Source of the DNA: Candidatus Saccharimonadota bacterium | GTDB taxonomy: Bacteria > Patescibacteriota > Saccharimonadia > Saccharimonadales > Saccharimonadaceae | Assembly: GCA_030529385.1 (NCBI GenBank) | Contig: JAUMWY010000004.1 | Span: forward strand, 1-55,012 | Direction of reading: 5' to 3' | DNA length: 55,012 nucleotides | Part shown: positions 1-55,012 of the stretch, one piece after another | Numbering within the stretch: the stretch's first letter is position 1 | Layout of the letters: each line of letters opens with the position of its first letter | Translations under genes and position numbers: made by a program | Notes under the pieces: generated by a model | What the model was told of the DNA's origin: nothing | Seen by the model: only the letters and a program-made list of their open reading frames with translations | Databases searched by the model: none

Positions 1-1
1 G

Positions 2-1936
2 AAGATGCTTGAGCGGTTTGGGATTGATCTGACGGAGCGGGCGCGGGCTGGGATGCTTGATCCGGTGGTTGGTCGTGATAAAGAGACGGAGCGGATGATT
101 ACTGTGCTGGGCCGGCGGTCAAAGAATAATCCAGCGTTGATTGGTGAGCCAGGTGTTGGCAAGACGGCGGTGGTTGAAGGGTTGGCGCAGCGGATTGTTC
201 AGGGTAAGGTGCCGGCGTTTTTGACTGGTAAGCGGCTAGTGCAACTAGATTTGACGGCGATGGTGGCGGGCACGAAGTTTCGCGGCCAGTTTGAGGAGCG
301 GCTGCAAAAGGTGTTGGCGGCGGTGCGAAAACACCAAGAGATTATTCTGTTTATTGATGAGCTGCATGTGTTGGTGGGTGCTGGATCGGCCGAAGGATCA
401 ATGGATGCGGCCAATGTTTTAAAGCCAGCCTTAGCGCGCGGTGAAGTGCGGGTGATTGGTGCGACGACGTTTGATGAGTACCGCAAACATATTGAAAAAG
501 ATGCAGCACTGAGCCGGCGATTTCAGGCGGTGAGCGTAGCCGAGCCGACGGCCGAGCAGGCGGTAGCGATGCTTGCGGGGCTGCGACAGCGACTGGCGAC
601 GCATCACCGAGTGCAGATTCCTGAAGAATTATTGCGTCTTAGCGTGGAGTTGAGCCAGCGGTTTGTGATGGATCGGCAGCTGCCAGACAAGGCAATTGAT
701 GTGCTGGATGAGGCGGCGGCGATGGTCAATGCAACGCGGCCAGCAAAAGAATCAAAGCGTGATAAGCTGGCGCGTGATATAAAACGACTGGCCGGGCGGC
801 TTGATGCGGCGATTGAAGCTGAGCAGTATGAGCGGGCGGCGGAGTTGAAGACGCGAATGAAACAGTTGGAGCAGCGGATTGCTGATGAGGCGGACGATGA
901 GGCTACGTATGCGACGCTGACTGAGGATGATGTGCGGCGTGCGGTGGCGGCGATGACTGGCGTGCCGGTGGAGCGGCTGGCGGCTGGTGAGGCGCGGGCT
1001 TTGGCGGGGCTGGAGCGGCGGCTGAATGCAGCGGTATTGGGGCAGCGCGAGGCGGTTGCGGAACTGGCACGGGCGATTCGGCGATCGCGCAGTGGTTTGG
1101 GCCGGGCGGCGGGGCCGATGGGGTCGTTCGTCTTTTTGGGTCCGACTGGCGTTGGTAAAACGGAGTTGGCGCGGGTGCTGGCGCGCGAGGTGTTTGGCGG
1201 CGATAATCACTTGATTAAAATTGACATGAGTGAGCTTGCTGAAAAACATACCGCCAGTCGGCTGGTCGGCGCGCCAGCGGGATATGTGGGGTATGATGAC
1301 GGTGGCAAATTGACTGACAAAGTGCGTCGCCAGCCGTATAGCGTGGTGTTGTTTGACGAGATTGAAAAGGCACATCCGGATGTGTTGAACTTGTTACTGC
1401 AGCTCTTAGAGGATGGGCAATTGACGGATGCGCAGGGGCGAAGTGTTAGTTTTCGTCAGACAATTGTCATTTTGACCAGCAATGTTGGGGCCGAGGCAAT
1501 GATGCGGACGGATGATCTTGGGTTTGGTCGGGCGCGCGCGGCTGAGGCTCAGGATGAGCGTAATGAACGGCAAGCGCGGCAAGCGTTGGAGGGGCTGCTG
1601 AGGCCGGAATTAATTGGTCGGTTTGATGCGGTATTGACCTTTAAGGCGTTGACGCGGCAGGTAGCGGGCAAGATCGTTGATGTGTTGGCGCGGGAGTTGC
1701 ATCGGGCGGTGCAGGCGCAAGGCATGACGCTGGTGTTGAGTCCGAGCGGTAAGCGGTTGGTGCTGGACGAGGGATTTGACGCGCAGCGCGGGGCGCGGGC
1801 GCTGCGCCGGACACTGCAAACGCTGGTGGCGGATCCACTGAGTGATGTGCTGATCACTGGCCGGGCGAAACCAGGGGCGGTCTTGACGGTGCGGGCCGAG
1901 AAGGGGCGGGTAGCGATTGATGTGGCGAATCCGTAG
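2..1936 (+). CDS. clpC: ClpC-type AAA+ unfoldase ATPase (5' partial)
   Basis: ATP-dependent unfoldase subunit that would feed substrates to ClpP (a clpP gene lies at 42734). Two AAA+ modules are visible. The first has Walker A GEPGVGKT at about residue 47 (counting from the Met at base 5) and Walker B LFIDELH near 115. The second has GPTGVGKT near 379 and [10 protein letters not shown] near 448. Between them is a UVR-like coiled segment (residues about 262-290, [21 protein letters not shown]), which is the ClpC rather than ClpA signature. The frame is open to the window edge, and the first visible residues match the stretch that follows the Clp-N domain in ClpC proteins. The true start and Clp-N domain therefore probably lie upstream, although a short form lacking Clp-N cannot be excluded. 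The stop overlaps the next gene by 17 nt, suggesting one transcription unit. Confidence 0.9.
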
Positions 1937-2897
1937 GGGTATCGCGATTGGTGTCGGCGCGTTGTTGTCTGCCGGCGCGGTTTGGGCGTTGTTGCACCAG
2001 CAGGCAATTCGTGATCAACTGACGGTGTGGCAGTATCAGCCGTCGGCGGCGGTGTCGGCGCTGGCTGATCGGTCGGGCATGTCGGATGGTGGGCGGTTTT
2101 ACTTTTTCGTCACCCGCCCGAGCTTGGAAAATGCCGAGCAATTTAATCAAGAATGTCGGCGCGTGGAGCAGGCGAGCCCAATCCTTGGTTGTTACGATCA
2201 GGCGGCGGACCGGATTCATATTTATAATGTAACGCATCCGGAACTGGATGGTATTAAAGAGGTGACGGCGGCGCATGAGATGTTACATGCGGCGTGGGCG
2301 CGTATGAGTCAGGCAGAGCGGCAGCGGCTTGGCGAGCTGCTAGAAGCGGCGTATCAGCGGGTGAAGACTGATGATTTGGCGGCGCGGATGGCGTACTATG
2401 AGCGAACTCAGCCGGGGTCGCGCGCCAATGAACTGCACTCAATTGTAGGGACGGAGATTGCTGATGTGGGTCATGAGCTGGAGCAGCATTATCAGCAGTT
2501 TTTCAGTAATCGTCAAGCAGTGGTTGGTCTGCATGCGGCCTATCATCAGCGATTTACTACTATGCAACGTGAGGCGGAACGAATCAGTGGTGAGCTAGAC
2601 GGGCGGCGTACGGCCATTGAGCAGCGTAGCGCGCAGTATGCGGCTGGCGTGGCGGTGTTTAACAATCAGGCTGCGGTATTCAATGATCGGGCGGCGCGCG
2701 GTGATTTTGTGTCACAGGCGGCGTTTCAGGCGGAGCGGGCGCGGTTGGTGCAACAAAGTCGGGAGTTGTCAACGGAGCGGCGGGCGATTGAAACGGCGGT
2801 GGCTGAGTATAATCAACAGGTTGAAAAGCTTTATGCGCTGGGGCAAAAAATCCAGTCACTGCAGCAGCAGTTGGATAGTCATCAGGAGGTAGAATAA
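1920..2897 (+). CDS. Membrane-anchored HExxH putative metallopeptidase with coiled coil
   Basis: No family recognised with certainty. The 325-residue product has a basic N-terminus and one membrane segment (about residues 7-25), then an extracytoplasmic region containing AAHEMLHAAW. The HExxH motif at residues 119-123 is typical of zinc metallopeptidases. A downstream ELHSIVGTE stretch could supply a third ligand. The C-terminal third is rich in Q, E, A and R with heptad-like spacing and is probably coiled coil. ATG at 1920 is preferred over the adjoining TTG at 1917. The gene overlaps clpC by 17 nt and its stop shares one base with the radA start (TAATG), so the three are likely co-transcribed. 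Function is inferred only from the zinc-binding motif and topology: a surface or envelope protease, possibly degenerate. Confidence 0.75.
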   Translation: MWRIRRGIAIGVGALLSAGAVWALLHQQAIRDQLTVWQYQPSAAVSALADRSGMSDGGRFYFFVTRPSLENAEQFNQECRRVEQASPILGCYDQAADRIHIYNVTHPELDGIKEVTAAHEMLHAAWARMSQAERQRLGELLEAAYQRVKTDDLAARMAYYERTQPGSRANELHSIVGTEIADVGHELEQHYQQFFSNRQAVVGLHAAYHQRFTTMQREAERISGELDGRRTAIEQRSAQYAAGVAVFNNQAAVFNDRAARGDFVSQAAFQAERARLVQQSRELSTERRAIETAVAEYNQQVEKLYALGQKIQSLQQQLDSHQEVE

Positions 2898-4246
2898 TGG
2901 TAAAGGCACGCAGTCAATTCATCTGTCAGCAGTGTGCGGCCAGTTTTCCAAAGTGGACGGGCAAATGCGAAAATTGCGGCGAGTGGAATTCGCTAGTGGA
3001 ACAAGCGCCGGTTGAAAAGGGCGCTTCGGCGGTGGCGCGTAGTGCTGGCAAGGGCATGGCGCTAAAAGGTCTGCGACTGAGTGAAGCGGCGACCGAGACG
3101 GTGGCAGCGCGATTGACGACAGGTATTGGCGACCTCGATACGGTGTTGGGCGGCGGGTTTTTGCCGGGTGGCGTGGTGCTGGTGGCGGGCCAGCCAGGGA
3201 TTGGTAAAAGTACCCTGCTGGCGCAAGTGTCGGCGTTCGTCGGACGCGATCATCAAGTACTCTATGTCAGCGGCGAAGAGTCGGTGTCGCAAGTGAAATT
3301 GCGGGCGGAGCGGCTGGGTGCGGCTCATGCCAAGGGTTTGCAACTGGCGTCGTCTAGCAGCGCCGAGGATATCGCTGCCTCCATTCAAACTGGCCAGTAC
3401 GAACTGGTGGTGGTGGACTCCATTCAAACGCTCTCCTTGGCGGAAATTAGTTCGGCGCCCGGCTCAGTGTCGCAGATTACCAATTCGTCCAATGTCATCA
3501 TTCGCGCCGCCAAGGCGGCGGGCACGGCGGTGATTTTGGTGGGTCACGTCACCAAGGAAGGCTCTATTGCTGGGCCGAAAGTACTGGAGCATTTGGTGGA
3601 TGTGGTGCTGAATTTTGAGGGCGATCGTTACGGCGGGTTTCGGGTAGTGCGGGCGCAGAAAAATCGCTATGGCTCAACCAATGAAGCGGCGATTTTTGAA
3701 ATGGATGAGTCGGGTCTACGCATCGTGGCCAATCCGTCGGCGGCGCTGCTGGCCGAGCGGCAAAACCTCGATGGCTCCATCGTCTTGGCGACCATGGAGG
3801 GCGCGCGGCCGTTACTGGTGGAAATTCAGGCGCTGGTCAATCCGACGAATTTCGGCTACCCGAAGCGTGCGGCTAGTGGTTTTGACCTGAATCGTCTCAA
3901 TCTGTTGGTGGCGGTGCTGGAAAAGCGTACCAAACTCAATTTGGCCGACAAAGATATTTATATTAACGTAGTGGGCGGGTTGAGGCTGAGTGATCCAGCG
4001 GCCGATTTGGCGGTGGCTATGGCCATTGCTTCAGCCTCGGCTGGTCGCAAATTAAGCGACGAAGCCGTGGTGTTTGGCGAAGTGGGCTTGGGTGGTGAAG
4101 TGCGCTCGGCGACGCAGTGGCACGCTCGCATTAAGGAGGCTAAGAAGCTGGGCTTTACCTTTGCCATTGCCCCCAAAACACACAAAGATCCATTTGTCAG
4201 AGGTGTGGCGGACATGCGTCAGGCACTGATTGACTATTTACAATAA
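2897..4246 (+). CDS. radA: DNA repair protein RadA/Sms
   Basis: RecA-family ATPase that promotes branch migration of recombination intermediates. All expected parts are present in order. The N-terminal C4 zinc finger has Cys10, Cys13, Cys24 and Cys27. Walker A is GQPGIGKST at 98-106, and the RadA-specific motif reads KNRYG at 255-259 (usually KNRFG; Y for F is conservative). A Lon-protease-like C-terminal domain (about 290-449) contains DIYINVVGGLRL. Length, 449 aa, is normal for the family. The start is fixed by an AGGAGGT ribosome-binding site at 2884-2890. The intact zinc finger is worth noting because RpoC in the same window has lost its zinc cysteines. Confidence 0.97.
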   Translation: MVKARSQFICQQCAASFPKWTGKCENCGEWNSLVEQAPVEKGASAVARSAGKGMALKGLRLSEAATETVAARLTTGIGDLDTVLGGGFLPGGVVLVAGQPGIGKSTLLAQVSAFVGRDHQVLYVSGEESVSQVKLRAERLGAAHAKGLQLASSSSAEDIAASIQTGQYELVVVDSIQTLSLAEISSAPGSVSQITNSSNVIIRAAKAAGTAVILVGHVTKEGSIAGPKVLEHLVDVVLNFEGDRYGGFRVVRAQKNRYGSTNEAAIFEMDESGLRIVANPSAALLAERQNLDGSIVLATMEGARPLLVEIQALVNPTNFGYPKRAASGFDLNRLNLLVAVLEKRTKLNLADKDIYINVVGGLRLSDPAADLAVAMAIASASAGRKLSDEAVVFGEVGLGGEVRSATQWHARIKEAKKLGFTFAIAPKTHKDPFVRGVADMRQALIDYLQ

Positions 4247-4258
4247 TAATGTTATAAT
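4230..4258 (+). promoter_or_regulatory. Promoter for the PIN/TRAM gene
   Basis: TTGACT (4230-4235) and a perfect TATAAT (4253-4258) are separated by 17 nt. The -35 box lies in the last codons of radA. Predicted transcription start is about 4265, giving a leader of roughly 15 nt before the ATG at 4280. Confidence 0.75.
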
Positions 4259-4279
4259 AAAAAGATAGGTATTATTTCT

Positions 4280-5299
4280 ATGGACAATACATTACAACTG
4301 ATTATCATAGTGATGTTGCTGGGTATTATGGCGGAGATTTATTTGCTGATGAAGCCGCCGCGCCGCGAGTTTGGTAGTGGGCCGAGTATGCTGGTTGATA
4401 CTTCGGTGCTGATGGACGGCCGAGTGGTGGATCTGGCGAAAACTGGCTTTTTGCTGGGCCAGGTTATTGTGCCGCGTAGTGTGCTGGGCGAACTACAGCT
4501 GTTGGCTGATGGTTCGGACCACGCCAAGCGTGAGCGAGCCCGGTTCGGCATGGATGCGATGAAGGAGCTGAAAGATGTGATGGGCAAGTCGTTTACGCTA
4601 CTGGATGACGCACGGCGGATTCCGGAGGGCGTGGATAATCGCTTGCTGCAACTGGCGCGACAGACGGGCGCGGCGATCTTGACCATTGATTATAATCTGA
4701 ATAAGGTGGCGCAGGTTGAGGGGATTAAGATTCTTAACATTAATGAACTCGCCAAGGGTCTGCGTATGAGTCATTTGCCGGGCGATGAACTGGAATTGGA
4801 GCTGACGCAAAAGGGTCAGGATAGCCATCAGGCGGTTGGGTACTTGTCCGACGGCACCATGGTGGTGGTAGAGCAGGCGAAGAAGTATATTGGGCAGACT
4901 AAGCGTGTGGAGATTATTCGTAGTTTGCAGACTGATGCTGGTAAGATGATGTTTGCTAAGCTGGTAGAAGTAAAGGGCGTGGAGGCGGCGCGACAGGCTG
5001 CACCAGTCCAGGCGGTAAAGCAGCGGTCATCGGGGTGTAAGCCGGCGGCTCGCGGGGCGGAGGATAAGACTTCTGCGACAGCATCAAAGTCAACAGTGCG
5101 CACAGCAGCTGGGTCGTCGGCGTCCACAGCGAAACAGGCGGCGGTTAAGTCATCTGCGGCCGACAAATCAGCGACAACAAAGCGCCAAGTATCACGGCAA
5201 AAGCCCGCTGCCAGGCAGACCGCCGCAATGCGCACTCGTCGCCCGCGCACTTCGGCGCAGCGAGAGGCTGATTTGGTGCGGTTGGCAAATGGTGAATAG
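4280..5299 (+). CDS. PIN/TRAM-domain membrane protein (YacL-like)
   Basis: Probable membrane-anchored PIN-fold nuclease with a TRAM RNA-binding domain, like the YacL/PilT-N group. One membrane helix spans about residues 5-24. The PIN domain follows, with acidic residues in LVDTSVLMDGRVVDL (about 38-52) and LTIDYNLNKVAQ. The TRAM-like beta region covers about 165-235 (ELELTQKGQDSHQAVGYLSDGTMVVVEQA). The last roughly 100 residues are a low-complexity A/S/T/K/R tail with about 25 basic residues, absent from typical YacL proteins, probably disordered and possibly nucleic-acid binding. RNA cleavage is known or assumed for the family; the substrate here is unknown. It has its own promoter inside radA and ends at a terminator shared with rsmD. 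Confidence 0.85.
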   Translation: MDNTLQLIIIVMLLGIMAEIYLLMKPPRREFGSGPSMLVDTSVLMDGRVVDLAKTGFLLGQVIVPRSVLGELQLLADGSDHAKRERARFGMDAMKELKDVMGKSFTLLDDARRIPEGVDNRLLQLARQTGAAILTIDYNLNKVAQVEGIKILNINELAKGLRMSHLPGDELELELTQKGQDSHQAVGYLSDGTMVVVEQAKKYIGQTKRVEIIRSLQTDAGKMMFAKLVEVKGVEAARQAAPVQAVKQRSSGCKPAARGAEDKTSATASKSTVRTAAGSSASTAKQAAVKSSAADKSATTKRQVSRQKPAARQTAAMRTRRPRTSAQREADLVRLANGE

Positions 5300-5316
5300 G
5301 AGGTGGTATTATTATC

Positions 5317-5345
5317 AAAAATCCTGACTCGTATCAGGATTTTTT
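5317..5345. terminator. Bidirectional terminator between PIN/TRAM gene and rsmD
   Basis: The arms ATCCTGA (5321-5327) and TCAGGAT (5334-5340) are flanked by an A run on the left and a T run on the right. The hairpin therefore has a U tract in either direction and can serve both convergent units. Confidence 0.85.
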
Positions 5346-5359
5346 ATGCAGAGTTTCAA

Positions 5360-5905
5360 TTATTTCTCTCGTAGGAACCGGGTGAGGTGCGCACCTCCGT
5401 AACTACGATTGTCCACCACAACAATTCCGTTTTGAATTGGCACCTCACCTATTCCTGGATGTGATAATAGCATAATTCCACCCACTTTGAGTAGCCCCAT
5501 GAGTCGCTTAACTGTGGAAAACTGCGGTTGATGATAGGGTGGATCAGCAAAAATAATGTCAAACTCCTCTGTTGCGCTCATGCTTTCCAGCCAATTAACT
5601 ATCGTAGTTTTTATTACAACAGATTGCTTCTCTGCGCCCAGCAGTGCAATATTATCGGCGATAACTTTTTGGGCTACGCGATTGCGTTCGACGAAGGTCG
5701 CCGAATCAGCGCCTCGGCTCAACGCCTCCAAGCCAACCGCGCCCGAGCCAGCAAAGGCATCCAGTACTCGCGCCCCAACCACTGCTTCGCCTAGTGAATT
5801 AAACATCGCTGAACGGACTCGCTCACCCATTGGGTGCGTCGCACTTCCTGGCGGCGTTTGTAAGAATCTCCCGCCGTATTGACCGGAGATGACTCTAACG
5901 CGCAT
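5360..5905 (-). CDS. rsmD: 16S rRNA (guanine(966)-N2)-methyltransferase RsmD
   Basis: SAM-dependent methyltransferase expected to modify G966 of 16S rRNA during small-subunit assembly. The 181-residue product shows the N-terminal MRVRVISGQYGGR motif, RVRSAMFNSL, the SAM-binding motif VLDAFAGSGAVGLEALSRGA (about 46-65) and the catalytic motif IFADPPYHQP (about 118-127), which is the N2-guanine/N6-adenine DPPY signature. Length is usual for RsmD. It is the last gene of the tyrS-recG operon and its ATG overlaps the preceding gene's 3' end by 11 nt. Confidence 0.95.
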   Translation of the reverse strand: MRVRVISGQYGGRFLQTPPGSATHPMGERVRSAMFNSLGEAVVGARVLDAFAGSGAVGLEALSRGADSATFVERNRVAQKVIADNIALLGAEKQSVVIKTTIVNWLESMSATEEFDIIFADPPYHQPQFSTVKRLMGLLKVGGIMLLSHPGIGEVPIQNGIVVVDNRSYGGAHLTRFLREK

Positions 5906-6716
5906 GCTCAGCCTCCTCAGCCTGCCATATGGCGCTCAGCCAGCCTAAGGCAACAGCGCGAATAATCAGGGGCATCAGGACGGTGTTTGTCTGACGAGCC
6001 AGCTCAGTCGTCCAGCCAAGCTCGGCAAACTTCTCATACATCCGCAGTTCCGCCACCTGATGCACTGCGCCGACATACCAAGTCCGAAATCCATCTTCCT
6101 GGCATGCCTGTATATCACTATGAATCGGCATCCCCCTGCGGAATCGTTGATACGGCACCACACTCGCTACGCCAGCCTCAAACGCCACATGCATCGTCAT
6201 CGCGCCTTTTGCACCCCAAAATTCCCAGTTATTGCGTACCTTCTGTCGTAGCGTATCACCGGGCATGACATTCTTTTTCAGGATACTGGTGCGAGTGTCC
6301 ATCCCTTCACCGCGCAGCTCCTCAAGCTTTGCCTCTAATGGAAAATGATGCGCCGGAGTGAGGCCGTCAGTAATCGCATGTGCCATCCAGGCCGCCTCAA
6401 ACGCCGCTCGTTCATGATTTTTCTCCGCCAAGGCCGCCGCTAAATTCGCAAGATGCTGATCAATCATATCAAGCAGCTGCACATCATTCGCGTCGTGTGG
6501 ATCAATAAAATGCCACGGCTCATCAACGGCTGGACTTTTGCGCTTGATACCATCTGGCCCATTGTTGCCCTCAAAGTGCAGAATTTGCTTGGCTGTTGGA
6601 AAATCACACCATGCTGGCAGCAGTGGTGCTATATGCCGCCTCGCTACGCGATCAATTTTCTGATGCACTCCCATCAGGTTGCCAGATTTGCTATGAAATG
6701 TCGTCCCTGAATACAT
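5895..6716 (-). CDS. Zinc phospholipase C / S1-P1 nuclease-like protein
   Basis: Not recognised as a named gene, but it carries the ligand pattern of the phospholipase C/P1 nuclease fold. HAITDGLTPAHH gives H-x3-D-x5-H, the same spacing as His116, Asp120 and His126 in P1 nuclease. It is preceded by WHFID and followed by MHVAFE, matching the later H-x3-D/E zinc pair. Length (273 aa) is also close to P1 nuclease. Unlike secreted family members it has no signal peptide, so it appears cytoplasmic. It begins 1 nt after the recG stop and overlaps rsmD by 11 nt, so it is made with repair and rRNA-modification genes, which favours a nucleic-acid or phosphoester role. The start may be Met15 rather than Met1. 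Assignment rests on motif spacing only. Confidence 0.7.
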   Translation of the reverse strand: MYSGTTFHSKSGNLMGVHQKIDRVARRHIAPLLPAWCDFPTAKQILHFEGNNGPDGIKRKSPAVDEPWHFIDPHDANDVQLLDMIDQHLANLAAALAEKNHERAAFEAAWMAHAITDGLTPAHHFPLEAKLEELRGEGMDTRTSILKKNVMPGDTLRQKVRNNWEFWGAKGAMTMHVAFEAGVASVVPYQRFRRGMPIHSDIQACQEDGFRTWYVGAVHQVAELRMYEKFAELGWTTELARQTNTVLMPLIIRAVALGWLSAIWQAEEAEHAR

Positions 6717-6717
6717 A

Positions 6718-8757
6718 TTAGTTTAAAGTCGTTAATCGTTGATAGCGGCCAACACGACGGGCCAACTGTTGATATTGTAACAAATCTTGTCCACTAGTCA
6801 CAAAGCGCTCGGCTTCCTGCTGCGCCCGGGCGATGAGTTTGGTGTCAGCCAAGGTAGCGATTTGCAGATTGAGAGCGCCGTGCTGGGCGCGGCCGTAAAT
6901 TTCGCCGGGACCGCGCAGTTTCAAGTCAACTTCAGCTAGGTAAAAGCCGTCCTGTGAGCGCTCAATTTCCCTTAGTCGCTGCGATGGTTTATCATGCCCA
7001 GTCATTAGCAAATGGCAGTAGCTCTGATGTTGGCCGCGACCAACGCGCCCACGCAATTGGTGCAGCTGACTCAAACCAAAGTGATCAGCGTTTTTGATCA
7101 GCATGACGGTGGCGTTCGGCACATTGACGCCGACCTCAACCACAGTGGTGGAAACGAGGATATCGAGGTCGCCATCAGCAAACTGGCGCATCACCTGATC
7201 TTTGTCCTCGGCCGATAATTTACCGTGCAGCAGCCCGACGCGGCGGTGACGAAAGACGGATTTTGATAAATGCGCGAATTCAGCCTCCACCGACGCTTTG
7301 TCATTGTCGGGATTGTCGTCAATTAACGGGCAGATGATGTAGGCCTGGCGGCCTTGCGTCAGTTCAGCGTCAATCGCTTCGTATAATTTCGGCAGCGAGG
7401 TTGGCGACCATATTTTGGTGGCAATTGGTTTGCGCCCAGCCGGCAGCTCGTCCAGTACCGACACCTCCAGCTCACCATACAGCGTCAGCGCCAAGCTACG
7501 CGGAATCGGCGTGGCGGTCATGCTCAGCAGGTGCGGCAAGTGCTCCGATTTATCCAGTAAGGCCTGGCGCTGTTTGACACCAAAGCGGTGCTGCTCGTCA
7601 ATCACCGCAAAACCCAGACGGTGATACTCAACGCCCTGCTGAATCAACGCATGAGTGCCGACGATCACGTCAATCTCCCCCGCGCTCAGCTGTTCAAGCA
7701 GCGTCTGGCGCGCCTTGCCTTTGACTGAGCCAGTTAGTAGCGCCACGTTGACGCCTAGCGGCTGAAGGAACGCCGACAGCGTCTCGGCGTGCTGAGCTGC
7801 CAAAATCTCCGTCGGCGCCATGATGGCCGTCTGAAAGCCGCCTTGAGCCGCCTGAGCAGCGGCCAGCCCCGCCACCACCGTCTTGCCCGAGCCAACATCG
7901 CCCTGCAGCAGGCGGTTCATCGGGTGCTGCCGCTCAAAATCCTGCAGAACCTGCCAAGCAGCCCGCTTCTGCGCTCCTGTCAGCGCAAAGGGTAGGGCGT
8001 CAACAAACCGCTTGACTGTCGGCTGATCAAACTGAATCTGCCAGCCACTGAGGCGCGTCTGCTCCTGCTTGTTATACTGCGCCGCCAGCAGCATCTCAAA
8101 CAATTCCTCAAACGCCAGCCGCTCCCGGCCGCGCGCTACTTCTTCCTGCGAGGCGGGGTAGTGCAGCATGCACACCGCCTCGGCGCGTGACGCCAGCTTT
8201 TGGCGCTGGACAATCTCTAGCGGCAGGGTTTCGGGCAAAAACTGCATCAGTGGTCGCAGCTGTTTCATCATTTCATGCAGGGCGCGCGGCCGCAGTCCCT
8301 TGACGGCGCGGTATACCGGCGTGATGGCGCTGGACGATTGTTTATCTGCTAGTGCTTCAGTTGCTTGCTCGACCGATGGATTGCTAATTTGATACTGATT
8401 GCGACTCAGGCCAAAATCACCCGAAAACAAAAACTCACCGCCACCTGACAGCTGCGCCTCGCGATACGGCTGATTGAACCAAATGGCCTTGACCTTGCCC
8501 GATTCATCCGCCAAAGTCGCTGTCGTCAGTCGCAAGCCTCGCCGCACGATGCGTGTTGAAATTGCCTCGCAGCGCGCCCGGATCACTACCTTGCCGGGCG
8601 TCAGGTCGGTGATACGCACCGCATGCGAATAATCATCATAACGCCGCGGCAAAAAACCCAGCGCGTCCTCAACCGTGCTTAGTCCCGCCGCCGCTAAAGC
8701 CTCGGCTGTTTTCGGGCCGACGCCTTTGATAACAGAAAGCGAAGTGGTCAGCTTCAT
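6718..8757 (-). CDS. recG: ATP-dependent DNA helicase RecG
   Basis: Superfamily 2 helicase that regresses stalled replication forks and resolves branched DNA. The 679-aa product starts with a helix-hairpin-helix-like segment (VIKGVGPKTAEALAAAG). The wedge/OB domain follows (about 50-150). The helicase core has Walker A GDVGSGKT near 290, DEQH near 386 in DEQHRFGVKQRQALL, and the TATPIPRSLALTLYGEL motif III. The C-terminal lobe includes TTVVEVGVNVPNA and the QLRGRVGRG motif VI. Length is normal. The ATG directly abuts the stop of the upstream HAD gene (TAAATG). Confidence 0.97.
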   Translation of the reverse strand: MKLTTSLSVIKGVGPKTAEALAAAGLSTVEDALGFLPRRYDDYSHAVRITDLTPGKVVIRARCEAISTRIVRRGLRLTTATLADESGKVKAIWFNQPYREAQLSGGGEFLFSGDFGLSRNQYQISNPSVEQATEALADKQSSSAITPVYRAVKGLRPRALHEMMKQLRPLMQFLPETLPLEIVQRQKLASRAEAVCMLHYPASQEEVARGRERLAFEELFEMLLAAQYNKQEQTRLSGWQIQFDQPTVKRFVDALPFALTGAQKRAAWQVLQDFERQHPMNRLLQGDVGSGKTVVAGLAAAQAAQGGFQTAIMAPTEILAAQHAETLSAFLQPLGVNVALLTGSVKGKARQTLLEQLSAGEIDVIVGTHALIQQGVEYHRLGFAVIDEQHRFGVKQRQALLDKSEHLPHLLSMTATPIPRSLALTLYGELEVSVLDELPAGRKPIATKIWSPTSLPKLYEAIDAELTQGRQAYIICPLIDDNPDNDKASVEAEFAHLSKSVFRHRRVGLLHGKLSAEDKDQVMRQFADGDLDILVSTTVVEVGVNVPNATVMLIKNADHFGLSQLHQLRGRVGRGQHQSYCHLLMTGHDKPSQRLREIERSQDGFYLAEVDLKLRGPGEIYGRAQHGALNLQIATLADTKLIARAQQEAERFVTSGQDLLQYQQLARRVGRYQRLTTLN

Positions 8758-9513
8758 TTACGAAACGGCATTAATTCCTTCAAGTGCGTAGGCGGTGTCT
8801 TCCCAGCCATCAACTGCAATCGAATCAACGCCCATCGCCTTCACGGGATAATCATTGCCGCCCTCTTCAAGCTTATCGCCAAAGAACAGCACCTCATCCT
8901 TCGTCCAGCCATTTAGCTCGATTAGTTTATTGATCCCATAGGCCTTATCAATGCCCGGCAGGGTAATATCAGTGCTAGTCGTACCGCCAATGCGCACCTC
9001 AAGCCCTGGCAACTTCGCCGCTACTTTGTCGCGATACACTGGTCGGATATCCTTATATTTTTCAGCCCACGCATACTTATCTTCTGGCGTCGCCCGTTGT
9101 CCCAGTGCCGACATGGTAATTTGGCTGTAGCGATCCTCGATAATCTCGCCCGCTGGATTGTCACACCAAATGCCCATTTCCTTCGCCGTTTCCTCGAGCG
9201 CCGTCATAATCTGCGCCTTCTGCTCATCCGACAAATCGTTGGCGTACTGCATAGCCCACTCATTCGTCGCAACATCAAACCGATAATAGCGCGTACCGCA
9301 AGTCGGCATAGCGTGAAATTTTTCTAGCAGCTCTGGCGCGACGTTCAACCGATTAATCACCTGCTTCTTAATCTGCGCAAAGGTACCGCCAGTAATCACA
9401 CAGACCTCATACTTTTCAAGCAGTCGCCCCAGCGCCGCCGCCATGCGGTCGCTAATCGGTGACTTGGTAATCGCTAGCGTATCATCCAAATCAAAACTAA
9501 TAACTTTCTTCAT
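8758..9513 (-). CDS. HAD-IIB hydrolase, phosphomannomutase-like
   Basis: HAD-superfamily phosphotransferase or phosphatase resembling eukaryotic-type phosphomannomutase. The catalytic motif FDLDDTLA puts the nucleophile at Asp8 and the acid/base at Asp10. The C-terminal motif FFGDKLEEGGNDYPVKAMG matches the PMM signature GDKTxxGGND. The internal alpha/beta cap (about 85-190) is type IIB. Length, 251 aa, equals PMM. It may interconvert mannose-1- and mannose-6-phosphate for surface glycans or act as a sugar phosphatase; the sequence alone does not decide. It starts one base after the tyrS stop with an AAGGAGA ribosome-binding site inside tyrS. Confidence 0.85.
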   Translation of the reverse strand: MKKVISFDLDDTLAITKSPISDRMAAALGRLLEKYEVCVITGGTFAQIKKQVINRLNVAPELLEKFHAMPTCGTRYYRFDVATNEWAMQYANDLSDEQKAQIMTALEETAKEMGIWCDNPAGEIIEDRYSQITMSALGQRATPEDKYAWAEKYKDIRPVYRDKVAAKLPGLEVRIGGTTSTDITLPGIDKAYGINKLIELNGWTKDEVLFFGDKLEEGGNDYPVKAMGVDSIAVDGWEDTAYALEGINAVS

Positions 9514-10737
9514 CTATTCATCTCCTTCCGCAACCAGCACGAATGTATTCTTACCCTTCTTGATGAGCGACCGCTGCTGCAACACCGTATCATCAGCGAT
9601 TTTCTGGCCGTTAACGCTAATAGCATTACCGGCCAGTAACCGCCTTGCTTCGCCATTTGACGCGGCCACCCCAGACACCACCAGCGCCTCAATCACACCA
9701 ACGCCAACATCAACGCGCGGAATCTCCTGCGCCAACAACTCAATATCCTCGTCTGCCAAGGCTTGGAAATCGCCGCCACCAAACAGCACCTCAGTCACGC
9801 GCTCTACTGATTCACGCCGCCCCACGCCATGCACAATATCCGTCACTTCCCGCGCCAGGACTTTCTGCGCCGAGCGCGCACCTGGATTGACGGCGTGATT
9901 TTCGGCGATCGCTTCGATGGTTGGGCGGTCGAGCGTAGTGTAGATTTTCATATAATCAATCACGCCCTCGTCATCGACATTCAGCCAGAACTGATAGAAT
10001 TTATAGACGCTCGTCTTACTCTCATCCAGCCAAATAGCGCCACCTTCTGATTTGCCAAACTTACGTCCCGTAGCCTTATCAATCACCAGCGGTGTCGAGT
10101 AGACGTGTGCCTCGCCGCTCGCCAGTTTACGAATCAGGGTCACGCCAGTGATGGAATTGCCCCACTGATCAGCCCCGCATAGCTGCAGGCTGACGCCATG
10201 CTCACGGAACAGATGTAAGAAATCATAGCCCTGAATCAGTGAGTAGCTAAATTCAGCATAGCTAATGCCGCTGCCACCCTCGCCAATGCGCGCCTGAACG
10301 AACTCCCGGTCCAAAAGCTGCGTCATTGACATATGTTTACCAACTTTATACAGAAAATCGATGTAATTGATGTCGCGGAACCAGTCGGCGTTATTTACCA
10401 GATGAAAATCGCGGCCGGCAAACACTTTTTTGTACTGTGCGGCAATTGCTGCGGTATTGTGAGCCACTACGCTGGCATCGCGCACTTCGCGCTCATCCTT
10501 TTTGCCGTCTGGATCACCGATCATGCCCGTCGCGCCGCCCACTAGCAGATATGCTTCATGCCCATGTTCGATGAATAATCGCACCATCATGGCCGCAGCC
10601 AAATTACCGATTGTCATACTATCAGCACTCGGATCAACACCAAAATAGAACGATCGAGGCTCATTCACTGCATCAATGTCAGTGAATGTCGTTTGATTAA
10701 CAAACCCTCGCCACTGTAATTCTTCTGATAACTGCAT
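9514..10737 (-). CDS. tyrS: Tyrosine--tRNA ligase
   Basis: Class I synthetase charging tRNA-Tyr. The 407-aa sequence has the HIGH-equivalent STIGNLAAAMM motif written here as TIGNL, the tyrosine pocket motif LLVGGATGMIGDP, the QLCGADQWGNSITG motif, and KFGKS as the KMSKS loop (about residue 228). The C-terminal S4-like RNA-binding domain spans about 340-405 and includes EARRLLAGNAISVNGQKI. Length is typical. It is the first gene of a five-gene operon. The leader is short (about 25-30 nt) with an AAGGAGA ribosome-binding site, and no leader peptide or attenuator is visible, in contrast to hisS. Confidence 0.96.
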   Translation of the reverse strand: MQLSEELQWRGFVNQTTFTDIDAVNEPRSFYFGVDPSADSMTIGNLAAAMMVRLFIEHGHEAYLLVGGATGMIGDPDGKKDEREVRDASVVAHNTAAIAAQYKKVFAGRDFHLVNNADWFRDINYIDFLYKVGKHMSMTQLLDREFVQARIGEGGSGISYAEFSYSLIQGYDFLHLFREHGVSLQLCGADQWGNSITGVTLIRKLASGEAHVYSTPLVIDKATGRKFGKSEGGAIWLDESKTSVYKFYQFWLNVDDEGVIDYMKIYTTLDRPTIEAIAENHAVNPGARSAQKVLAREVTDIVHGVGRRESVERVTEVLFGGGDFQALADEDIELLAQEIPRVDVGVGVIEALVVSGVAASNGEARRLLAGNAISVNGQKIADDTVLQQRSLIKKGKNTFVLVAEGDE

Positions 10738-10768
10738 ATATTCTCCTTGTCAACTAATCGTAAGTATA

Positions 10769-10777
10769 ATTATAGCA
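10769..10777 (-). promoter_or_regulatory. tyrS operon promoter (extended -10)
   Basis: On the minus strand TGC-TATAAT forms an extended -10. The -35 region is weak (TCGCTT at 17 nt). Predicted start near 10762 leaves a leader of about 25 nt with a ribosome-binding site. It is divergent from the PBP promoter 12 bp away. Confidence 0.7.
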
Positions 10778-10788
10778 GTGTTTCATGA

Positions 10789-10816
10789 TTGAAGCGAACC
10801 ATAGCCGTGATATAAT
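10789..10816 (+). promoter_or_regulatory. Promoter for the class A PBP, predicted leaderless
   Basis: TTGAAG (10789-10794) is followed after 16 nt by TATAAT (10811-10816) with an extended TGA before it. Exactly 6 nt separate the hexamer from the GTG start at 10823, so the transcript should begin at or next to the start codon. Confidence 0.75.
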
Positions 10817-10822
10817 GAAAGA

Positions 10823-13534
10823 GTGAAAAAGAGCATCAATCGTCTAAGGAAGTCGGTCAAGGCTGTGTCGCCGAAAAAGGCCGTACAGGCCGCAAAGTCG
10901 GCCGTGAAAAAGCGCTCATCAACCAAGCATTTGAGCGTTTACGCTAATCTTGCCAACAAGCGCAAACTAAAGAAGGATAAGCAATCGCGTGAGCGAGCGG
11001 AATATTTGGCGAGTCTGCCAAAGCATCCAGTAAAGCGCTTCTTCTATCGCTTACACCCAAAGCGAGTCGCTAAGTACTGGTTCTCAAAGCGTGGTGCGAT
11101 GATGCTGCTGAAGATCACCGGCGTGACGATTGCGGTGGTTGCGTTGTTGGTGATCGGCGCCTTTGCTTATTTCCGCAAAGACCTTGATAAGATTCGTCCT
11201 GGCGAGATCGCTAAGCGCGTGCAGACGACGGTGACGAAGTATTATGATCGCAATGGTGTGCTGCTTTGGGAAGACAAGGGAACTGGCAATTACAAGTTAG
11301 TGGTTGAGTCCGATCAGATTAGTCAATATCTCAAACATGCAACAGTAGCGATTGAGGATAAAGATTTCTATAAGCACCACGGCGTTAGCATTAGTGGCCT
11401 GACGCGTGCTATGCTGTCAAATGCTCGCGGTGGACAAGTGCAGGGCGGTTCAACCCTGACGCAGCAGCTGGTTAAGCAAGTTTTCTTTGCAGAGGAGGCT
11501 GGCGAACGAGGCCTTAAGGGTATCCCGCGCAAGATTAAAGAGATGATTCTGGCGATTGAAGTTGAGCGGATGTATAATAAAGACCAGATTTTGACGCTGT
11601 ATCTTAATGAGTCGCCATACGGTGGTCGGCGTAATGGCGCGGAGTCGGCTTCACAGACCTATTTCCGTAAGAGCGCCAAGGATTTGACGCTGGCGGAAGC
11701 GGCGCTATTGGCGGGCATTCCGCAGAACCCATCGCACTTCAATCCGTATAACCCGGCTGGTCATAAGGCGTTGATTGCTCGGCAGCACACTGTGCTTGAT
11801 TATATGGCGGAGCAGGGATATGTGACGCAAAAAGAGGCTGATGAGGCGAAAAAATATCCGATTCTTGATAATATCCACCCGCAAATTGAGCAGACTGAAG
11901 GTATTAAAGCGCCGCATTTTGTGTTGATGGTGCGCAGCCAGCTGGAGAAGGAGCTGGGCAAGGGTGTGGTCGGTCGCGGTGGCTTGACGGTAAAGACGAC
12001 GCTGGATTGGCGCATTCAGGAGAAGCTAGAGCAGGAAATGAAGGCGTTCTTTGATAGCGGGCGGCCGAAGTACGCTGGCGCCAGCAATGGTTCGTCGGTG
12101 ATTGAAGATGCGCAGACGGGGCAAATCGTTGCGCTGCTGGGTAGTCGTGACTTCTCCTATCCTGTATTCGGTCAGGATAATGCTGCCAATGCATTCATTC
12201 AACCTGGCTCATCCATTAAACCATTCGTTGTAGCTCATTTGTTTGAAAATCATCCAGGTCAGCCAGGCTATGGCAGCGGTACGGTACTGGCTGATGAAAA
12301 TATTGACCGGATTTATGGCGCAAAGCTGAACAACTGGGATAATCGCTTTATGGGCAATATTCCGCTGCGGCGGTCGCTCGGTTTGTCGCGCAATACCCCG
12401 ATTGTCAAGGCGATGTATATTGCGGGTAATGGCAGCGCGGTGCCGACGGTGGAATACATTCGTAAAGTGGGTAATACCGAATATTGTATGCCGGAACAGA
12501 ATGCTGGTGGCTACGGTTTGTCAGCGGCTATTGGCGGTTGTGGTTCGCAGCAGATTGGCCTGACGAACGCCTATGGTACACTGGCGCGGCTGGGTACTCA
12601 CAAGCAGTCGTCGACAGTGATGGAAGTGACGAATTCGCAAGGCGAGACGCTGAAAAAGTGGAAGGATAATGGCGAACAATCGATGGATCCGCAGGTTGCT
12701 TACATCATGAACGATATCCTGGCGGACCGCGGCAATACCTTGGTGCCGGCCGGCATTCCGGGTGTGCGAGCTGGCTTTAAGACTGGTACTTCTGACCGCG
12801 GCAATCAGCCAAAGGATATCTGGCTGGCGAGCTATACGCCAGCGCTGGCGATGACGGTGTGGCTTGGTAATTCCGACGGCGCGACACTGGGCACCATCAA
12901 CTCAACTATTGCACTGCCAGTCATTCAGAAAGTGATGGCGTATGGACACACTGAGATTTATGCCAAAGAAGGCAAGTGGAATCCGAATATGTGGTACAAT
13001 CGTCCGGCTGGTATTCAGCAGGTTGGCCGTGAGCTGTATCCGTCATGGTGGAATAAATCACAGAGTCAGTCAACCACGAAAATGACCTTTGATCGCGTGT
13101 CAAAGAAAAAGGCCACTCAGTGTACGCCGGATGCGGCTCGTGAGGAGGTTGAGGTGACGAAGGTGACTGACCCAATCACCAAGAAGGAGGTTATTACGGC
13201 GCCGGACGGCTATGACGCTAAGGCTGATGACGATGTACACAACTGCGATGACACTAAGCCGCGCATCGGTGGTATAAGTGTAAAGCGGTCGGGCGGTTCG
13301 CATGTTATTGAAGTTTCGGCCATCAGCGGTAAGTTTAGCCTGGCGACAATTGATATTAGCGTTGATGGCAGGTCAGTGAAGTCGGGTGCCCTGAGCGCGG
13401 CTGGCGGCACGGAGCGAGTATCAGTGAACGCCGGCAGCGGCCAACACACAGTAACGGTAACCATCCGCGACGAAGCCTACTATACAGCAACTGGCAGCAC
13501 GACCTTCCGAGGTAGTGTCAGCAGCGGTAATTAA
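10823..13534 (+). CDS. Class A penicillin-binding protein (transglycosylase/transpeptidase)
   Basis: Bifunctional peptidoglycan synthase. Residues 1-90 form a strongly basic cytoplasmic extension, followed by one membrane helix (about 92-115). The GT51 glycosyltransferase domain has its catalytic Glu at 178 in AIEDKDFYKHHG, then GGSTLTQQLVKQ. The transpeptidase domain has SxxK at Ser463-Lys466 (GSSIKP), the SRNTP motif as SxN, and KTG at 653-655. The C-terminus (about 740-903) contains a Cys-containing linker and an Ig/fibronectin-like beta domain. At 903 aa it is at the long end for PBP1a. The start is GTG, directly downstream of the promoter, with no ribosome-binding site; the next in-frame Met (near 11098) would delete the cytoplasmic tail. 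It ends at a strong terminator. Confidence 0.95.
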   Translation: MKKSINRLRKSVKAVSPKKAVQAAKSAVKKRSSTKHLSVYANLANKRKLKKDKQSRERAEYLASLPKHPVKRFFYRLHPKRVAKYWFSKRGAMMLLKITGVTIAVVALLVIGAFAYFRKDLDKIRPGEIAKRVQTTVTKYYDRNGVLLWEDKGTGNYKLVVESDQISQYLKHATVAIEDKDFYKHHGVSISGLTRAMLSNARGGQVQGGSTLTQQLVKQVFFAEEAGERGLKGIPRKIKEMILAIEVERMYNKDQILTLYLNESPYGGRRNGAESASQTYFRKSAKDLTLAEAALLAGIPQNPSHFNPYNPAGHKALIARQHTVLDYMAEQGYVTQKEADEAKKYPILDNIHPQIEQTEGIKAPHFVLMVRSQLEKELGKGVVGRGGLTVKTTLDWRIQEKLEQEMKAFFDSGRPKYAGASNGSSVIEDAQTGQIVALLGSRDFSYPVFGQDNAANAFIQPGSSIKPFVVAHLFENHPGQPGYGSGTVLADENIDRIYGAKLNNWDNRFMGNIPLRRSLGLSRNTPIVKAMYIAGNGSAVPTVEYIRKVGNTEYCMPEQNAGGYGLSAAIGGCGSQQIGLTNAYGTLARLGTHKQSSTVMEVTNSQGETLKKWKDNGEQSMDPQVAYIMNDILADRGNTLVPAGIPGVRAGFKTGTSDRGNQPKDIWLASYTPALAMTVWLGNSDGATLGTINSTIALPVIQKVMAYGHTEIYAKEGKWNPNMWYNRPAGIQQVGRELYPSWWNKSQSQSTTKMTFDRVSKKKATQCTPDAAREEVEVTKVTDPITKKEVITAPDGYDAKADDDVHNCDDTKPRIGGISVKRSGGSHVIEVSAISGKFSLATIDISVDGRSVKSGALSAAGGTERVSVNAGSGQHTVTVTIRDEAYYTATGSTTFRGSVSSGN

Positions 13535-13546
13535 TAAATATCTAAA

Positions 13547-13575
13547 AAATACCCCGTTGTTGTGACGGGGTATTT
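13547..13575. terminator. Bidirectional terminator between PBP and GH13 genes
   Basis: AAATACCCCGT (13547-13557) and ACGGGGTATTT (13565-13575) form an 11-bp stem with a 7-nt loop, between convergent genes and with A/T runs on both sides. Confidence 0.88.
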
Positions 13576-13588
13576 GCTATGAAAGAGG

Positions 13589-15175
13589 CTACTGACGCGC
13601 GGATAACAGCGCCGCTGCGTACGGTGCGAGAGTGATTTGATGGCGATGTATAGTGGCGGCGTCAGTCTCAGAAGCGATGACAAGCTGCACCGTTTCGGGT
13701 AGTGTGATGGTTTGTGGTTGGTCGGCGAAATTAACCAGGGTATAGGCGCGCTCGTCCCGGAGGCTATGCCGCAGAACTAACACGTAACCGCTATCAGTCT
13801 GTAGTGGCGTGACAGTGCCTTTCGTTATCACTGGTAGTTCGCGGCGCAACTGCAATAAGTCACGATGCAGGCGGAGGAGCGAGGTCGGATCGTCCAGTTG
13901 CGACAAGACATTGACAGTCGGATGATTATCGTGCACCGGCAGCCACGGCGTCACGAACGAAAAGCCAGCATGCGGCGCATTTGCCCACTGCATCGGCGTC
14001 CGAGCACGGTCACGGCTATCGTGCGGCGAATGATTTGGGCTAAAAGTATCACGCACGTCATCATCGCTCAGCTCACCATTCTCCATGCCAATCTCATCGC
14101 CGTAGTACACCACGCTCACACCAGGGCAGGTCAGATTAAGGAATTGCAGGGCGCGGGCTCGTTGCGGCCCAAGGCGTGAAGTAATGCGCGGCTGATCGTG
14201 ATTACCGACGCAGAAAAACGGCAGTGACGCACCGGCCGCCGTGAGATAGCGCCTAATTGCTTGTCCGGCGCGCTCGGCATGCCACTCATCTTGCCGATGT
14301 TCCATGAAAAACGCCGACCCTTGAGGATGCGCCTGCAAGACTGCTTGGTATTGATCATAGATATCGCCCAATTGCCCATCAGGGTAAAACTCAAACACCA
14401 TCTGCCGGTCGTCGTACTCGTCGCATACACTGGCTAGCTCATGCAAATATTCCTGAAAATGTGGCCCGTATTTACAATGCGTGTGCCGGAAGGCGCCGTA
14501 TTCTCCTGCTGGCCCATGAAAATCCGGGTTTGGCTCGTCATCGCCAAGCTCTGGGTCTTTAGAAATCCCCCAAATCGCATCAACCCGCATGCCGTCAACG
14601 CCCATATCAAACCAAAACCGCACCACAGATTTCATCGCCTCGCGCACTTCGGGGTTATCCCAGTTAAGATCAGGTTGAGTCGGCAGGAAGGAATGAAGAT
14701 AGTATTGACCAGTCGCTTCGTCCAGCATCCAGGATGAGCCGCCCGCTAAACTGCGCCAGTTATTCGGTGCGCCGTTGTCCCGCCCATTGCGCCACACATA
14801 CCAATCACGCTTTGGATTATCCGTTGAAGCGCGCGATTCTTGAAACCACGGGTGCTGGTCGGAAGTATGGCACGGCACGAGGTCAATCATAACCTTAATA
14901 TTGTGCTGGTGCGCTGTTTTAAGGAGCTGTTTAAAGTCCTGTAGCGAGCCAAAAATCGGGTCAACCGACCGATAGTCCGCCACATCATAGCCAAAATCGG
15001 TCATTGGCGAGGTGAAAAATGGCGAAATCCACACCGCATCAATCCTCAGCCAACTCAGATAATCCAGCCGCGAGGTAATGCCGCGTAAATCACCCACGCC
15101 ATCGCTATTGGTATCACGAAAACTGCGCGGATAAATCTGATACAGCGACGTAACATCGCGCCATTGCGTAGTCAT
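13589..15175 (-). CDS. GH13 alpha-glucosidase / oligo-1,6-glucosidase-like
   Basis: Glycoside hydrolase family 13 enzyme acting on alpha-glucosidic bonds of oligosaccharides. The N-terminal signature YQIYPRSFRDTNSDGVGDLRGI (split at residues 12-33) is that of alpha-glucosidases and related enzymes. The catalytic triad is visible: Asp199 in DGMRVDAIW, Glu262 in VFEFYPDG and Asp327 in VGNHDQPR. The (beta/alpha)8 barrel is followed by a small C-terminal beta domain (about 440-528). Length, 528 aa, is normal. No signal peptide is present, so it should act on sugars imported into or stored in the cytoplasm. It is a single-gene unit with a terminator at each end. Confidence 0.93.
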   Translation of the reverse strand: MTTQWRDVTSLYQIYPRSFRDTNSDGVGDLRGITSRLDYLSWLRIDAVWISPFFTSPMTDFGYDVADYRSVDPIFGSLQDFKQLLKTAHQHNIKVMIDLVPCHTSDQHPWFQESRASTDNPKRDWYVWRNGRDNGAPNNWRSLAGGSSWMLDEATGQYYLHSFLPTQPDLNWDNPEVREAMKSVVRFWFDMGVDGMRVDAIWGISKDPELGDDEPNPDFHGPAGEYGAFRHTHCKYGPHFQEYLHELASVCDEYDDRQMVFEFYPDGQLGDIYDQYQAVLQAHPQGSAFFMEHRQDEWHAERAGQAIRRYLTAAGASLPFFCVGNHDQPRITSRLGPQRARALQFLNLTCPGVSVVYYGDEIGMENGELSDDDVRDTFSPNHSPHDSRDRARTPMQWANAPHAGFSFVTPWLPVHDNHPTVNVLSQLDDPTSLLRLHRDLLQLRRELPVITKGTVTPLQTDSGYVLVLRHSLRDERAYTLVNFADQPQTITLPETVQLVIASETDAATIHRHQITLAPYAAALLSARQ

Positions 15176-15181
15176 GGTTTA

Positions 15182-15187
15182 AGTATA
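15182..15187 (-). promoter_or_regulatory. -10 element of the GH13 gene, predicted leaderless
   Basis: Minus-strand TATACT is followed by exactly 6 nt (TAAACC) and then the ATG at 15175. No convincing -35 box or ribosome-binding site is seen. Confidence 0.55.
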
Positions 15188-15272
15188 AGCGAGATGTGAG
15201 GGAATTGCTAGTTGCTCGGGGCGCGTTCCGGGGCGGTATATGCTAGGTAGTTCAGATTAGCCTTATAACACG

Positions 15273-15296
15273 AAAAAACCCGTCACGAGCGACGGG
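15273..15296 (-). terminator. Terminator after tRNA-Gly(GCC)
   Basis: On the minus strand CCCGTC, a 6-nt loop and GACGGG are followed by TTTTTT. It ends the leftward tRNA unit. The remaining stretch to the GH13 start (15188-15272) shows no gene. Confidence 0.85.
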
Positions 15297-15306
15297 ATAT
15301 TTTCGT

Positions 15307-15382
15307 TGGTGCGGGTTAGGAGACTCTAACTCCTGGCCTCTTCCATGGCAAGGAAGCGCTCTAACAACTGAGCTAAACCCGC
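15307..15382 (-). tRNA. tRNA-Gly(GCC), atypical elbow
   Basis: This is a 76-nt cloverleaf with encoded CCA. The acceptor GCGGGTT/AACCCGC, D stem GCTC/GAGC, anticodon stem CTTCC/GGAAG and T stem AGGAG/CTCCT are all fully paired. The anticodon loop is TTGCCAT, so the anticodon is GCC (glycine). Two near-universal bases are changed together. The D loop reads AGTTGTTA, giving U19 instead of G19. The T loop reads TTAGAGT, giving A56 instead of C56. The 19-56 tertiary pair is thereby converted from G-C to U-A. Its own promoter lies upstream and a terminator downstream, so it looks functional. Confidence 0.93.
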
Positions 15383-15398
15383 ATGTGGTCTATGTGAA

Positions 15399-15427
15399 AG
15401 TATAGCAAACCTTTCACGCTCATGCAA
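15399..15427 (-). promoter_or_regulatory. Promoter of tRNA-Gly(GCC)
   Basis: Minus-strand TTGCAT and TATACT are spaced 17 nt apart, and TGC precedes the -10 (extended). It lies between tRNA-Phe and tRNA-Gly, so the glycine tRNA need not depend on read-through. Confidence 0.75.
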
Positions 15428-15433
15428 GACTTT

Positions 15434-15509
15434 TGGTGGCTCCTCCCAGACTCGAACTGGGGACACAAGGCTCTTCAGGCCTCTGCTCTACCAACTGAGC
15501 TAAAGAGCC
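15434..15509 (-). tRNA. tRNA-Phe(GAA)
   Basis: This is a 76-nt cloverleaf with encoded CCA. The acceptor is GGCTCTT/AGGAGCC with one G-U, the D arm is GCTC-AGTTGGTA-GAGC, and the anticodon loop CTGAAGA gives GAA. The T arm CCCAG-TTCGAGT-CTGGG is canonical, in contrast to the neighbouring tRNA-Gly. Confidence 0.95.
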
Positions 15510-15529
15510 ACGTCAGGACTACGATTTTC

Positions 15530-15559
15530 ATTATACTACAGATTGCAGCCCGGACGCAA
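15530..15559 (-). promoter_or_regulatory. Promoter of tRNA-Phe
   Basis: Minus-strand TTGCGT (15559-15554) and TATAAT (15535-15530) are 18 nt apart. It is interleaved with the oppositely directed promoter of tRNA-Gly(CCC). Confidence 0.65.
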
Positions 15560-15571
15560 GCGTGTTACAAT
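15543..15571 (+). promoter_or_regulatory. Promoter of tRNA-Gly(CCC)
   Basis: TTGCAG (15543-15548) and TACAAT (15566-15571) are 17 nt apart, with TGT before the -10 (extended). The predicted start is just ahead of the tRNA at 15581. Confidence 0.72.
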
Positions 15572-15580
15572 AAGCAAGAC

Positions 15581-15655
15581 GCGGGTGTCGTATAACGGCT
15601 ATTATGTGACCTTCCCAAGGTTGAGACGGGAGTTCGACTCTCCCTATCCGCACCA
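15581..15655 (+). tRNA. tRNA-Gly(CCC)
   Basis: This is a 75-nt tRNA with encoded CCA. The acceptor GCGGGTG/TATCCGC has two G-U pairs. The anticodon arm TGACC-TTCCCAA-GGTTG gives anticodon CCC, and the T arm GGGAG-TTCGACT-CTCCC is canonical. The D arm begins GTAT and retains GG at 18-19, resembling E. coli glyT-type D arms. A hairpin terminator follows at once. Confidence 0.92.
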
Positions 15656-15658
15656 TAG

Positions 15659-15683
15659 ACTCCTCGGTGGCTGAGGAGTTTTT
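15659..15683 (+). terminator. Terminator after tRNA-Gly(CCC)
   Basis: ACTCCTC, a 7-nt loop and GAGGAGT are followed by a T run (15679-15683). Confidence 0.88.
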
Positions 15684-15695
15684 ATATGCATATTA

Positions 15696-16571
15696 CTACC
15701 AATTTTTCCGATTATGCCGGTAGTTACGACTCTTTTCATAGTCCGCATCGCTGCGCTGTCGTTGCTGAGACTTGGCGCGCTCTCGCTGAGCTTCGTTTGA
15801 TTTTGCTTCAAGTGCCCTAATTTTATCCTCGGTTGATTTGGTGTTGGTCGATGATGTGTCGTCACTTGACGACTGGCTGTTTTGACTGTCATTGTTGCGC
15901 GCCCGTTTTGCATTGTCGGATTTATTACTGACGCGTGATTGAATCTTTTTCGCCGTCTGGCTATTATCCTCGCCCGACCCGTCTTGTGGCGACGCGTCCT
16001 GTTGACCGCCGGACTGATTGTCTTGGTCTTCGTTATTTGGTGCGCTTTCTGATGGGTTTGTTGGCTGGTCTGCTTTGATATCAATACCGCAACTATCCTG
16101 CCCGTCGCGAATCACTGCCTTGACTTGGTCGTAGTGGAGAATTGCCTTGTCTAGCTGCTTGTCCTGCACTGCCTGATCGCCTAGCCGCTCCAGCGACAGC
16201 GCAAGGTTAATACGCACATTACATTCGTGCTTGGCCGGTACGGTCTCTAGCGCCTTGCGATACATCGCTTCAGCCCCGTGAAAATCGCTCTTCTTAAATA
16301 GCGCGTTGCCGTGGTTGAAAGGTGCCTTGTATGGTTCAAACCAGTTAGCGATGTGGAGCGGCTGCAATAAATTGGCGGCGGCCTGGAATTGGCTATGGTG
16401 ATAATTGGCATGAGCCAGGCTAGAAAACGTGGCGATGGCAATGAATTTTAGCGACACGACCAGTGCTACAAAACATAGGGGCGCGGAGTAAAGTAGCAGT
16501 CGCTTGCGATGACGTAGTCTGATGGCGTCAAAGTCAAGTTTTTTCAAATCAAACGGTCGCTGCGGGTTCAT
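15696..16571 (-). CDS. TPR-repeat membrane protein (BatC-like)
   Basis: Last gene of the MoxR/VWA operon. The 291-aa product has one membrane helix (about residues 25-50). Two or three TPR-like repeats follow (about 55-150, for example NHGNALFKKSDFHGAEAMYRKAL and LAL SLERLGD segments). The second half (about 165-291) is a long low-complexity region rich in Q, N, S, D and later R/K, probably disordered. In Bat-type operons the TPR protein is thought to act as an assembly platform with the VWA proteins; that role is inferred here. ATG at 16571 has an AAAGGAGG ribosome-binding site and overlaps the upstream stop by 4 nt (ATGA). Confidence 0.82.
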   Translation of the reverse strand: MNPQRPFDLKKLDFDAIRLRHRKRLLLYSAPLCFVALVVSLKFIAIATFSSLAHANYHHSQFQAAANLLQPLHIANWFEPYKAPFNHGNALFKKSDFHGAEAMYRKALETVPAKHECNVRINLALSLERLGDQAVQDKQLDKAILHYDQVKAVIRDGQDSCGIDIKADQPTNPSESAPNNEDQDNQSGGQQDASPQDGSGEDNSQTAKKIQSRVSNKSDNAKRARNNDSQNSQSSSDDTSSTNTKSTEDKIRALEAKSNEAQRERAKSQQRQRSDADYEKSRNYRHNRKNW

Positions 16572-17587
16572 GCTGAGCCTCCTTTCCGGGCAGTTTTTAG
16601 TGCCCGCGCCGTATTCCATAATTGCCATAATTCAGCAGACAGTAGCACGATAGCCACCGGCGCAATAATCCAGTACCAATCTTCATATGTGCTTGTTTCA
16701 TCGCTGCTTTTGATAATCTCCCCAATGTCAATCGTTGCGGTGATCTCTTTGGTGTCGTCCGGTTTGGTGCGGTGGATATACCTCAGCCCTGCTTGATTAG
16801 CGATGGTGCGTAGATTGTCTTCATCAAGCTTTGAGACGGCATCAGGGGGTGACAGCGCTTTTCCTGAGCGGTCTTTAAGGTACGCTTGTTTGTTATTATC
16901 CCAGCGCCGCCGGACTTCGTCGGCCATCTTGCCGCCACTAGTAGTGCCATAACCAAGGACGGCACCGCCTTTAATGAGTGGCTTTAATGCATGAAATGAC
17001 TTTGGCGATTCATCTGTCGTCTGCTCTCCGTCGCCCATGTAAAACACCACTCGGCCGCGATTTGGTGATCTATCAGCAATGCGACGCAGTTCTTTGGTGA
17101 GTCTATCTAGTCCGGCGTCAATTGAGCTACCCGCCGCATAGAGCGGTTCTTGGGCCGACAGCGTGTCAATCGCGCCGGCCAGTGTCGTCGTGTCGTGTGT
17201 TAATGGTAAATGCTGCACGACCTGATTATCAAAGCCAATAATGCTAAACCGCGCGCCGGTCAGCTCTTTAGCGATTTGCTTCACATCATGGCGTATGCCT
17301 TCAATGCGTGGCTGATTGCCGTTGTAATCCTCTGCAATGACGCTTGGCGTAGTGTCAATCATAAAGTAGACGTCAAGCAGTGCGTTGCCAGTCGCCCGGG
17401 AACCGCCGGGTGTGGCTGGTCGCAGAATCATCACGAGCAGTACGAGCACTAGCGCAGCACGCCGCAGCCACGACCATCGCTGTCGCGGTCGTCGCCAATG
17501 ACGGATGAGCAAGATAACTGCACCGATGAGCGGTGGTAGAAAGGCTAGCAGTAGCAGCCACCAAGGTAGAGCTGGTTGTATAATCAT
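16568..17587 (-). CDS. VWA-domain membrane protein (BatB-like)
   Basis: Membrane-anchored von Willebrand factor A protein of 339 aa. Two N-terminal membrane helices (about 6-27 and 38-55) and one near the C-terminus (about 305-325) flank a VWA domain beginning YFMIDTTPSV. The metal-ion site reads DTTPS instead of the usual DxSxS, so the second position is Thr and metal binding may be altered. Later motifs GSSIDAGLDRL and VFYMGDGEQT fit MIDAS loops 2 and 3. ATG at 17587 gives ATGA overlap with the upstream VWA gene. It is probably a partner of the other VWA protein in a MoxR-chaperoned complex; the substrate is unknown. Confidence 0.85.
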   Translation of the reverse strand: MIIQPALPWWLLLLAFLPPLIGAVILLIRHWRRPRQRWSWLRRAALVLVLLVMILRPATPGGSRATGNALLDVYFMIDTTPSVIAEDYNGNQPRIEGIRHDVKQIAKELTGARFSIIGFDNQVVQHLPLTHDTTTLAGAIDTLSAQEPLYAAGSSIDAGLDRLTKELRRIADRSPNRGRVVFYMGDGEQTTDESPKSFHALKPLIKGGAVLGYGTTSGGKMADEVRRRWDNNKQAYLKDRSGKALSPPDAVSKLDEDNLRTIANQAGLRYIHRTKPDDTKEITATIDIGEIIKSSDETSTYEDWYWIIAPVAIVLLSAELWQLWNTARALKTARKGGSA

Positions 17588-18627
17588 AGTTTCATCCTCC
17601 ATCCAGCGACAATGACGCTGATCGTCAGTAGTAATATAGGCAAAACGAACCACTCTGGCGTGTCGGTAATAGTGAGCTGCGGTGAGCCTTTAAAGCGCGT
17701 AGCATCCTGAGAGGCGATTTTTTGGATAATTGCCTCGGCGGCGGCCGGCTGATTCATTTTGTAATAATCGCCATTGGTCAGTAGCGTCGCGCGCCGAAAA
17801 TCTTCAGCATACTTTGAGGTGTAGCTGCCGCTGCTGTGATCTGCCGGGTTAATGCCGTAGACGCGAATATCTCGTTCTTTAGCAAGCTCCGCGGCTTCTT
17901 GTAGGGTGACAATAGGATTGCCTGCGAGATAGTTATCAGTGCCGAAAATAATTGAGCGTGAACGTTTTTGCTGCGGCACGTCAAAACGGTTAACGCATGA
18001 CGCCAATCCATCGCCAATCAACGACGAGCCGCGACCTTCGTTGACGCCATGGAAAATGTCATCGTAGGCCGCTCGCCATTTTTCCTTTTGTGCTTCGGTC
18101 GCCGAGCGAAAATTAAAATCCTCACTGACACTATCAAATGCTTGACTAATCTGCGCCAATCGTTCACTGACAAAATCGTAGTCATTGGTGAGCGGGAATA
18201 GCGTTACTGGAGAGCTGTCAAAAATCACCATGCCGAGCCGTTCGCCGTCAAACTTTTTCGCCAGCTTTGCATATACAGCCGTCAATTCCTTGTTTGCCGT
18301 AGTCATAGATCCTGACACATCAAGGCACAGAATAATGTCACGGTTTTTCATCTCTGACTCTGTGACGGTGACGTAGGCTGGACGGCCGCTTAGGATGAGG
18401 CTAAGGATTAGTGCTAGCGCTGTGAGGACGATCAGTCCCCTTACTACCAATGATTGCCGTCGAATCAGTTGCTGATAGGCGGGCAGGCGAGTGAGGCGAA
18501 TGCCGTGCGCTAACGGTTTACGCGTGTCGGTGCTGCTATGCGTCCGCCGCCAGCGATAGGCGAGGACGCCAGCAATCACCAGACCGATGAGTAGCACCAA
18601 TGGCAGCCACCATAACCTTAACTCCAT
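17584..18627 (-). CDS. VWA-domain membrane protein (BatA-like)
   Basis: Membrane-anchored VWA protein of 347 aa. N-terminal helices lie at about 5-24 and 62-80, and there is a C-terminal helix at about 325-343. The VWA domain has a canonical MIDAS motif DVSGSM (about residues 103-108), followed by GSSLIGDGLASC and FGTDNY for the later metal-coordinating loops. This is the metal-competent member of the VWA pair in the operon. Compared with classical BatA it contains an insertion after the first third of the domain (SVSEDFNFRSATEAQKEKWRAAYDDIFHG). It overlaps the preceding gene by 10 nt. Confidence 0.88.
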   Translation of the reverse strand: MELRLWWLPLVLLIGLVIAGVLAYRWRRTHSSTDTRKPLAHGIRLTRLPAYQQLIRRQSLVVRGLIVLTALALILSLILSGRPAYVTVTESEMKNRDIILCLDVSGSMTTANKELTAVYAKLAKKFDGERLGMVIFDSSPVTLFPLTNDYDFVSERLAQISQAFDSVSEDFNFRSATEAQKEKWRAAYDDIFHGVNEGRGSSLIGDGLASCVNRFDVPQQKRSRSIIFGTDNYLAGNPIVTLQEAAELAKERDIRVYGINPADHSSGSYTSKYAEDFRRATLLTNGDYYKMNQPAAAEAIIQKIASQDATRFKGSPQLTITDTPEWFVLPILLLTISVIVAGWRMKL

Positions 18628-19097
18628 TCCGTCACCACCTTTCTGGCTGTCGCCACTGCCGAGGTGACGCTGCCGCGCTCAACACTGGCGAATTCTGGCA
18701 GATAATATTCTTCAATCGCCGCCGCCAGTTCCGTATAGCGTGATTGCTTCAAATCAGCCAGCGTCAGAGTGTCAACGCGGTGTCCGCGCACTTCGTACAC
18801 AAACATTCGTAGCAGATAACTGAGTTGCTGATGGACGGCGCGAGCAGTCAACGACTTATTCGCGTGTGCCGTCTCTGTTTCAGTGATCAGCTGTAGATAT
18901 TTCGCCTTTAGCGCTGTCAAATCTGGCGGTGTATATGGTTTGGCGGCCAGAGTGTTGAGCGAGCGCGGTTTTTTCTTGCGCGTCAACCAAAACACCAAGC
19001 CATACCAGCCCAGCAATAGCACAAGGAGAATACTACCAATAATCAACCACACCGGCTCATACTGCACCCACTCACGAAGTTCAGCCGCGCGCTGCAT
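18618..19097 (-). CDS. Single-pass membrane protein, DUF4381-like
   Basis: A 159-aa protein with one membrane helix (about 16-38) and a cytoplasmic helical domain containing LTARAVHQQLSYLLRMFVYEVRGHRVDTLTLADL and YYLPEF. Such short proteins between DUF58 and VWA genes are usually DUF4381 or similar. The assignment is by position and general pattern rather than a diagnostic motif. It overlaps the DUF58 gene by 17 nt and the VWA gene by 10 nt, so translation is likely coupled. Confidence 0.75.
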   Translation of the reverse strand: MQRAAELREWVQYEPVWLIIGSILLVLLLGWYGLVFWLTRKKKPRSLNTLAAKPYTPPDLTALKAKYLQLITETETAHANKSLTARAVHQQLSYLLRMFVYEVRGHRVDTLTLADLKQSRYTELAAAIEEYYLPEFASVERGSVTSAVATARKVVTEWS

Positions 19098-19959
19098 ATT
19101 TTTGCCTTTCTAGCGCCTTAAATAATCCCGATACCACCGCTGCGTCACCAGTAATCCGCTCACTCACGATACCTAATCGTTCGAGCGTTTTAGTTTTGCC
19201 GTGAATTCGCGCGGCTTCATCCGCGGCAAACGCCTGTTGTAATGCGGCACTGCTTCGTATGCTGTGCGGCAGGGCGGCTACGCCATCAATATCAAAATAC
19301 TCCACCTCATCTAGTCCAGACGCATCGCCAATAGTCAGCCAAATGATTTCATGTTGGGCGCGCAGGCGCCGCAGTACTTGTTGGTGCGCAGGCGTTATGT
19401 CGCTGTCATCGCTAATAACGACCAGCATCATCCGTCGCCGCAAGTTCTTGGCAATATATTCCAGCTGCGTGACGATATTGCCCGGCGCGGCGGTGAGCGC
19501 AGTATTGGTATGAATGTCTTGCAGGAGTCGTTCAACATGCGGCGTCGTGCCCTTAAACGGCATATACACTGTGCGCTGCGTATCGCCGGCTACTAGCCCA
19601 ACCAGATCACCGTGTTTCAGTGCAATATAACTAATCACGCCGGCCGTCATGACAGCTACATCGCGCTTATTATCGCCATCAGCACTAGTGGCGGCCATAT
19701 TGCGGCCAGTATCAACCACTAGCAGAATGTTATGTTTACGTACGGCGACATAGCGACGAATTAGCGTATTGCCGCTGCGCGCTGTCGCTTTCCAGTCAAT
19801 ATCTTTGACATCATCGCCCGGCGTATATTCACGCAAATCATCAAAATCCATGCTGCGCCCCTTAAACACTGAACCGTACTCACCTTCAAGTAGCCCGCGC
19901 ACTTTTTCGTGGGCGTGCAGCGCCATTTTGGCTTTGACTTGAACGAGGAGGCTTGGCAC
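19081..19959 (-). CDS. DUF58 / BatA-associated VWA-like protein
   Basis: DUF58 protein of 292 aa, the usual partner of MoxR ATPases. The family signature G-x-RS-DFDDLREYTPGDDVKDIDWKATARSG-LIRRY is clear (about 34-68). A degenerate VWA domain follows, with VVDTGRNM in place of the MIDAS motif and ISDDSD later. The start is GTG (19957-19959) with an AAGGAC ribosome-binding site, 12 nt after the MoxR stop. Unlike many DUF58 proteins it has no N-terminal membrane helices, so it is probably cytosolic or peripheral. Confidence 0.9.
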   Translation of the reverse strand: MPSLLVQVKAKMALHAHEKVRGLLEGEYGSVFKGRSMDFDDLREYTPGDDVKDIDWKATARSGNTLIRRYVAVRKHNILLVVDTGRNMAATSADGDNKRDVAVMTAGVISYIALKHGDLVGLVAGDTQRTVYMPFKGTTPHVERLLQDIHTNTALTAAPGNIVTQLEYIAKNLRRRMMLVVISDDSDITPAHQQVLRRLRAQHEIIWLTIGDASGLDEVEYFDIDGVAALPHSIRSSAALQQAFAADEAARIHGKTKTLERLGIVSERITGDAAVVSGLFKALERQKYAARG

Positions 19960-19971
19960 GGGATGGAGTCC

Positions 19972-21168
19972 TTATGGTGCCGTGACGGCGTTAAAAATAG
20001 CATCAATAATCATTTCCGGATGGACTTGGTCGGCGATAGCTTCAAAGTTTAGAATCAGGCGGTGACGTAGGACGCTATGGCGCAGCTGCTTGACATCTTC
20101 AGGAATCACGTAGTCGCGGCCGTTGATCAGCGCCAAGGCTTTGGCGACTTGTTGGAAGGTGATGCTGGCGCGGGGGCTGGCGCCGTACTGAACATAGCGG
20201 GCCGTATCGGCAGGGATGTATTGGTGTGGCGCGCGAGTTGCAGCGATAATCTGCACAATATAGCGCTTCACTGCATCATCAATGTACACTTTGTCAACCA
20301 GTGTCTGCATGTGTGTAATATCATCCAGCGCGACATGCGGCAGATCGTCAGCTTTTGGCGTCGCTCCGAGGACGCCATTTTCAATGCGCTTGAGGATTTC
20401 TAGCTCTTCGTCCGGGGTTGGATAACTCAGAATCTCTTTCAGCAGGAAACGGTCCAGCTGCGCCTCAGGTAGTTCATAGGTGCCCTCCTGCTCAACCGGG
20501 TTTTGTGTCGCCAGCACGATAAAGGGCTTTGGCAGATCGTAGCGCTGGCCGCCGATGCTGGTCTGCTTTTCCTGCATGGCCTCCAGCATGGCACTTTGCG
20601 TCTTGGCGCTAGAGCGGTTAATTTCGTCAAGCAGTACAAAATTGGCGTGCACCGGCCCGAGTTCAGTGCGGAATTCGCCCTTGGCATAATCATAAATTTG
20701 CGTACCAATGATATCGCTTGGCAAGAGGTCTGGCGTACATTGGATGCGCTTAAATGAGCCCTGGACGCTGGCCGCTAATGTCTGCACCGCGGTGGTCTTG
20801 GCCAGCCCTGGCACCGACTCTAATAGCACGTGCCCGCCGGTAATCATACTGACGAGTAAGGCAGTGCGCAAATTATCCTGACCGACCACGCGAGAGGCGA
20901 ACGCTTCGGTAATGGTAGAGACAGTGTCAGTGACATGTTGTAACTCTTCGGCTGAGATGACGTCGTTTGGATTGCGAAAGTCGGTGGTCGACGCAGGAGT
21001 TGCCGTGGCTGGTTGCACGGCGGGTGCGGTGCCCTGTTGCGGGATGGGTTGCTGCACGGTTGGCTGTGCGACGGGCTGCATGGTTGGTTGCGGCTGCACC
21101 ATTACCGGATTAGTCGGCTGCTGCGCCCCCGACGGCTGATTTACAAATGGGTTTGGTTGCTGGTTCAT
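19972..21168 (-). CDS. MoxR-family AAA+ ATPase
   Basis: MoxR-type chaperone ATPase of 398 aa, thought to insert metal into or assemble VWA proteins. Residues 1-60 are a low-complexity Q/P/N/T-rich extension not usual in the family. The AAA+ core has the MoxR-type Walker A LLESVPGLAKT (about 135-145), Walker B LLDEINR, sensor 1 ATQNPVEQEGTYELPEAQLDRF, and the C-terminal lid with GASPRASI. An excellent ribosome-binding site (AAAGGAGGG) precedes the ATG. It is the second gene of the operon, 9 nt after the phosphoribosyltransferase-like gene. Confidence 0.93.
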   Translation of the reverse strand: MNQQPNPFVNQPSGAQQPTNPVMVQPQPTMQPVAQPTVQQPIPQQGTAPAVQPATATPASTTDFRNPNDVISAEELQHVTDTVSTITEAFASRVVGQDNLRTALLVSMITGGHVLLESVPGLAKTTAVQTLAASVQGSFKRIQCTPDLLPSDIIGTQIYDYAKGEFRTELGPVHANFVLLDEINRSSAKTQSAMLEAMQEKQTSIGGQRYDLPKPFIVLATQNPVEQEGTYELPEAQLDRFLLKEILSYPTPDEELEILKRIENGVLGATPKADDLPHVALDDITHMQTLVDKVYIDDAVKRYIVQIIAATRAPHQYIPADTARYVQYGASPRASITFQQVAKALALINGRDYVIPEDVKQLRHSVLRHRLILNFEAIADQVHPEMIIDAIFNAVTAP

Positions 21169-21177
21169 ATCCCTCCT

Positions 21178-21831
21178 TTATGTCCAATACTGTGAAATAT
21201 TAATGGCCAACTGCCGTTGTTCTTCTAGTGTGTAGGCGTCCTGTTGCTCAAAATAATGCTCAGCCGGAAACATATGCGTCATCACGTCAAGCGCCACGCT
21301 GCGGTCGGTTTGTAGATGGAAATAATCAGCCGCTACTGCATCAACATTGCCGCCTAGCCCATAGAGCGCTGCATAGCGCACCGACTTCAAGTATTCCAGC
21401 GCCATAGCGATCTCAACCCGGTCTTCAACAATATCGCCAGTCAATAGTAAAATGCGACCATTCAGCGCCTCTTTTGAAAGCCCGCCATAGCTATCAATGG
21501 CACGATTAAGCTCCGAAAACGCTTGTCGTTTGGCGTCCTCAAGTACGGCGCGTGACTCTAGTTCAATACCATCGCGCTGCATCTTTTCAAGATCAGGACT
21601 CCAGGTAAAAGTGCCACTCGGATCAATCACGCCCATGACGCGCGGATCGCCAGGAATGGTGATGCGCTGCGACAGCAGTGGAAATACCCAAGCATTAATT
21701 TCACTGGCTAGTCCAATGCAGGCCGTCAACGCCGACTCCTTCAGGGCAATCACTACCGCTTCTTGCCCCTTCAAATCCTGCAACCGACCACCCAGTGACC
21801 GACCCAACTCAATCCGATTCACATAATACAT
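21178..21831 (-). CDS. Degenerate phosphoribosyltransferase-like protein
   Basis: The 217-aa product resembles phosphoribosyltransferase-fold proteins of the RIELGRxLGxxL...VVIAL type. N-terminal residues NRIELGRSLGGRLQDLKGQEAVVIAL and a metal-loop-like region fit the fold. The PRPP-binding segment, normally two acidic residues followed by a TGxT loop, reads ILLLTGDIVEDRVE here, lacking both the acidic pair and the TG loop. Catalysis is therefore doubtful, and a regulatory or ligand-sensing role is possible. The start at 21831 is chosen because a TTGAAT-17-CATAAT promoter ends 10 nt upstream; longer forms would cross this promoter. It leads the MoxR/VWA operon. Confidence 0.7.
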   Translation of the reverse strand: MYYVNRIELGRSLGGRLQDLKGQEAVVIALKESALTACIGLASEINAWVFPLLSQRITIPGDPRVMGVIDPSGTFTWSPDLEKMQRDGIELESRAVLEDAKRQAFSELNRAIDSYGGLSKEALNGRILLLTGDIVEDRVEIAMALEYLKSVRYAALYGLGGNVDAVAADYFHLQTDRSVALDVMTHMFPAEHYFEQQDAYTLEEQRQLAINISQYWT

Positions 21832-21841
21832 GCTGTTTATG

Positions 21842-21870
21842 ATTATGCAGTGTGGCTGTGAAAAATTCAA
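21842..21870 (-). promoter_or_regulatory. Promoter of the MoxR/VWA operon
   Basis: Minus-strand TTGAAT (21870-21865) and CATAAT (21847-21842) are 17 nt apart. The first gene's ATG lies 10 nt after the -10, so the leader would be only a few nucleotides. Confidence 0.72.
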
Positions 21871-21883
21871 GAGAGTTGGTGTG

Positions 21884-21911
21884 AAAAAGCCGCCCTGATG
21901 TACGGGGCGGC
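21884..21911 (-). terminator. Terminator of the SPFH gene
   Basis: Minus-strand GCCGCCC, a 9-nt loop and GGGCGGC are followed by TTTTTC. It separates the SPFH gene from the operon promoter 14 bp further on. Confidence 0.88.
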
Positions 21912-21931
21912 AGTGCGAGGTGGGTGACTGA

Positions 21932-22687
21932 TTACTTGCGTCCGCGCAGCGCATCAATCAGCTCAACAGGGAAGAGCATCATGGTCTTTTGTGATGGTTC
22001 GGTAGAGATACGCTCCAAGGTGTTCAGGGTGCGCAGGTTAATGGCGCCTGGTGTTTTCGCCAAAATCTCGGCAGCGGCTGCCAATGTTTCTGCGGCGGCT
22101 TTTTCGCCGTCGGCGTTAATAATGTTAGCGCGGCGTTCACGCTCAGCCTCCGCCTGCTTGGCCATGGCCCGCTTCATGTCGCCCGGCAGCTCAATATTCT
22201 GGATTTTGACATTCTCCACGTCAATACCCCATTTGTCAGTCTCGGCATCAACAATCTGCTTGATTTGCTGCGAAATCTCCTCGCGTTTAGCCAGCAGATC
22301 ATCCATATCGACATTACCCGTCACATCGCGCAGTGCTGCTTGAGCAAATTGGCTGGTGGCATAAATGTAGTTTGTCGTTTCCAGCACCGCCTTTGGCGCA
22401 TGAATCACTCGGAAATAGACCACCGCATCAACACCAACCGTCACATTATCTTTGGTGATAACTTCTTGTTTGGGCACATCAATCGGTGTTGAACGCACGT
22501 CAACCAGCATCATCTGTTGAATGCCCGGAAAGACAAAGCGAAAGCCCGGTTCGCGCGTACCGGTATAGCGACCAAAGGTCAGCACCACGCCGCGCTGGTA
22601 CTGATTGATAATGCGAATACCGCTGATCAGAATGCCAAGGGCGATAAATAATATAATAAAGAATACTGAGAGCATAGCTTCTGCCAT
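21932..22687 (-). CDS. SPFH/stomatin-like membrane protein (slipin)
   Basis: Stomatin-family scaffold of membrane microdomains. The 251-aa product has an N-terminal membrane segment (about 5-24) and an SPFH/PHB domain starting INQYQRGVVLTFGRYTG. The typical motifs VDVRSTPIDVPKQEVITKDNV, ALRDVTG and the alanine- and glutamate-rich coiled coil MAKQAEAERERRANIINADGEKAAAETL follow. The C-terminal oligomerisation motif appears as AINLRTLNTLERIS. Length matches bacterial slipins. No NfeD partner gene is adjacent. A strong AAGGAGGA ribosome-binding site precedes the ATG. It is monocistronic, divergent from rarA. Confidence 0.93.
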   Translation of the reverse strand: MAEAMLSVFFIILFIALGILISGIRIINQYQRGVVLTFGRYTGTREPGFRFVFPGIQQMMLVDVRSTPIDVPKQEVITKDNVTVGVDAVVYFRVIHAPKAVLETTNYIYATSQFAQAALRDVTGNVDMDDLLAKREEISQQIKQIVDAETDKWGIDVENVKIQNIELPGDMKRAMAKQAEAERERRANIINADGEKAAAETLAAAAEILAKTPGAINLRTLNTLERISTEPSQKTMMLFPVELIDALRGRK

Positions 22688-22710
22688 AAATCCTCCTTAA
22701 TTACCCTTTT

Positions 22711-22719
22711 AGTATAACA
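22711..22719 (-). promoter_or_regulatory. SPFH gene promoter (extended -10)
   Basis: Minus-strand TGT-TATACT. The predicted start near 22704 gives a leader of about 17 nt that holds the ribosome-binding site. Its upstream part overlaps the rarA -10. Confidence 0.6.
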
Positions 22720-22735
22720 GAATTGGGCGGTGGCG

Positions 22736-22741
22736 TATAAT
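22736..22741 (+). promoter_or_regulatory. rarA -10 element, predicted leaderless
   Basis: A perfect TATAAT is followed by exactly 6 nt (AAAAAT) and the ATG at 22748. No ribosome-binding site and no clear -35 box are present. Confidence 0.6.
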
Positions 22742-22747
22742 AAAAAT

Positions 22748-23923
22748 ATGAATCGGATTCCATTGGCTGAACAAATGCGTCCGCAGACACTTGATGAAGT
22801 GGTTGGGCAGGGGCACGTGCTGGCTGATGGCGAGATACTGCGACGGATTGTAGCGCAGAAGCACCCAGTCAGCTTGATTTTATGGGGGCCGCCAGGGACG
22901 GGTAAGACGACACTGGCGCGGATTATTGCCCGTGAAGTTGAGGCGGAATTTGTTGAATTGAGTGCGGTGACGGCTGGTAAAAAAGATGTCACAGTAGTAA
23001 TTGAGCATGCCCGGCAAAATTGGAATTTGGGGCTGCGCACGGTGCTGTTTGTTGATGAGATTCACCGCTTTAATAAAGTACAGCAGGACGCGTTTTTGCC
23101 GCATGTGGAATCGGGGCTGATTACACTGATTGGCGCGACGACGGAAAATCCGAGCTTTGAGGTGATTACGCCGCTACTGAGCCGGATGCGAGTGGTGGTC
23201 CTGCAGCCGCTTGATAAAGATGACATTAGGGCGATTGTACGGCGGGCACTGAAGCGGCTGGGCAAGACGAAAGCAGTGACACCAAAAGCGCTGGACTATC
23301 TGGCGGAAATGGCGGCCGGCGATGCTCGGGTGGCGCTGGGGAATGTAGAATTGGCGCTGAGTTTAAGTGATAAGGTGACGCCAGAGGTGGTGCAGGCGGC
23401 AGCGCAGCGCAAACTGCCAGGCTACGATAAACACGGTGATACGCACTATGATACAATTTCAGCGTTTATTAAGTCGCTGCGTGGGAGTGATGTGACGGCG
23501 GCGTTATATTACTTGGCGCGGATGATTGAAGCGGGCGAAGATCCGAAGTTTATTGCTCGGCGGATGATCGTGTTCGCTTCAGAAGATATTGGGCTGGCGG
23601 GCAATGGTGCGTTGGCGCTGGCAGTGGCGACGTTTCAGGCGGTGGAGCGAGTGGGCCTGCCGGAAGCGAATTATAATTTATATCACTGTGCGACGGCGCT
23701 GGCGAAAAGTCCAAAATCGCGCGAAACGACTGATTTGATGCATCAAGCGCAGGATTTAGCGCGGCAATTTCCGTATGCTGCCGTGCCGCTGCATCTTCGC
23801 AACGCACCAACGAAATTAATGAAAGAGCTCGGGTATGGCAAGGGATATGAATGGAAAGCTGATTTTCAGCACGATAAAGGGTTTCTGCCCGAGGAAGTGG
23901 CGCGTGCTATACTGGAATTATAA
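22748..23923 (+). CDS. rarA: Replication-associated recombination protein A (RarA/MgsA)
   Basis: AAA+ ATPase of the RarA/WRNIP1 family acting at stalled forks with single-strand binding protein. The 391-aa product has PLAEQMRPQTLDEVVGQ, Walker A GPPGTGKT at 47-54, Walker B FVDEIHRFNKVQQDAFLP near 98-115, and sensor 1 IGATTENPSFEV. The C-terminal MgsA/RarA domain contains YDTISAFIKSLRGSD, ARRMIVFASEDIGLAG and YKYDF-like end residues. ATG at 22748 is preferred over a GTG at 22730, which would lie upstream of the -10 hexamer. Confidence 0.95.
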   Translation: MNRIPLAEQMRPQTLDEVVGQGHVLADGEILRRIVAQKHPVSLILWGPPGTGKTTLARIIAREVEAEFVELSAVTAGKKDVTVVIEHARQNWNLGLRTVLFVDEIHRFNKVQQDAFLPHVESGLITLIGATTENPSFEVITPLLSRMRVVVLQPLDKDDIRAIVRRALKRLGKTKAVTPKALDYLAEMAAGDARVALGNVELALSLSDKVTPEVVQAAAQRKLPGYDKHGDTHYDTISAFIKSLRGSDVTAALYYLARMIEAGEDPKFIARRMIVFASEDIGLAGNGALALAVATFQAVERVGLPEANYNLYHCATALAKSPKSRETTDLMHQAQDLARQFPYAAVPLHLRNAPTKLMKELGYGKGYEWKADFQHDKGFLPEEVARAILEL

Positions 23924-23936
23924 TTAAGGAGGATAT

Positions 23937-24428
23937 ATGAAACCGCACATGAATCAACCAGTGCAAATACAGCCAGGGCCAGTCGGAGTAAAGGGGTGGT
24001 TGCTCGCCATGATTATCCTGTTTGGCGCTGTATCTTTGGTGCTAGGTCTGTCGTTTATTATGGCGCTTGGGCGCAATGGCTCAATGAACATAGCGGCAAT
24101 CATCCTGGTGCCGATCGTTGTTGTTTTGGGTATCACCAGCGTAGTGCTAACATTGCTCAAAAAGCGACTTGCTAAGTGGGTAAGTATTGCTATGCCTGTT
24201 GCGCTGACGGTAATGGTGATTATCGCATCACTGCTGAGCCACTTGACACTGCAGGATCGTATCGCAACAGCGTCCGGTACGTGGAAGAAAATCTATGAAA
24301 CGCAGTATGCTAATGGTCCAGGCCTCGTCGGTTTGATAATTGTTTGGACGGCGCTTGTGGCTGTCACTGCAGCGATCATTACATATTACTTACGATCGCA
24401 TCGCGTGCGTAATACTCTAGTCAAGTAA
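23937..24428 (+). CDS. Small four-helix membrane protein, DUF2569-like
   Basis: A 163-aa membrane protein with four predicted helices (about 18-42, 50-70, 80-100 and 130-153). The opening VKGWLLAMIILFG and closing YYLRSHRVRNTLVK resemble the start and end signature of DUF2569 proteins; function is unknown. AAGGAGGA lies 6 nt before the ATG. It follows rarA by 13 nt, so it is probably co-transcribed. It is a paralogue of the next gene, which shares the KGW opening and the RRVKETLVD-type ending. Confidence 0.75.
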   Translation: MKPHMNQPVQIQPGPVGVKGWLLAMIILFGAVSLVLGLSFIMALGRNGSMNIAAIILVPIVVVLGITSVVLTLLKKRLAKWVSIAMPVALTVMVIIASLLSHLTLQDRIATASGTWKKIYETQYANGPGLVGLIIVWTALVAVTAAIITYYLRSHRVRNTLVK

Positions 24429-24437
24429 TGCTTGGCT

Positions 24438-24446
24438 TGCTATAAT
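24438..24446 (+). promoter_or_regulatory. Promoter (extended -10) for second DUF2569-like gene
   Basis: TGC-TATAAT lies just after the previous stop. The predicted start near 24453 gives a leader of about 25 nt with an AAGGAG ribosome-binding site. Confidence 0.65.
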
Positions 24447-24477
24447 CTCACCATAAGGACTAAACAAGGAGAATCCT

Positions 24478-25113
24478 ATGACAGCAAAACAGCAACCAGA
24501 ACAGCCAGTGCAGCCGCAATATGCGCCACAGCCAGATCCAAACGCGCAGTATGGCCCGGCGCCGCAGCCAACTAATACGCCATATATGCAGCAGCCGGTC
24601 AATCAGCAATACTTTGCCCAGCCGCAAGCCGCGCCGGTGCAGTATGTCGTGATGGCCGAATCATTGAAAGGCTTGAAGGGCTGGTTGATGTTCTTTACGA
24701 TATGTTTCGCGCTGCAGGCACTTGGCATGATTATGGTATTCTTTGGCTCAATGATGGTATCAGCCAGCGCCGCCAGCGTCGTCGCCATGATCTTCTCGCC
24801 ATTTATCACTGCAGCAGCCATCACCACAGTGGTCTTGATCTCAATGGGCAAGAAGCTGGGTAAGTGGGCTGCGATCGGTACAATCAGCCTCAGTGCTCTG
24901 TATAGCATCATCGGTAGCATCATCACCTTTGTGAGTCCGGCTGCCACTCGCGCCAGCTCGTATGACGCTGATTATATGTACTCATCAAGCGCTAGTGCTG
25001 AAGGTTCAGTGCCGATGTTGATTGCAACTATTTTGGCGACAATCTTGGGGGCGGTATTGTACTCGCTATACTTCATCAATTCTCGTCGTGTGAAAGAAAC
25101 GCTGGTAGACTAA
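24478..25113 (+). CDS. Membrane protein with Q/P-rich N-terminus, DUF2569-like
   Basis: A 211-aa protein. Residues 1-57 are proline-, glutamine- and tyrosine-rich and probably disordered in the cytoplasm. Four membrane helices follow (about 67-92, 97-120, 128-150 and 178-200), and the protein ends RRVKETLVD. It resembles the preceding gene in its helical part and lacks other recognisable motifs. Such N-terminal QPxY-rich tails fused to small membrane domains are frequent in CPR genomes; the function is unknown. It ends at a strong terminator. Confidence 0.78.
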   Translation: MTAKQQPEQPVQPQYAPQPDPNAQYGPAPQPTNTPYMQQPVNQQYFAQPQAAPVQYVVMAESLKGLKGWLMFFTICFALQALGMIMVFFGSMMVSASAASVVAMIFSPFITAAAITTVVLISMGKKLGKWAAIGTISLSALYSIIGSIITFVSPAATRASSYDADYMYSSSASAEGSVPMLIATILATILGAVLYSLYFINSRRVKETLVD

Positions 25114-25133
25114 CTACCTGCTGCGACATGAAG

Positions 25134-25159
25134 ACCGCCTCGGTATCGGGGCGGTTTTT
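25134..25159 (+). terminator. Terminator after membrane-protein gene
   Basis: ACCGCC and GGCGGT with a roughly 10-nt loop are followed by TTTTTG, located between convergent genes. Confidence 0.85.
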
Positions 25160-25178
25160 GCGTATTATGGCGCTTGGT

Positions 25179-27017
25179 CTATTTCTTGGCGGCGCGTTTG
25201 CGCTCATTGGCGTCAAGATAGCGCTTGCGCAGGCGGAGGCTTTTTGGCGTGACTTCCAGCAGCTCATCGTCCTCAATGAAATCAATGCATTGTTCCAGGC
25301 TGAGGTCGGTGAATGGCGTAAGCTGCACAGTGCCGTCAGATGACTTGGAGCGCATATTGGTCAGGTGCTTGGCCTTACAGACGTTGATTTCCAAGTCTTC
25401 TTGGCGGTTGTAAATGCCGACAATCATCCCGGCGTAGACTTCGGTACCCGGGCCGACTAATAATTCACCGCGCGCTTCGGCCGCTTGCAGGGCGTACGGC
25501 GTGGTGGTGCCGGCCTCAAAGGCGATCAGGACGCCGTTACGGGTTTGCGGCAACTTATCGCCCAGCGGCTGATACCCGTGAGGCAGGGAATTCATAATGA
25601 CGGTCCCCTTAGTGGCGGTCAAGAGGTTGTTGCGTAGGCCAATCAGTGCCCGTGTCGGCAAAATGTAGGTCAATCGCACCGCGCCGCTGGCGGTCGTTTC
25701 TTGGCCGCGCATCTCAGCACGCCGGGCGCCCAGTTCTTGACTGATAGCACCGACGAACTCTGGCCCAACTTCAATAAGCAATTCCTCCACTGGCTCTTTT
25801 TCTACGCCGTCTTCAGTAATGGTGACGACTTGCGGTCGGCCGACCTCAAACTCAAAACCTTCGCGGCGCATGGTTTCAATCAGGACTGACAAGTGTAATT
25901 CACCGCGCCCAGAAATCGTAAAGCCAATGCCGTTTTCCTCCACCCTCAGCGCCACATTCGTTTCCAGCTCGCGCTGCAAGCGGTCGCCGATTTGCCGTGA
26001 GGTAGTAAATTCACCCTCTTTACCCTTCATTGGGCTAGTGTTTGGGCCAAGGTACATGCTCAGCGTCGGCGCTTCAATGGCGATGGTCGGCAGTGCCTCA
26101 GGAGTTTCTTTATCGGCAATAGTATCGCCAATGTGCGCCTCGCTGATACCGGTCAGTGCCACGATGTCGCCAGCAAACGCTTCATCAAGCTCCTCGCGGT
26201 TCAGGCCGCGGTAGCCAAAGACTTTTTCTACCCGCGCCGAACCGGACACTTCGCCGTTTTTCATCAAGCTAACTGCCAGACCGCGCTTGACCGAACCGCG
26301 TGCCACTCGCCCGATGGCGTATTTGCCCTGAAACGAATCGTACTGCAGGCTGGTCACTAGCATGTGAAAGGCGCCATCACCCGACACGCTTGGTGCTGGA
26401 ATGTCATTGATAATTGCCTCAAAAAGCGGCGTCAAATCAGCCTCGGCACTCGGGTCGTCCGGCATGTCACGCCATGCCTTACCGTCGCGGCCAATGGCGT
26501 AATAGACAGGGTAGTGCAGTTGTGAGTCGTCAGTCGCTAGCTCCAAAAACAGATCGCTTAGCTCATCCTCCACCTCGGCGATCCGCCGCGCCGGCTTGTC
26601 GATTTTATTAATCACCACCACTGGTTTCAACCCTAATTCTAAGGCCTTGCTTAGCACAAATTTAGTCTGCGGCATCGGCCCTTCCTGGGCATCAACGATC
26701 AGCAATACGCCGTCCGCCATCTGTAGCGTTCGCTCCACCTCGCCCGAAAAGTCGGCGTGTCCCGGCGTGTCAATGATGTTGATTTTATATTCTTCGCCGC
26801 CTGGTCGCTGATAAAACACCGAGGTCTGCTTGGCGGTGATAGTGATGCCCCGCTCATGCTCTTGATCGCCCGAGTCCATGATCAATTCCTGCGCCATCTC
26901 AGCCTGATTATCCCGGAACGTGCGCGATTGTTTCAAAAGCCCATCCACCATGGTTGTTTTGCCATGGTCAACGTGGGCAATAATTGCGATGTTGCGAATT
27001 CGTCCTGCTTGCTTCAT
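25179..27017 (-). CDS. typA: Translational GTPase TypA/BipA
   Basis: Ribosome-associated GTPase of 612 aa involved in 50S assembly and stress adaptation. G1 is AHVDHGKTT at 14-22, with the switch region RGITITAKQ, G3 DTPGHADF, and G4 NKID. Domains II, III and V follow, as does the TypA-specific C-terminal domain (LEQCIDFIEDDELLEVTPKSLRLRKR). ATG at 27017 begins MKQAGRIRNIAII; a longer reading would run into the tRNA-Leu gene and is rejected. A hairpin with a T-rich tail lies directly before the start, so it may depend on read-through from the tRNA promoter or on an unrecognised promoter. Confidence 0.96.
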   Translation of the reverse strand: MKQAGRIRNIAIIAHVDHGKTTMVDGLLKQSRTFRDNQAEMAQELIMDSGDQEHERGITITAKQTSVFYQRPGGEEYKINIIDTPGHADFSGEVERTLQMADGVLLIVDAQEGPMPQTKFVLSKALELGLKPVVVINKIDKPARRIAEVEDELSDLFLELATDDSQLHYPVYYAIGRDGKAWRDMPDDPSAEADLTPLFEAIINDIPAPSVSGDGAFHMLVTSLQYDSFQGKYAIGRVARGSVKRGLAVSLMKNGEVSGSARVEKVFGYRGLNREELDEAFAGDIVALTGISEAHIGDTIADKETPEALPTIAIEAPTLSMYLGPNTSPMKGKEGEFTTSRQIGDRLQRELETNVALRVEENGIGFTISGRGELHLSVLIETMRREGFEFEVGRPQVVTITEDGVEKEPVEELLIEVGPEFVGAISQELGARRAEMRGQETTASGAVRLTYILPTRALIGLRNNLLTATKGTVIMNSLPHGYQPLGDKLPQTRNGVLIAFEAGTTTPYALQAAEARGELLVGPGTEVYAGMIVGIYNRQEDLEINVCKAKHLTNMRSKSSDGTVQLTPFTDLSLEQCIDFIEDDELLEVTPKSLRLRKRYLDANERKRAAKK

Positions 27018-27018
27018 A

Positions 27019-27053
27019 AAAATAAACTCGCCATGATGAAAAGTGAGCGAGCT
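27019..27053 (-). terminator. Possible weak terminator between tRNA-Leu(UAG) and typA
   Basis: On the minus strand AGCTCGC and GCGAGTT can pair (one G-U) around a 15-nt loop, followed by TATTTTT immediately before the typA ATG. The loop is long, so termination may be partial. Confidence 0.4.
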
Positions 27054-27068
27054 CCTATCCTTACAATG

Positions 27069-27153
27069 TGGTGCGGATGAAAGGACTTGAACCTTCACGC
27101 CGTGAGGCACATGCTCCTAAGGCATGCGTGTCTACCAATTCCACCACATCCGC
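27069..27153 (-). tRNA. tRNA-Leu(UAG)
   Basis: This is an 85-nt type II tRNA with a long variable arm and encoded CCA. The acceptor is GCGGATG/CATCCGC. The anticodon arm CATGC-CTTAGGA-GCATG gives anticodon UAG. The T loop is TTCAAGT. Its last 31 nt are identical to those of tRNA-Leu(CAG) at 34584, which lies in the opposite orientation. Confidence 0.95.
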
Positions 27154-27162
27154 ATTACCTTT

Positions 27163-27191
27163 ATCATAGCAAAAGCTACCCGCCAGTGCAA
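27163..27191 (-). promoter_or_regulatory. Promoter of tRNA-Leu(UAG)
   Basis: Minus-strand TTGCAC and TATGAT are 17 nt apart, with TGC before the -10 (extended). Confidence 0.72.
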
Positions 27192-27216
27192 GCTATTTAT
27201 TATTCAATCCGGCTTA

Positions 27217-27225
27217 TGCTACAAT
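27217..27225 (+). promoter_or_regulatory. Promoter of the FAD oxidase gene (extended -10)
   Basis: TGC-TACAAT. The predicted start near 27232 gives a leader of about 22 nt with an AAAAGGGGG ribosome-binding site before ATG 27254. Confidence 0.6.
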
Positions 27226-27253
27226 ATGAGCAAGTAGTATAAAAGGGGGATTA

Positions 27254-28855
27254 ATGAATAAAGTCGCGACATATCTGAATGGTCATCTGGTGGGCGAGGT
27301 TGTGACTAATGGTGCAGTGGTGGCTGCGGCTGAGCGAGATGGCGGCGTGTTGGTGCGGCGGCCGGAGATGGTGGCGCGCGTTGCCAATACCAGTGATATT
27401 CGCAAAATTATGCGTTTTTGTTCACAGTTGGCGGAAAAGGGGCATGTTTTGCCAGTGTCGGTGCGCGGCTATGGAGCGGACTTTAACGGTGCGGCGACGG
27501 GTACTGGCGTGATGATTGATACGACGGCGTATATGCAGCAAGTGCGGGGCATTGATCCGAAGCAACAGCTGATTCATGTGCAGGCGGGTATGTCGCATCG
27601 GGCGGTTAATGCGGTGTTGGCCACGCACAAAGGACTGGCGCTGCCGGCGATTTCTGACGGCCAAGATGGCACGATTGGCGGTGCAATGAGCGCTGGTGCG
27701 GCGGCTGGTTCACTGGGACGGACGCAGCTATTTGCTGACGCGGTGCAGCAGCTTGAGGTGGTGTTGAGCAATGGTGATGTGTTGCAGACTGGGCGGCTGT
27801 CAAAGCGGGATGTGGCGAAGAAAAAAGGCCTGACGACGTTTGAGGGCGATATTTATCGGCAGCTGGATAATTTGATTGAGGATAATGCAGCGCTGATTCA
27901 GCGTATGGCGGCGCGCCAGGCGGTTGACACGGCGGGCTTTGCTGGCATTGCAAAAGTCAAGCGGCCTGATGGCAGTATTGACTTGACGCCGCTGTTTATT
28001 GGTGCTCAGGGCGCGCTCGGCATTATTAGTGAAGCTATTGTGAAAGCTGATTTTATTAGCCCTGATGTGACAGTGGTGGCGGCGGCGTTTGATGATATGT
28101 CATTGGCGCAAGCGGCGGCTGATATGGCGGCTGATTGCCGAGCGGCGCAGATAACCGTGCTTGACGGGCGGCTGGCGGCGCGGGCAGTAGAAAGCGGTAA
28201 GCAGGTGGCGTGGGCGCCGAAAGAATCGTTTAAGGGCGGCAGTATGATTGCGGTGTTTGCTGATTTTTCTGAGCGATCTCGAGCGCGGGCAGTGAAGAAG
28301 CTGCAAAAGAAGATTGCCGGATCGGCACCGCTCACTGTTGAATGTTATGATATGGAATCTCCCGACATACCTAGTATGCTTTCACTGCTGCGCTTTTCAA
28401 CACAGCCAAGCAAGCCGCGCACTGCACTGCTGCCGGCATTGTCGGGCTTATGGATGCCGTTGGAGCGAATTGACACCTTTCTTAGCGAGTTGCGGCAGAT
28501 TGAGGCAAACACCGGCGTTGCCCTGCCAGTAGTGTATGATGCGGTGAATGGATTTGTTGACATTCTGCCGGTGTTTGATGCACACAAGGTTAGTGATCGG
28601 CGGGCAATGCTGCAAGTAACCGCGGAAGTAGCGCGGGCGGCCGCAGAGCTGAAAGTGAGTTTTGCTGGCCGCGGCGGCGATGGGCGCTTTAAGGCGGCGG
28701 TAATGCGTGCCACGCTACCGCAGGAAGAAGTTGAACTATACGACCAAATTCGCCAGATATTTGACCCAGCGGGTATTTTAGCGCCAGGCATTAAGCAAGC
28801 GGTGTCGGCCAAAGAGCTGGCTGCCGAGCTGAATGAATGGTGTCGCGGGGTATAG
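27254..28855 (+). CDS. FAD-binding oxidase (D-lactate dehydrogenase/glycolate oxidase type)
   Basis: Flavoprotein of the FAD-linked oxidase, type 4 family (533 aa). The PCMH-type FAD-binding domain contains PVSVRGYGADFNGAATGTGVMIDT (around residues 70-95), a loop QAGMSHRAVNAVLATHKGLALPAISDGQDGTIGGAMSAGAAG-like, and TPLFIGAQGALGIISEAIVKA. The C-terminal half has a substrate-binding cap and ends FDPAGILAPGIKQ, the usual family ending. It probably oxidises a 2-hydroxyacid, but the substrate and electron acceptor cannot be read from the sequence. It is monocistronic and precedes the polysaccharide cluster by 34 nt. Confidence 0.88.
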   Translation: MNKVATYLNGHLVGEVVTNGAVVAAAERDGGVLVRRPEMVARVANTSDIRKIMRFCSQLAEKGHVLPVSVRGYGADFNGAATGTGVMIDTTAYMQQVRGIDPKQQLIHVQAGMSHRAVNAVLATHKGLALPAISDGQDGTIGGAMSAGAAAGSLGRTQLFADAVQQLEVVLSNGDVLQTGRLSKRDVAKKKGLTTFEGDIYRQLDNLIEDNAALIQRMAARQAVDTAGFAGIAKVKRPDGSIDLTPLFIGAQGALGIISEAIVKADFISPDVTVVAAAFDDMSLAQAAADMAADCRAAQITVLDGRLAARAVESGKQVAWAPKESFKGGSMIAVFADFSERSRARAVKKLQKKIAGSAPLTVECYDMESPDIPSMLSLLRFSTQPSKPRTALLPALSGLWMPLERIDTFLSELRQIEANTGVALPVVYDAVNGFVDILPVFDAHKVSDRRAMLQVTAEVARAAAELKVSFAGRGGDGRFKAAVMRATLPQEEVELYDQIRQIFDPAGILAPGIKQAVSAKELAAELNEWCRGV

Positions 28856-28889
28856 CAAGGCGGCGGAAATAGTGTAAAATATAGTAGAT

Positions 28890-30164
28890 ATGACAATGCT
28901 AGCGAGTGTCTTGCTGTATTTTTTGGTGATTGCAGTCAGCGCATTCTTTGTGGCTTGTAAAAAAACGGCAGTCATTACCGTAAAGGGCAGGCGGCATGTG
29001 ATTCGCTGGCCGGTTTTGCTTGGGCTATTTTTGCCACTCGCGCTCGGCTCTTTGCGCTATGGCACTGGCGCTGACTACCCCAACTATCTTGAAATATATC
29101 AATTCTTCGCCACAGGAGAAGAAACTGGCGCGACGGCCGCATATTTTTTGAAGGTTGAGCCATTGTTCCATCTTCTTCCGAAGATTTCCTACGCTTTAAC
29201 CGGTACGCCAGTAGTATTTTTTGCCAGTGTGTGGACTGCGACGCTGGTGTTGTTGTATATCGGCATGCAACGCTTACTGCCTCGGACGGACGGTCTTCTG
29301 CTAGGCATGGCTTGGTCGCTGATGCTGATTATTATGATGCCGCTTGCGTTTGACCAGATGCGGCAAACCTTAGCAATCGCGCTCTTCTTCTTCGCTGTGT
29401 ATTATATCGTGATAGGCAAACCGCTACGCTACATCGCCGTCATGGCGATTGCGGTAACTAGCCACTTTTCGGCACTCTTTTTCGTGCCGGCATATCTAAT
29501 TCGGCCACTGATTCATAAACTGCCCGCGCAGCACCTTTGGCGCGTAAACGGCATCGCTATTGGCGTAGGCATTATGGCAATCCTTGCCGTGATCGGTATG
29601 GCAATCATGTTTCAAGAGGGGCTGCGTAGCCTTGACATCCACTATATAAATTACGCGCTAAAAAGTCTGTATGACGGCAAAGGATTTAGGCTGCTTGGCC
29701 TTATTAGGGTGAATTATTGGACAATCACGATGGGCGGGCTATTGTTATGGGGGCTATGGCGACTATATCATCACCGTGCCGCGCATATCATAACCTATAG
29801 AGTGCAGGTGGTCCTTCTCAGTGTCGGGCTGATGCTGCTGACGCTTTCGGCATTTATCTCGTTTGGTGGGCGACTGACGCAGTATCTACTACCAATCGTG
29901 CCGGTTGCGGTATATGCGACGGCGAATTATACGATGCGCCGTCGCCTTGGGCTGACGCAGGTTGGGCTGTTTGTGTGCATGATGGTGTGTAACTGGAATT
30001 GGATATTGCCGTATAGCAGCCTATGGCATCAGGTTGATTTTAATGATGTAAATCGGCATCAGTCGCTACTCAATAGAATGCTGTGCTTGAGGGATGAGAG
30101 TAAATGTGTGATAAAAAGTGGTCAGCAGTATGATAATCAAGCACTGTGGAGGCTTGGGCGATGA
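28890..30164 (+). CDS. EpsG-family polysaccharide polymerase-like membrane protein
   Basis: Multi-pass membrane protein (424 aa, about ten helices) of the EpsG family, which includes putative exopolysaccharide polymerases. The family motif LGSLRYGTGADYPNYLEIY (around residues 50-70) is clear, followed by FLKVEPLFHLL and the later FDQMRQTLAIALFFFA, both characteristic. It is the first gene of the surface-glycan cluster. A TAAAAT hexamer ends 9 nt before the ATG, so the mRNA may be almost leaderless. It ends with ATGA overlap with the first glycosyltransferase. Confidence 0.87.
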   Translation: MTMLASVLLYFLVIAVSAFFVACKKTAVITVKGRRHVIRWPVLLGLFLPLALGSLRYGTGADYPNYLEIYQFFATGEETGATAAYFLKVEPLFHLLPKISYALTGTPVVFFASVWTATLVLLYIGMQRLLPRTDGLLLGMAWSLMLIIMMPLAFDQMRQTLAIALFFFAVYYIVIGKPLRYIAVMAIAVTSHFSALFFVPAYLIRPLIHKLPAQHLWRVNGIAIGVGIMAILAVIGMAIMFQEGLRSLDIHYINYALKSLYDGKGFRLLGLIRVNYWTITMGGLLLWGLWRLYHHRAAHIITYRVQVVLLSVGLMLLTLSAFISFGGRLTQYLLPIVPVAVYATANYTMRRRLGLTQVGLFVCMMVCNWNWILPYSSLWHQVDFNDVNRHQSLLNRMLCLRDESKCVIKSGQQYDNQALWRLGR

Positions 30165-31162
30165 GCGCAGCAAAGTATCGTCGTGATGTGGTGAGCGTTA
30201 TTATTCCGGCTTATAATTCGGCTGAATTTCTTGAGGAAAATGTGCAAAGCATTGGCAATCAAAGTTATACAGAGCTGGAGATTATTATTGTCAATGACGG
30301 ATCAACTGACGAAACTGGCGATATTGTAGAAAAAATGCGGATGCAAGATAGTCGCATCGTGGCTATCCATCAGGATAATGTTGGGCTTTCGGGAGCGCGC
30401 AATACCGGCATGCGGCATGCCACCGGTGAATATCTAACGTTTATCGATTCGGATGATTATATTGATCGTGAATATATAGCCGCGCTAGTGAGCGGTATGC
30501 GTGCTAATAACTGCGATATTATGTGTTCTCCCCGGGTGACGGTATATGGCGATGTAAGGGTGACGGGGCAGATTCGCACGGAGGTGATGACTGGAATAGC
30601 TATGGCTCGGGACTTTTTGGCGAGCATTAACCATGAGTATGACGCCGCTTGGGGGAAACTATTCCGTACGGCGACTATTATGCAACAAGGGCTGACGTTT
30701 CCTGTCGGGCGGCGACATGAAGACATTGTGTTTTTGCTTACATCGTATATTGCGGCGCAGCGCATTGGCTTTATTGACAACGCGTTTTATTATTATGTAC
30801 AGCGCTCGTCCAGTATTACCAATCAAGCCCGCTCAAGCGATTATGATTATGATCTTGTGCTAATGGCGCATGAAGCGGCGGCTATTGCTGCGGCAACTAA
30901 GGGGTTGGGTGAAGCGCGTGCGCTGGCATTTGTAACGCATAAACATCTCGCCTATGTGTATACGCGTGTGCGCAAACGGGCGAGGATTGTACATAAAAAG
31001 GAAGTTAGGCGGTGGCTATGGCAGCATTGGCGCGCTATTATAGCGGCGTCGGATATTAGCGCTGGTATAAAGCTTCTGGTGCTTGTTATACTAATTGGAG
31101 AGTGGCTATATCGTCCACTTTTGATGATCCTAGCGAAAATAAGGAGGGGTAACTATTCATGA
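30161..31162 (+). CDS. GT2 glycosyltransferase
   Basis: Family 2 glycosyltransferase (333 aa) adding a sugar to a lipid-linked repeat unit on the cytoplasmic face. The GT-A motifs are VSVIIPAYNSAEFLEENVQSI, EIIIVNDGSTDETGDI, NVGLSGARNTGMRHATGEYLTFIDSDDYI (DxD at the SDD), and GRRHEDIVF as a later conserved acidic motif. A C-terminal hydrophobic segment (about 300-325) could associate with the membrane. ATG at 30161 has a GGAGG site 8 nt upstream and overlaps the EpsG stop. It shows clear similarity to the next gene, suggesting an old duplication. Confidence 0.93.
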   Translation: MSAAKYRRDVVSVIIPAYNSAEFLEENVQSIGNQSYTELEIIIVNDGSTDETGDIVEKMRMQDSRIVAIHQDNVGLSGARNTGMRHATGEYLTFIDSDDYIDREYIAALVSGMRANNCDIMCSPRVTVYGDVRVTGQIRTEVMTGIAMARDFLASINHEYDAAWGKLFRTATIMQQGLTFPVGRRHEDIVFLLTSYIAAQRIGFIDNAFYYYVQRSSSITNQARSSDYDYDLVLMAHEAAAIAAATKGLGEARALAFVTHKHLAYVYTRVRKRARIVHKKEVRRWLWQHWRAIIAASDISAGIKLLVLVILIGEWLYRPLLMILAKIRRGNYS

Positions 31163-32172
31163 AACAAGCTAGTGCAGACAAACCGCTGGTATCACTTCTA
31201 GTGGCGATATATAATGTTGAGCGCTATCTTACGACATGTCTTGAGTCGTTAATCCATCAAACATATGACAATATTGAGATTATTTTAGTCAATGACGGAT
31301 CAACCGACGCTTCCGGCGACATTGCTGACGCTTATGCGAAAAAAGACCCTCGTATTCGCGTGATCCATCAGTCAAATAGCCGTTTAAGCGCAACGCGCAA
31401 TAAGGGATTAGAGGCGGCACGCGGCGAATACGTGGTGTTTATTGATAGTGATGATTTTTTGGCAAAAGATTATGTAGCCTATATGCTGTCGTTATTTCAG
31501 GCGACTGACGCTGACTTTGTCGGTTCGGCAAATGTCTTTACGACGCGCTATCCGCATCAGGTGGCGCATGATGAAATATACAGTATGAGCGGTGAAGAGG
31601 CGACTGCGGAGTTTCTGTATCCTCGAATGCTACTTGGTGCGTGGAATAAAATGTATAAACGAAGCTTCATTGAAGACAATAAACTGCGGTTCTATCCAGA
31701 GCTATTTACGGGTGAGGGTATGCGATTTATCACTGACGCCGCTCAGCGCGCTAAAAAAGTAGGTATTGGATCACGCAAAGTGTATTATTATCGGTTGAAT
31801 AATCAAGGTAGCGCAACCACGAAGCCGGATGTCAGGCAGGGCACAGGCTCGATTGATGCACTTGACAGTATTCGGGACAATCTCATATTGAAGTCGGAGA
31901 TAATTGACAAGGCGCTGGATTGGCATTATTGGCTTGATTATTTTTACATCTTGCGCATCATTGTTATTACGCGCTCACAACAAGTCCACGCCGCACTGTA
32001 CAGAAAAGCGCTGCGCTATATTCGTCGCCATACATGGAGTGTTATTAATGCGAAGGTGTCATTGCGGTTTAAGGTGCGGATGATAGCAATTTGGGCATTT
32101 CCAGTAACAATGGCGCGGCTTGCTAACTGGATGAAGCTCCGAAGAATTGCAAAGGATACGATGCATGATTAA
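31159..32172 (+). CDS. GT2 glycosyltransferase
   Basis: Second family 2 glycosyltransferase (337 aa) of the cluster. Motifs: VSLLVAIYNVERYLTTCLESLIHQTYDNIEIILVNDGSTDASG, RLSATRNKGLEAARGEYVVFIDSDDF with the DxD-like metal site, and GAWNKMYKRSFI, which is common in capsule GTs. The C-terminal part is basic. It overlaps the previous gene by ATGA with AGGAGG upstream and overlaps the following gene by 8 nt, indicating translational coupling along the cluster. Confidence 0.93.
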   Translation: MKQASADKPLVSLLVAIYNVERYLTTCLESLIHQTYDNIEIILVNDGSTDASGDIADAYAKKDPRIRVIHQSNSRLSATRNKGLEAARGEYVVFIDSDDFLAKDYVAYMLSLFQATDADFVGSANVFTTRYPHQVAHDEIYSMSGEEATAEFLYPRMLLGAWNKMYKRSFIEDNKLRFYPELFTGEGMRFITDAAQRAKKVGIGSRKVYYYRLNNQGSATTKPDVRQGTGSIDALDSIRDNLILKSEIIDKALDWHYWLDYFYILRIIVITRSQQVHAALYRKALRYIRRHTWSVINAKVSLRFKVRMIAIWAFPVTMARLANWMKLRRIAKDTMHD

Positions 32173-33319
32173 GGTGCGACGCCAGCGATATGATGGCGCA
32201 ATCGTCACTATCACGGCCAATAACAACTATGGTAATATTATGCAGCGATGGGCGCTACAGACATTCTTAAAGCAGCACGGATATAATTTTACGAGTTATT
32301 TTTTCTATGGCTACTACTGGCGAAAATATTTATTGTGGCAGAGTTGGTTATGTGCTGTGCCACGCTACATAGTCTTGCGACTATTTGGCAAATCTCATCT
32401 TTATGTTAACGCCCCTATGTATAATTATCGCTACCTCAGCGCCTTTTGCCGGCGGCGCATTAATCAAACAACGTACGTGCCATTACTGCATCGTCGTTAT
32501 AAAACCTACATTATTGGATCAGATCAGAACTTTAACATTAGCACGATTGGCCGCGAATTTTTCGCGTCATGGCGAGTATTCCTCTTAGGCTTTGTCACCT
32601 GGCCAGCGCGTCGAATCTCGTACGCGTCAAGTTTTGGCAAGAGTGTTTTTACTAAAAAAGATAAGCATATTCACAGTGATGAAGCGCGTCGCCTCATGCA
32701 GCGCTTTGACGCGGTTGCCGTGCGTGAGCCGTCAGCGGTGCAGTTGGCGCAAGATTTTTGGGGTATTGACGCGATTGCTGTGGTTGATCCAACGCTGCTG
32801 TTACAAAAGGCGGATTATGACGCACTTATCGCGCAGCCGATACGGCCACTTCGTGCTGCAAAGCCACTGTTTTACTATTTACTGCGCGAGAGAAAAGATA
32901 GTAAAAAATATCGCTTTATGCAATCAGTTGCTGAGCGGATGGGTGTGGATTATGAGGGAACGACCGGGCAGGGATGGGGTCAATTGCCGCCGGTTGAGCA
33001 GTGGCTGCGCGGCTTTGCCGAGGCGGAGTTTGTGGTGACAAATAGTTTTCATGGGACAATTTTTTCCATCATCAACCACACGGATTTCATTACGCTATGC
33101 GCCACTACTGCTAGCGGCGGTTCGGTACGCTACGTTGATTTGCTGCGGACACTTGGGCTTGAAGACCGGCTGATTCGCGAGGATCAGTTTGGCGAGTTTG
33201 ATATGGCGCAGCTACGACCGATAGATTGGCGGCAGGTTGATAGGCGACTTTCGCGGTTGCAGCAGGAGAGTAGACAGTGGCTGCTGAGCCAGCTAGAGGG
33301 CGCGGCGCATGAGCGGTAA
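32165..33319 (+). CDS. Polysaccharide pyruvyl transferase family protein
   Basis: A 384-aa protein with the hallmarks of the polysaccharide pyruvyltransferase family (CsaB/WcaK-like). These are an N-terminal TITANNNYGNIMQRWALQTFLKQHGY, YIIGSDQNFN, a central ISYASSFGKS, VREPSAVQL, and a C-terminal VVTNSFHGTIFSII. The family transfers pyruvate ketals, or in some clades sugars, to glycans; the donor cannot be read here. The start at 32165 has AAGG upstream and is preferred to a TTG at 32147 inside the preceding gene. Confidence 0.88.
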   Translation: MIKVRRQRYDGAIVTITANNNYGNIMQRWALQTFLKQHGYNFTSYFFYGYYWRKYLLWQSWLCAVPRYIVLRLFGKSHLYVNAPMYNYRYLSAFCRRRINQTTYVPLLHRRYKTYIIGSDQNFNISTIGREFFASWRVFLLGFVTWPARRISYASSFGKSVFTKKDKHIHSDEARRLMQRFDAVAVREPSAVQLAQDFWGIDAIAVVDPTLLLQKADYDALIAQPIRPLRAAKPLFYYLLRERKDSKKYRFMQSVAERMGVDYEGTTGQGWGQLPPVEQWLRGFAEAEFVVTNSFHGTIFSIINHTDFITLCATTASGGSVRYVDLLRTLGLEDRLIREDQFGEFDMAQLRPIDWRQVDRRLSRLQQESRQWLLSQLEGAAHER

Positions 33320-34547
33320 ACGCATCGTCAAAAACACACTGTTTTTATATGTTTTAACATTTTCCAATTACTTTATTGGACTGCTCCTCTTTCCAGTGCT
33401 GTCACGCACGCTTAGCGTGGAAATGTTTGGGTTGGTTGGATTTGCCATGGCGTACGCCCTGCTATTTCAGGTGATTGTTGATTTTGGATTTATGATTTCT
33501 GCTACAGCTGATATTGCAAAAAACCGCAGGAGTATTCGGACGATGTCTCGCATTATATCTGACGTGATGTATGCGAAGGTCGCGCTTTCGGTTGTGGCGG
33601 TGGGGTTATGCGTGGCCAGCGCTGCGCTGCTGCCGATGGTACGCGATAACTTGCCGATATTACTACTGTTTTTGGCTAGCTCCGCCCTCTCAGCACTACT
33701 GCCCGATTTCTACTACAGGGGTATAGAGGCTATGAAAATTATCGCCATAAGGACGCTGGCGATAAAACTCTGCGCAATAGCAATCATCGTGACGTTAGTG
33801 CATGGCGATCAGGATGTGCTGTTTGTGCCATTGGGTATGATTATCGGGAATGGCATCGCGGTAATAGTGACGGCCGTGGCGATGCGGCGGGATGGTATTG
33901 TGCGGGTGTCATTCCACCTAAAGAGGGTGCTGCAGACTTTACGAGGCAGCAGTCTGTTCTTTGTGTCGCGGTTGGCGGTGAGTGTTAATCAAGCAGCAGG
34001 GTCGTTTTTCTTAAGTATGCAATTTACGCCGCTGTCTCGGGAAATAGGCGTTTTTTCAGGGGCGTCTCGGCTGGCTGGTGCTGGTGAGATGGCGCTTTCG
34101 CCGGTTGTTGACGGGCTCTATCCGCATATGGTGCACAAGAAAGATTACAGAATGTTTTGGAGGGTGCTCGTGGTGGGAGTGGTGATATGGGCGGTCATAT
34201 GCGGTGTGATTGCGGTGTTTGCGGAGCAGCTGTGTGTTATGGTGCTTGGCGTTGATTTTGCGGAATCTGGCGTGCACTTGCGGACTATGATGGTAGGAGT
34301 ATTTTTGGCGTTGCCGAATATGATGATGGGGTATAATGCACTGTCGCCGCTTGGCGCTGCGAAGCATGCGAATCTGTCGATAGTTATCAGTGCCGGTATT
34401 AATATTGGGCTGTTTGTTACGCTGTATGGCATGTCGCTGCTCACGCCCGCGACAGCGGCGATGGTTATTGCTGGATCAAATGGCAGTATGCTTATCTATC
34501 GTTCGGTGATATTTTATCGTCATTACCGGTCAATGCGGGTATTGTAA
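33309..34547 (+). CDS. Wzx-like flippase (MOP superfamily)
   Basis: Multi-pass membrane protein (412 aa, about 12 helices) of the polysaccharide biosynthesis/flippase family. The N-terminal RIVKNTLFLYVLTFSNYFIGLLLFPVLSRTLSVEMFGLVGFA is typical. It would flip the lipid-linked repeat unit to the outside for the EpsG-like polymerase. It overlaps the pyruvyltransferase-like gene by 11 nt. Its stop codon lies within the -35 box of the tRNA-Leu promoter. Confidence 0.93.
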   Translation: MSGKRIVKNTLFLYVLTFSNYFIGLLLFPVLSRTLSVEMFGLVGFAMAYALLFQVIVDFGFMISATADIAKNRRSIRTMSRIISDVMYAKVALSVVAVGLCVASAALLPMVRDNLPILLLFLASSALSALLPDFYYRGIEAMKIIAIRTLAIKLCAIAIIVTLVHGDQDVLFVPLGMIIGNGIAVIVTAVAMRRDGIVRVSFHLKRVLQTLRGSSLFFVSRLAVSVNQAAGSFFLSMQFTPLSREIGVFSGASRLAGAGEMALSPVVDGLYPHMVHKKDYRMFWRVLVVGVVIWAVICGVIAVFAEQLCVMVLGVDFAESGVHLRTMMVGVFLALPNMMMGYNALSPLGAAKHANLSIVISAGINIGLFVTLYGMSLLTPATAAMVIAGSNGSMLIYRSVIFYRHYRSMRVL

Positions 34548-34570
34548 AAATCCGCGATACGTCATATAAT
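34542..34570 (+). promoter_or_regulatory. Promoter of tRNA-Leu(CAG)
   Basis: TTGTAA (34542-34547) and TATAAT (34565-34570) are 17 nt apart. The -35 contains the flippase TAA stop. Confidence 0.78.
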
Positions 34571-34583
34571 AAAACAGTCATAT

Positions 34584-34670
34584 GCGGATGTGGCGGAATT
34601 GGTAGACGCGCTAGCTTCAGGTGCTAGTGTACGCAAGTACGTGAAGGTTCAAGTCCTTTCATCCGCACCA
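34584..34670 (+). tRNA. tRNA-Leu(CAG)
   Basis: This is an 87-nt type II tRNA with encoded CCA. The acceptor is GCGGATG/CATCCGC, the anticodon arm CTAGC-TTCAGGT-GCTAG gives anticodon CAG, there is a long variable arm, and the T loop is TTCAAGT. It lies inside the surface-polysaccharide region. Confidence 0.95.
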
Positions 34671-34676
34671 AACAGT

Positions 34677-34702
34677 CGGTCGTATATCGGCCGTATTTTT
34701 TT
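34677..34702 (+). terminator. Terminator after tRNA-Leu(CAG)
   Basis: CGGTCG and CGGCCG pair around TATAT and are followed by TATTTTTTT. The last bases overlap the next promoter. Confidence 0.8.
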
Positions 34703-34728
34703 GTAAACATAGCCTTTGTTGCTATACT
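34701..34728 (+). promoter_or_regulatory. Promoter of the LCP gene, near-leaderless
   Basis: TTGTAA (34701-34706), 16 nt, then TATACT (34723-34728) with an extended TGC. The ATG is 8 nt further on and no ribosome-binding site is seen. Confidence 0.68.
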
Positions 34729-34736
34729 AGGGTAGT

Positions 34737-36149
34737 ATGCGAATTGTCAATAAAGCAGCAATATGGGGCGTGCGACTGCGGCGGTTGCTTGTGCTAGTGG
34801 CAGGTATTGCGGCGGCGCTACTCATCTACCGCACCTGGTCCTCAGGTCTGCTGCCGGGAAAATATCAGATCGGGGCGTATGGTGTGCTGCTGGTGGTGTA
34901 TGTAGTGACCACTGCGCTACTACTGATGGGTAAAAATCGGTTATATCGCGCCGGTGGTGCTGTGATGGCGCTGTTGGTGATAGCGGTGAGTAGTGTCGGC
35001 ATTACACTAATCAGCAGGGGTGATGATCTGCTGTCGCGCATTACCACCAGCACTGGTCATACCGTGTCGTTTTCGGTTATTGTTCACGCTGATAGCCCAA
35101 TGACCGATATTACGCACGTCGCAGGTAAGCCGTTGCGATTTGCTGAGATTGATGAAAGTCGCGCACGGGAAGTAAAGACGATGACTGGCGCGGCGGAGCT
35201 TGTGTCGCTGGCTTCTTATGCGGATATGGCGCGCATGATTCAGGGAGATACGGCAGTAATCGGCATTCTTAACGAATCATATCGCACGGCGATTGAAGCG
35301 ACTGACGAGCAGTTTTCGCGCAGGACTCGGGTGCTTAAAACATTCCATTTCACCGAGGATGTCAAGCAAGCCGCTATTGAAGCCGGCAAACCCTTCACAA
35401 TATATATCAGCGGCATTGATACCTATGGTCCCATTGCAACGGTATCGCGCTCAGACGTCAACATACTCATGACGGTCAATCCTGAAAAACACAAAGTTCA
35501 CATTACGACTGTGCCGCGCGATGCTTATGTGGCGATTCCCGGGGCCGGTCGTAATCAGAAAGACAAGTTGACGCATTCTGGTATCTACGGTGTTGAAACG
35601 TCGGTTAAGACGCTTGAGCAGTTGTTTGCTGTCACGATTGATGGTTATGTTCGTATTAACTTTACTTCGTTTATGGCGGTGATTGACAAGATTGGCGGCG
35701 TGGTAGTAGACAATCCTCGGGCCTTTACCGCGTATAACGGCAAGGCGTTTCCGGCCGGGAGTGTGACATTAAACGGCGCCGACGCGCTGGCGTTTGCTCG
35801 GGAGCGCAAGAGTCTGGGCGAAGGCGACGTGGGGCGCGGCAGGAATCAGATGATTATTATTGAGGCGATACTTCGTAAGCTACTGAGGGCGAATAGCCTT
35901 GCTAGCTATGATGGGGTACTGGAAGTGCTAGGATCATCGGTGCAGACGAATATCACCGATCGGTCGCTGCGTCAGCTGATTAATCAGCAGGTGGCGGATG
36001 ATTGGCAAGTCACCAGCGCTGTCGTGAGCGGTCGTGGCCAGACTGGCGGGTTGCCGTCATTTGCCATGCCAGGATATCAGCTGTATATGTATGTACTGGA
36101 CGCATCATCTGTTGAAAAAGAAAGCAGAAGAATACGAGAACTACGATAG
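34737..36149 (+). CDS. LytR-CpsA-Psr (LCP) family glycopolymer ligase
   Basis: Membrane enzyme (470 aa) that attaches lipid-linked glycopolymers to peptidoglycan. Three N-terminal helices (about 12-32, 42-62 and 68-90) are followed by an extracytoplasmic accessory region (about 100-215, CpsA-like). The LCP domain follows: YISGIDTYG, SRSDVNILMTVNPEKHKVHITTVPRDAYV, KLTHSGIYG, INFTSFMAVIDKIGGV, and ALAFARERKSLGEGDVGRGRNQ. The conserved arginines and aspartates of LCP phosphotransferases are present. Its place next to the flippase and sugar transferase fits a role in anchoring the surface glycan. Confidence 0.93.
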   Translation: MRIVNKAAIWGVRLRRLLVLVAGIAAALLIYRTWSSGLLPGKYQIGAYGVLLVVYVVTTALLLMGKNRLYRAGGAVMALLVIAVSSVGITLISRGDDLLSRITTSTGHTVSFSVIVHADSPMTDITHVAGKPLRFAEIDESRAREVKTMTGAAELVSLASYADMARMIQGDTAVIGILNESYRTAIEATDEQFSRRTRVLKTFHFTEDVKQAAIEAGKPFTIYISGIDTYGPIATVSRSDVNILMTVNPEKHKVHITTVPRDAYVAIPGAGRNQKDKLTHSGIYGVETSVKTLEQLFAVTIDGYVRINFTSFMAVIDKIGGVVVDNPRAFTAYNGKAFPAGSVTLNGADALAFARERKSLGEGDVGRGRNQMIIIEAILRKLLRANSLASYDGVLEVLGSSVQTNITDRSLRQLINQQVADDWQVTSAVVSGRGQTGGLPSFAMPGYQLYMYVLDASSVEKESRRIRELR

Positions 36150-36174
36150 GTGATGTAGTATAATGAGCGATAGG

Positions 36175-36831
36175 ATGGTGGACGTGAGCAGTATAAAGCA
36201 AACAAAACGGGCAATCTACATGGTAGTGAAGCGATGTTTTGATATCGTTTTGGCGGTGGTGCTATTAATCATCTTTGCGCCACTCATGGTTTTTCTGGCG
36301 CTGGTCATTGCTATTGATTCACGCGGTCCGGTTCTGTTTCGGGCGCGTCGGTTGGGCCGTGATGAAAAGGTGTTTTATATGTATAAATTTCGTACATTTC
36401 GCGCTGATGCCCCGGTTATTCCGCCGCGTAGTTTTGTAAATCCTTATCAATTTATGACACGATCTGGCAGACTGCTGCGTCGTTTGTCGTTGGATGAGCT
36501 GCCGCAAATAATTAATGTGCTGCGCGGTGATATGAGCTTTATTGGCCCGCGTCCAGGATCTGCTGACGACAATGAAAAGGATCTGGCCGATGTGCGTCGC
36601 CGGCTTGGGGTGTTTTCGGTGCGTCCGGGGATTACTGGTTGGGCGCAGGTGAATGGCCGTGATGAATTGGCGCATGATATTGTTCGTAAATCACAGTTTG
36701 ATGCGTATTATATTGCACACATTGGTCTTAAAATGGATATAATTTGCCTGCTGCGTACACTTGGCGTTGTTGGCACTGGCGCGGGTTATCAAGAGGGTGT
36801 AGTTGAGAAAAATGGCAAAACAGCCCCGTAA
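36175..36831 (+). CDS. Bacterial sugar transferase (undecaprenyl-phosphate sugar-1-P transferase)
   Basis: Initiating glycosyl-1-phosphate transferase of the WcaJ/EpsL type, which starts repeat-unit synthesis on undecaprenyl phosphate. One membrane helix (about 20-45) precedes the catalytic domain with KRCFDIVLAVVLLI, GPVLFRARRLGRDEKVFYMYKFRT, LRRLSLDELPQIINVLRGDMSFIGPRPG and RPGITGWAQVNGRDEL. All are diagnostic, including the DE pair. An ATG at 36163 would lengthen it by 4 residues but lies inside a TATAAT (36159-36164); if that hexamer is the promoter, ATG 36175 is the functional start. The C-terminus overlaps the next gene by 20 nt. Confidence 0.92.
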   Translation: MVDVSSIKQTKRAIYMVVKRCFDIVLAVVLLIIFAPLMVFLALVIAIDSRGPVLFRARRLGRDEKVFYMYKFRTFRADAPVIPPRSFVNPYQFMTRSGRLLRRLSLDELPQIINVLRGDMSFIGPRPGSADDNEKDLADVRRRLGVFSVRPGITGWAQVNGRDELAHDIVRKSQFDAYYIAHIGLKMDIICLLRTLGVVGTGAGYQEGVVEKNGKTAP

Positions 36832-37648
36832 GCAGACGCGCTCTGTCCGTAGGGAGTACAGTGTTATCATGACGTTGTATCGTGGTGATGTCGCCGACTA
36901 CTTTAAGCAATCATTTGCTTCGCTTTTACAACAGACATTGCTGCCGGCAGAGATTATTATTGCGCTTGACGGTGCCATCCCGAATGATTTGCAGGCGGCA
37001 TGTCAGGAAGTGCAGCGCACCTCAACGGTGCCGGTGCGGCTAGTGCAACTACCGGAGAATCGGGGGCATGGTGCGGCGTGCAATGCGGCCATTAAGGCGA
37101 GTCGTCACGAACTGATTGGCAAGCTTGATGCTGATGATATCGCTTTTCCGGATCGGTTTGAGCGACAGGTCGCGATGTTCTCTCAGGATAGTGACCTGGC
37201 GGTATGTAGCGGCTATTTGGCGGAATTTTCGGGAGATATTACGACCATCACGTCTCAGCGACGCGTGCCCGCCGAGCAATCAGAAATACGCGCTTTTATG
37301 CGTCGCCGCTCGCCGTTCAATCATCCGGCTGTAATGTATAAACGATCTGCCGTGCTTGCTGTGGGGGGGTATCCGGAGATTCGTCGCGCTGAAGATTATT
37401 GCCTGTGGGTTAAATTATTGGCCGGAGGATATAAAGGGGCTAATATTGCTGCTCCTCTGGTGTATTTTCGCGCATCGGATGATTCGTATGGCCGAAAGAA
37501 GAGCTGGGGAAATATAGTTGATAGTCTGCGGGCTCGTTGGTTCGGCTATAAGCATGGCATGTCAAGTTTGTGGGATGTTTTTTGTGGTGTTTGTAGCGCA
37601 CGTGCTGCTGTTTGTATTGCCACGTCGAGCAATCGCCGGATTTTATAG
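36812..37648 (+). CDS. GT2 glycosyltransferase
   Basis: Third family 2 glycosyltransferase (278 aa). Motifs: YSVIMTLYRGDVADYFKQSFASLLQQTLLPAEIIIALDGA, ENRGHGAACNAAI, ELIGKLDADDIAFPDRFERQ with the DxD site in DADD, and a later SPFNHPAVMYKRSAVLAVGGYPEIRRAEDYCLWVKL typical of WcaA-like enzymes. A run of seven G (37363-37369) lies within the coding frame and encodes part of AVGGY. ATG at 36812 is used; a TTG nine bases earlier is possible. It overlaps the sugar transferase by 20 nt. Confidence 0.92.
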   Translation: MAKQPRKQTRSVRREYSVIMTLYRGDVADYFKQSFASLLQQTLLPAEIIIALDGAIPNDLQAACQEVQRTSTVPVRLVQLPENRGHGAACNAAIKASRHELIGKLDADDIAFPDRFERQVAMFSQDSDLAVCSGYLAEFSGDITTITSQRRVPAEQSEIRAFMRRRSPFNHPAVMYKRSAVLAVGGYPEIRRAEDYCLWVKLLAGGYKGANIAAPLVYFRASDDSYGRKKSWGNIVDSLRARWFGYKHGMSSLWDVFCGVCSARAAVCIATSSNRRIL

Positions 37649-37665
37649 AGTTGTGTTGCGGCGTG

Positions 37666-38202
37666 ATGTGTAGTGAAGTGAACGATACTCGTAATGTAAC
37701 CGATGAATTCAAAGGCCGCTCTGAGGCGGAGATTGTGGCGATGCTTGATCGGCGTAGCCATGATTTAGTGATTGCGCTGGAAAACACCGAGCGTGATTTT
37801 AATGCCGGAACGATCGTGCGCAGCGCTAATGCGTTTGGTGTGCGGCGGGTCTGTATTATTGGGCGGCGGCAGTGGAATAAGCGCGGGGCGATGATGACTG
37901 ATAAATATCTTCATGTGTCATATGTGCCAACAACTGAGGAGTTTATTGCCCAGATGCGACGGGAAGGTCGCGCTATTATTGCCATTGATAATATCCCTGG
38001 TAGTGTGCCGATGGCGCAGACGACGCTGCCAGCGCGAGCGGTGTTGGTGTTTGGTCAGGAAGGTCCGGGTATTTCGCAGGCGCTGGCGGAAACGGCTGAC
38101 CAAATTATTGCCATTGAGCAGTTTGGTTCCACGCGCAGTATTAATGTTGGCGCTGCTGCTACGGTGGCGATGTATTGCTGGCTGCAGCAAAATGTGCTAT
38201 AA
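37666..38202 (+). CDS. SPOUT (TrmH/SpoU-family) RNA 2'-O-methyltransferase
   Basis: RNA ribose methyltransferase of the SpoU/TrmH class (178 aa). Visible motifs: LVIALENTERDFNAGTIVRSANAFGVRRVCIIG (motif 1, with the Asn-x-Gly-x-Ile-x-R pattern), RAVLVFGQEGPGIS (motif 2) and IEQFGSTRSINVGAAATVAMYCW (motif 3, normally PM-G-x-SLNVSVA). The motif-3 opening QFGSTRSINVGAAAT is slightly altered but complete. Length equals the core domain without an N-terminal extension. The RNA target cannot be told. The start lacks a ribosome-binding site; an upstream in-frame start inside the GT gene at 37612 is less likely. Confidence 0.88.
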   Translation: MCSEVNDTRNVTDEFKGRSEAEIVAMLDRRSHDLVIALENTERDFNAGTIVRSANAFGVRRVCIIGRRQWNKRGAMMTDKYLHVSYVPTTEEFIAQMRREGRAIIAIDNIPGSVPMAQTTLPARAVLVFGQEGPGISQALAETADQIIAIEQFGSTRSINVGAAATVAMYCWLQQNVL

Positions 38203-38203
38203 T
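38175..38203 (+). promoter_or_regulatory. hisS leader promoter (P1)
   Basis: TTGCTG (38175-38180), 17 nt, then a perfect TATAAT (38198-38203) with an extended TGC. It lies in the last codons of the methyltransferase gene. The predicted start is about 38210, the A of the leader-peptide ATG. Confidence 0.8.
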
Positions 38204-38209
38204 AGAGAT

Positions 38210-38254
38210 ATGATTATACGACAATTCCATCATCCGCACCTGTTGCCGAGGTAG
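38210..38254 (+). CDS. His-rich leader peptide of the hisS attenuator
   Basis: A 14-codon ORF, MIIRQFHHPHLLPR, ending TAG. Three of four consecutive codons (7, 8 and 10) are histidine, just upstream of the histidyl-tRNA synthetase gene. There is no ribosome-binding site, but the ATG is exactly 7 nt after the -10 hexamer, so the transcript would start at the initiation codon. The 3' end of the ORF forms the 5' arm of the predicted antiterminator. Its proposed role is to sense His-tRNA shortage by ribosome stalling, as in the enterobacterial his and pheM leaders. Confidence 0.78.
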   Translation: MIIRQFHHPHLLPR

Positions 38255-38303
38255 GACTCATGGTTTTGTGTGACTAATATCCGCCGAGTTCTGCCTCGGC
38301 GGT
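38242..38303 (+). promoter_or_regulatory. Antiterminator of the hisS attenuator
   Basis: Bases 38245-38256 (GCCGAGGTAGGA) pair with 38289-38300 (TTCTGCCTCGGC): 12 continuous pairs, ten Watson-Crick and two G-U. Up to three further wobble pairs extend outward. It uses the loop and 3' arm of the terminator, so the two folds exclude each other. A ribosome stalled at the His codons (38228-38239) would leave 38245-38256 free; one that reaches the stop codon would cover it. Confidence 0.72.
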
Positions 38304-38306
38304 TTT
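38281..38306 (+). terminator. Intrinsic terminator (attenuator) before hisS
   Basis: CCGCCGAG (38281-38288) and CTCGGCGG (38295-38302) form a perfect 8-bp stem with loop TTCTGC, followed by TTTTG. It lies between the leader peptide and hisS, with no gene end nearby that would need it except the methyltransferase 80 nt upstream. Confidence 0.82.
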
Positions 38307-38308
38307 GA

Positions 38309-38337
38309 TTGAAAAAAGCAACGAAGTATACCATAAT
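38309..38337 (+). promoter_or_regulatory. Possible second hisS promoter (P2)
   Basis: TTGAAA (38309-38314) and CATAAT (38332-38337) are 17 nt apart, directly after the attenuator. If active it would give basal, attenuation-independent hisS transcription starting 0-3 nt from the ATG. Confidence 0.45.
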
Positions 38338-38346
38338 GGAGGTAAT

Positions 38347-39681
38347 ATGAGCAGTTTATCAACCCAAAGTTATAAAGGCGCACGAGATTATTATCCAGAG
38401 GATAAGCGCCTCCAGAATTACATTTTTGCCACTTGGCGGCGCGTGGCGGAGCAGTTTGGTTATGAGGAATATGGCGCACCGTTATTAGAGCCGCTAGAGA
38501 TTTATACCGCAAAATCAGGCCAAGAGTTAGCTAGCGAGCAAACCTACGTGTTTACTGACCGCGGTGGCCGTCAAGTGACGATTCGCCCAGAAATGACACC
38601 GACCATTTCGCGCATGGTGGCGGCGCGTCGCCAGGAGCTCCCGATGCCGGCTCGGCTGTACTCTATTGCGAACTTTATGCGCTATGAACGTCCGCAGCGG
38701 GGTCGTGAGCGTGAATTTTGGCAATTGAATGCCGATCTGTTTGGTGTCGATGGTCCGGCGGCTGACGCGGAAATTATTGAGCTGTCTTATGCGACAATTA
38801 AGGCGTTTGGGGCGCGCGACGATGATTTTGCGATTCGGGTGAATAACCGTCAGCTGATTAATCAACTGATGAGCCAGTTCCTCGGGCTTGATGTGATTGG
38901 CGCAACGATGATGGTGAAACTGCTGGATAAGAAAAACAAGATTCCGCCAGAAGAGTTTAAACGTCAAGCGATTGAGATTTTTGGCAGTGAGGCGGCGCGC
39001 GAAGGGCTGCCGAAGTTGGCGACGTTGATTGGTCTGAAGTCAGTTGATGATTTGCCGCCTGAAGTTGCTGAGTCGGCCGGCGCGTTGCAGCTACGGGAAG
39101 TAATGCGGCTGCTGGCTGATAAAGGTGTGGCGAACGCGGCGTTTGATGCGACGTTGATGCGCGGGCTTGATTATTACACCGGTACGGTGTTTGAGGTATT
39201 TGACACGGCGCCAGAAAATAACCGGGCATTGTTTGGCGGCGGGCGATACGACGGGCTGGTTGGGTTGTTTGGCGCTGAACAGACGCCAACAGTTGGCGTT
39301 GGTATGGGCGCGACGACCATGCAGCAATTTTTGGAAGTGCACAACTTACTGCCAACATTGCTGTCACGCACTGACGTCTATGTGATTGTTGTTGAGGCTG
39401 CGGCGGTGACTGGCGCTGATGCGTTGGTGCGTAAATTACGCAGTGAAGGCGTGCGAGCGGAGCTTGATATTACTGGCCGTAAGGTTGACAAGCAGCTAAA
39501 AACCGCACTGAAGAAGCAGATTCCGTTTGCGGTGTTTATTGGCATGGAAGAAGTGAATAGCGGTGCATATGTTGTAAAAAACCTTGTTGAGTCAACTGAG
39601 CAGCGGGTTGACGCTGACCGGATGGTAACAATTGTGGCTGATCGTCGGTATGACGGCGATGATGTGGCGTTTGAGGTATGA
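38347..39681 (+). CDS. hisS: Histidine--tRNA ligase
   Basis: Class II synthetase charging tRNA-His (444 aa). Motif 1 region KGARDYYPEDKRLQNYIF, motif 2 with NFMRYERPQRGREREFWQLNADLFG, the histidine-specific LMRGLDYYTGTVFEVFD, motif 3 ALFGGGRYDGLVGLFG followed by VGVGMG, and the C-terminal anticodon-binding domain (about 345-440) are all present. ATG at 38347 has GGAGGT immediately upstream; an alternative start at 38305 would lie in the attenuator. It is preceded by a promoter, a His-rich leader peptide and mutually exclusive hairpins, and followed 12 nt later by three small membrane-protein genes. Confidence 0.96.
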   Translation: MSSLSTQSYKGARDYYPEDKRLQNYIFATWRRVAEQFGYEEYGAPLLEPLEIYTAKSGQELASEQTYVFTDRGGRQVTIRPEMTPTISRMVAARRQELPMPARLYSIANFMRYERPQRGREREFWQLNADLFGVDGPAADAEIIELSYATIKAFGARDDDFAIRVNNRQLINQLMSQFLGLDVIGATMMVKLLDKKNKIPPEEFKRQAIEIFGSEAAREGLPKLATLIGLKSVDDLPPEVAESAGALQLREVMRLLADKGVANAAFDATLMRGLDYYTGTVFEVFDTAPENNRALFGGGRYDGLVGLFGAEQTPTVGVGMGATTMQQFLEVHNLLPTLLSRTDVYVIVVEAAAVTGADALVRKLRSEGVRAELDITGRKVDKQLKTALKKQIPFAVFIGMEEVNSGAYVVKNLVESTEQRVDADRMVTIVADRRYDGDDVAFEV

Positions 39682-39693
39682 TAAGGGGGGATT

Positions 39694-40365
39694 GTGGGTA
39701 GTAAGGTGAAGAGCAAGGAGATAAAAAATAAGCAACTAACAATGGACCACCTGCCGGAAGGCATATTCCGCAAGGTGCGCATAATGAAAGTAGCCACTAT
39801 ATGGGCGGTAACGTTCGGTGTTGTTATTGAGATTTGTAATATCATATTATTCTCGCAGAGCGTTGGCACTGGGCTTACTGGAGGAGTGGTGCCGCTCATA
39901 TTGGCTCCTCCTGTTTTTGTCATGCCCTTTGCTCTCATATTGACAGCAATGTCAGTAACGCATGTAAAGTCCGCGCTCGATGCTTCGCGCATTCCAGAAG
40001 GGGCGGCCACGAACAAGCTTCTGTATATTGTGTTACTGGCATCTTGCGGACCCGCGATATGGATGTCGCTTAGTGCTATGGGGCATTCTGGTGGCTGGCT
40101 GAATTTTGACGCCTTGTTCCTCTTCTTTGCTCGAATAAACATGCTATTTGTCGTTCTTGCCCTGGCGATTGCTGCATTAAAGAACGCGGCTATCAATGAA
40201 ATCTCTGCATGGCGCCGGTCAATCCAAAAGCGAGGCGTGATGCCGAAGCGTATCAGAAAATCCGCCGGCGAAGTTGTTGCTGTGCTTACTGCCATCGGGC
40301 ACGTGATTCTAGCATTAGCAGCGTTTATTATTCTATATGCAACGGCCGTGAGTAGAGGATACTAA
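39694..40365 (+). CDS. Multi-pass membrane protein, unknown
   Basis: A 223-aa protein with a basic N-terminus and about five membrane helices (roughly 32-55, 65-85, 105-125, 142-162 and 190-215). The start is GTG at 39694 behind an AAGGGGGG ribosome-binding site. No family motif is recognised. It begins 12 nt after hisS, so it may be transcribed from the hisS promoters. Together with the next two genes it forms a run of small membrane proteins of unknown role. Confidence 0.7.
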   Translation: MGSKVKSKEIKNKQLTMDHLPEGIFRKVRIMKVATIWAVTFGVVIEICNIILFSQSVGTGLTGGVVPLILAPPVFVMPFALILTAMSVTHVKSALDASRIPEGAATNKLLYIVLLASCGPAIWMSLSAMGHSGGWLNFDALFLFFARINMLFVVLALAIAALKNAAINEISAWRRSIQKRGVMPKRIRKSAGEVVAVLTAIGHVILALAAFIILYATAVSRGY

Positions 40366-40390
40366 TATGCGGCGTGATTGCGTTTGAGAC

Positions 40391-40858
40391 ATGGAGGTGT
40401 GCAGTAAGAGTATGTCAGGTAGTTCAGTCAATAACAAGAAGACATGTGTTGTCGCTGGCAGTCTACAGTTGCTTATTTCTATTGGCGCAATTCTCATTAT
40501 TGGTCCGACGGCTATTGAGGCCGTATATCGCGAGTTTGTATTGCAAAGCCCCGGAAAACTTCCCGAGGTTGGTAAAGCGATAGCAATTGCGCTTGTACTG
40601 CTCCTACTGAATGCAGTTGTAGCTATGTTGGCATCAAGCGCGATGATTTATGTGAGTAAAAAGCGCACCAGACTGCTGTGTGCCATATGGCCATTGATGT
40701 TTATCATGCCGCTGCCGCTCATCTTTGTTGTATTGATTTACGCGCTCCTATCTGTCCCTATGCCGGTATTGACGCTGGCGTGGGTTTGCGTGACCTTCAT
40801 ATCATTTCAGGGGGCTAAGGCCTATCGACGGATTTGTCGGCAAGCGGTGTGTACTTAA
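40391..40858 (+). CDS. Small membrane protein, unknown
   Basis: A 155-aa protein with four predicted helices (about 20-42, 62-88, 95-118 and 122-140). It ends with a cytoplasmic GAKAYRRICRQA motif close to GAMAHDRICRAS in the following gene, which suggests the two are paralogues. The start is uncertain: ATG 40391 has no ribosome-binding site, whereas ATG 40412 lies 12 nt after GGAGGTG and would give 148 aa. No function can be assigned. Confidence 0.65.
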   Translation: MEVCSKSMSGSSVNNKKTCVVAGSLQLLISIGAILIIGPTAIEAVYREFVLQSPGKLPEVGKAIAIALVLLLLNAVVAMLASSAMIYVSKKRTRLLCAIWPLMFIMPLPLIFVVLIYALLSVPMPVLTLAWVCVTFISFQGAKAYRRICRQAVCT

Positions 40859-40888
40859 ATAAGCAGGCAAAACTAATACAGAGGAGAT

Positions 40889-41431
40889 ATGGACACTAAT
40901 CAACAATCAGCGTCGGATCCAACTATTATAACACCACATCAGGGGCAACCCGCTGTTGCGCGCCCACTTGACAGATGGTTGTGTGGTATTGCCGGCCTTG
41001 TGCAGTTAATAGCCGGGCTTTTGGTGGCGTCGCTTGTATTATTCACTGCCGTGCCGTTTGTCTTTATGATAGGTCTTTTGGCTAGCGCGGGAGTGGATTC
41101 ACTTTTAAACTGGGGCATGCTAATGATGGCGGTAGCTATCCTTGGAGGAATCAGCCTTCTATTGCTACTATATCACTCTGTGGTTATGATCTGGCGAGCT
41201 ATGACCAAGCCGAGACCGCGGCCTATTCAGTTGGTCGAGGGTATCAATATGGATGCATATGCGCCGCCGGTATATGTGCTGGTTGTCTCTGTAGCCTATC
41301 TGTATATACGCTTTGCCAGTTCAACGCTGGATGCGGTGTCTATCATTATTGCCGTGGCGGTATTTGTGCTGTCTATCGTTGGTGCGATGGCGCATGATCG
41401 GATTTGCCGCGCCTCGTCGTATCTGGTATAA
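40889..41431 (+). CDS. Small membrane protein, unknown
   Basis: A 180-aa protein with a short hydrophilic Q/T-rich N-terminus (1-28) and four predicted helices (about 30-58, 72-100, 125-145 and 150-168). It ends GAMAHDRICRAS. AGAGGAGA precedes the ATG. It resembles the preceding gene in topology and C-terminal motif. Its last codons contain the promoter of tig. Unknown function. Confidence 0.7.
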   Translation: MDTNQQSASDPTIITPHQGQPAVARPLDRWLCGIAGLVQLIAGLLVASLVLFTAVPFVFMIGLLASAGVDSLLNWGMLMMAVAILGGISLLLLLYHSVVMIWRAMTKPRPRPIQLVEGINMDAYAPPVYVLVVSVAYLYIRFASSTLDAVSIIIAVAVFVLSIVGAMAHDRICRASSYLV

Positions 41432-41432
41432 T
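41404..41432 (+). promoter_or_regulatory. tig-clpP promoter, near-leaderless
   Basis: TTGCCG (41404-41409), 17 nt, then TATAAT (41427-41432) with an extended TGG. The ATG of tig is 8 nt further on and has no ribosome-binding site. Confidence 0.72.
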
Positions 41433-41440
41433 TAACAGAT

Positions 41441-42724
41441 ATGAAGACGACTGTAAAGAACCTATCAGACACGAAAGTACTTTTGACCGTTGCCCTGGGC
41501 GCGGAGGAATTGCAGGCTGCCGAGCAGGTAGCATTGACAAAATTGGCGCGCGATATAAAGGTGCCAGGTTTCCGTAAAGGCAAAGTGCCAGCCAGCGTGG
41601 CCGCTAAGCACATCAATCCAATGACCCTGCAGGAGCAGGCGGTTGATAATGCGCTGAGTAAAGCGGTCGCCGAGGCCTTTTTGACGGAAAAGCTGCAGGC
41701 TTTAGAGCGCCCAAGCGTTGAGGTTAAGAAGTTTGTGCCGGGCCAAGAATTGGAATTCACGGCGGAGGCGGAAATTGTGCCGCCGGTCAAACTTGGTAAG
41801 TATCAGAAGCTAAAGGCCAAAAAACAGCCAGTGAAGGTTGAAGCGAAGGAAGTTGACGAGATTATTGAGCGTATGCGCCAGAATTTCGTAGAGAAGACGG
41901 CCGTTGAGCGCGCTGCCAAAGAGGGCGATGAAGCGGTAATTGACTTTGTTGGCAAGAAGGGCGGCGTGGCGTTTGATGGCGGTACGGCGAAGGGCTATGG
42001 TCTAAAGTTGGGCGCTGGGCAGTTTATCCCGGGCTTTGAAGAAGGGGTGATCGGTCATAAGGCCGGTGAGGAGTTTGATCTTGATTTGACCTTCCCGGAT
42101 GATTATCACGCCAAAGATTTGGCAGGCGCTAAGGTTGTCTTTACGGTGACCTTGCAGACGGTTAATGAGTTAACTCTGCCGGAACTGAATGATGAATTTG
42201 CCGCCAAGTGTGGGCCGTTCACTGACATGAAGGAGCTGAAGGCCGATATCGAGCGTGAGATTACGGCGCAAAAAGAGCGTGAAGCCGAAGAGAAACTGAA
42301 AGATGATTTGGTTGGTGAGTTGGCGGAAGCGTCCAAGGTGGCGCTACCGGAACTATTGATTGAGGGTCAGATGCGCTCAATTGAGCAGGATATGACGCAG
42401 AACCTGATGTATCAGGGGTTGACGCTGGACAGCTACTTGAGTGCGCAGAAATTTGCCGATAAAGACGCCTGGCTGAAAAAGGAAGTGCGGCCAGCGGCTG
42501 AAAAGCGCGTCAAGGCGGGGTTGGTATTGGCGGAATTGTCAAAAGAGCTGAAGATTGAGGTGTCGCGTGATGAATTATCAGCGCAGATTAACGTCCTGAA
42601 GCATCAGTATGGCAAAAATGCTGAGATGGCTAAGCGTTTTGATGATCCGAATGTGCACCGCGACATTGCCAACCGGATGATTACCGATAAGACTGTTGAA
42701 AAGTTGGTTGAGCTAAATTCATAA
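41441..42724 (+). CDS. tig: Trigger factor
   Basis: Ribosome-bound chaperone and peptidyl-prolyl isomerase (427 aa). The N-terminal ribosome-binding domain carries the signature PGFRKGKVPASVAAKHI (G-F-R-x-G-x-x-P, about 46-62). The FKBP-type PPIase domain is at about 150-240 (EGDEAVIDFVGKKGGVAFDGG through FTVTLQTV). The long helical C-terminal chaperone domain follows. Length is normal. It lies 9 nt before clpP, the common tig-clpP arrangement linking nascent-chain folding with degradation. Confidence 0.96.
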   Translation: MKTTVKNLSDTKVLLTVALGAEELQAAEQVALTKLARDIKVPGFRKGKVPASVAAKHINPMTLQEQAVDNALSKAVAEAFLTEKLQALERPSVEVKKFVPGQELEFTAEAEIVPPVKLGKYQKLKAKKQPVKVEAKEVDEIIERMRQNFVEKTAVERAAKEGDEAVIDFVGKKGGVAFDGGTAKGYGLKLGAGQFIPGFEEGVIGHKAGEEFDLDLTFPDDYHAKDLAGAKVVFTVTLQTVNELTLPELNDEFAAKCGPFTDMKELKADIEREITAQKEREAEEKLKDDLVGELAEASKVALPELLIEGQMRSIEQDMTQNLMYQGLTLDSYLSAQKFADKDAWLKKEVRPAAEKRVKAGLVLAELSKELKIEVSRDELSAQINVLKHQYGKNAEMAKRFDDPNVHRDIANRMITDKTVEKLVELNS

Positions 42725-42733
42725 GGAGTTGCC

Positions 42734-43324
42734 ATGCCATCGTCGTACCTCGTGCCAACCGTCATTGAAAAGTCCGCTGATGGCGAACGGGCATTTGACA
42801 TCTATTCGCGCCTGCTTAATGAGCGGATTATCTTCCTCGGTGAGGAAGTGAATGAACATACCGCCAATATTGTGGTGGCGCAATTGTTACACCTGGCGCA
42901 TGTTGATCCAGAGGCGGATATTTCGCTGTATATTAATAGCCCGGGCGGTAGCATTTACGATGGCCTGGCGATTTATGACACGATGAACTTCATTAGGCCT
43001 GATGTGGCGACCTATGGCATTGGCCTACAGGCTAGCATGGGGGCGTTTTTGCTGAGTTCCGGCGCTAAGGGCAAGCGGTTCTGTCTGCCGCACGCTAAGG
43101 TGATGATTCATCAGCCGTCTAGCGGCACGCGCGGCGTGGTGACTGATATGGAGATTGACCTCAAGGAAACGCTGGCGCTGAAGGAGATGCTGGCGAGTAT
43201 CATGGCCAAAAATACTGGGCAGAAGCTATCAAAGATCAAGGCCGATGTCGAGCGTGATTACTGGATGACGGCTGATGAAGCGGTAGCGTACGGGCTGATT
43301 GATGCGGTGGTGAAAAAGGCCTAG
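42734..43324 (+). CDS. clpP: ATP-dependent Clp protease proteolytic subunit
   Basis: Serine protease subunit forming the ClpP barrel (196 aa). The catalytic Ser101 is in QASMGAF and His126 in VMIHQPS, and the Asp is in the [12 protein letters not shown] segment. The [18 protein letters not shown] oxyanion-loop region and the N-terminal [14 protein letters not shown] are typical. AAGGAG precedes the ATG. The partner ATPase is probably the ClpC at the start of the window. Confidence 0.97.
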
Positions 43325-43353
43325 TCGCATTACGGGTGGTGGTGAGGCGCGAG

Positions 43354-43407
43354 AGGCAGCGTCTCTTTGATTGTGTTTTTCGTGCTGCCTTGCCATAATA
43401 AAGAGAC
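43354..43407 (+). repeat. Interleaved inverted repeats around the thyA promoter
   Basis: AGGCAGC (43354-43360) is the inverse of GCTGCCT (43384-43390). The directly following GTCTCTTT (43361-43368) is the inverse of AAAGAGAC (43400-43407). Together they bracket the -35 and -10 boxes. They could be an operator, or a weak clpP terminator may contribute; neither is proven. Confidence 0.5.
43371..43399 (+). promoter_or_regulatory. thyA promoter
   Basis: TTGTGT (43371-43376), 17 nt, then CATAAT (43394-43399) with an extended TGC. A leader of about 17 nt contains AAGGAGGGG. Confidence 0.68.
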
Positions 43408-43422
43408 AAACAAGGAGGGGAG

Positions 43423-44361
43423 ATGAAACAATACTTAGCACTACTGCGTGATATTCGCGATAATGGCGAGGTGAAAGGCGACCGTACGGGAACGGGTACA
43501 AAAAGCGTGTTCGGGCGACAGGTGCGCTATAATCTGGCCGATGGCTTTCCGGCGATGACGACCAAGAAATTATATTTTCGCAGTGTGGTACATGAGTTGC
43601 TATGGTTTTTGCAAGGCACTGGTAATATAGAATATTTAGCGCAGAATGATGTGCATATTTGGGACGAGTGGCCGTTTAAAGCGTATTTGGAGAAAAATGG
43701 GCTGCCTGTGCCTGAGGTTAATTCCGATGAGTGGCGTCGGCAGATGGCGGAATTTATTCAGCGGATTGCTAGCGACCATGCGTTTGCCGAGGAGTGGGGC
43801 GATTTGGGGCCAGTCTATGGTGTGCAGTGGCGTAAGTGGCCAGACGGCAAAGGCGGCACGATTGATCAGATTCAACAAGCGATTGACACCATTAAAACTA
43901 ACCCAAACTCTCGGCGTAATATTGTTAGCGCCTGGAACGTGGCGGAGATTGACGACATTGCGGCGGCTGGCGGCTTGCCGCCATGCCACACCCTGTTTCA
44001 GCTCAATGTGCGGCCGGGGCGTAATGGCGAAAAGGGCCTGCTGGACCTGCATTTATACCAGCGTTCAGCCGACACTTTCCTGGGCGTGCCGTTTAATATT
44101 GCCTCCTATGCGCTGCTGCTCAGCATGATAGCGCAGGTGACGGGCTTGCAGGCGGGCGAGTTTGTGCATACGCTGGCCGATACCCATATCTATCTCAATC
44201 ACCTTGAGCAGGTTAATGAACAATTGTCGCGTAAACCGCTGCCGTTGCCAAGATTATGGCTCAACCCAGCAATTACCGACATCAACGATTTCACCTTTGA
44301 TGATATTCGCCTGGAAGGCTACGAGTCGCACCCAGCGATTAAAGCGCCGATTTCGGTGTAG
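43423..44361 (+). CDS. thyA: Thymidylate synthase
   Basis: Folate-dependent enzyme making dTMP from dUMP (312 aa). The N-terminal [19 protein letters not shown], the active-site Cys188 in [29 protein letters not shown] and the C-terminal [14 protein letters not shown] are all characteristic. It contains the usual 30-40-residue insertion of longer ThyA proteins. It leads the nucleotide cluster with folA, whose product recycles the dihydrofolate that ThyA makes. The last 23 nt overlap the 3' end of the convergent gene. Confidence 0.97.
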
Positions 44362-44776
44362 TGTTAATTTGGCTGTGGTAATATTGCATGGCGCCAAAGT
44401 GGTCGGTGTCTATAATTGCATCTGGTGTTGTCCCGTCGTCGTCCGGCTCGTAGCTAATCGCTATAATACCCCGTCTAGATTCCGCCAGCATACTGCCTTT
44501 CCTCCAGAATACTTCTCCCGCAAGTACAGCACCGCCATGCTTACTGGATGGGTCATCAATTGACAATAGTTTAGCTGCAGTAAAGGTTAGCTGTGCCGCA
44601 ACTTCTCGTTTGCGCTCTTTTCCCTCTATAGCCTCGGTGTAACTACTTGGCAGAGAAAAAGATGCGCTTTCCAGGCCGTCAGCCAGAGCGGCGGCGGCTT
44701 TTTGTGCGCTGTCGCGGTCCTCTTCCGTAAGAGAGCCGTTTTCAAATACAAACTGCTTGAACCTGGCTGGGTACAT
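44339..44776 (-). CDS. Hypothetical protein in nucleotide cluster
   Basis: A 145-aa soluble protein with no recognised motif: [20 protein letters not shown], an alanine-rich helix, [29 protein letters not shown], and [30 protein letters not shown]. It has a very strong promoter (TTGACT-17-TATAAT) with the ATG exactly 6 nt after the -10, so it is predicted leaderless. Its 3' end overlaps thyA on the opposite strand by 23 nt. It may be an expressed lineage-specific protein. A longer start at 44866 would cross the promoter and is rejected. Confidence 0.7.
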
Positions 44777-44782
44777 AGTAAT

Positions 44783-44811
44783 ATTATAGCAAATTTTTAT
44801 AAAAAAGTCAA
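44783..44811 (-). promoter_or_regulatory. Strong promoter of the hypothetical gene, leaderless
   Basis: Minus-strand TTGACT (44811-44806), 17 nt, then TATAAT (44788-44783) with an extended TGC. Six nt (ATTACT) separate it from the ATG. The -35 contains the folA TGA stop. Confidence 0.85.
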
Positions 44812-45305
44812 TGTTTGGCAATGCGATGGTACTGCACAAAGTCAAACGCGTAGGCGTTATGCTCATCAGCAGGGTAATGTTCGCGCTTCGTCTCCTGCCA
44901 CTGAGTCATATCAATGTCAGGGAAAAAGGTGTCGGCGCCAGGAAATTCAGCCTGCACTTCGGTGGCGTAAACAATGTTAGCGTCAGGTAATGCAGCGGCA
45001 TAGAGTTGGCCGCCGCCGATGATGAAGATTGGGTAGCGGCTAAGGGCGTAGGCACTTGATAGATTAACGGCAGTGAGGACGCCACTAACGCCGGTTGGCT
45101 TTGACGACACAACAATATTTTCACGATTTGGCAGTGGCCGCGAGCCGATTGATGCGAATGTTTTGCGGCCCATAATCACGCAACCGCCAGTGGTTAGCTG
45201 TTTAAAATGCGCCAAATCTGCCGGCAGACTACGTCCCCAGGGTAAATCGCCGCCAGTACCGATGGCGCGGCGTTGATCGTAGGCGACGACGATAGCTTTT
45301 GTCAT
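44808..45305 (-). CDS. folA: Dihydrofolate reductase
   Basis: NADPH-dependent reductase (165 aa) regenerating tetrahydrofolate. Key motifs: AIVVAYDQRRAIGTGGDLPWG with the conserved PW, LPADLAHFKQLTTGGCVIMGRKTFASIG, RENIVVSS, and IFIIGGGQLYAAAL (the GG NADPH loop). The catalytic acid is Asp in GGDLPWG-AD-FK context. Length is typical. Start at ATG 45305, 6 nt after a TACAAT hexamer, without a ribosome-binding site. A longer reading from 45368 would run through the promoter. It is coupled functionally to thyA. Confidence 0.95.
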   Translation of the reverse strand: MTKAIVVAYDQRRAIGTGGDLPWGRSLPADLAHFKQLTTGGCVIMGRKTFASIGSRPLPNRENIVVSSKPTGVSGVLTAVNLSSAYALSRYPIFIIGGGQLYAAALPDANIVYATEVQAEFPGADTFFPDIDMTQWQETKREHYPADEHNAYAFDFVQYHRIAKH

Positions 45306-45311
45306 GGGATA

Positions 45312-45320
45312 ATTGTAGCA
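45312..45320 (-). promoter_or_regulatory. folA promoter (extended -10), leaderless
   Basis: Minus-strand TGC-TACAAT, then 6 nt (TATCCC) and the ATG. It is divergent from the dcd promoter 8 bp away. Confidence 0.68.
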
Positions 45321-45327
45321 TATAGGC

Positions 45328-45356
45328 TTGCTGAAAAACGGCAACATTGGCATACT
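45328..45356 (+). promoter_or_regulatory. dcd-HIT-tmk promoter
   Basis: TTGCTG (45328-45333), 17 nt, then CATACT (45351-45356) with an extended TGG. A leader of about 25 nt carries GGGAGGT. Confidence 0.68.
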
Positions 45357-45387
45357 AGAAGTAGCCATAGGACGATGGGAGGTGTTT

Positions 45388-46107
45388 GTGAGCGTCTATT
45401 CAAATACAGAAATTATGCAAGCGGTGGCGGACGGTGTTATTGTTTGCACGCCGTTTCATTCGGCGCATGTGGCCGAGGCAAGTCTGGACTTTACACTGGG
45501 GCATTATTTTTATAAGCAAGAATTTTCTGGCGAGTATCGGATTTATAATCCGTTTGATGAGGCAGAGGTGGCGCGGTATTTTAAGGGGCCGCTGAAGGCC
45601 ATGTCGCACGGCGAGTGGTGCGTTAAGCATGGTTATGCGCCGCTGAAAAATATTCCAGCTGATCATCCGGTTATTGTGCTGCGTCCCGGTGAGCGAATTT
45701 TGGCGCATACGCATGAATTTGTTGGTATTCGGGCTGAGGGCGGTGCGGCGCAGGTGCTGAGCCGTAGCACGTGGGGGCGCAATGGCGTGGCGGTGTGTTT
45801 TGACGCGGGGTGGATTGACCCGGGCTATATTAATCGTATTACCTTGGAAATTTATAATCTGAATATGCACGAAAGTGTGGTGTTGCCGGTCGGTGAGCGG
45901 ATCGGGCAGCTGGTGTTTCATAAGGCCGGGCCAGTTGAAGGCGGCTATGGGTCGGGCGTGCGCGGGTTGAGCGATAAATATCAGACGGGCGATGATTTGG
46001 AGGAGATTATTGCGTCGTGGCGGCCGGAGATGATGCTGCCAAAGGCCTATAGGGATCAGCGAGTGCGGCCAGCGGCGATTGATGGGCTGAGTGAGGGATT
46101 GGCGTGA
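45388..46107 (+). CDS. dcd: dCTP deaminase-like protein
   Basis: Trimeric dUTPase/dCTP-deaminase fold enzyme supplying dUMP precursors for ThyA. Motifs: AVADGVIVCTPF, LRPGERILAHTHEFVGI, the core QVLSRSTWGRNGVAVCFDAGWIDPGYINRITLEIYNLN with the conserved RS and E residues, and ERIGQLVFHKAGPVEGGYG. At 239 aa it is about 45 residues longer than E. coli Dcd, with an extra N-terminal segment and C-terminal tail. Deaminase versus bifunctional deaminase/dUTPase cannot be settled by eye. GTG at 45388 is chosen because GGGAGGT ends 4 nt before it. Confidence 0.88.
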   Translation: MSVYSNTEIMQAVADGVIVCTPFHSAHVAEASLDFTLGHYFYKQEFSGEYRIYNPFDEAEVARYFKGPLKAMSHGEWCVKHGYAPLKNIPADHPVIVLRPGERILAHTHEFVGIRAEGGAAQVLSRSTWGRNGVAVCFDAGWIDPGYINRITLEIYNLNMHESVVLPVGERIGQLVFHKAGPVEGGYGSGVRGLSDKYQTGDDLEEIIASWRPEMMLPKAYRDQRVRPAAIDGLSEGLA

Positions 46108-46550
46108 TGCGTAGCGGCCCCATGGCGCGCCGTCCGAAGCGCCAATTACACTACAAGCGCCACTTGCAAACACAAAAGACAGATCATTGTGCCTTCTGTG
46201 ACATAGTGCAGAATAAGCATGAGGATATTATTGCGGTGACGGATCACTGCGCTATCATTAATAATCCCTACGGGTATGATCTATGGGATGAATGTGGCGT
46301 GGAGCAGCACTGGCTTCTTATTCCCCGGCGACATATTGTGTCGCTTGGTGAGTTGACACAGGATGAACAGCTGGACTATATGCAGCAGGTTGGCCACTTT
46401 GCCGACAAAGGCTATTCGCTGTATGCACGAGCGCCGGGTAATGTGACGGGGTCGGTGGCGCATCAACATATGCACTTGATAAAGATTGACAATCAGCGCA
46501 AGAATTTCTTGTTTTATCTGCGCAAGCCGCATATGGTGGTGATGAAATGA
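46107..46550 (+). CDS. HIT-family protein
   Basis: Histidine-triad nucleotide hydrolase or transferase (147 aa). The triad motif is VAHQHMHLIK (H-x-H-x-H). A CAFCDIV motif near residue 29 is typical of HIT proteins, and WLLIPRRHIVSLGEL is the usual preceding strand. The N-terminus is basic. It probably acts on adenylated or other nucleoside phosphoramidates; its specific substrate is unknown. It starts in a TGATG overlap with dcd and overlaps tmk by ATGA, so it belongs to the nucleotide operon. Start at Met 46122 is also possible. Confidence 0.9.
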   Translation: MRSGPMARRPKRQLHYKRHLQTQKTDHCAFCDIVQNKHEDIIAVTDHCAIINNPYGYDLWDECGVEQHWLLIPRRHIVSLGELTQDEQLDYMQQVGHFADKGYSLYARAPGNVTGSVAHQHMHLIKIDNQRKNFLFYLRKPHMVVMK

Positions 46551-47191
46551 TGGGCCGATACATTGTCATTGAGGGGAATGATGGCACGGGAAAGTCAACG
46601 CAGGTGATGTTGCTGGCGGAGTGGCTGCGTGAGCAGGGTCGTGAGGTGGTGGTGATTGAGGAGCCGGGCAGTGATGATCCGGAAAAATCGACGCCAGTGG
46701 CAAATGAGCTGCGGCGGCTAATCAAAAATGGCCGGTTGGAGCGGGCGGCAGAGATAAATGTGGCGCTGTTTTCGGCGGCGCGGCGTGAACTGTGGCAGGA
46801 GAAAATTCAGCCAGCCCTGCAGCGGGGCGCGGTGGTGCTGAGTGCGAGGAATTATATTTCAACCCTAGCCTATCAGGGGTGTGGCGAGGGGTTTGACCGT
46901 GATGAGATTATTCGCATGACGGCGGTGTTTACCGACGAGCGTTATATGCAACCTGATGCGATGATTATTTTGACATTGTCGGACGTTGAGCGCGCTAAGC
47001 GAATTGCTCAGCGGGGTGAGTTGGCTCATCCCGACACCTTTGAGTCGCGGGCGCAGGATTTTCAAGACCGAGTCAATCACGCCTATGAAATAATTGCCGC
47101 CGAGCAAAATCTGCCACTGCTGTCGGCGGCTGGCACGATTGACGAGGTGCAGGCGGCGATTCGCCAACATCTTGACAAGGTCTTGACGTAG
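46547..47191 (+). CDS. tmk: Thymidylate kinase
   Basis: Phosphorylates dTMP to dTDP (214 aa). The P-loop is IEGNDGTGKSTQ (about 6-17). The DR-like lid region appears as VVLSARNYISTLAYQG, where most Tmk proteins have DRYxxSxxAYQG, so the conserved Asp is replaced by Ala while the Arg is kept. ERAKRIAQRGE, RAQDFQDRVNHAYEII and ILTLSD are typical. It completes the thyA-folA-dcd-tmk route to dTTP. It overlaps the HIT gene by 4 nt. Confidence 0.93.
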   Translation: MMGRYIVIEGNDGTGKSTQVMLLAEWLREQGREVVVIEEPGSDDPEKSTPVANELRRLIKNGRLERAAEINVALFSAARRELWQEKIQPALQRGAVVLSARNYISTLAYQGCGEGFDRDEIIRMTAVFTDERYMQPDAMIILTLSDVERAKRIAQRGELAHPDTFESRAQDFQDRVNHAYEIIAAEQNLPLLSAAGTIDEVQAAIRQHLDKVLT

Positions 47192-47211
47192 GGAGTAAAG
47201 TAGGGCGTACT

Positions 47212-47860
47212 ATGGGAAGTATTGAAATATTGAAGGCGGGTGGCAACGTAACAACAGAAGAGGCGCGGCTACGCGGTGAGCTGTCACGGCGAATCATGGA
47301 CGATATGTACAGTGAGGCCGTTTTCGGGGGGGGGCGAGGCGTTTGCTGATCCGGAAAATCATATAGTTGTTGCGCGCGAGGCAATTCCGGAGAGTGAGGG
47401 TGAGCGGGTTGTGGCGGCGATGGCTATTGCTAACACCTGGCTACATAATGATACGACAGCCAAGTTGTTTGCCGTGCAGGGCTATATGTTACCGATGTTT
47501 GCGGTGGATGAGGCTAGTGCGCCCGGTCAGTTTGGGGCTTTGGCAAGGGCGGCGCGGCGCGGCGTTGATAGGAGGGCGCGGGGTGTTGGTGTTTTGGAGA
47601 TTGGCGATCGGTCGGCAGTCAGAAAAGCGGAAAGTCGGTTTCGGCGTTTGGCGGCGGGCGTGAATGAGCGGCCCTATGCGCTGGAGATAAGGCGAGATGA
47701 TAGTATGGAGAAGGAGCTGGCTCAGGTGGCATTAACGGCGACGGTGAGGTTTCCTCGTCCGTTTGCTGATACGGTTCATGGTATTCCAAATCCGTTTCTA
47801 GAGATTGGCCGGATATTCCCTGAAGTGAGCAGACCAGATCGCCATTTGCTTCCCGTATAG
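47212..47860 (+). pseudogene. Unknown gene frameshifted at a G9 run
   Basis: From ATG 47212 the frame runs 45 codons (MGSIEILKAGGNVTTEEARL ... EAVFGGG) and then hits TGA at 47347 just after nine G. In the +1 frame the coding continues from the tract as GEAFADPENHIVVAREAIPESEGERVV... to a stop at 47860. With eight G the two parts join into one protein of about 215 aa. Either the gene is phase-variable or frameshifted, or the read or assembly is wrong at the homopolymer. Both halves have similar coding character. No family is recognised. A TTGACA (47172) and TAAAGT (47196) with 18-nt spacing could be its promoter, again placing the start a few nt from the ATG. Confidence 0.72.
47326..47334 (+). 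repeat. G9 homopolymer in coding sequence
   Basis: Nine consecutive G, preceded by TTTTC. It is the longest G run I noticed in the window and the exact site of the frame break. Confidence 0.9.
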
Positions 47861-47871
47861 GTAAAAACCCC

Positions 47872-47900
47872 TTGCAATTTCCGTTTTGATGCGTCATACT
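47872..47900 (+). promoter_or_regulatory. Candidate rpoBC promoter
   Basis: TTGCAA (47872-47877), 17 nt, then CATACT (47895-47900). The predicted leader to rpoB is about 125 nt, much longer than others in the window. Confidence 0.5.
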
Positions 47901-47920
47901 ATGTGATGAGAAGTAGGGTA

Positions 47921-47974
47921 GTGTTGACGGGGACTGACTGACACGCGGGCATTGTGTTGGTTGGCGTCAGACAC
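47921..47974 (+). promoter_or_regulatory. Long hairpin in the rpoB leader
   Basis: Inner stem 47934-47944 (CTGACTGACAC) pairs with 47954-47964 (GTGTTGGTTGG), 11 pairs with several G-U, loop of 9 nt. Outer stem 47921-47929 pairs with 47965-47974 with one bulge, separated by a 4-nt internal bulge. There is no T run after it, so it is not an ordinary terminator. Confidence 0.5.
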
Positions 47975-48032
47975 TAGGAGATCTTCCGGCCGTGATCACC
48001 AAATTAATCTAAATGCGAGGAGTATTGCGCCT

Positions 48033-51000
48033 GTGGCAAAACAACAGACCCAGGGCAGTCAGCGCGTGTTCTTCACCTCTGATGACAATGCGCTCAAGCT
48101 GCCAAACCTCATCGCTCACCAAGAAGACTCGTGGCGTTGGTTCGTCACCGAGGGGTTGAGTGAAATCTTTTCAGAAATTAATCCAATTGACGACTACACT
48201 GGTCAGAAATTGGCGCTGCGGTTCGGAGCCTATCGGTTTGATGAACCAAAAACTACCGACTTGTTCGCCAAGGAAAATAATCTAACCTTTGAAGCGCCGC
48301 TGCATGCGACCGTTGAGCTGACCAATAAGGTCACCGGTGAAGTTACTGAACAGGAGATTTATCTGGGCGACTATCCTTGGATGACTGAGCGCGGTACCTT
48401 TATTATCAATGGTACGGAACGCGTGGTAGTGAGCCAGTTGATTCGCTCAGCAGGTGTCTTCTTTACCGCCGACAATGTGGCTGGCCGTAATTATTACGGC
48501 GCGAAGTTGATTCCAGGCCGTGGTGCATGGTTGGAGTTTGAAACAGCGGCCAATGGTGCGCTGTATGTCAAGATTGACCGCCGCCGTAAATTGCCAGTGA
48601 CGACGCTGCTGCGTGCACTGGGTCACCCGAAGACTAGTGAAATTAAGGAATTGTTCGCCGATGTTGATACGGGTGAAGTGAAGTACATTGAAGAAACGCT
48701 GGATAAGGATACGACTCGCGGTGCCAATGAGGCGCTGATTGAGGTGTATCGCCGTTTGCGCCCAGGTGATTTGGCGACAGTGGATAACGCCCGCCAGATG
48801 ATTGAGCGGATGTTCTTTGATTTCAAGCGCTTTGATTATAGTCGCGTTGGTCGCTATAAGATGAATCAGCGGCTGGGTCTGGATGTGGCAAATACGGCCG
48901 AGAACCGCATCTTCCAGATGAGCGATTTGGTGGCGATTATTCGTGAGTTGATTCGCCTGAACAATACGCAGGATGCGCCAGATGATATTGACGCGTTGAG
49001 CAATCGTCGAGTGAAGTTAGTTGGTGAGTTGATCGCCCGCCAGTTCCGCGTTGGTATGTTGCGTATGCAGCGCAACGCCATGGACCGCATGAGTGTGACT
49101 GATATTGAAAGTGTGACGCCAAGCCAGCTGATCAATGCCCGACCAGTTGTAGCAGCGGTGCGCGAATTCTTCACCAGTTCACAGCTGTCACAGTTGCTGG
49201 ACGAAGTCAACCCGCTGTCAGAGCTGAGCCACAAACGACGCCTCAGTTCAATGGGTCCTGGTGGTTTGAGCCGTGAACGCGCTGGGTTTGATGTGCGTGA
49301 CGCTCACCCAACACACTACGGACGTATCTGTTCGGTGGAGACGCCAGAAGGCGCCAACATTGGTCTGGTGCTGAACTTGGCGACGTATGCCCGCGTCAAC
49401 GAGTACGGCTTTATTGAGACGCCATATCTGCGAGTGAAGAACGGTAAGGTGACGGACGAAGTGGTCTACCTTGATGCGGCGCAGGAGCTGAATGAGGTGA
49501 TTGCCGATGCTGGTGAGCCGCTGAACGCTGACGGCTCCTTCCGTGATGAGCGTGTGTCGGCGCGTAATAACTTGCGCCCAGAGCAGGTTGACGCTGAGCA
49601 GGTGACTTTGATGGATGCCGCCCATAAGCAGATTTTGGGCTCAACCGCTGGCCTCGTGCCATTCATTGAGAAGAACCGTGTTGACCGCAGCCTGACCGGT
49701 TCAAACATGCAGCGCCAGGCAGTGCCGCTGCTCACGCCAGAGCCAGCTATCGTTGGCACCGGCATTGAGCGAGCAGTTGCTGAGAACAGTGGTCATATCA
49801 TCACTGCGTCGGCTGACGGTGAAATTGTCCGGGCTGATGCTGATGAAGTACACTTGAAGACTAAAGACGGCGTGAAAGTGTATGAGTTACGTCATTTTAT
49901 TAAGAATAACGACGACCGCTGTTATAACCAAAAGGTACGTGTATCGCGCGGTGATACGGTCAAGGCTGGCGACATCTTGATTGAAGGTGCGTCGATTGCC
50001 GAGGGCGAAATTGCGCTGGGTCGCAACCTGCTGGTGGCCTTTATGCCATGGGGTGGCTACAACATGGAGGACGCGATTATCCTCAGCCAGCGCCTGGTGC
50101 AGGACGATACGCTGACCTCAATTAACATTAAGGACTACAATGTTGAAGTTCGCGAGACTAAGCTTGGTCCAGAGATTGTGACGCGCGACATCCCGAATGT
50201 CTCAGAGGAATCACTGCGTCACCTGGATGAGAACGGTATTGTGCAGATTGGCTCAGAAGTCAAGGCTGGCGACGTGCTGGTCGGTAAGATTACGCCAAAG
50301 GGTGAGCAGGAGCTCAGTTCTGAGGAGCGTCTGCTGCGCGCTATCTTCGGTGAAAAGGCCAAAGACGTGCGTGATACTTCACAGCGCATGAATAACGCTG
50401 GTGGCGGTAAGGTTGTCGGCGTGAAGATTTTCAGCCGCGAAAATGGCCATGAGTTGAAGGCTGGCGTGCTGATGCAGATCCAGATCTTTGTCGCGCAGCT
50501 GCGCAAGATCGGCGTTGGTGATAAGATGGCCGGCCGTCACGGTAACAAGGGTGTTGTCGCTAAGGTGCTGCCGGTTGAAGACATGCCATTCATGGAAGAC
50601 GGTACGCCAGTTGACGTGATTTTGAACCCGCTGGGTGTGCCGAGCCGTATGAACTTGGGGCAGTTGTTTGAAACGCACCTCGGTATGGCAGCTCGGGCGC
50701 TGGGTTACCGCGTGGCGACGCCATCGTTTAATGGTGTGCCATCAGACAAGATCGCTGATGAGCTAGAGAAGGCCGGCTTTGCCCGTGATGGCAAGAGTCA
50801 GTTGTTTGACGGTCGCACCGGTGAAGCCTTTGAAGAGCGCACCACGGTTGGTGTGATGCATATGATTAAGCTGCACCACATGGTGTCAGACAAGATTCAC
50901 GCCCGCTCAACTGGTCCATACACCATGGTGACGCAGCAGCCGCTGGGTGGTAAGGCGCAAAACGGTGGTCAGCGCTTCGGTGAGATGGAGGTGTGGGCGC

Positions 51001-51383
51001 TGGAGGCGTATGGCGCCGCGGCCACTCTGCAGGAAATGCTGACGATTAAGTCGGACGATGTCTATGGCCGCGCGAAAGCATACGAATCAATCATTAAGGA
51101 TGAGCCAATTGTTGGTCCGAAGTTGCCTGAGTCATTTAATGTCTTGGTGAAGGAATTGCAAGGTTTGGGTCTGCGTGTTGATCTGCTGGACGATGGCGCG
51201 GTGGTTGACGCTGAACATGTGATTGCTTCAAGCGGCCCAGCCGACAAGACAACGCCGGCCGTGGCTGATAGTGATGAGCCAAACGAGGCCTACCTTGATG
51301 AGTCTGATGATATTGGCGATATTGAGGACGGCATGAGCGTGCAAGATATTGATGAAGTTGAAGAGATAAAGGAGGAGGCGTAA
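48033..51383 (+). CDS. rpoB: DNA-directed RNA polymerase subunit beta
   Basis: Second-largest RNA polymerase subunit, 1116 aa. Standard motifs are present: the rif region SQLSQLLDEVNPLSELSHKRRLSSMGPGGLSRERAGF, RDAHPTHYGRICSVETPEGANIGL, NLLVAFMPWGGYNMEDAIILS, GDKMAGRHGNKGVV, and GGKAQNGGQRFGEMEVWALEAYGAA. It is shorter than E. coli beta, lacking its large lineage inserts. The last about 50 residues are a strongly acidic tail (SDEPNEAYLDESDDIGDIEDG...). The start is GTG 48033 with GAGGAG ten nt upstream; a start at 47952 would lie in the leader hairpin. rpoC follows directly. Confidence 0.96.
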   Translation: MAKQQTQGSQRVFFTSDDNALKLPNLIAHQEDSWRWFVTEGLSEIFSEINPIDDYTGQKLALRFGAYRFDEPKTTDLFAKENNLTFEAPLHATVELTNKVTGEVTEQEIYLGDYPWMTERGTFIINGTERVVVSQLIRSAGVFFTADNVAGRNYYGAKLIPGRGAWLEFETAANGALYVKIDRRRKLPVTTLLRALGHPKTSEIKELFADVDTGEVKYIEETLDKDTTRGANEALIEVYRRLRPGDLATVDNARQMIERMFFDFKRFDYSRVGRYKMNQRLGLDVANTAENRIFQMSDLVAIIRELIRLNNTQDAPDDIDALSNRRVKLVGELIARQFRVGMLRMQRNAMDRMSVTDIESVTPSQLINARPVVAAVREFFTSSQLSQLLDEVNPLSELSHKRRLSSMGPGGLSRERAGFDVRDAHPTHYGRICSVETPEGANIGLVLNLATYARVNEYGFIETPYLRVKNGKVTDEVVYLDAAQELNEVIADAGEPLNADGSFRDERVSARNNLRPEQVDAEQVTLMDAAHKQILGSTAGLVPFIEKNRVDRSLTGSNMQRQAVPLLTPEPAIVGTGIERAVAENSGHIITASADGEIVRADADEVHLKTKDGVKVYELRHFIKNNDDRCYNQKVRVSRGDTVKAGDILIEGASIAEGEIALGRNLLVAFMPWGGYNMEDAIILSQRLVQDDTLTSINIKDYNVEVRETKLGPEIVTRDIPNVSEESLRHLDENGIVQIGSEVKAGDVLVGKITPKGEQELSSEERLLRAIFGEKAKDVRDTSQRMNNAGGGKVVGVKIFSRENGHELKAGVLMQIQIFVAQLRKIGVGDKMAGRHGNKGVVAKVLPVEDMPFMEDGTPVDVILNPLGVPSRMNLGQLFETHLGMAARALGYRVATPSFNGVPSDKIADELEKAGFARDGKSQLFDGRTGEAFEERTTVGVMHMIKLHHMVSDKIHARSTGPYTMVTQQPLGGKAQNGGQRFGEMEVWALEAYGAAATLQEMLTIKSDDVYGRAKAYESIIKDEPIVGPKLPESFNVLVKELQGLGLRVDLLDDGAVVDAEHVIASSGPADKTTPAVADSDEPNEAYLDESDDIGDIEDGMSVQDIDEVEEIKEEA

Positions 51384-54300
51384 ATGGCGCAATATGGATT
51401 TAATGCGACCGGCATCGGCGACTTTGATGCGGTGCGCCTGGTGGTGGCGAGCCCGGAAGACATCCTGAAGTGGAGTCACGGCGAGGTTACTAAGCCAGAA
51501 ACCATTAACTACCGCACCCAAAAGCCAGAGCGCGATGGCCTGTTTTGTGAGCGTATCTTTGGGCCAACTAAGGATATTAACCCGCACGACGGCAAACTGA
51601 AAGGTGTGCGCTCTCGTGAGGCGGCGGTTGATAAGAATGGTGAGCTAGTCACTAAGGCAATTGTGCGCCGTGAGCGCATGGGTCACATCCAGTTGGCGGC
51701 GCCAGTAGCACACATCTGGTTTATGCGCGGCACGCCAAGCGCCATGAGTCAGCTGCTTGGCATGACGGTGCGCAATATTGAGCGCGTGGCTTACTTTGCG
51801 ACCTATGTCATTCTGAAGGTTGATGAGGCGACTCGCGATCAGTATTTGGCGGATTTGGAAGCGGAGACTGAAGCGGCTCGCGCGGCGATTAAGATTCGCT
51901 TTGAGAAGGCAGCCCAGGAAGATGGCGCTGATGTCAAGGCGCTGGCTAAAGAGCAGAGCCGTGAAGTTGAAGAGCTGAACGAATCGTACTTGGTGAAGAA
52001 GTCGCAGCTGGATAGCCTGAACAAGGGCGCGTTGATTTCTGAAACTGATTACCGCAATCTGCCGGAAGAATATGACGAGCTGATTGAGGTTGGCATGGGT
52101 GCCAGTGCGCTGAAGTCATTGCTTGATGAAATTGATTTGGCGCAGTTGATTGCTGAGCTGACCGAAGAAGTTGAGGGCGCGAAGGGCCAGCGTGAAAAGA
52201 AGCTGCTGAAGCGTTTGAAGATGCTGGAAAGTATGCAAGCTGCCGGTATTAAGCCATCCAGTCTCTGTATGACGGTGCTGCCAGTTATCCCGCCAGATCT
52301 CCGTCCAATGGTGGCGCTTTCCGGTGGTCGGTTCGCGACGTCTGACCTGAATGATCTGTATCGCCGGATCATCAACCGCAACAACCGCTTGAAGAAGTTG
52401 GTAGAATTGAACGCCCCAGAGGTGATTCAGCGTAACGAAAAGCGCATGCTGCAAGAAGCGGTTGATGCGCTGATTGATAACGCCGCCGCGCGCGGTGGTC
52501 GGGCGGTTAGCGCAACTGGTGGTCGCCGCCGTCTGAAGTCAATCTCTGATATGCTGAAGGGTAAGCAAGGTCGCTTCCGCCAGAACCTCTTAGGTAAGCG
52601 TGTTGACTACTCGGGTCGTTCAGTGATTGTGGTTGGTCCAAAATTGAAGATTCATCAGTGTGGCCTGCCGAAGCAGATGGCGCTGGAGCTGTTCAAACCA
52701 TTTGTGATTAGTTGGTTGATTCAGGGCGAATACGCCCACAATATTCGTTCAGCAACTCGGTTGATTGAGGCCGGCGAGGCGGTGGTCTGGGATGCGCTGG
52801 ACGCAGTGATTGAGGGCAAGTATGTGCTGCTTAACCGTGCGCCGTCACTGCACCGTTTGTCAATCCAGTCCTTCCAGCCAGTCTTGGTCGAGGGTAAGGC
52901 GATTCAGCTGCACCCACTGGTCTGTGCCGGCTTTAACGCCGACTTTGACGGCGACCAGATGGCCGTACACCTGCCTTTGAGCAAGGAGGCGCAGGCTGAG
53001 GCGCGTGAGTTGATGAGTGCGACGGCGAACTTGCTGAAGCCGGCCGACGGCGCGCCAGTCTTGCACATTTCGCAGGACATCGTGCTGGGTAATTACTACC
53101 TGACCTACGACAAGCCAAGTGCGCAGACTGACGACATTAAGGCGTTCAGCTCAGTCTACGAAGCTGAAATGGCGTATGACAATGGCGTGATTCAGCTGCA
53201 AACACCAATTCGCTTGCATGTGAAGGGTGAAACTCGCCAGACCACGTTGGGCCGCGCCTTCTTTAACGAGATTCTGCCAGAAGATTTCCCATACGACAAC
53301 AATGTCCAGACCAAGAAGCAGCTGAAGAAGGTATTGGCGCAGATCTTTACTCGCTACGGCGCTGAAGAGACTGCTAAGATTGCTGACCGCATGAAGGGTC
53401 AGGCCTTCCGCTTTGCGACAACGGCGGCTGTGTCAACCGGTAAGGGTGACTATGTCCACTTTGATGAGATCGCCGAGTTCGTGGCTGAGGGTGATGCTAA
53501 GGCGGCCTTGATTTCTGAACAGTTTGACCAGGGTCTGATCACCGAGGACGAGCGCTATAACTTGACTGTTGCGGCATGGCGTGCGGTTGACAACAAGATT
53601 ACCGACTTCCTGCGCGACCAGTTGGGCCACATGGATACCAGTATCTCAATGATGGTCAACTCTGGTGCGCGTGGTGATATTTCCAACGTCAAGTTGGCCA
53701 GCGCCATGGTCGGTATTACCGTTGACGCCGCCAACCGCGAAATTGAGCTGCCAATCCGCAGTTCATACACCGAAGGTCTGTCCAGCCTTGAGGCCTTCGT
53801 GGCAACCCGCGGTGCCCGCAAGGGTCTGATCGATACCGCGCTGAAGACCGCCGACTCAGGGTACTTGACCCGTCGTTTGGTGGATGTGGCGCAAGATGTC
53901 TTCACGGTTGAGGATGTCGAAGGTGATGACGATGGCTACGCAATCTACCGCTCAGAAACTGAAGAAACCATGATTGACTTCTCAAACCGTTTGGCTGGTC
54001 GCTACGCCGCTGAAGATGTGGCAGGGCATGTCAAGAAGGATGAGTTGATTACGCGCCAGATTGCTGATGCGATTGACGCTGATCCAAGCATCGACAGCGT
54101 GAAGATTCAGTCGGTACTGTCAACCAACAACCTGAACGGCATTCCGCAGCGCAGTTATGGTGTGGATATGGCGACTGGTTCACTAGTCGGCATTCACCAG
54201 CCGGTTGGTGTGATCGCTGCTCAGTCAGTTGGTGAGCCGGGTACGCAGTTGACGCTACGAACCTTCCATAACTCTGGTGTGGCCGGTGGCGACATTACGC

Positions 54301-55012
54301 AGGGTCTGCCGCGCGTTGAAGAGTTGTTTGAAGCACGCACACCAAAGGGTCAGGCGTATGTTGCCGAGGTAGCCGGTTTGGTTGATATCTGGCAGGATGG
54401 CAAGAAGCACGTTGTCCAAGTGACGCCAGAATCAGGCCGCGTCGAGCGCTTGCCGTTAGAAGGTCGCACGGTTGTGGTCAAATCTGGTTCAAGCGTGAAG
54501 GCTGGCGATGTGCTGGCGACAGGCGACGATGATTCGCGGCCATTGGTGGCGCCATTTGACGGCGTGGTTGAGCAGGCTGAGGAGACCTTGGTGATTGCTG
54601 CGGCTGCTGGTGCGCCGGTGAAGTACGAAATTCCTGGCCAAATGCAGTTGATGGTGAAGGCGAATGATGTGGTTGAGGCGGGTGACCGTTTGACGGCTGG
54701 TTCATTGAACCTGCACGACTTGATGCGCCTGAAGGGCGTTGAAGCAACCCAGCGCTACATCATTAACGAAGTGCTGCGCATTTACGCCGCGCAGGGTCAG
54801 GACGTGGCTGACAAGCACCTGGAGATCATCGTGCGCCAGATGTTTAGCCGCGTACAGATTGAGGATCCGGGCGATAGTGAATTCGTCACTGGCGATATCG
54901 TATCAAAGGCAGCGGTGGTCAACGCCAATAAGCAATTGGCCGCTGAGGGCAAGAGCCTGATCAGCTACACCCAGTTGCTGCTTGGTATCACCAAGGTGTC
55001 AATCTGGAGCGA
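51384..55012 (+). CDS. rpoC: DNA-directed RNA polymerase subunit beta' (3' partial), zinc sites lost
   Basis: Largest RNA polymerase subunit, cut by the window end after about 1209 codons. The catalytic NADFDGDQMAVHLPL, GKRVDYSGRSVIVVGP, LLNRAPSLHRLSIQSFQP, the bridge/trigger region TTAAVSTGKGDYVHFDEIAE to SGARGDISNVKLASAMVG, and VGVIAAQSVGEPGTQLTLRTFHNSGVA are intact. Both zinc sites are not. In the N-terminal site the four cysteines are replaced by Pro67, Asp69, Val82 and Asn85 without length change. In the C-terminal site they are Glu846, Thr914, Pro921 and Ser924. GGAGGAGG lies before the ATG, which directly follows the rpoB stop. Confidence 0.96.
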   Translation, partial: MAQYGFNATGIGDFDAVRLVVASPEDILKWSHGEVTKPETINYRTQKPERDGLFCERIFGPTKDINPHDGKLKGVRSREAAVDKNGELVTKAIVRRERMGHIQLAAPVAHIWFMRGTPSAMSQLLGMTVRNIERVAYFATYVILKVDEATRDQYLADLEAETEAARAAIKIRFEKAAQEDGADVKALAKEQSREVEELNESYLVKKSQLDSLNKGALISETDYRNLPEEYDELIEVGMGASALKSLLDEIDLAQLIAELTEEVEGAKGQREKKLLKRLKMLESMQAAGIKPSSLCMTVLPVIPPDLRPMVALSGGRFATSDLNDLYRRIINRNNRLKKLVELNAPEVIQRNEKRMLQEAVDALIDNAAARGGRAVSATGGRRRLKSISDMLKGKQGRFRQNLLGKRVDYSGRSVIVVGPKLKIHQCGLPKQMALELFKPFVISWLIQGEYAHNIRSATRLIEAGEAVVWDALDAVIEGKYVLLNRAPSLHRLSIQSFQPVLVEGKAIQLHPLVCAGFNADFDGDQMAVHLPLSKEAQAEARELMSATANLLKPADGAPVLHISQDIVLGNYYLTYDKPSAQTDDIKAFSSVYEAEMAYDNGVIQLQTPIRLHVKGETRQTTLGRAFFNEILPEDFPYDNNVQTKKQLKKVLAQIFTRYGAEETAKIADRMKGQAFRFATTAAVSTGKGDYVHFDEIAEFVAEGDAKAALISEQFDQGLITEDERYNLTVAAWRAVDNKITDFLRDQLGHMDTSISMMVNSGARGDISNVKLASAMVGITVDAANREIELPIRSSYTEGLSSLEAFVATRGARKGLIDTALKTADSGYLTRRLVDVAQDVFTVEDVEGDDDGYAIYRSETEETMIDFSNRLAGRYAAEDVAGHVKKDELITRQIADAIDADPSIDSVKIQSVLSTNNLNGIPQRSYGVDMATGSLVGIHQPVGVIAAQSVGEPGTQLTLRTFHNSGVAGGDITQGLPRVEELFEARTPKGQAYVAEVAGLVDIWQDGKKHVVQVTPESGRVERLPLEGRTVVVKSGSSVKAGDVLATGDDDSRPLVAPFDGVVEQAEETLVIAAAAGAPVKYEIPGQMQLMVKANDVVEAGDRLTAGSLNLHDLMRLKGVEATQRYIINEVLRIYAAQGQDVADKHLEIIVRQMFSRVQIEDPGDSEFVTGDIVSKAAVVNANKQLAAEGKSLISYTQLLLGITKVSIWS

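Follow-up and report, generated by a model that had tools for sequence, protein, structure and literature searches.

The question raised by this locus is how hisS, the gene for histidyl-tRNA synthetase (HisRS), is regulated in a member of the Saccharibacteria, tiny host-dependent epibionts with reduced genomes, and what the short sequence separating this gene from an upstream RNA methyltransferase gene contributes to it. The locus comes from a Saccharibacteria assembly of 657 kb (G000, 87% complete), with oral taxon HOT-352 and Nanosynbacter records among its named relatives, and it was analysed within a stretch of 55,012 nucleotides, called here the window. An earlier note had claimed that a histidine leader-peptide attenuator lies there. 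At the level of sequence, the element can be assigned to this class, since it combines clustered His codons, a terminator, a mutually exclusive antiterminator and histidine-related genes downstream, and we hold with high confidence that it works by ribosome-mediated transcription attenuation, tuning hisS to the level of charged tRNA-His. It belongs to a group of such elements spread across the order, also found ahead of histidine biosynthesis and peptidase genes.

The promoter P1, the 14-codon ORF whose codons 7, 8 and 10 specify His, and the 8-bp terminator with its TTTT were confirmed base for base (Table 1). The leader is about 95 nt long, with hisS directly behind the attenuator, and the stop codon of the methyltransferase gene overlaps the -10 box of the leader promoter. 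The 5' arm of the antiterminator runs from the last leader codons through the stop codon to 5 nt beyond it, the stop codon standing 7 nt past a conserved GCCG.

Table 1. Features of the locus upstream of hisS, in window coordinates.
Feature	Position	Strand	Remarks
Upstream gene, SpoU/TrmH-like RNA methyltransferase (end)	37696..38202	+	NCBIfam RlmB/TrmH family matches, all under cut-off
P1 -35 box TTGCTG	38175..38180	+	17-nt spacer to -10
P1 -10 box TATAAT	38198..38203	+	Transcription predicted to begin at 38210 or an adjacent base
Leader ORF MIIRQFHHPHLLPR + TAG, predicted leaderless	38210..38254	+	14 codons; kept in relatives
His codons 7 and 8 (CAT CAT)	38228..38233	+	17 and 14 nt before antiterminator arm, the commonest arrangement in leaders
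His codon 10 (CAC)	38237..38239	+	Starts 8 nt before GCCG of antiterminator arm
Antiterminator 5' arm TTGCCGAGGTAGGACTC	38243..38259	+	Homologous helix covaries; pairing in 50 leaders
Intrinsic terminator, 8-bp stem CCGCCGAG/CTCGGCGG, 6-nt loop, TTTT	38281..38306	+	Arms 38281-38288 (CCGCCGAG) and 38295-38302 (CTCGGCGG), TTTT 38303-38306; homologous helix covaries
Antiterminator 3' arm GAGTTCTGCCTCGGCGG	38286..38302	+	Homologous helix covaries in relatives
Promoter-like site P2 TTGAAA-17-CATAAT (inferred)	38309..38337 (38309-38314 / 38332-38337)	+	Similar sites in most relatives
hisS Shine-Dalgarno GGAGG	38338..38342	+	Direct reading
hisS, histidyl-tRNA synthetase	38347..39681	+	444 aa, 1 His; TIGR00442 equivalog above cut-off

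The 12-bp antiterminator proposed earlier (38245-38256 with 38289-38300) is real and includes two G-U pairs; counted in full, the helix runs over 17 contiguous pairs. Through it the tail of the leader pairs with the terminator along its loop, its 3' arm and some of its 5' arm, and the two competing helices have the 3' arm in common. The energy is -29.8 kcal/mol for the antiterminator duplex and -15.5 for the terminator hairpin; in untranslated RNA stability favours the antiterminator, so that read-through is expected as the default. The 76-nt region between 38235 and 38310 folds better than 200 of 200 shuffles (z -4.45). When the 55-kb window was searched for short His-rich ATG ORFs (at least three His, with an HxH among them) that have a perfect-stem terminator behind them, the leader was the sole case, counted twice on account of its two in-frame ATGs; the same search gave an average of 0.05 in 20 Markov shuffles. 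No separate 1:2 pause or protector hairpin appears in the predicted folds of the window and no conserved one was seen; weak CCG..CGG hairpins were noted by eye in longer relatives.

Two features had been overlooked in the earlier note, the 6-nt distance from the -10 box to the leader ATG and the site P2 past the terminator. Taking into account this short distance and the absence of a Shine-Dalgarno sequence, we predict a leaderless ORF, with the A of its ATG as the transcription start. A similar arrangement is general among the 50 standalone leaders described below, all of which have a -10-like hexamer 5-9 nt (mostly 6-7) before the leader start, in most cases matching at 5 or more of the 6 positions; a Shine-Dalgarno-like motif was found in one.

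From these features we infer the start site, leaderless initiation, ribosome stalling and the direction of regulation, as follows. RNA polymerase would begin the transcript with the A of the leader ATG, and the 5' AUG would be loaded directly by a ribosome. With ample His-tRNA, this ribosome would reach the TAG and cover the 5' arm of the antiterminator, allowing the terminator to form and transcription to stop. With scarce His-tRNA, it would come to a halt when codon 7 or 8, or else 10, occupies the A site, some 8-17 nt before the arm, which would then be wholly or partly free to pair with its 3' partner, so that no terminator would form and hisS would be transcribed. The attenuation geometry claimed beforehand is supported: the arm spans the stop codon, and the His codons start 8-17 nt before the arm. 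Coverage is deduced from E. coli ribosome footprints, by which the arm would be free during a stall at codon 7 or 8 and hidden once the ribosome stands on the stop codon.

Leaders were found upstream of hisS in relatives (e.g., MIYQSIHHSHLLPERVG, MNISINHHLHLSPERVG and MITFVMHHSHLSPNRVR, each ending at a stop codon), in each case followed by a GC-rich terminator and a U-run. When a sequence model built from these leaders (R1) was run, the window's own genome yielded a single match and 393 genomes of the order yielded 49; one of the latter (G079), without a terminator, was discarded, and another match (G446), a second form with a repressor tail, was left out of the standalone leaders. The remaining matches, together with three from the first round, make up a set of 50 standalone leaders from at least 13 families of Saccharimonadales. 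Of all in-frame codons in this set, 14.4% encode His, compared with 2.3% and 1.8% when the two other frames are read. The distance from the first base of the last His codon to the antiterminator arm is exactly 8 nt in 46 leaders. The commonest arrangement places further His codons 17 and 14 nt before the arm, and the stop codon lies 16 nt past the arm start in 37. In one family (f6), four leaders keep the RNA elements with a single His codon (HMQPE or HIQPE), and their sensitivity or signal may differ. Of the eight species of the window's genus that could be tested, four carry the element, that of the window included, and four lack it; it is therefore dispensable.

The alignment of relatives had been named beforehand as the check that could refute the claim, and it showed the His-rich ORF, the terminator and the exclusive antiterminator to be kept, with compensatory changes in both helices. 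Pairs were counted in a 29-sequence alignment (A2), a MAFFT alignment (A1) with misaligned terminators having been set aside. Changes on both sides affect 4 of the 7 terminator pairs, with 97.5% of cells paired, and 6 of the 12 antiterminator pairs, and most pairing is lost when the partner arms are slid against each other. The covariation score was reached by none of 500 shuffles for either helix, a count that takes related sequences as independent, and relatedness inflates shuffle-based covariation statistics. Codon choice provides an alignment-independent measure: the native last codons out-pair 95% of their synonymous recodings in 48 of the 50 leaders, and when terminators were permuted among leaders none of 10,000 permutations paired as well (mean -26.8 kcal/mol for native combinations vs -21.2), both counts again treating related sequences as independent.

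The site P2 raises the question of how much of hisS expression passes through the attenuator. Comparable sites precede hisS in most relatives (TTGCAA-17-AACAAT and similar, some also with an in-frame Shine-Dalgarno start upstream), and the best P2-like score over 91 regions averages 7.8 vs 6.5 for shuffles. P2 is predicted to give a hisS mRNA almost devoid of a 5' UTR and probably supplies basal expression, to which P1 would add a starvation-induced part; given the position of this promoter-like site past the terminator, P1 may supplement basal expression rather than govern all of it. It may even be that P2 dominates, the element being real and having little effect here because most hisS mRNA comes from P2. 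Such a reading draws on the conservation of a P2-like site near the hisS start in relatives both with and without the attenuator, and on a congener lacking it (L013, genome G006), in which TATAAT is followed directly by GGAGG and hisS. However, leader ORF, terminator and antiterminator are all intact in the window, and its codons still favour pairing, 2% of synonymous recodings of this leader pairing as well; we regard dominance of P2 as unlikely, if worth keeping in mind.

A different sensor could also be imagined, in which the nascent peptide itself arrests the ribosome or acts in trans, in place of stalling through low His-tRNA. The residues past the His codons are conserved too, as an LxPERVG end of the leader peptide. 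RNA pairing, however, accounts for the conservation of this tail, and its residues vary, being PARAE or PARSD in the repressor form and LLPR in the window, and the idea appears quite improbable.

The hairpin might, on the other hand, be an ordinary terminator of the methyltransferase gene, placed about 80 nt past its stop codon and blocking read-through, with the His-rich ORF and the alternative pairing as coincidences. Yet the element stays before hisS or his genes while the upstream sequence varies among genomes, and coincidence would have to extend to frame-specific His, fixed spacing, covariation of both helices and codon-choice effects. These comparative data refute it as a full account, and we give it scarcely any credence. 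Control by a T-box riboswitch or another aptamer, conceivable because hisS is a known T-box target in many Firmicutes (PMC2965389), can be practically dismissed, as a search of the window against Rfam, aimed at known leaders and T-boxes, returned tRNAs only, with RF00514 and the T-box models unmatched, and the leader of this element, about 95 nt in length, is occupied by a His-rich ORF conserved in frame.

hisS lies downstream in 43 of the 48 order-wide matches, directly (120-200 nt) in 17 and beyond an extra stretch, mostly with at least one other gene, in 26. The intervening genes encode fused HisG and HisE domains, HisI, HisD, M15 and M20 peptidases, and AstE/AspA-like proteins. At four loci (L217 in G478, L208 in G455, L272 in G425 and L284 in G031), a protein of 210-240 residues with a conserved Cys-rich motif is encoded beside AstE-like genes; one representative was searched and had no Pfam match. 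In the window's genome, the genes for Trp/Tyr-, Phe- and Ile/Leu/Val/Met-type synthetases (some with uncertain starts) have no upstream short ORF with a perfect-stem terminator, and the attenuator thus looks specific to hisS.

HisD was not found in the window's genome, within its 87% complete assembly, or in its congeners, and it scores above cut-off in 1 of 151 genomes of the family. Judging from this, the organism is probably a histidine auxotroph supplied from outside. Of the 444 residues of its HisRS, one is His (0.23%), the lowest share among the long ORFs of the window (2.0% overall), while six other synthetase ORFs of the genome have 2.3-3.6% and several distant CPR HisRS have zero. Such a composition may help the synthesis of the enzyme during His starvation. 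In the GTDB genera g2 and g12, many family members have a HisRS that matches the window's weakly (about 30% identity in those listed), which suggests that the synthetase gene has been replaced there.

Mid-scoring matches of a structured model (R2) led to the second form of the element, which is absent from the window. Here the His codons (e.g., HHSHLSPARAE before the stop codon) end an ORF of about 109 residues that matches Trp_repressor PF01371, with YerC/YecD TIGR02531 above cut-off in both ORFs tested. Examples are L267 (G423), L272 (G425), L284 (G031) and L279 (G118), and some 15 further loci share the C-terminal HHxHxxPAR.. motif, together with a terminator and its rival antiterminator. 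In 18 of 19 repressor-tail loci, the pairing of the native codons exceeds that of 95% of synonymous recodings; among 10,000 terminator permutations, 7 pair as well. Downstream lie hisG, hisI, hisD, peptidase genes and hisS (the last by sequence, e.g., in G425). About 12 other PF01371 proteins of the same genomes (87-112 residues) have no His tail, both forms occur together in G118 and G031, and the window's genome yielded no PF01371 protein. Some class-level R2 matches below about 32 bits (G125, the second match in G021, G009 and G058) proved on inspection to be unrelated terminators, and a phylum search beyond the class yielded matches of 24-30 bits only, generic-terminator-like by score and coverage, which were not counted.

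It is likely that the Saccharimonadales have a His attenuator of their own in two forms, one with a standalone leaderless peptide and the other using the C-terminal codons of a YerC/TrpR-family repressor as both sensor and antiterminator arm. If this is true, a single frame would encode a DNA-binding regulator and a leader peptide for the histidine and peptidase genes behind it, a case of a repressor's own C-terminal codons acting as leader peptide. A conserved starvation switch and a His-poor HisRS suggest parasites tuned to a fluctuating supply of amino acids. The element offers a compact, testable sensor and a handle on other histidine-regulated genes, among them those of the M15, M20 and AstE-like peptidases and the Cys-rich family.

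Several known systems are comparable. The enterobacterial his leader (RF00514, with the tandem His codons of hisL) likewise has a His-rich ORF, a terminator and an exclusive antiterminator, with a stop codon sited so that the terminating ribosome favours the terminator; the present element differs in being unmatched by that model, predicted leaderless and more compact, in that no conserved separate pause hairpin was seen and, in the window, in targeting hisS alone. The novelty suggested for hisS attenuation holds in part. Open-access papers yielded no account of leader-peptide attenuation for Saccharibacteria or Patescibacteria, but a histidine leader peptide had already been predicted before hisS* and hisZ in bacilli by Naville and Gautheret in 2010 (PMC2965389). 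That leader resembles ours in placing a His-codon ORF and an attenuator before a hisS-family gene, and differs, as far as its description goes, in its Firmicutes host, its hisS paralogs and its stretch of His codons (PMC2965389).

A leaderless leader has precedent in RNA-seq-documented cases before Streptomyces synthetase genes: in Streptomyces lividans, leaderless leader peptides precede leuS, trpS and thrS, and alaS has a leader peptide too (PMC8079986). Those leaders, like the present one by prediction, have no 5' UTR and stand upstream of aminoacyl-tRNA synthetase genes; they concern other amino acids, in actinobacteria, their start sites come from RNA-seq and several have no clear terminator (PMC8079986). 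As for the second form, some Firmicutes have His attenuators before his operons and a TrpR-family repressor, HisR (PMC9413887). His leader peptides with terminator and antiterminator and a TrpR-family regulator of histidine genes are thus found there as well, but the attenuators occur in lineages without HisR (PMC9413887), whereas here the His codons end the YerC/TrpR-family ORF itself. In YtgCR of Chlamydia trachomatis, cognate codons (a WWW motif) within the frame of a regulator also tie amino acid supply to transcription; in that case, however, starvation lowers the regulator itself via termination, and there is no C-terminal leader with an antiterminator for downstream genes (PMC7755916). 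What is new here is the lineage, the compact RNA topology and the repressor-tail variant, and it is the predicted leaderless, compact design, together with the repressor-tail form, that sets this element apart from the classical His attenuators.
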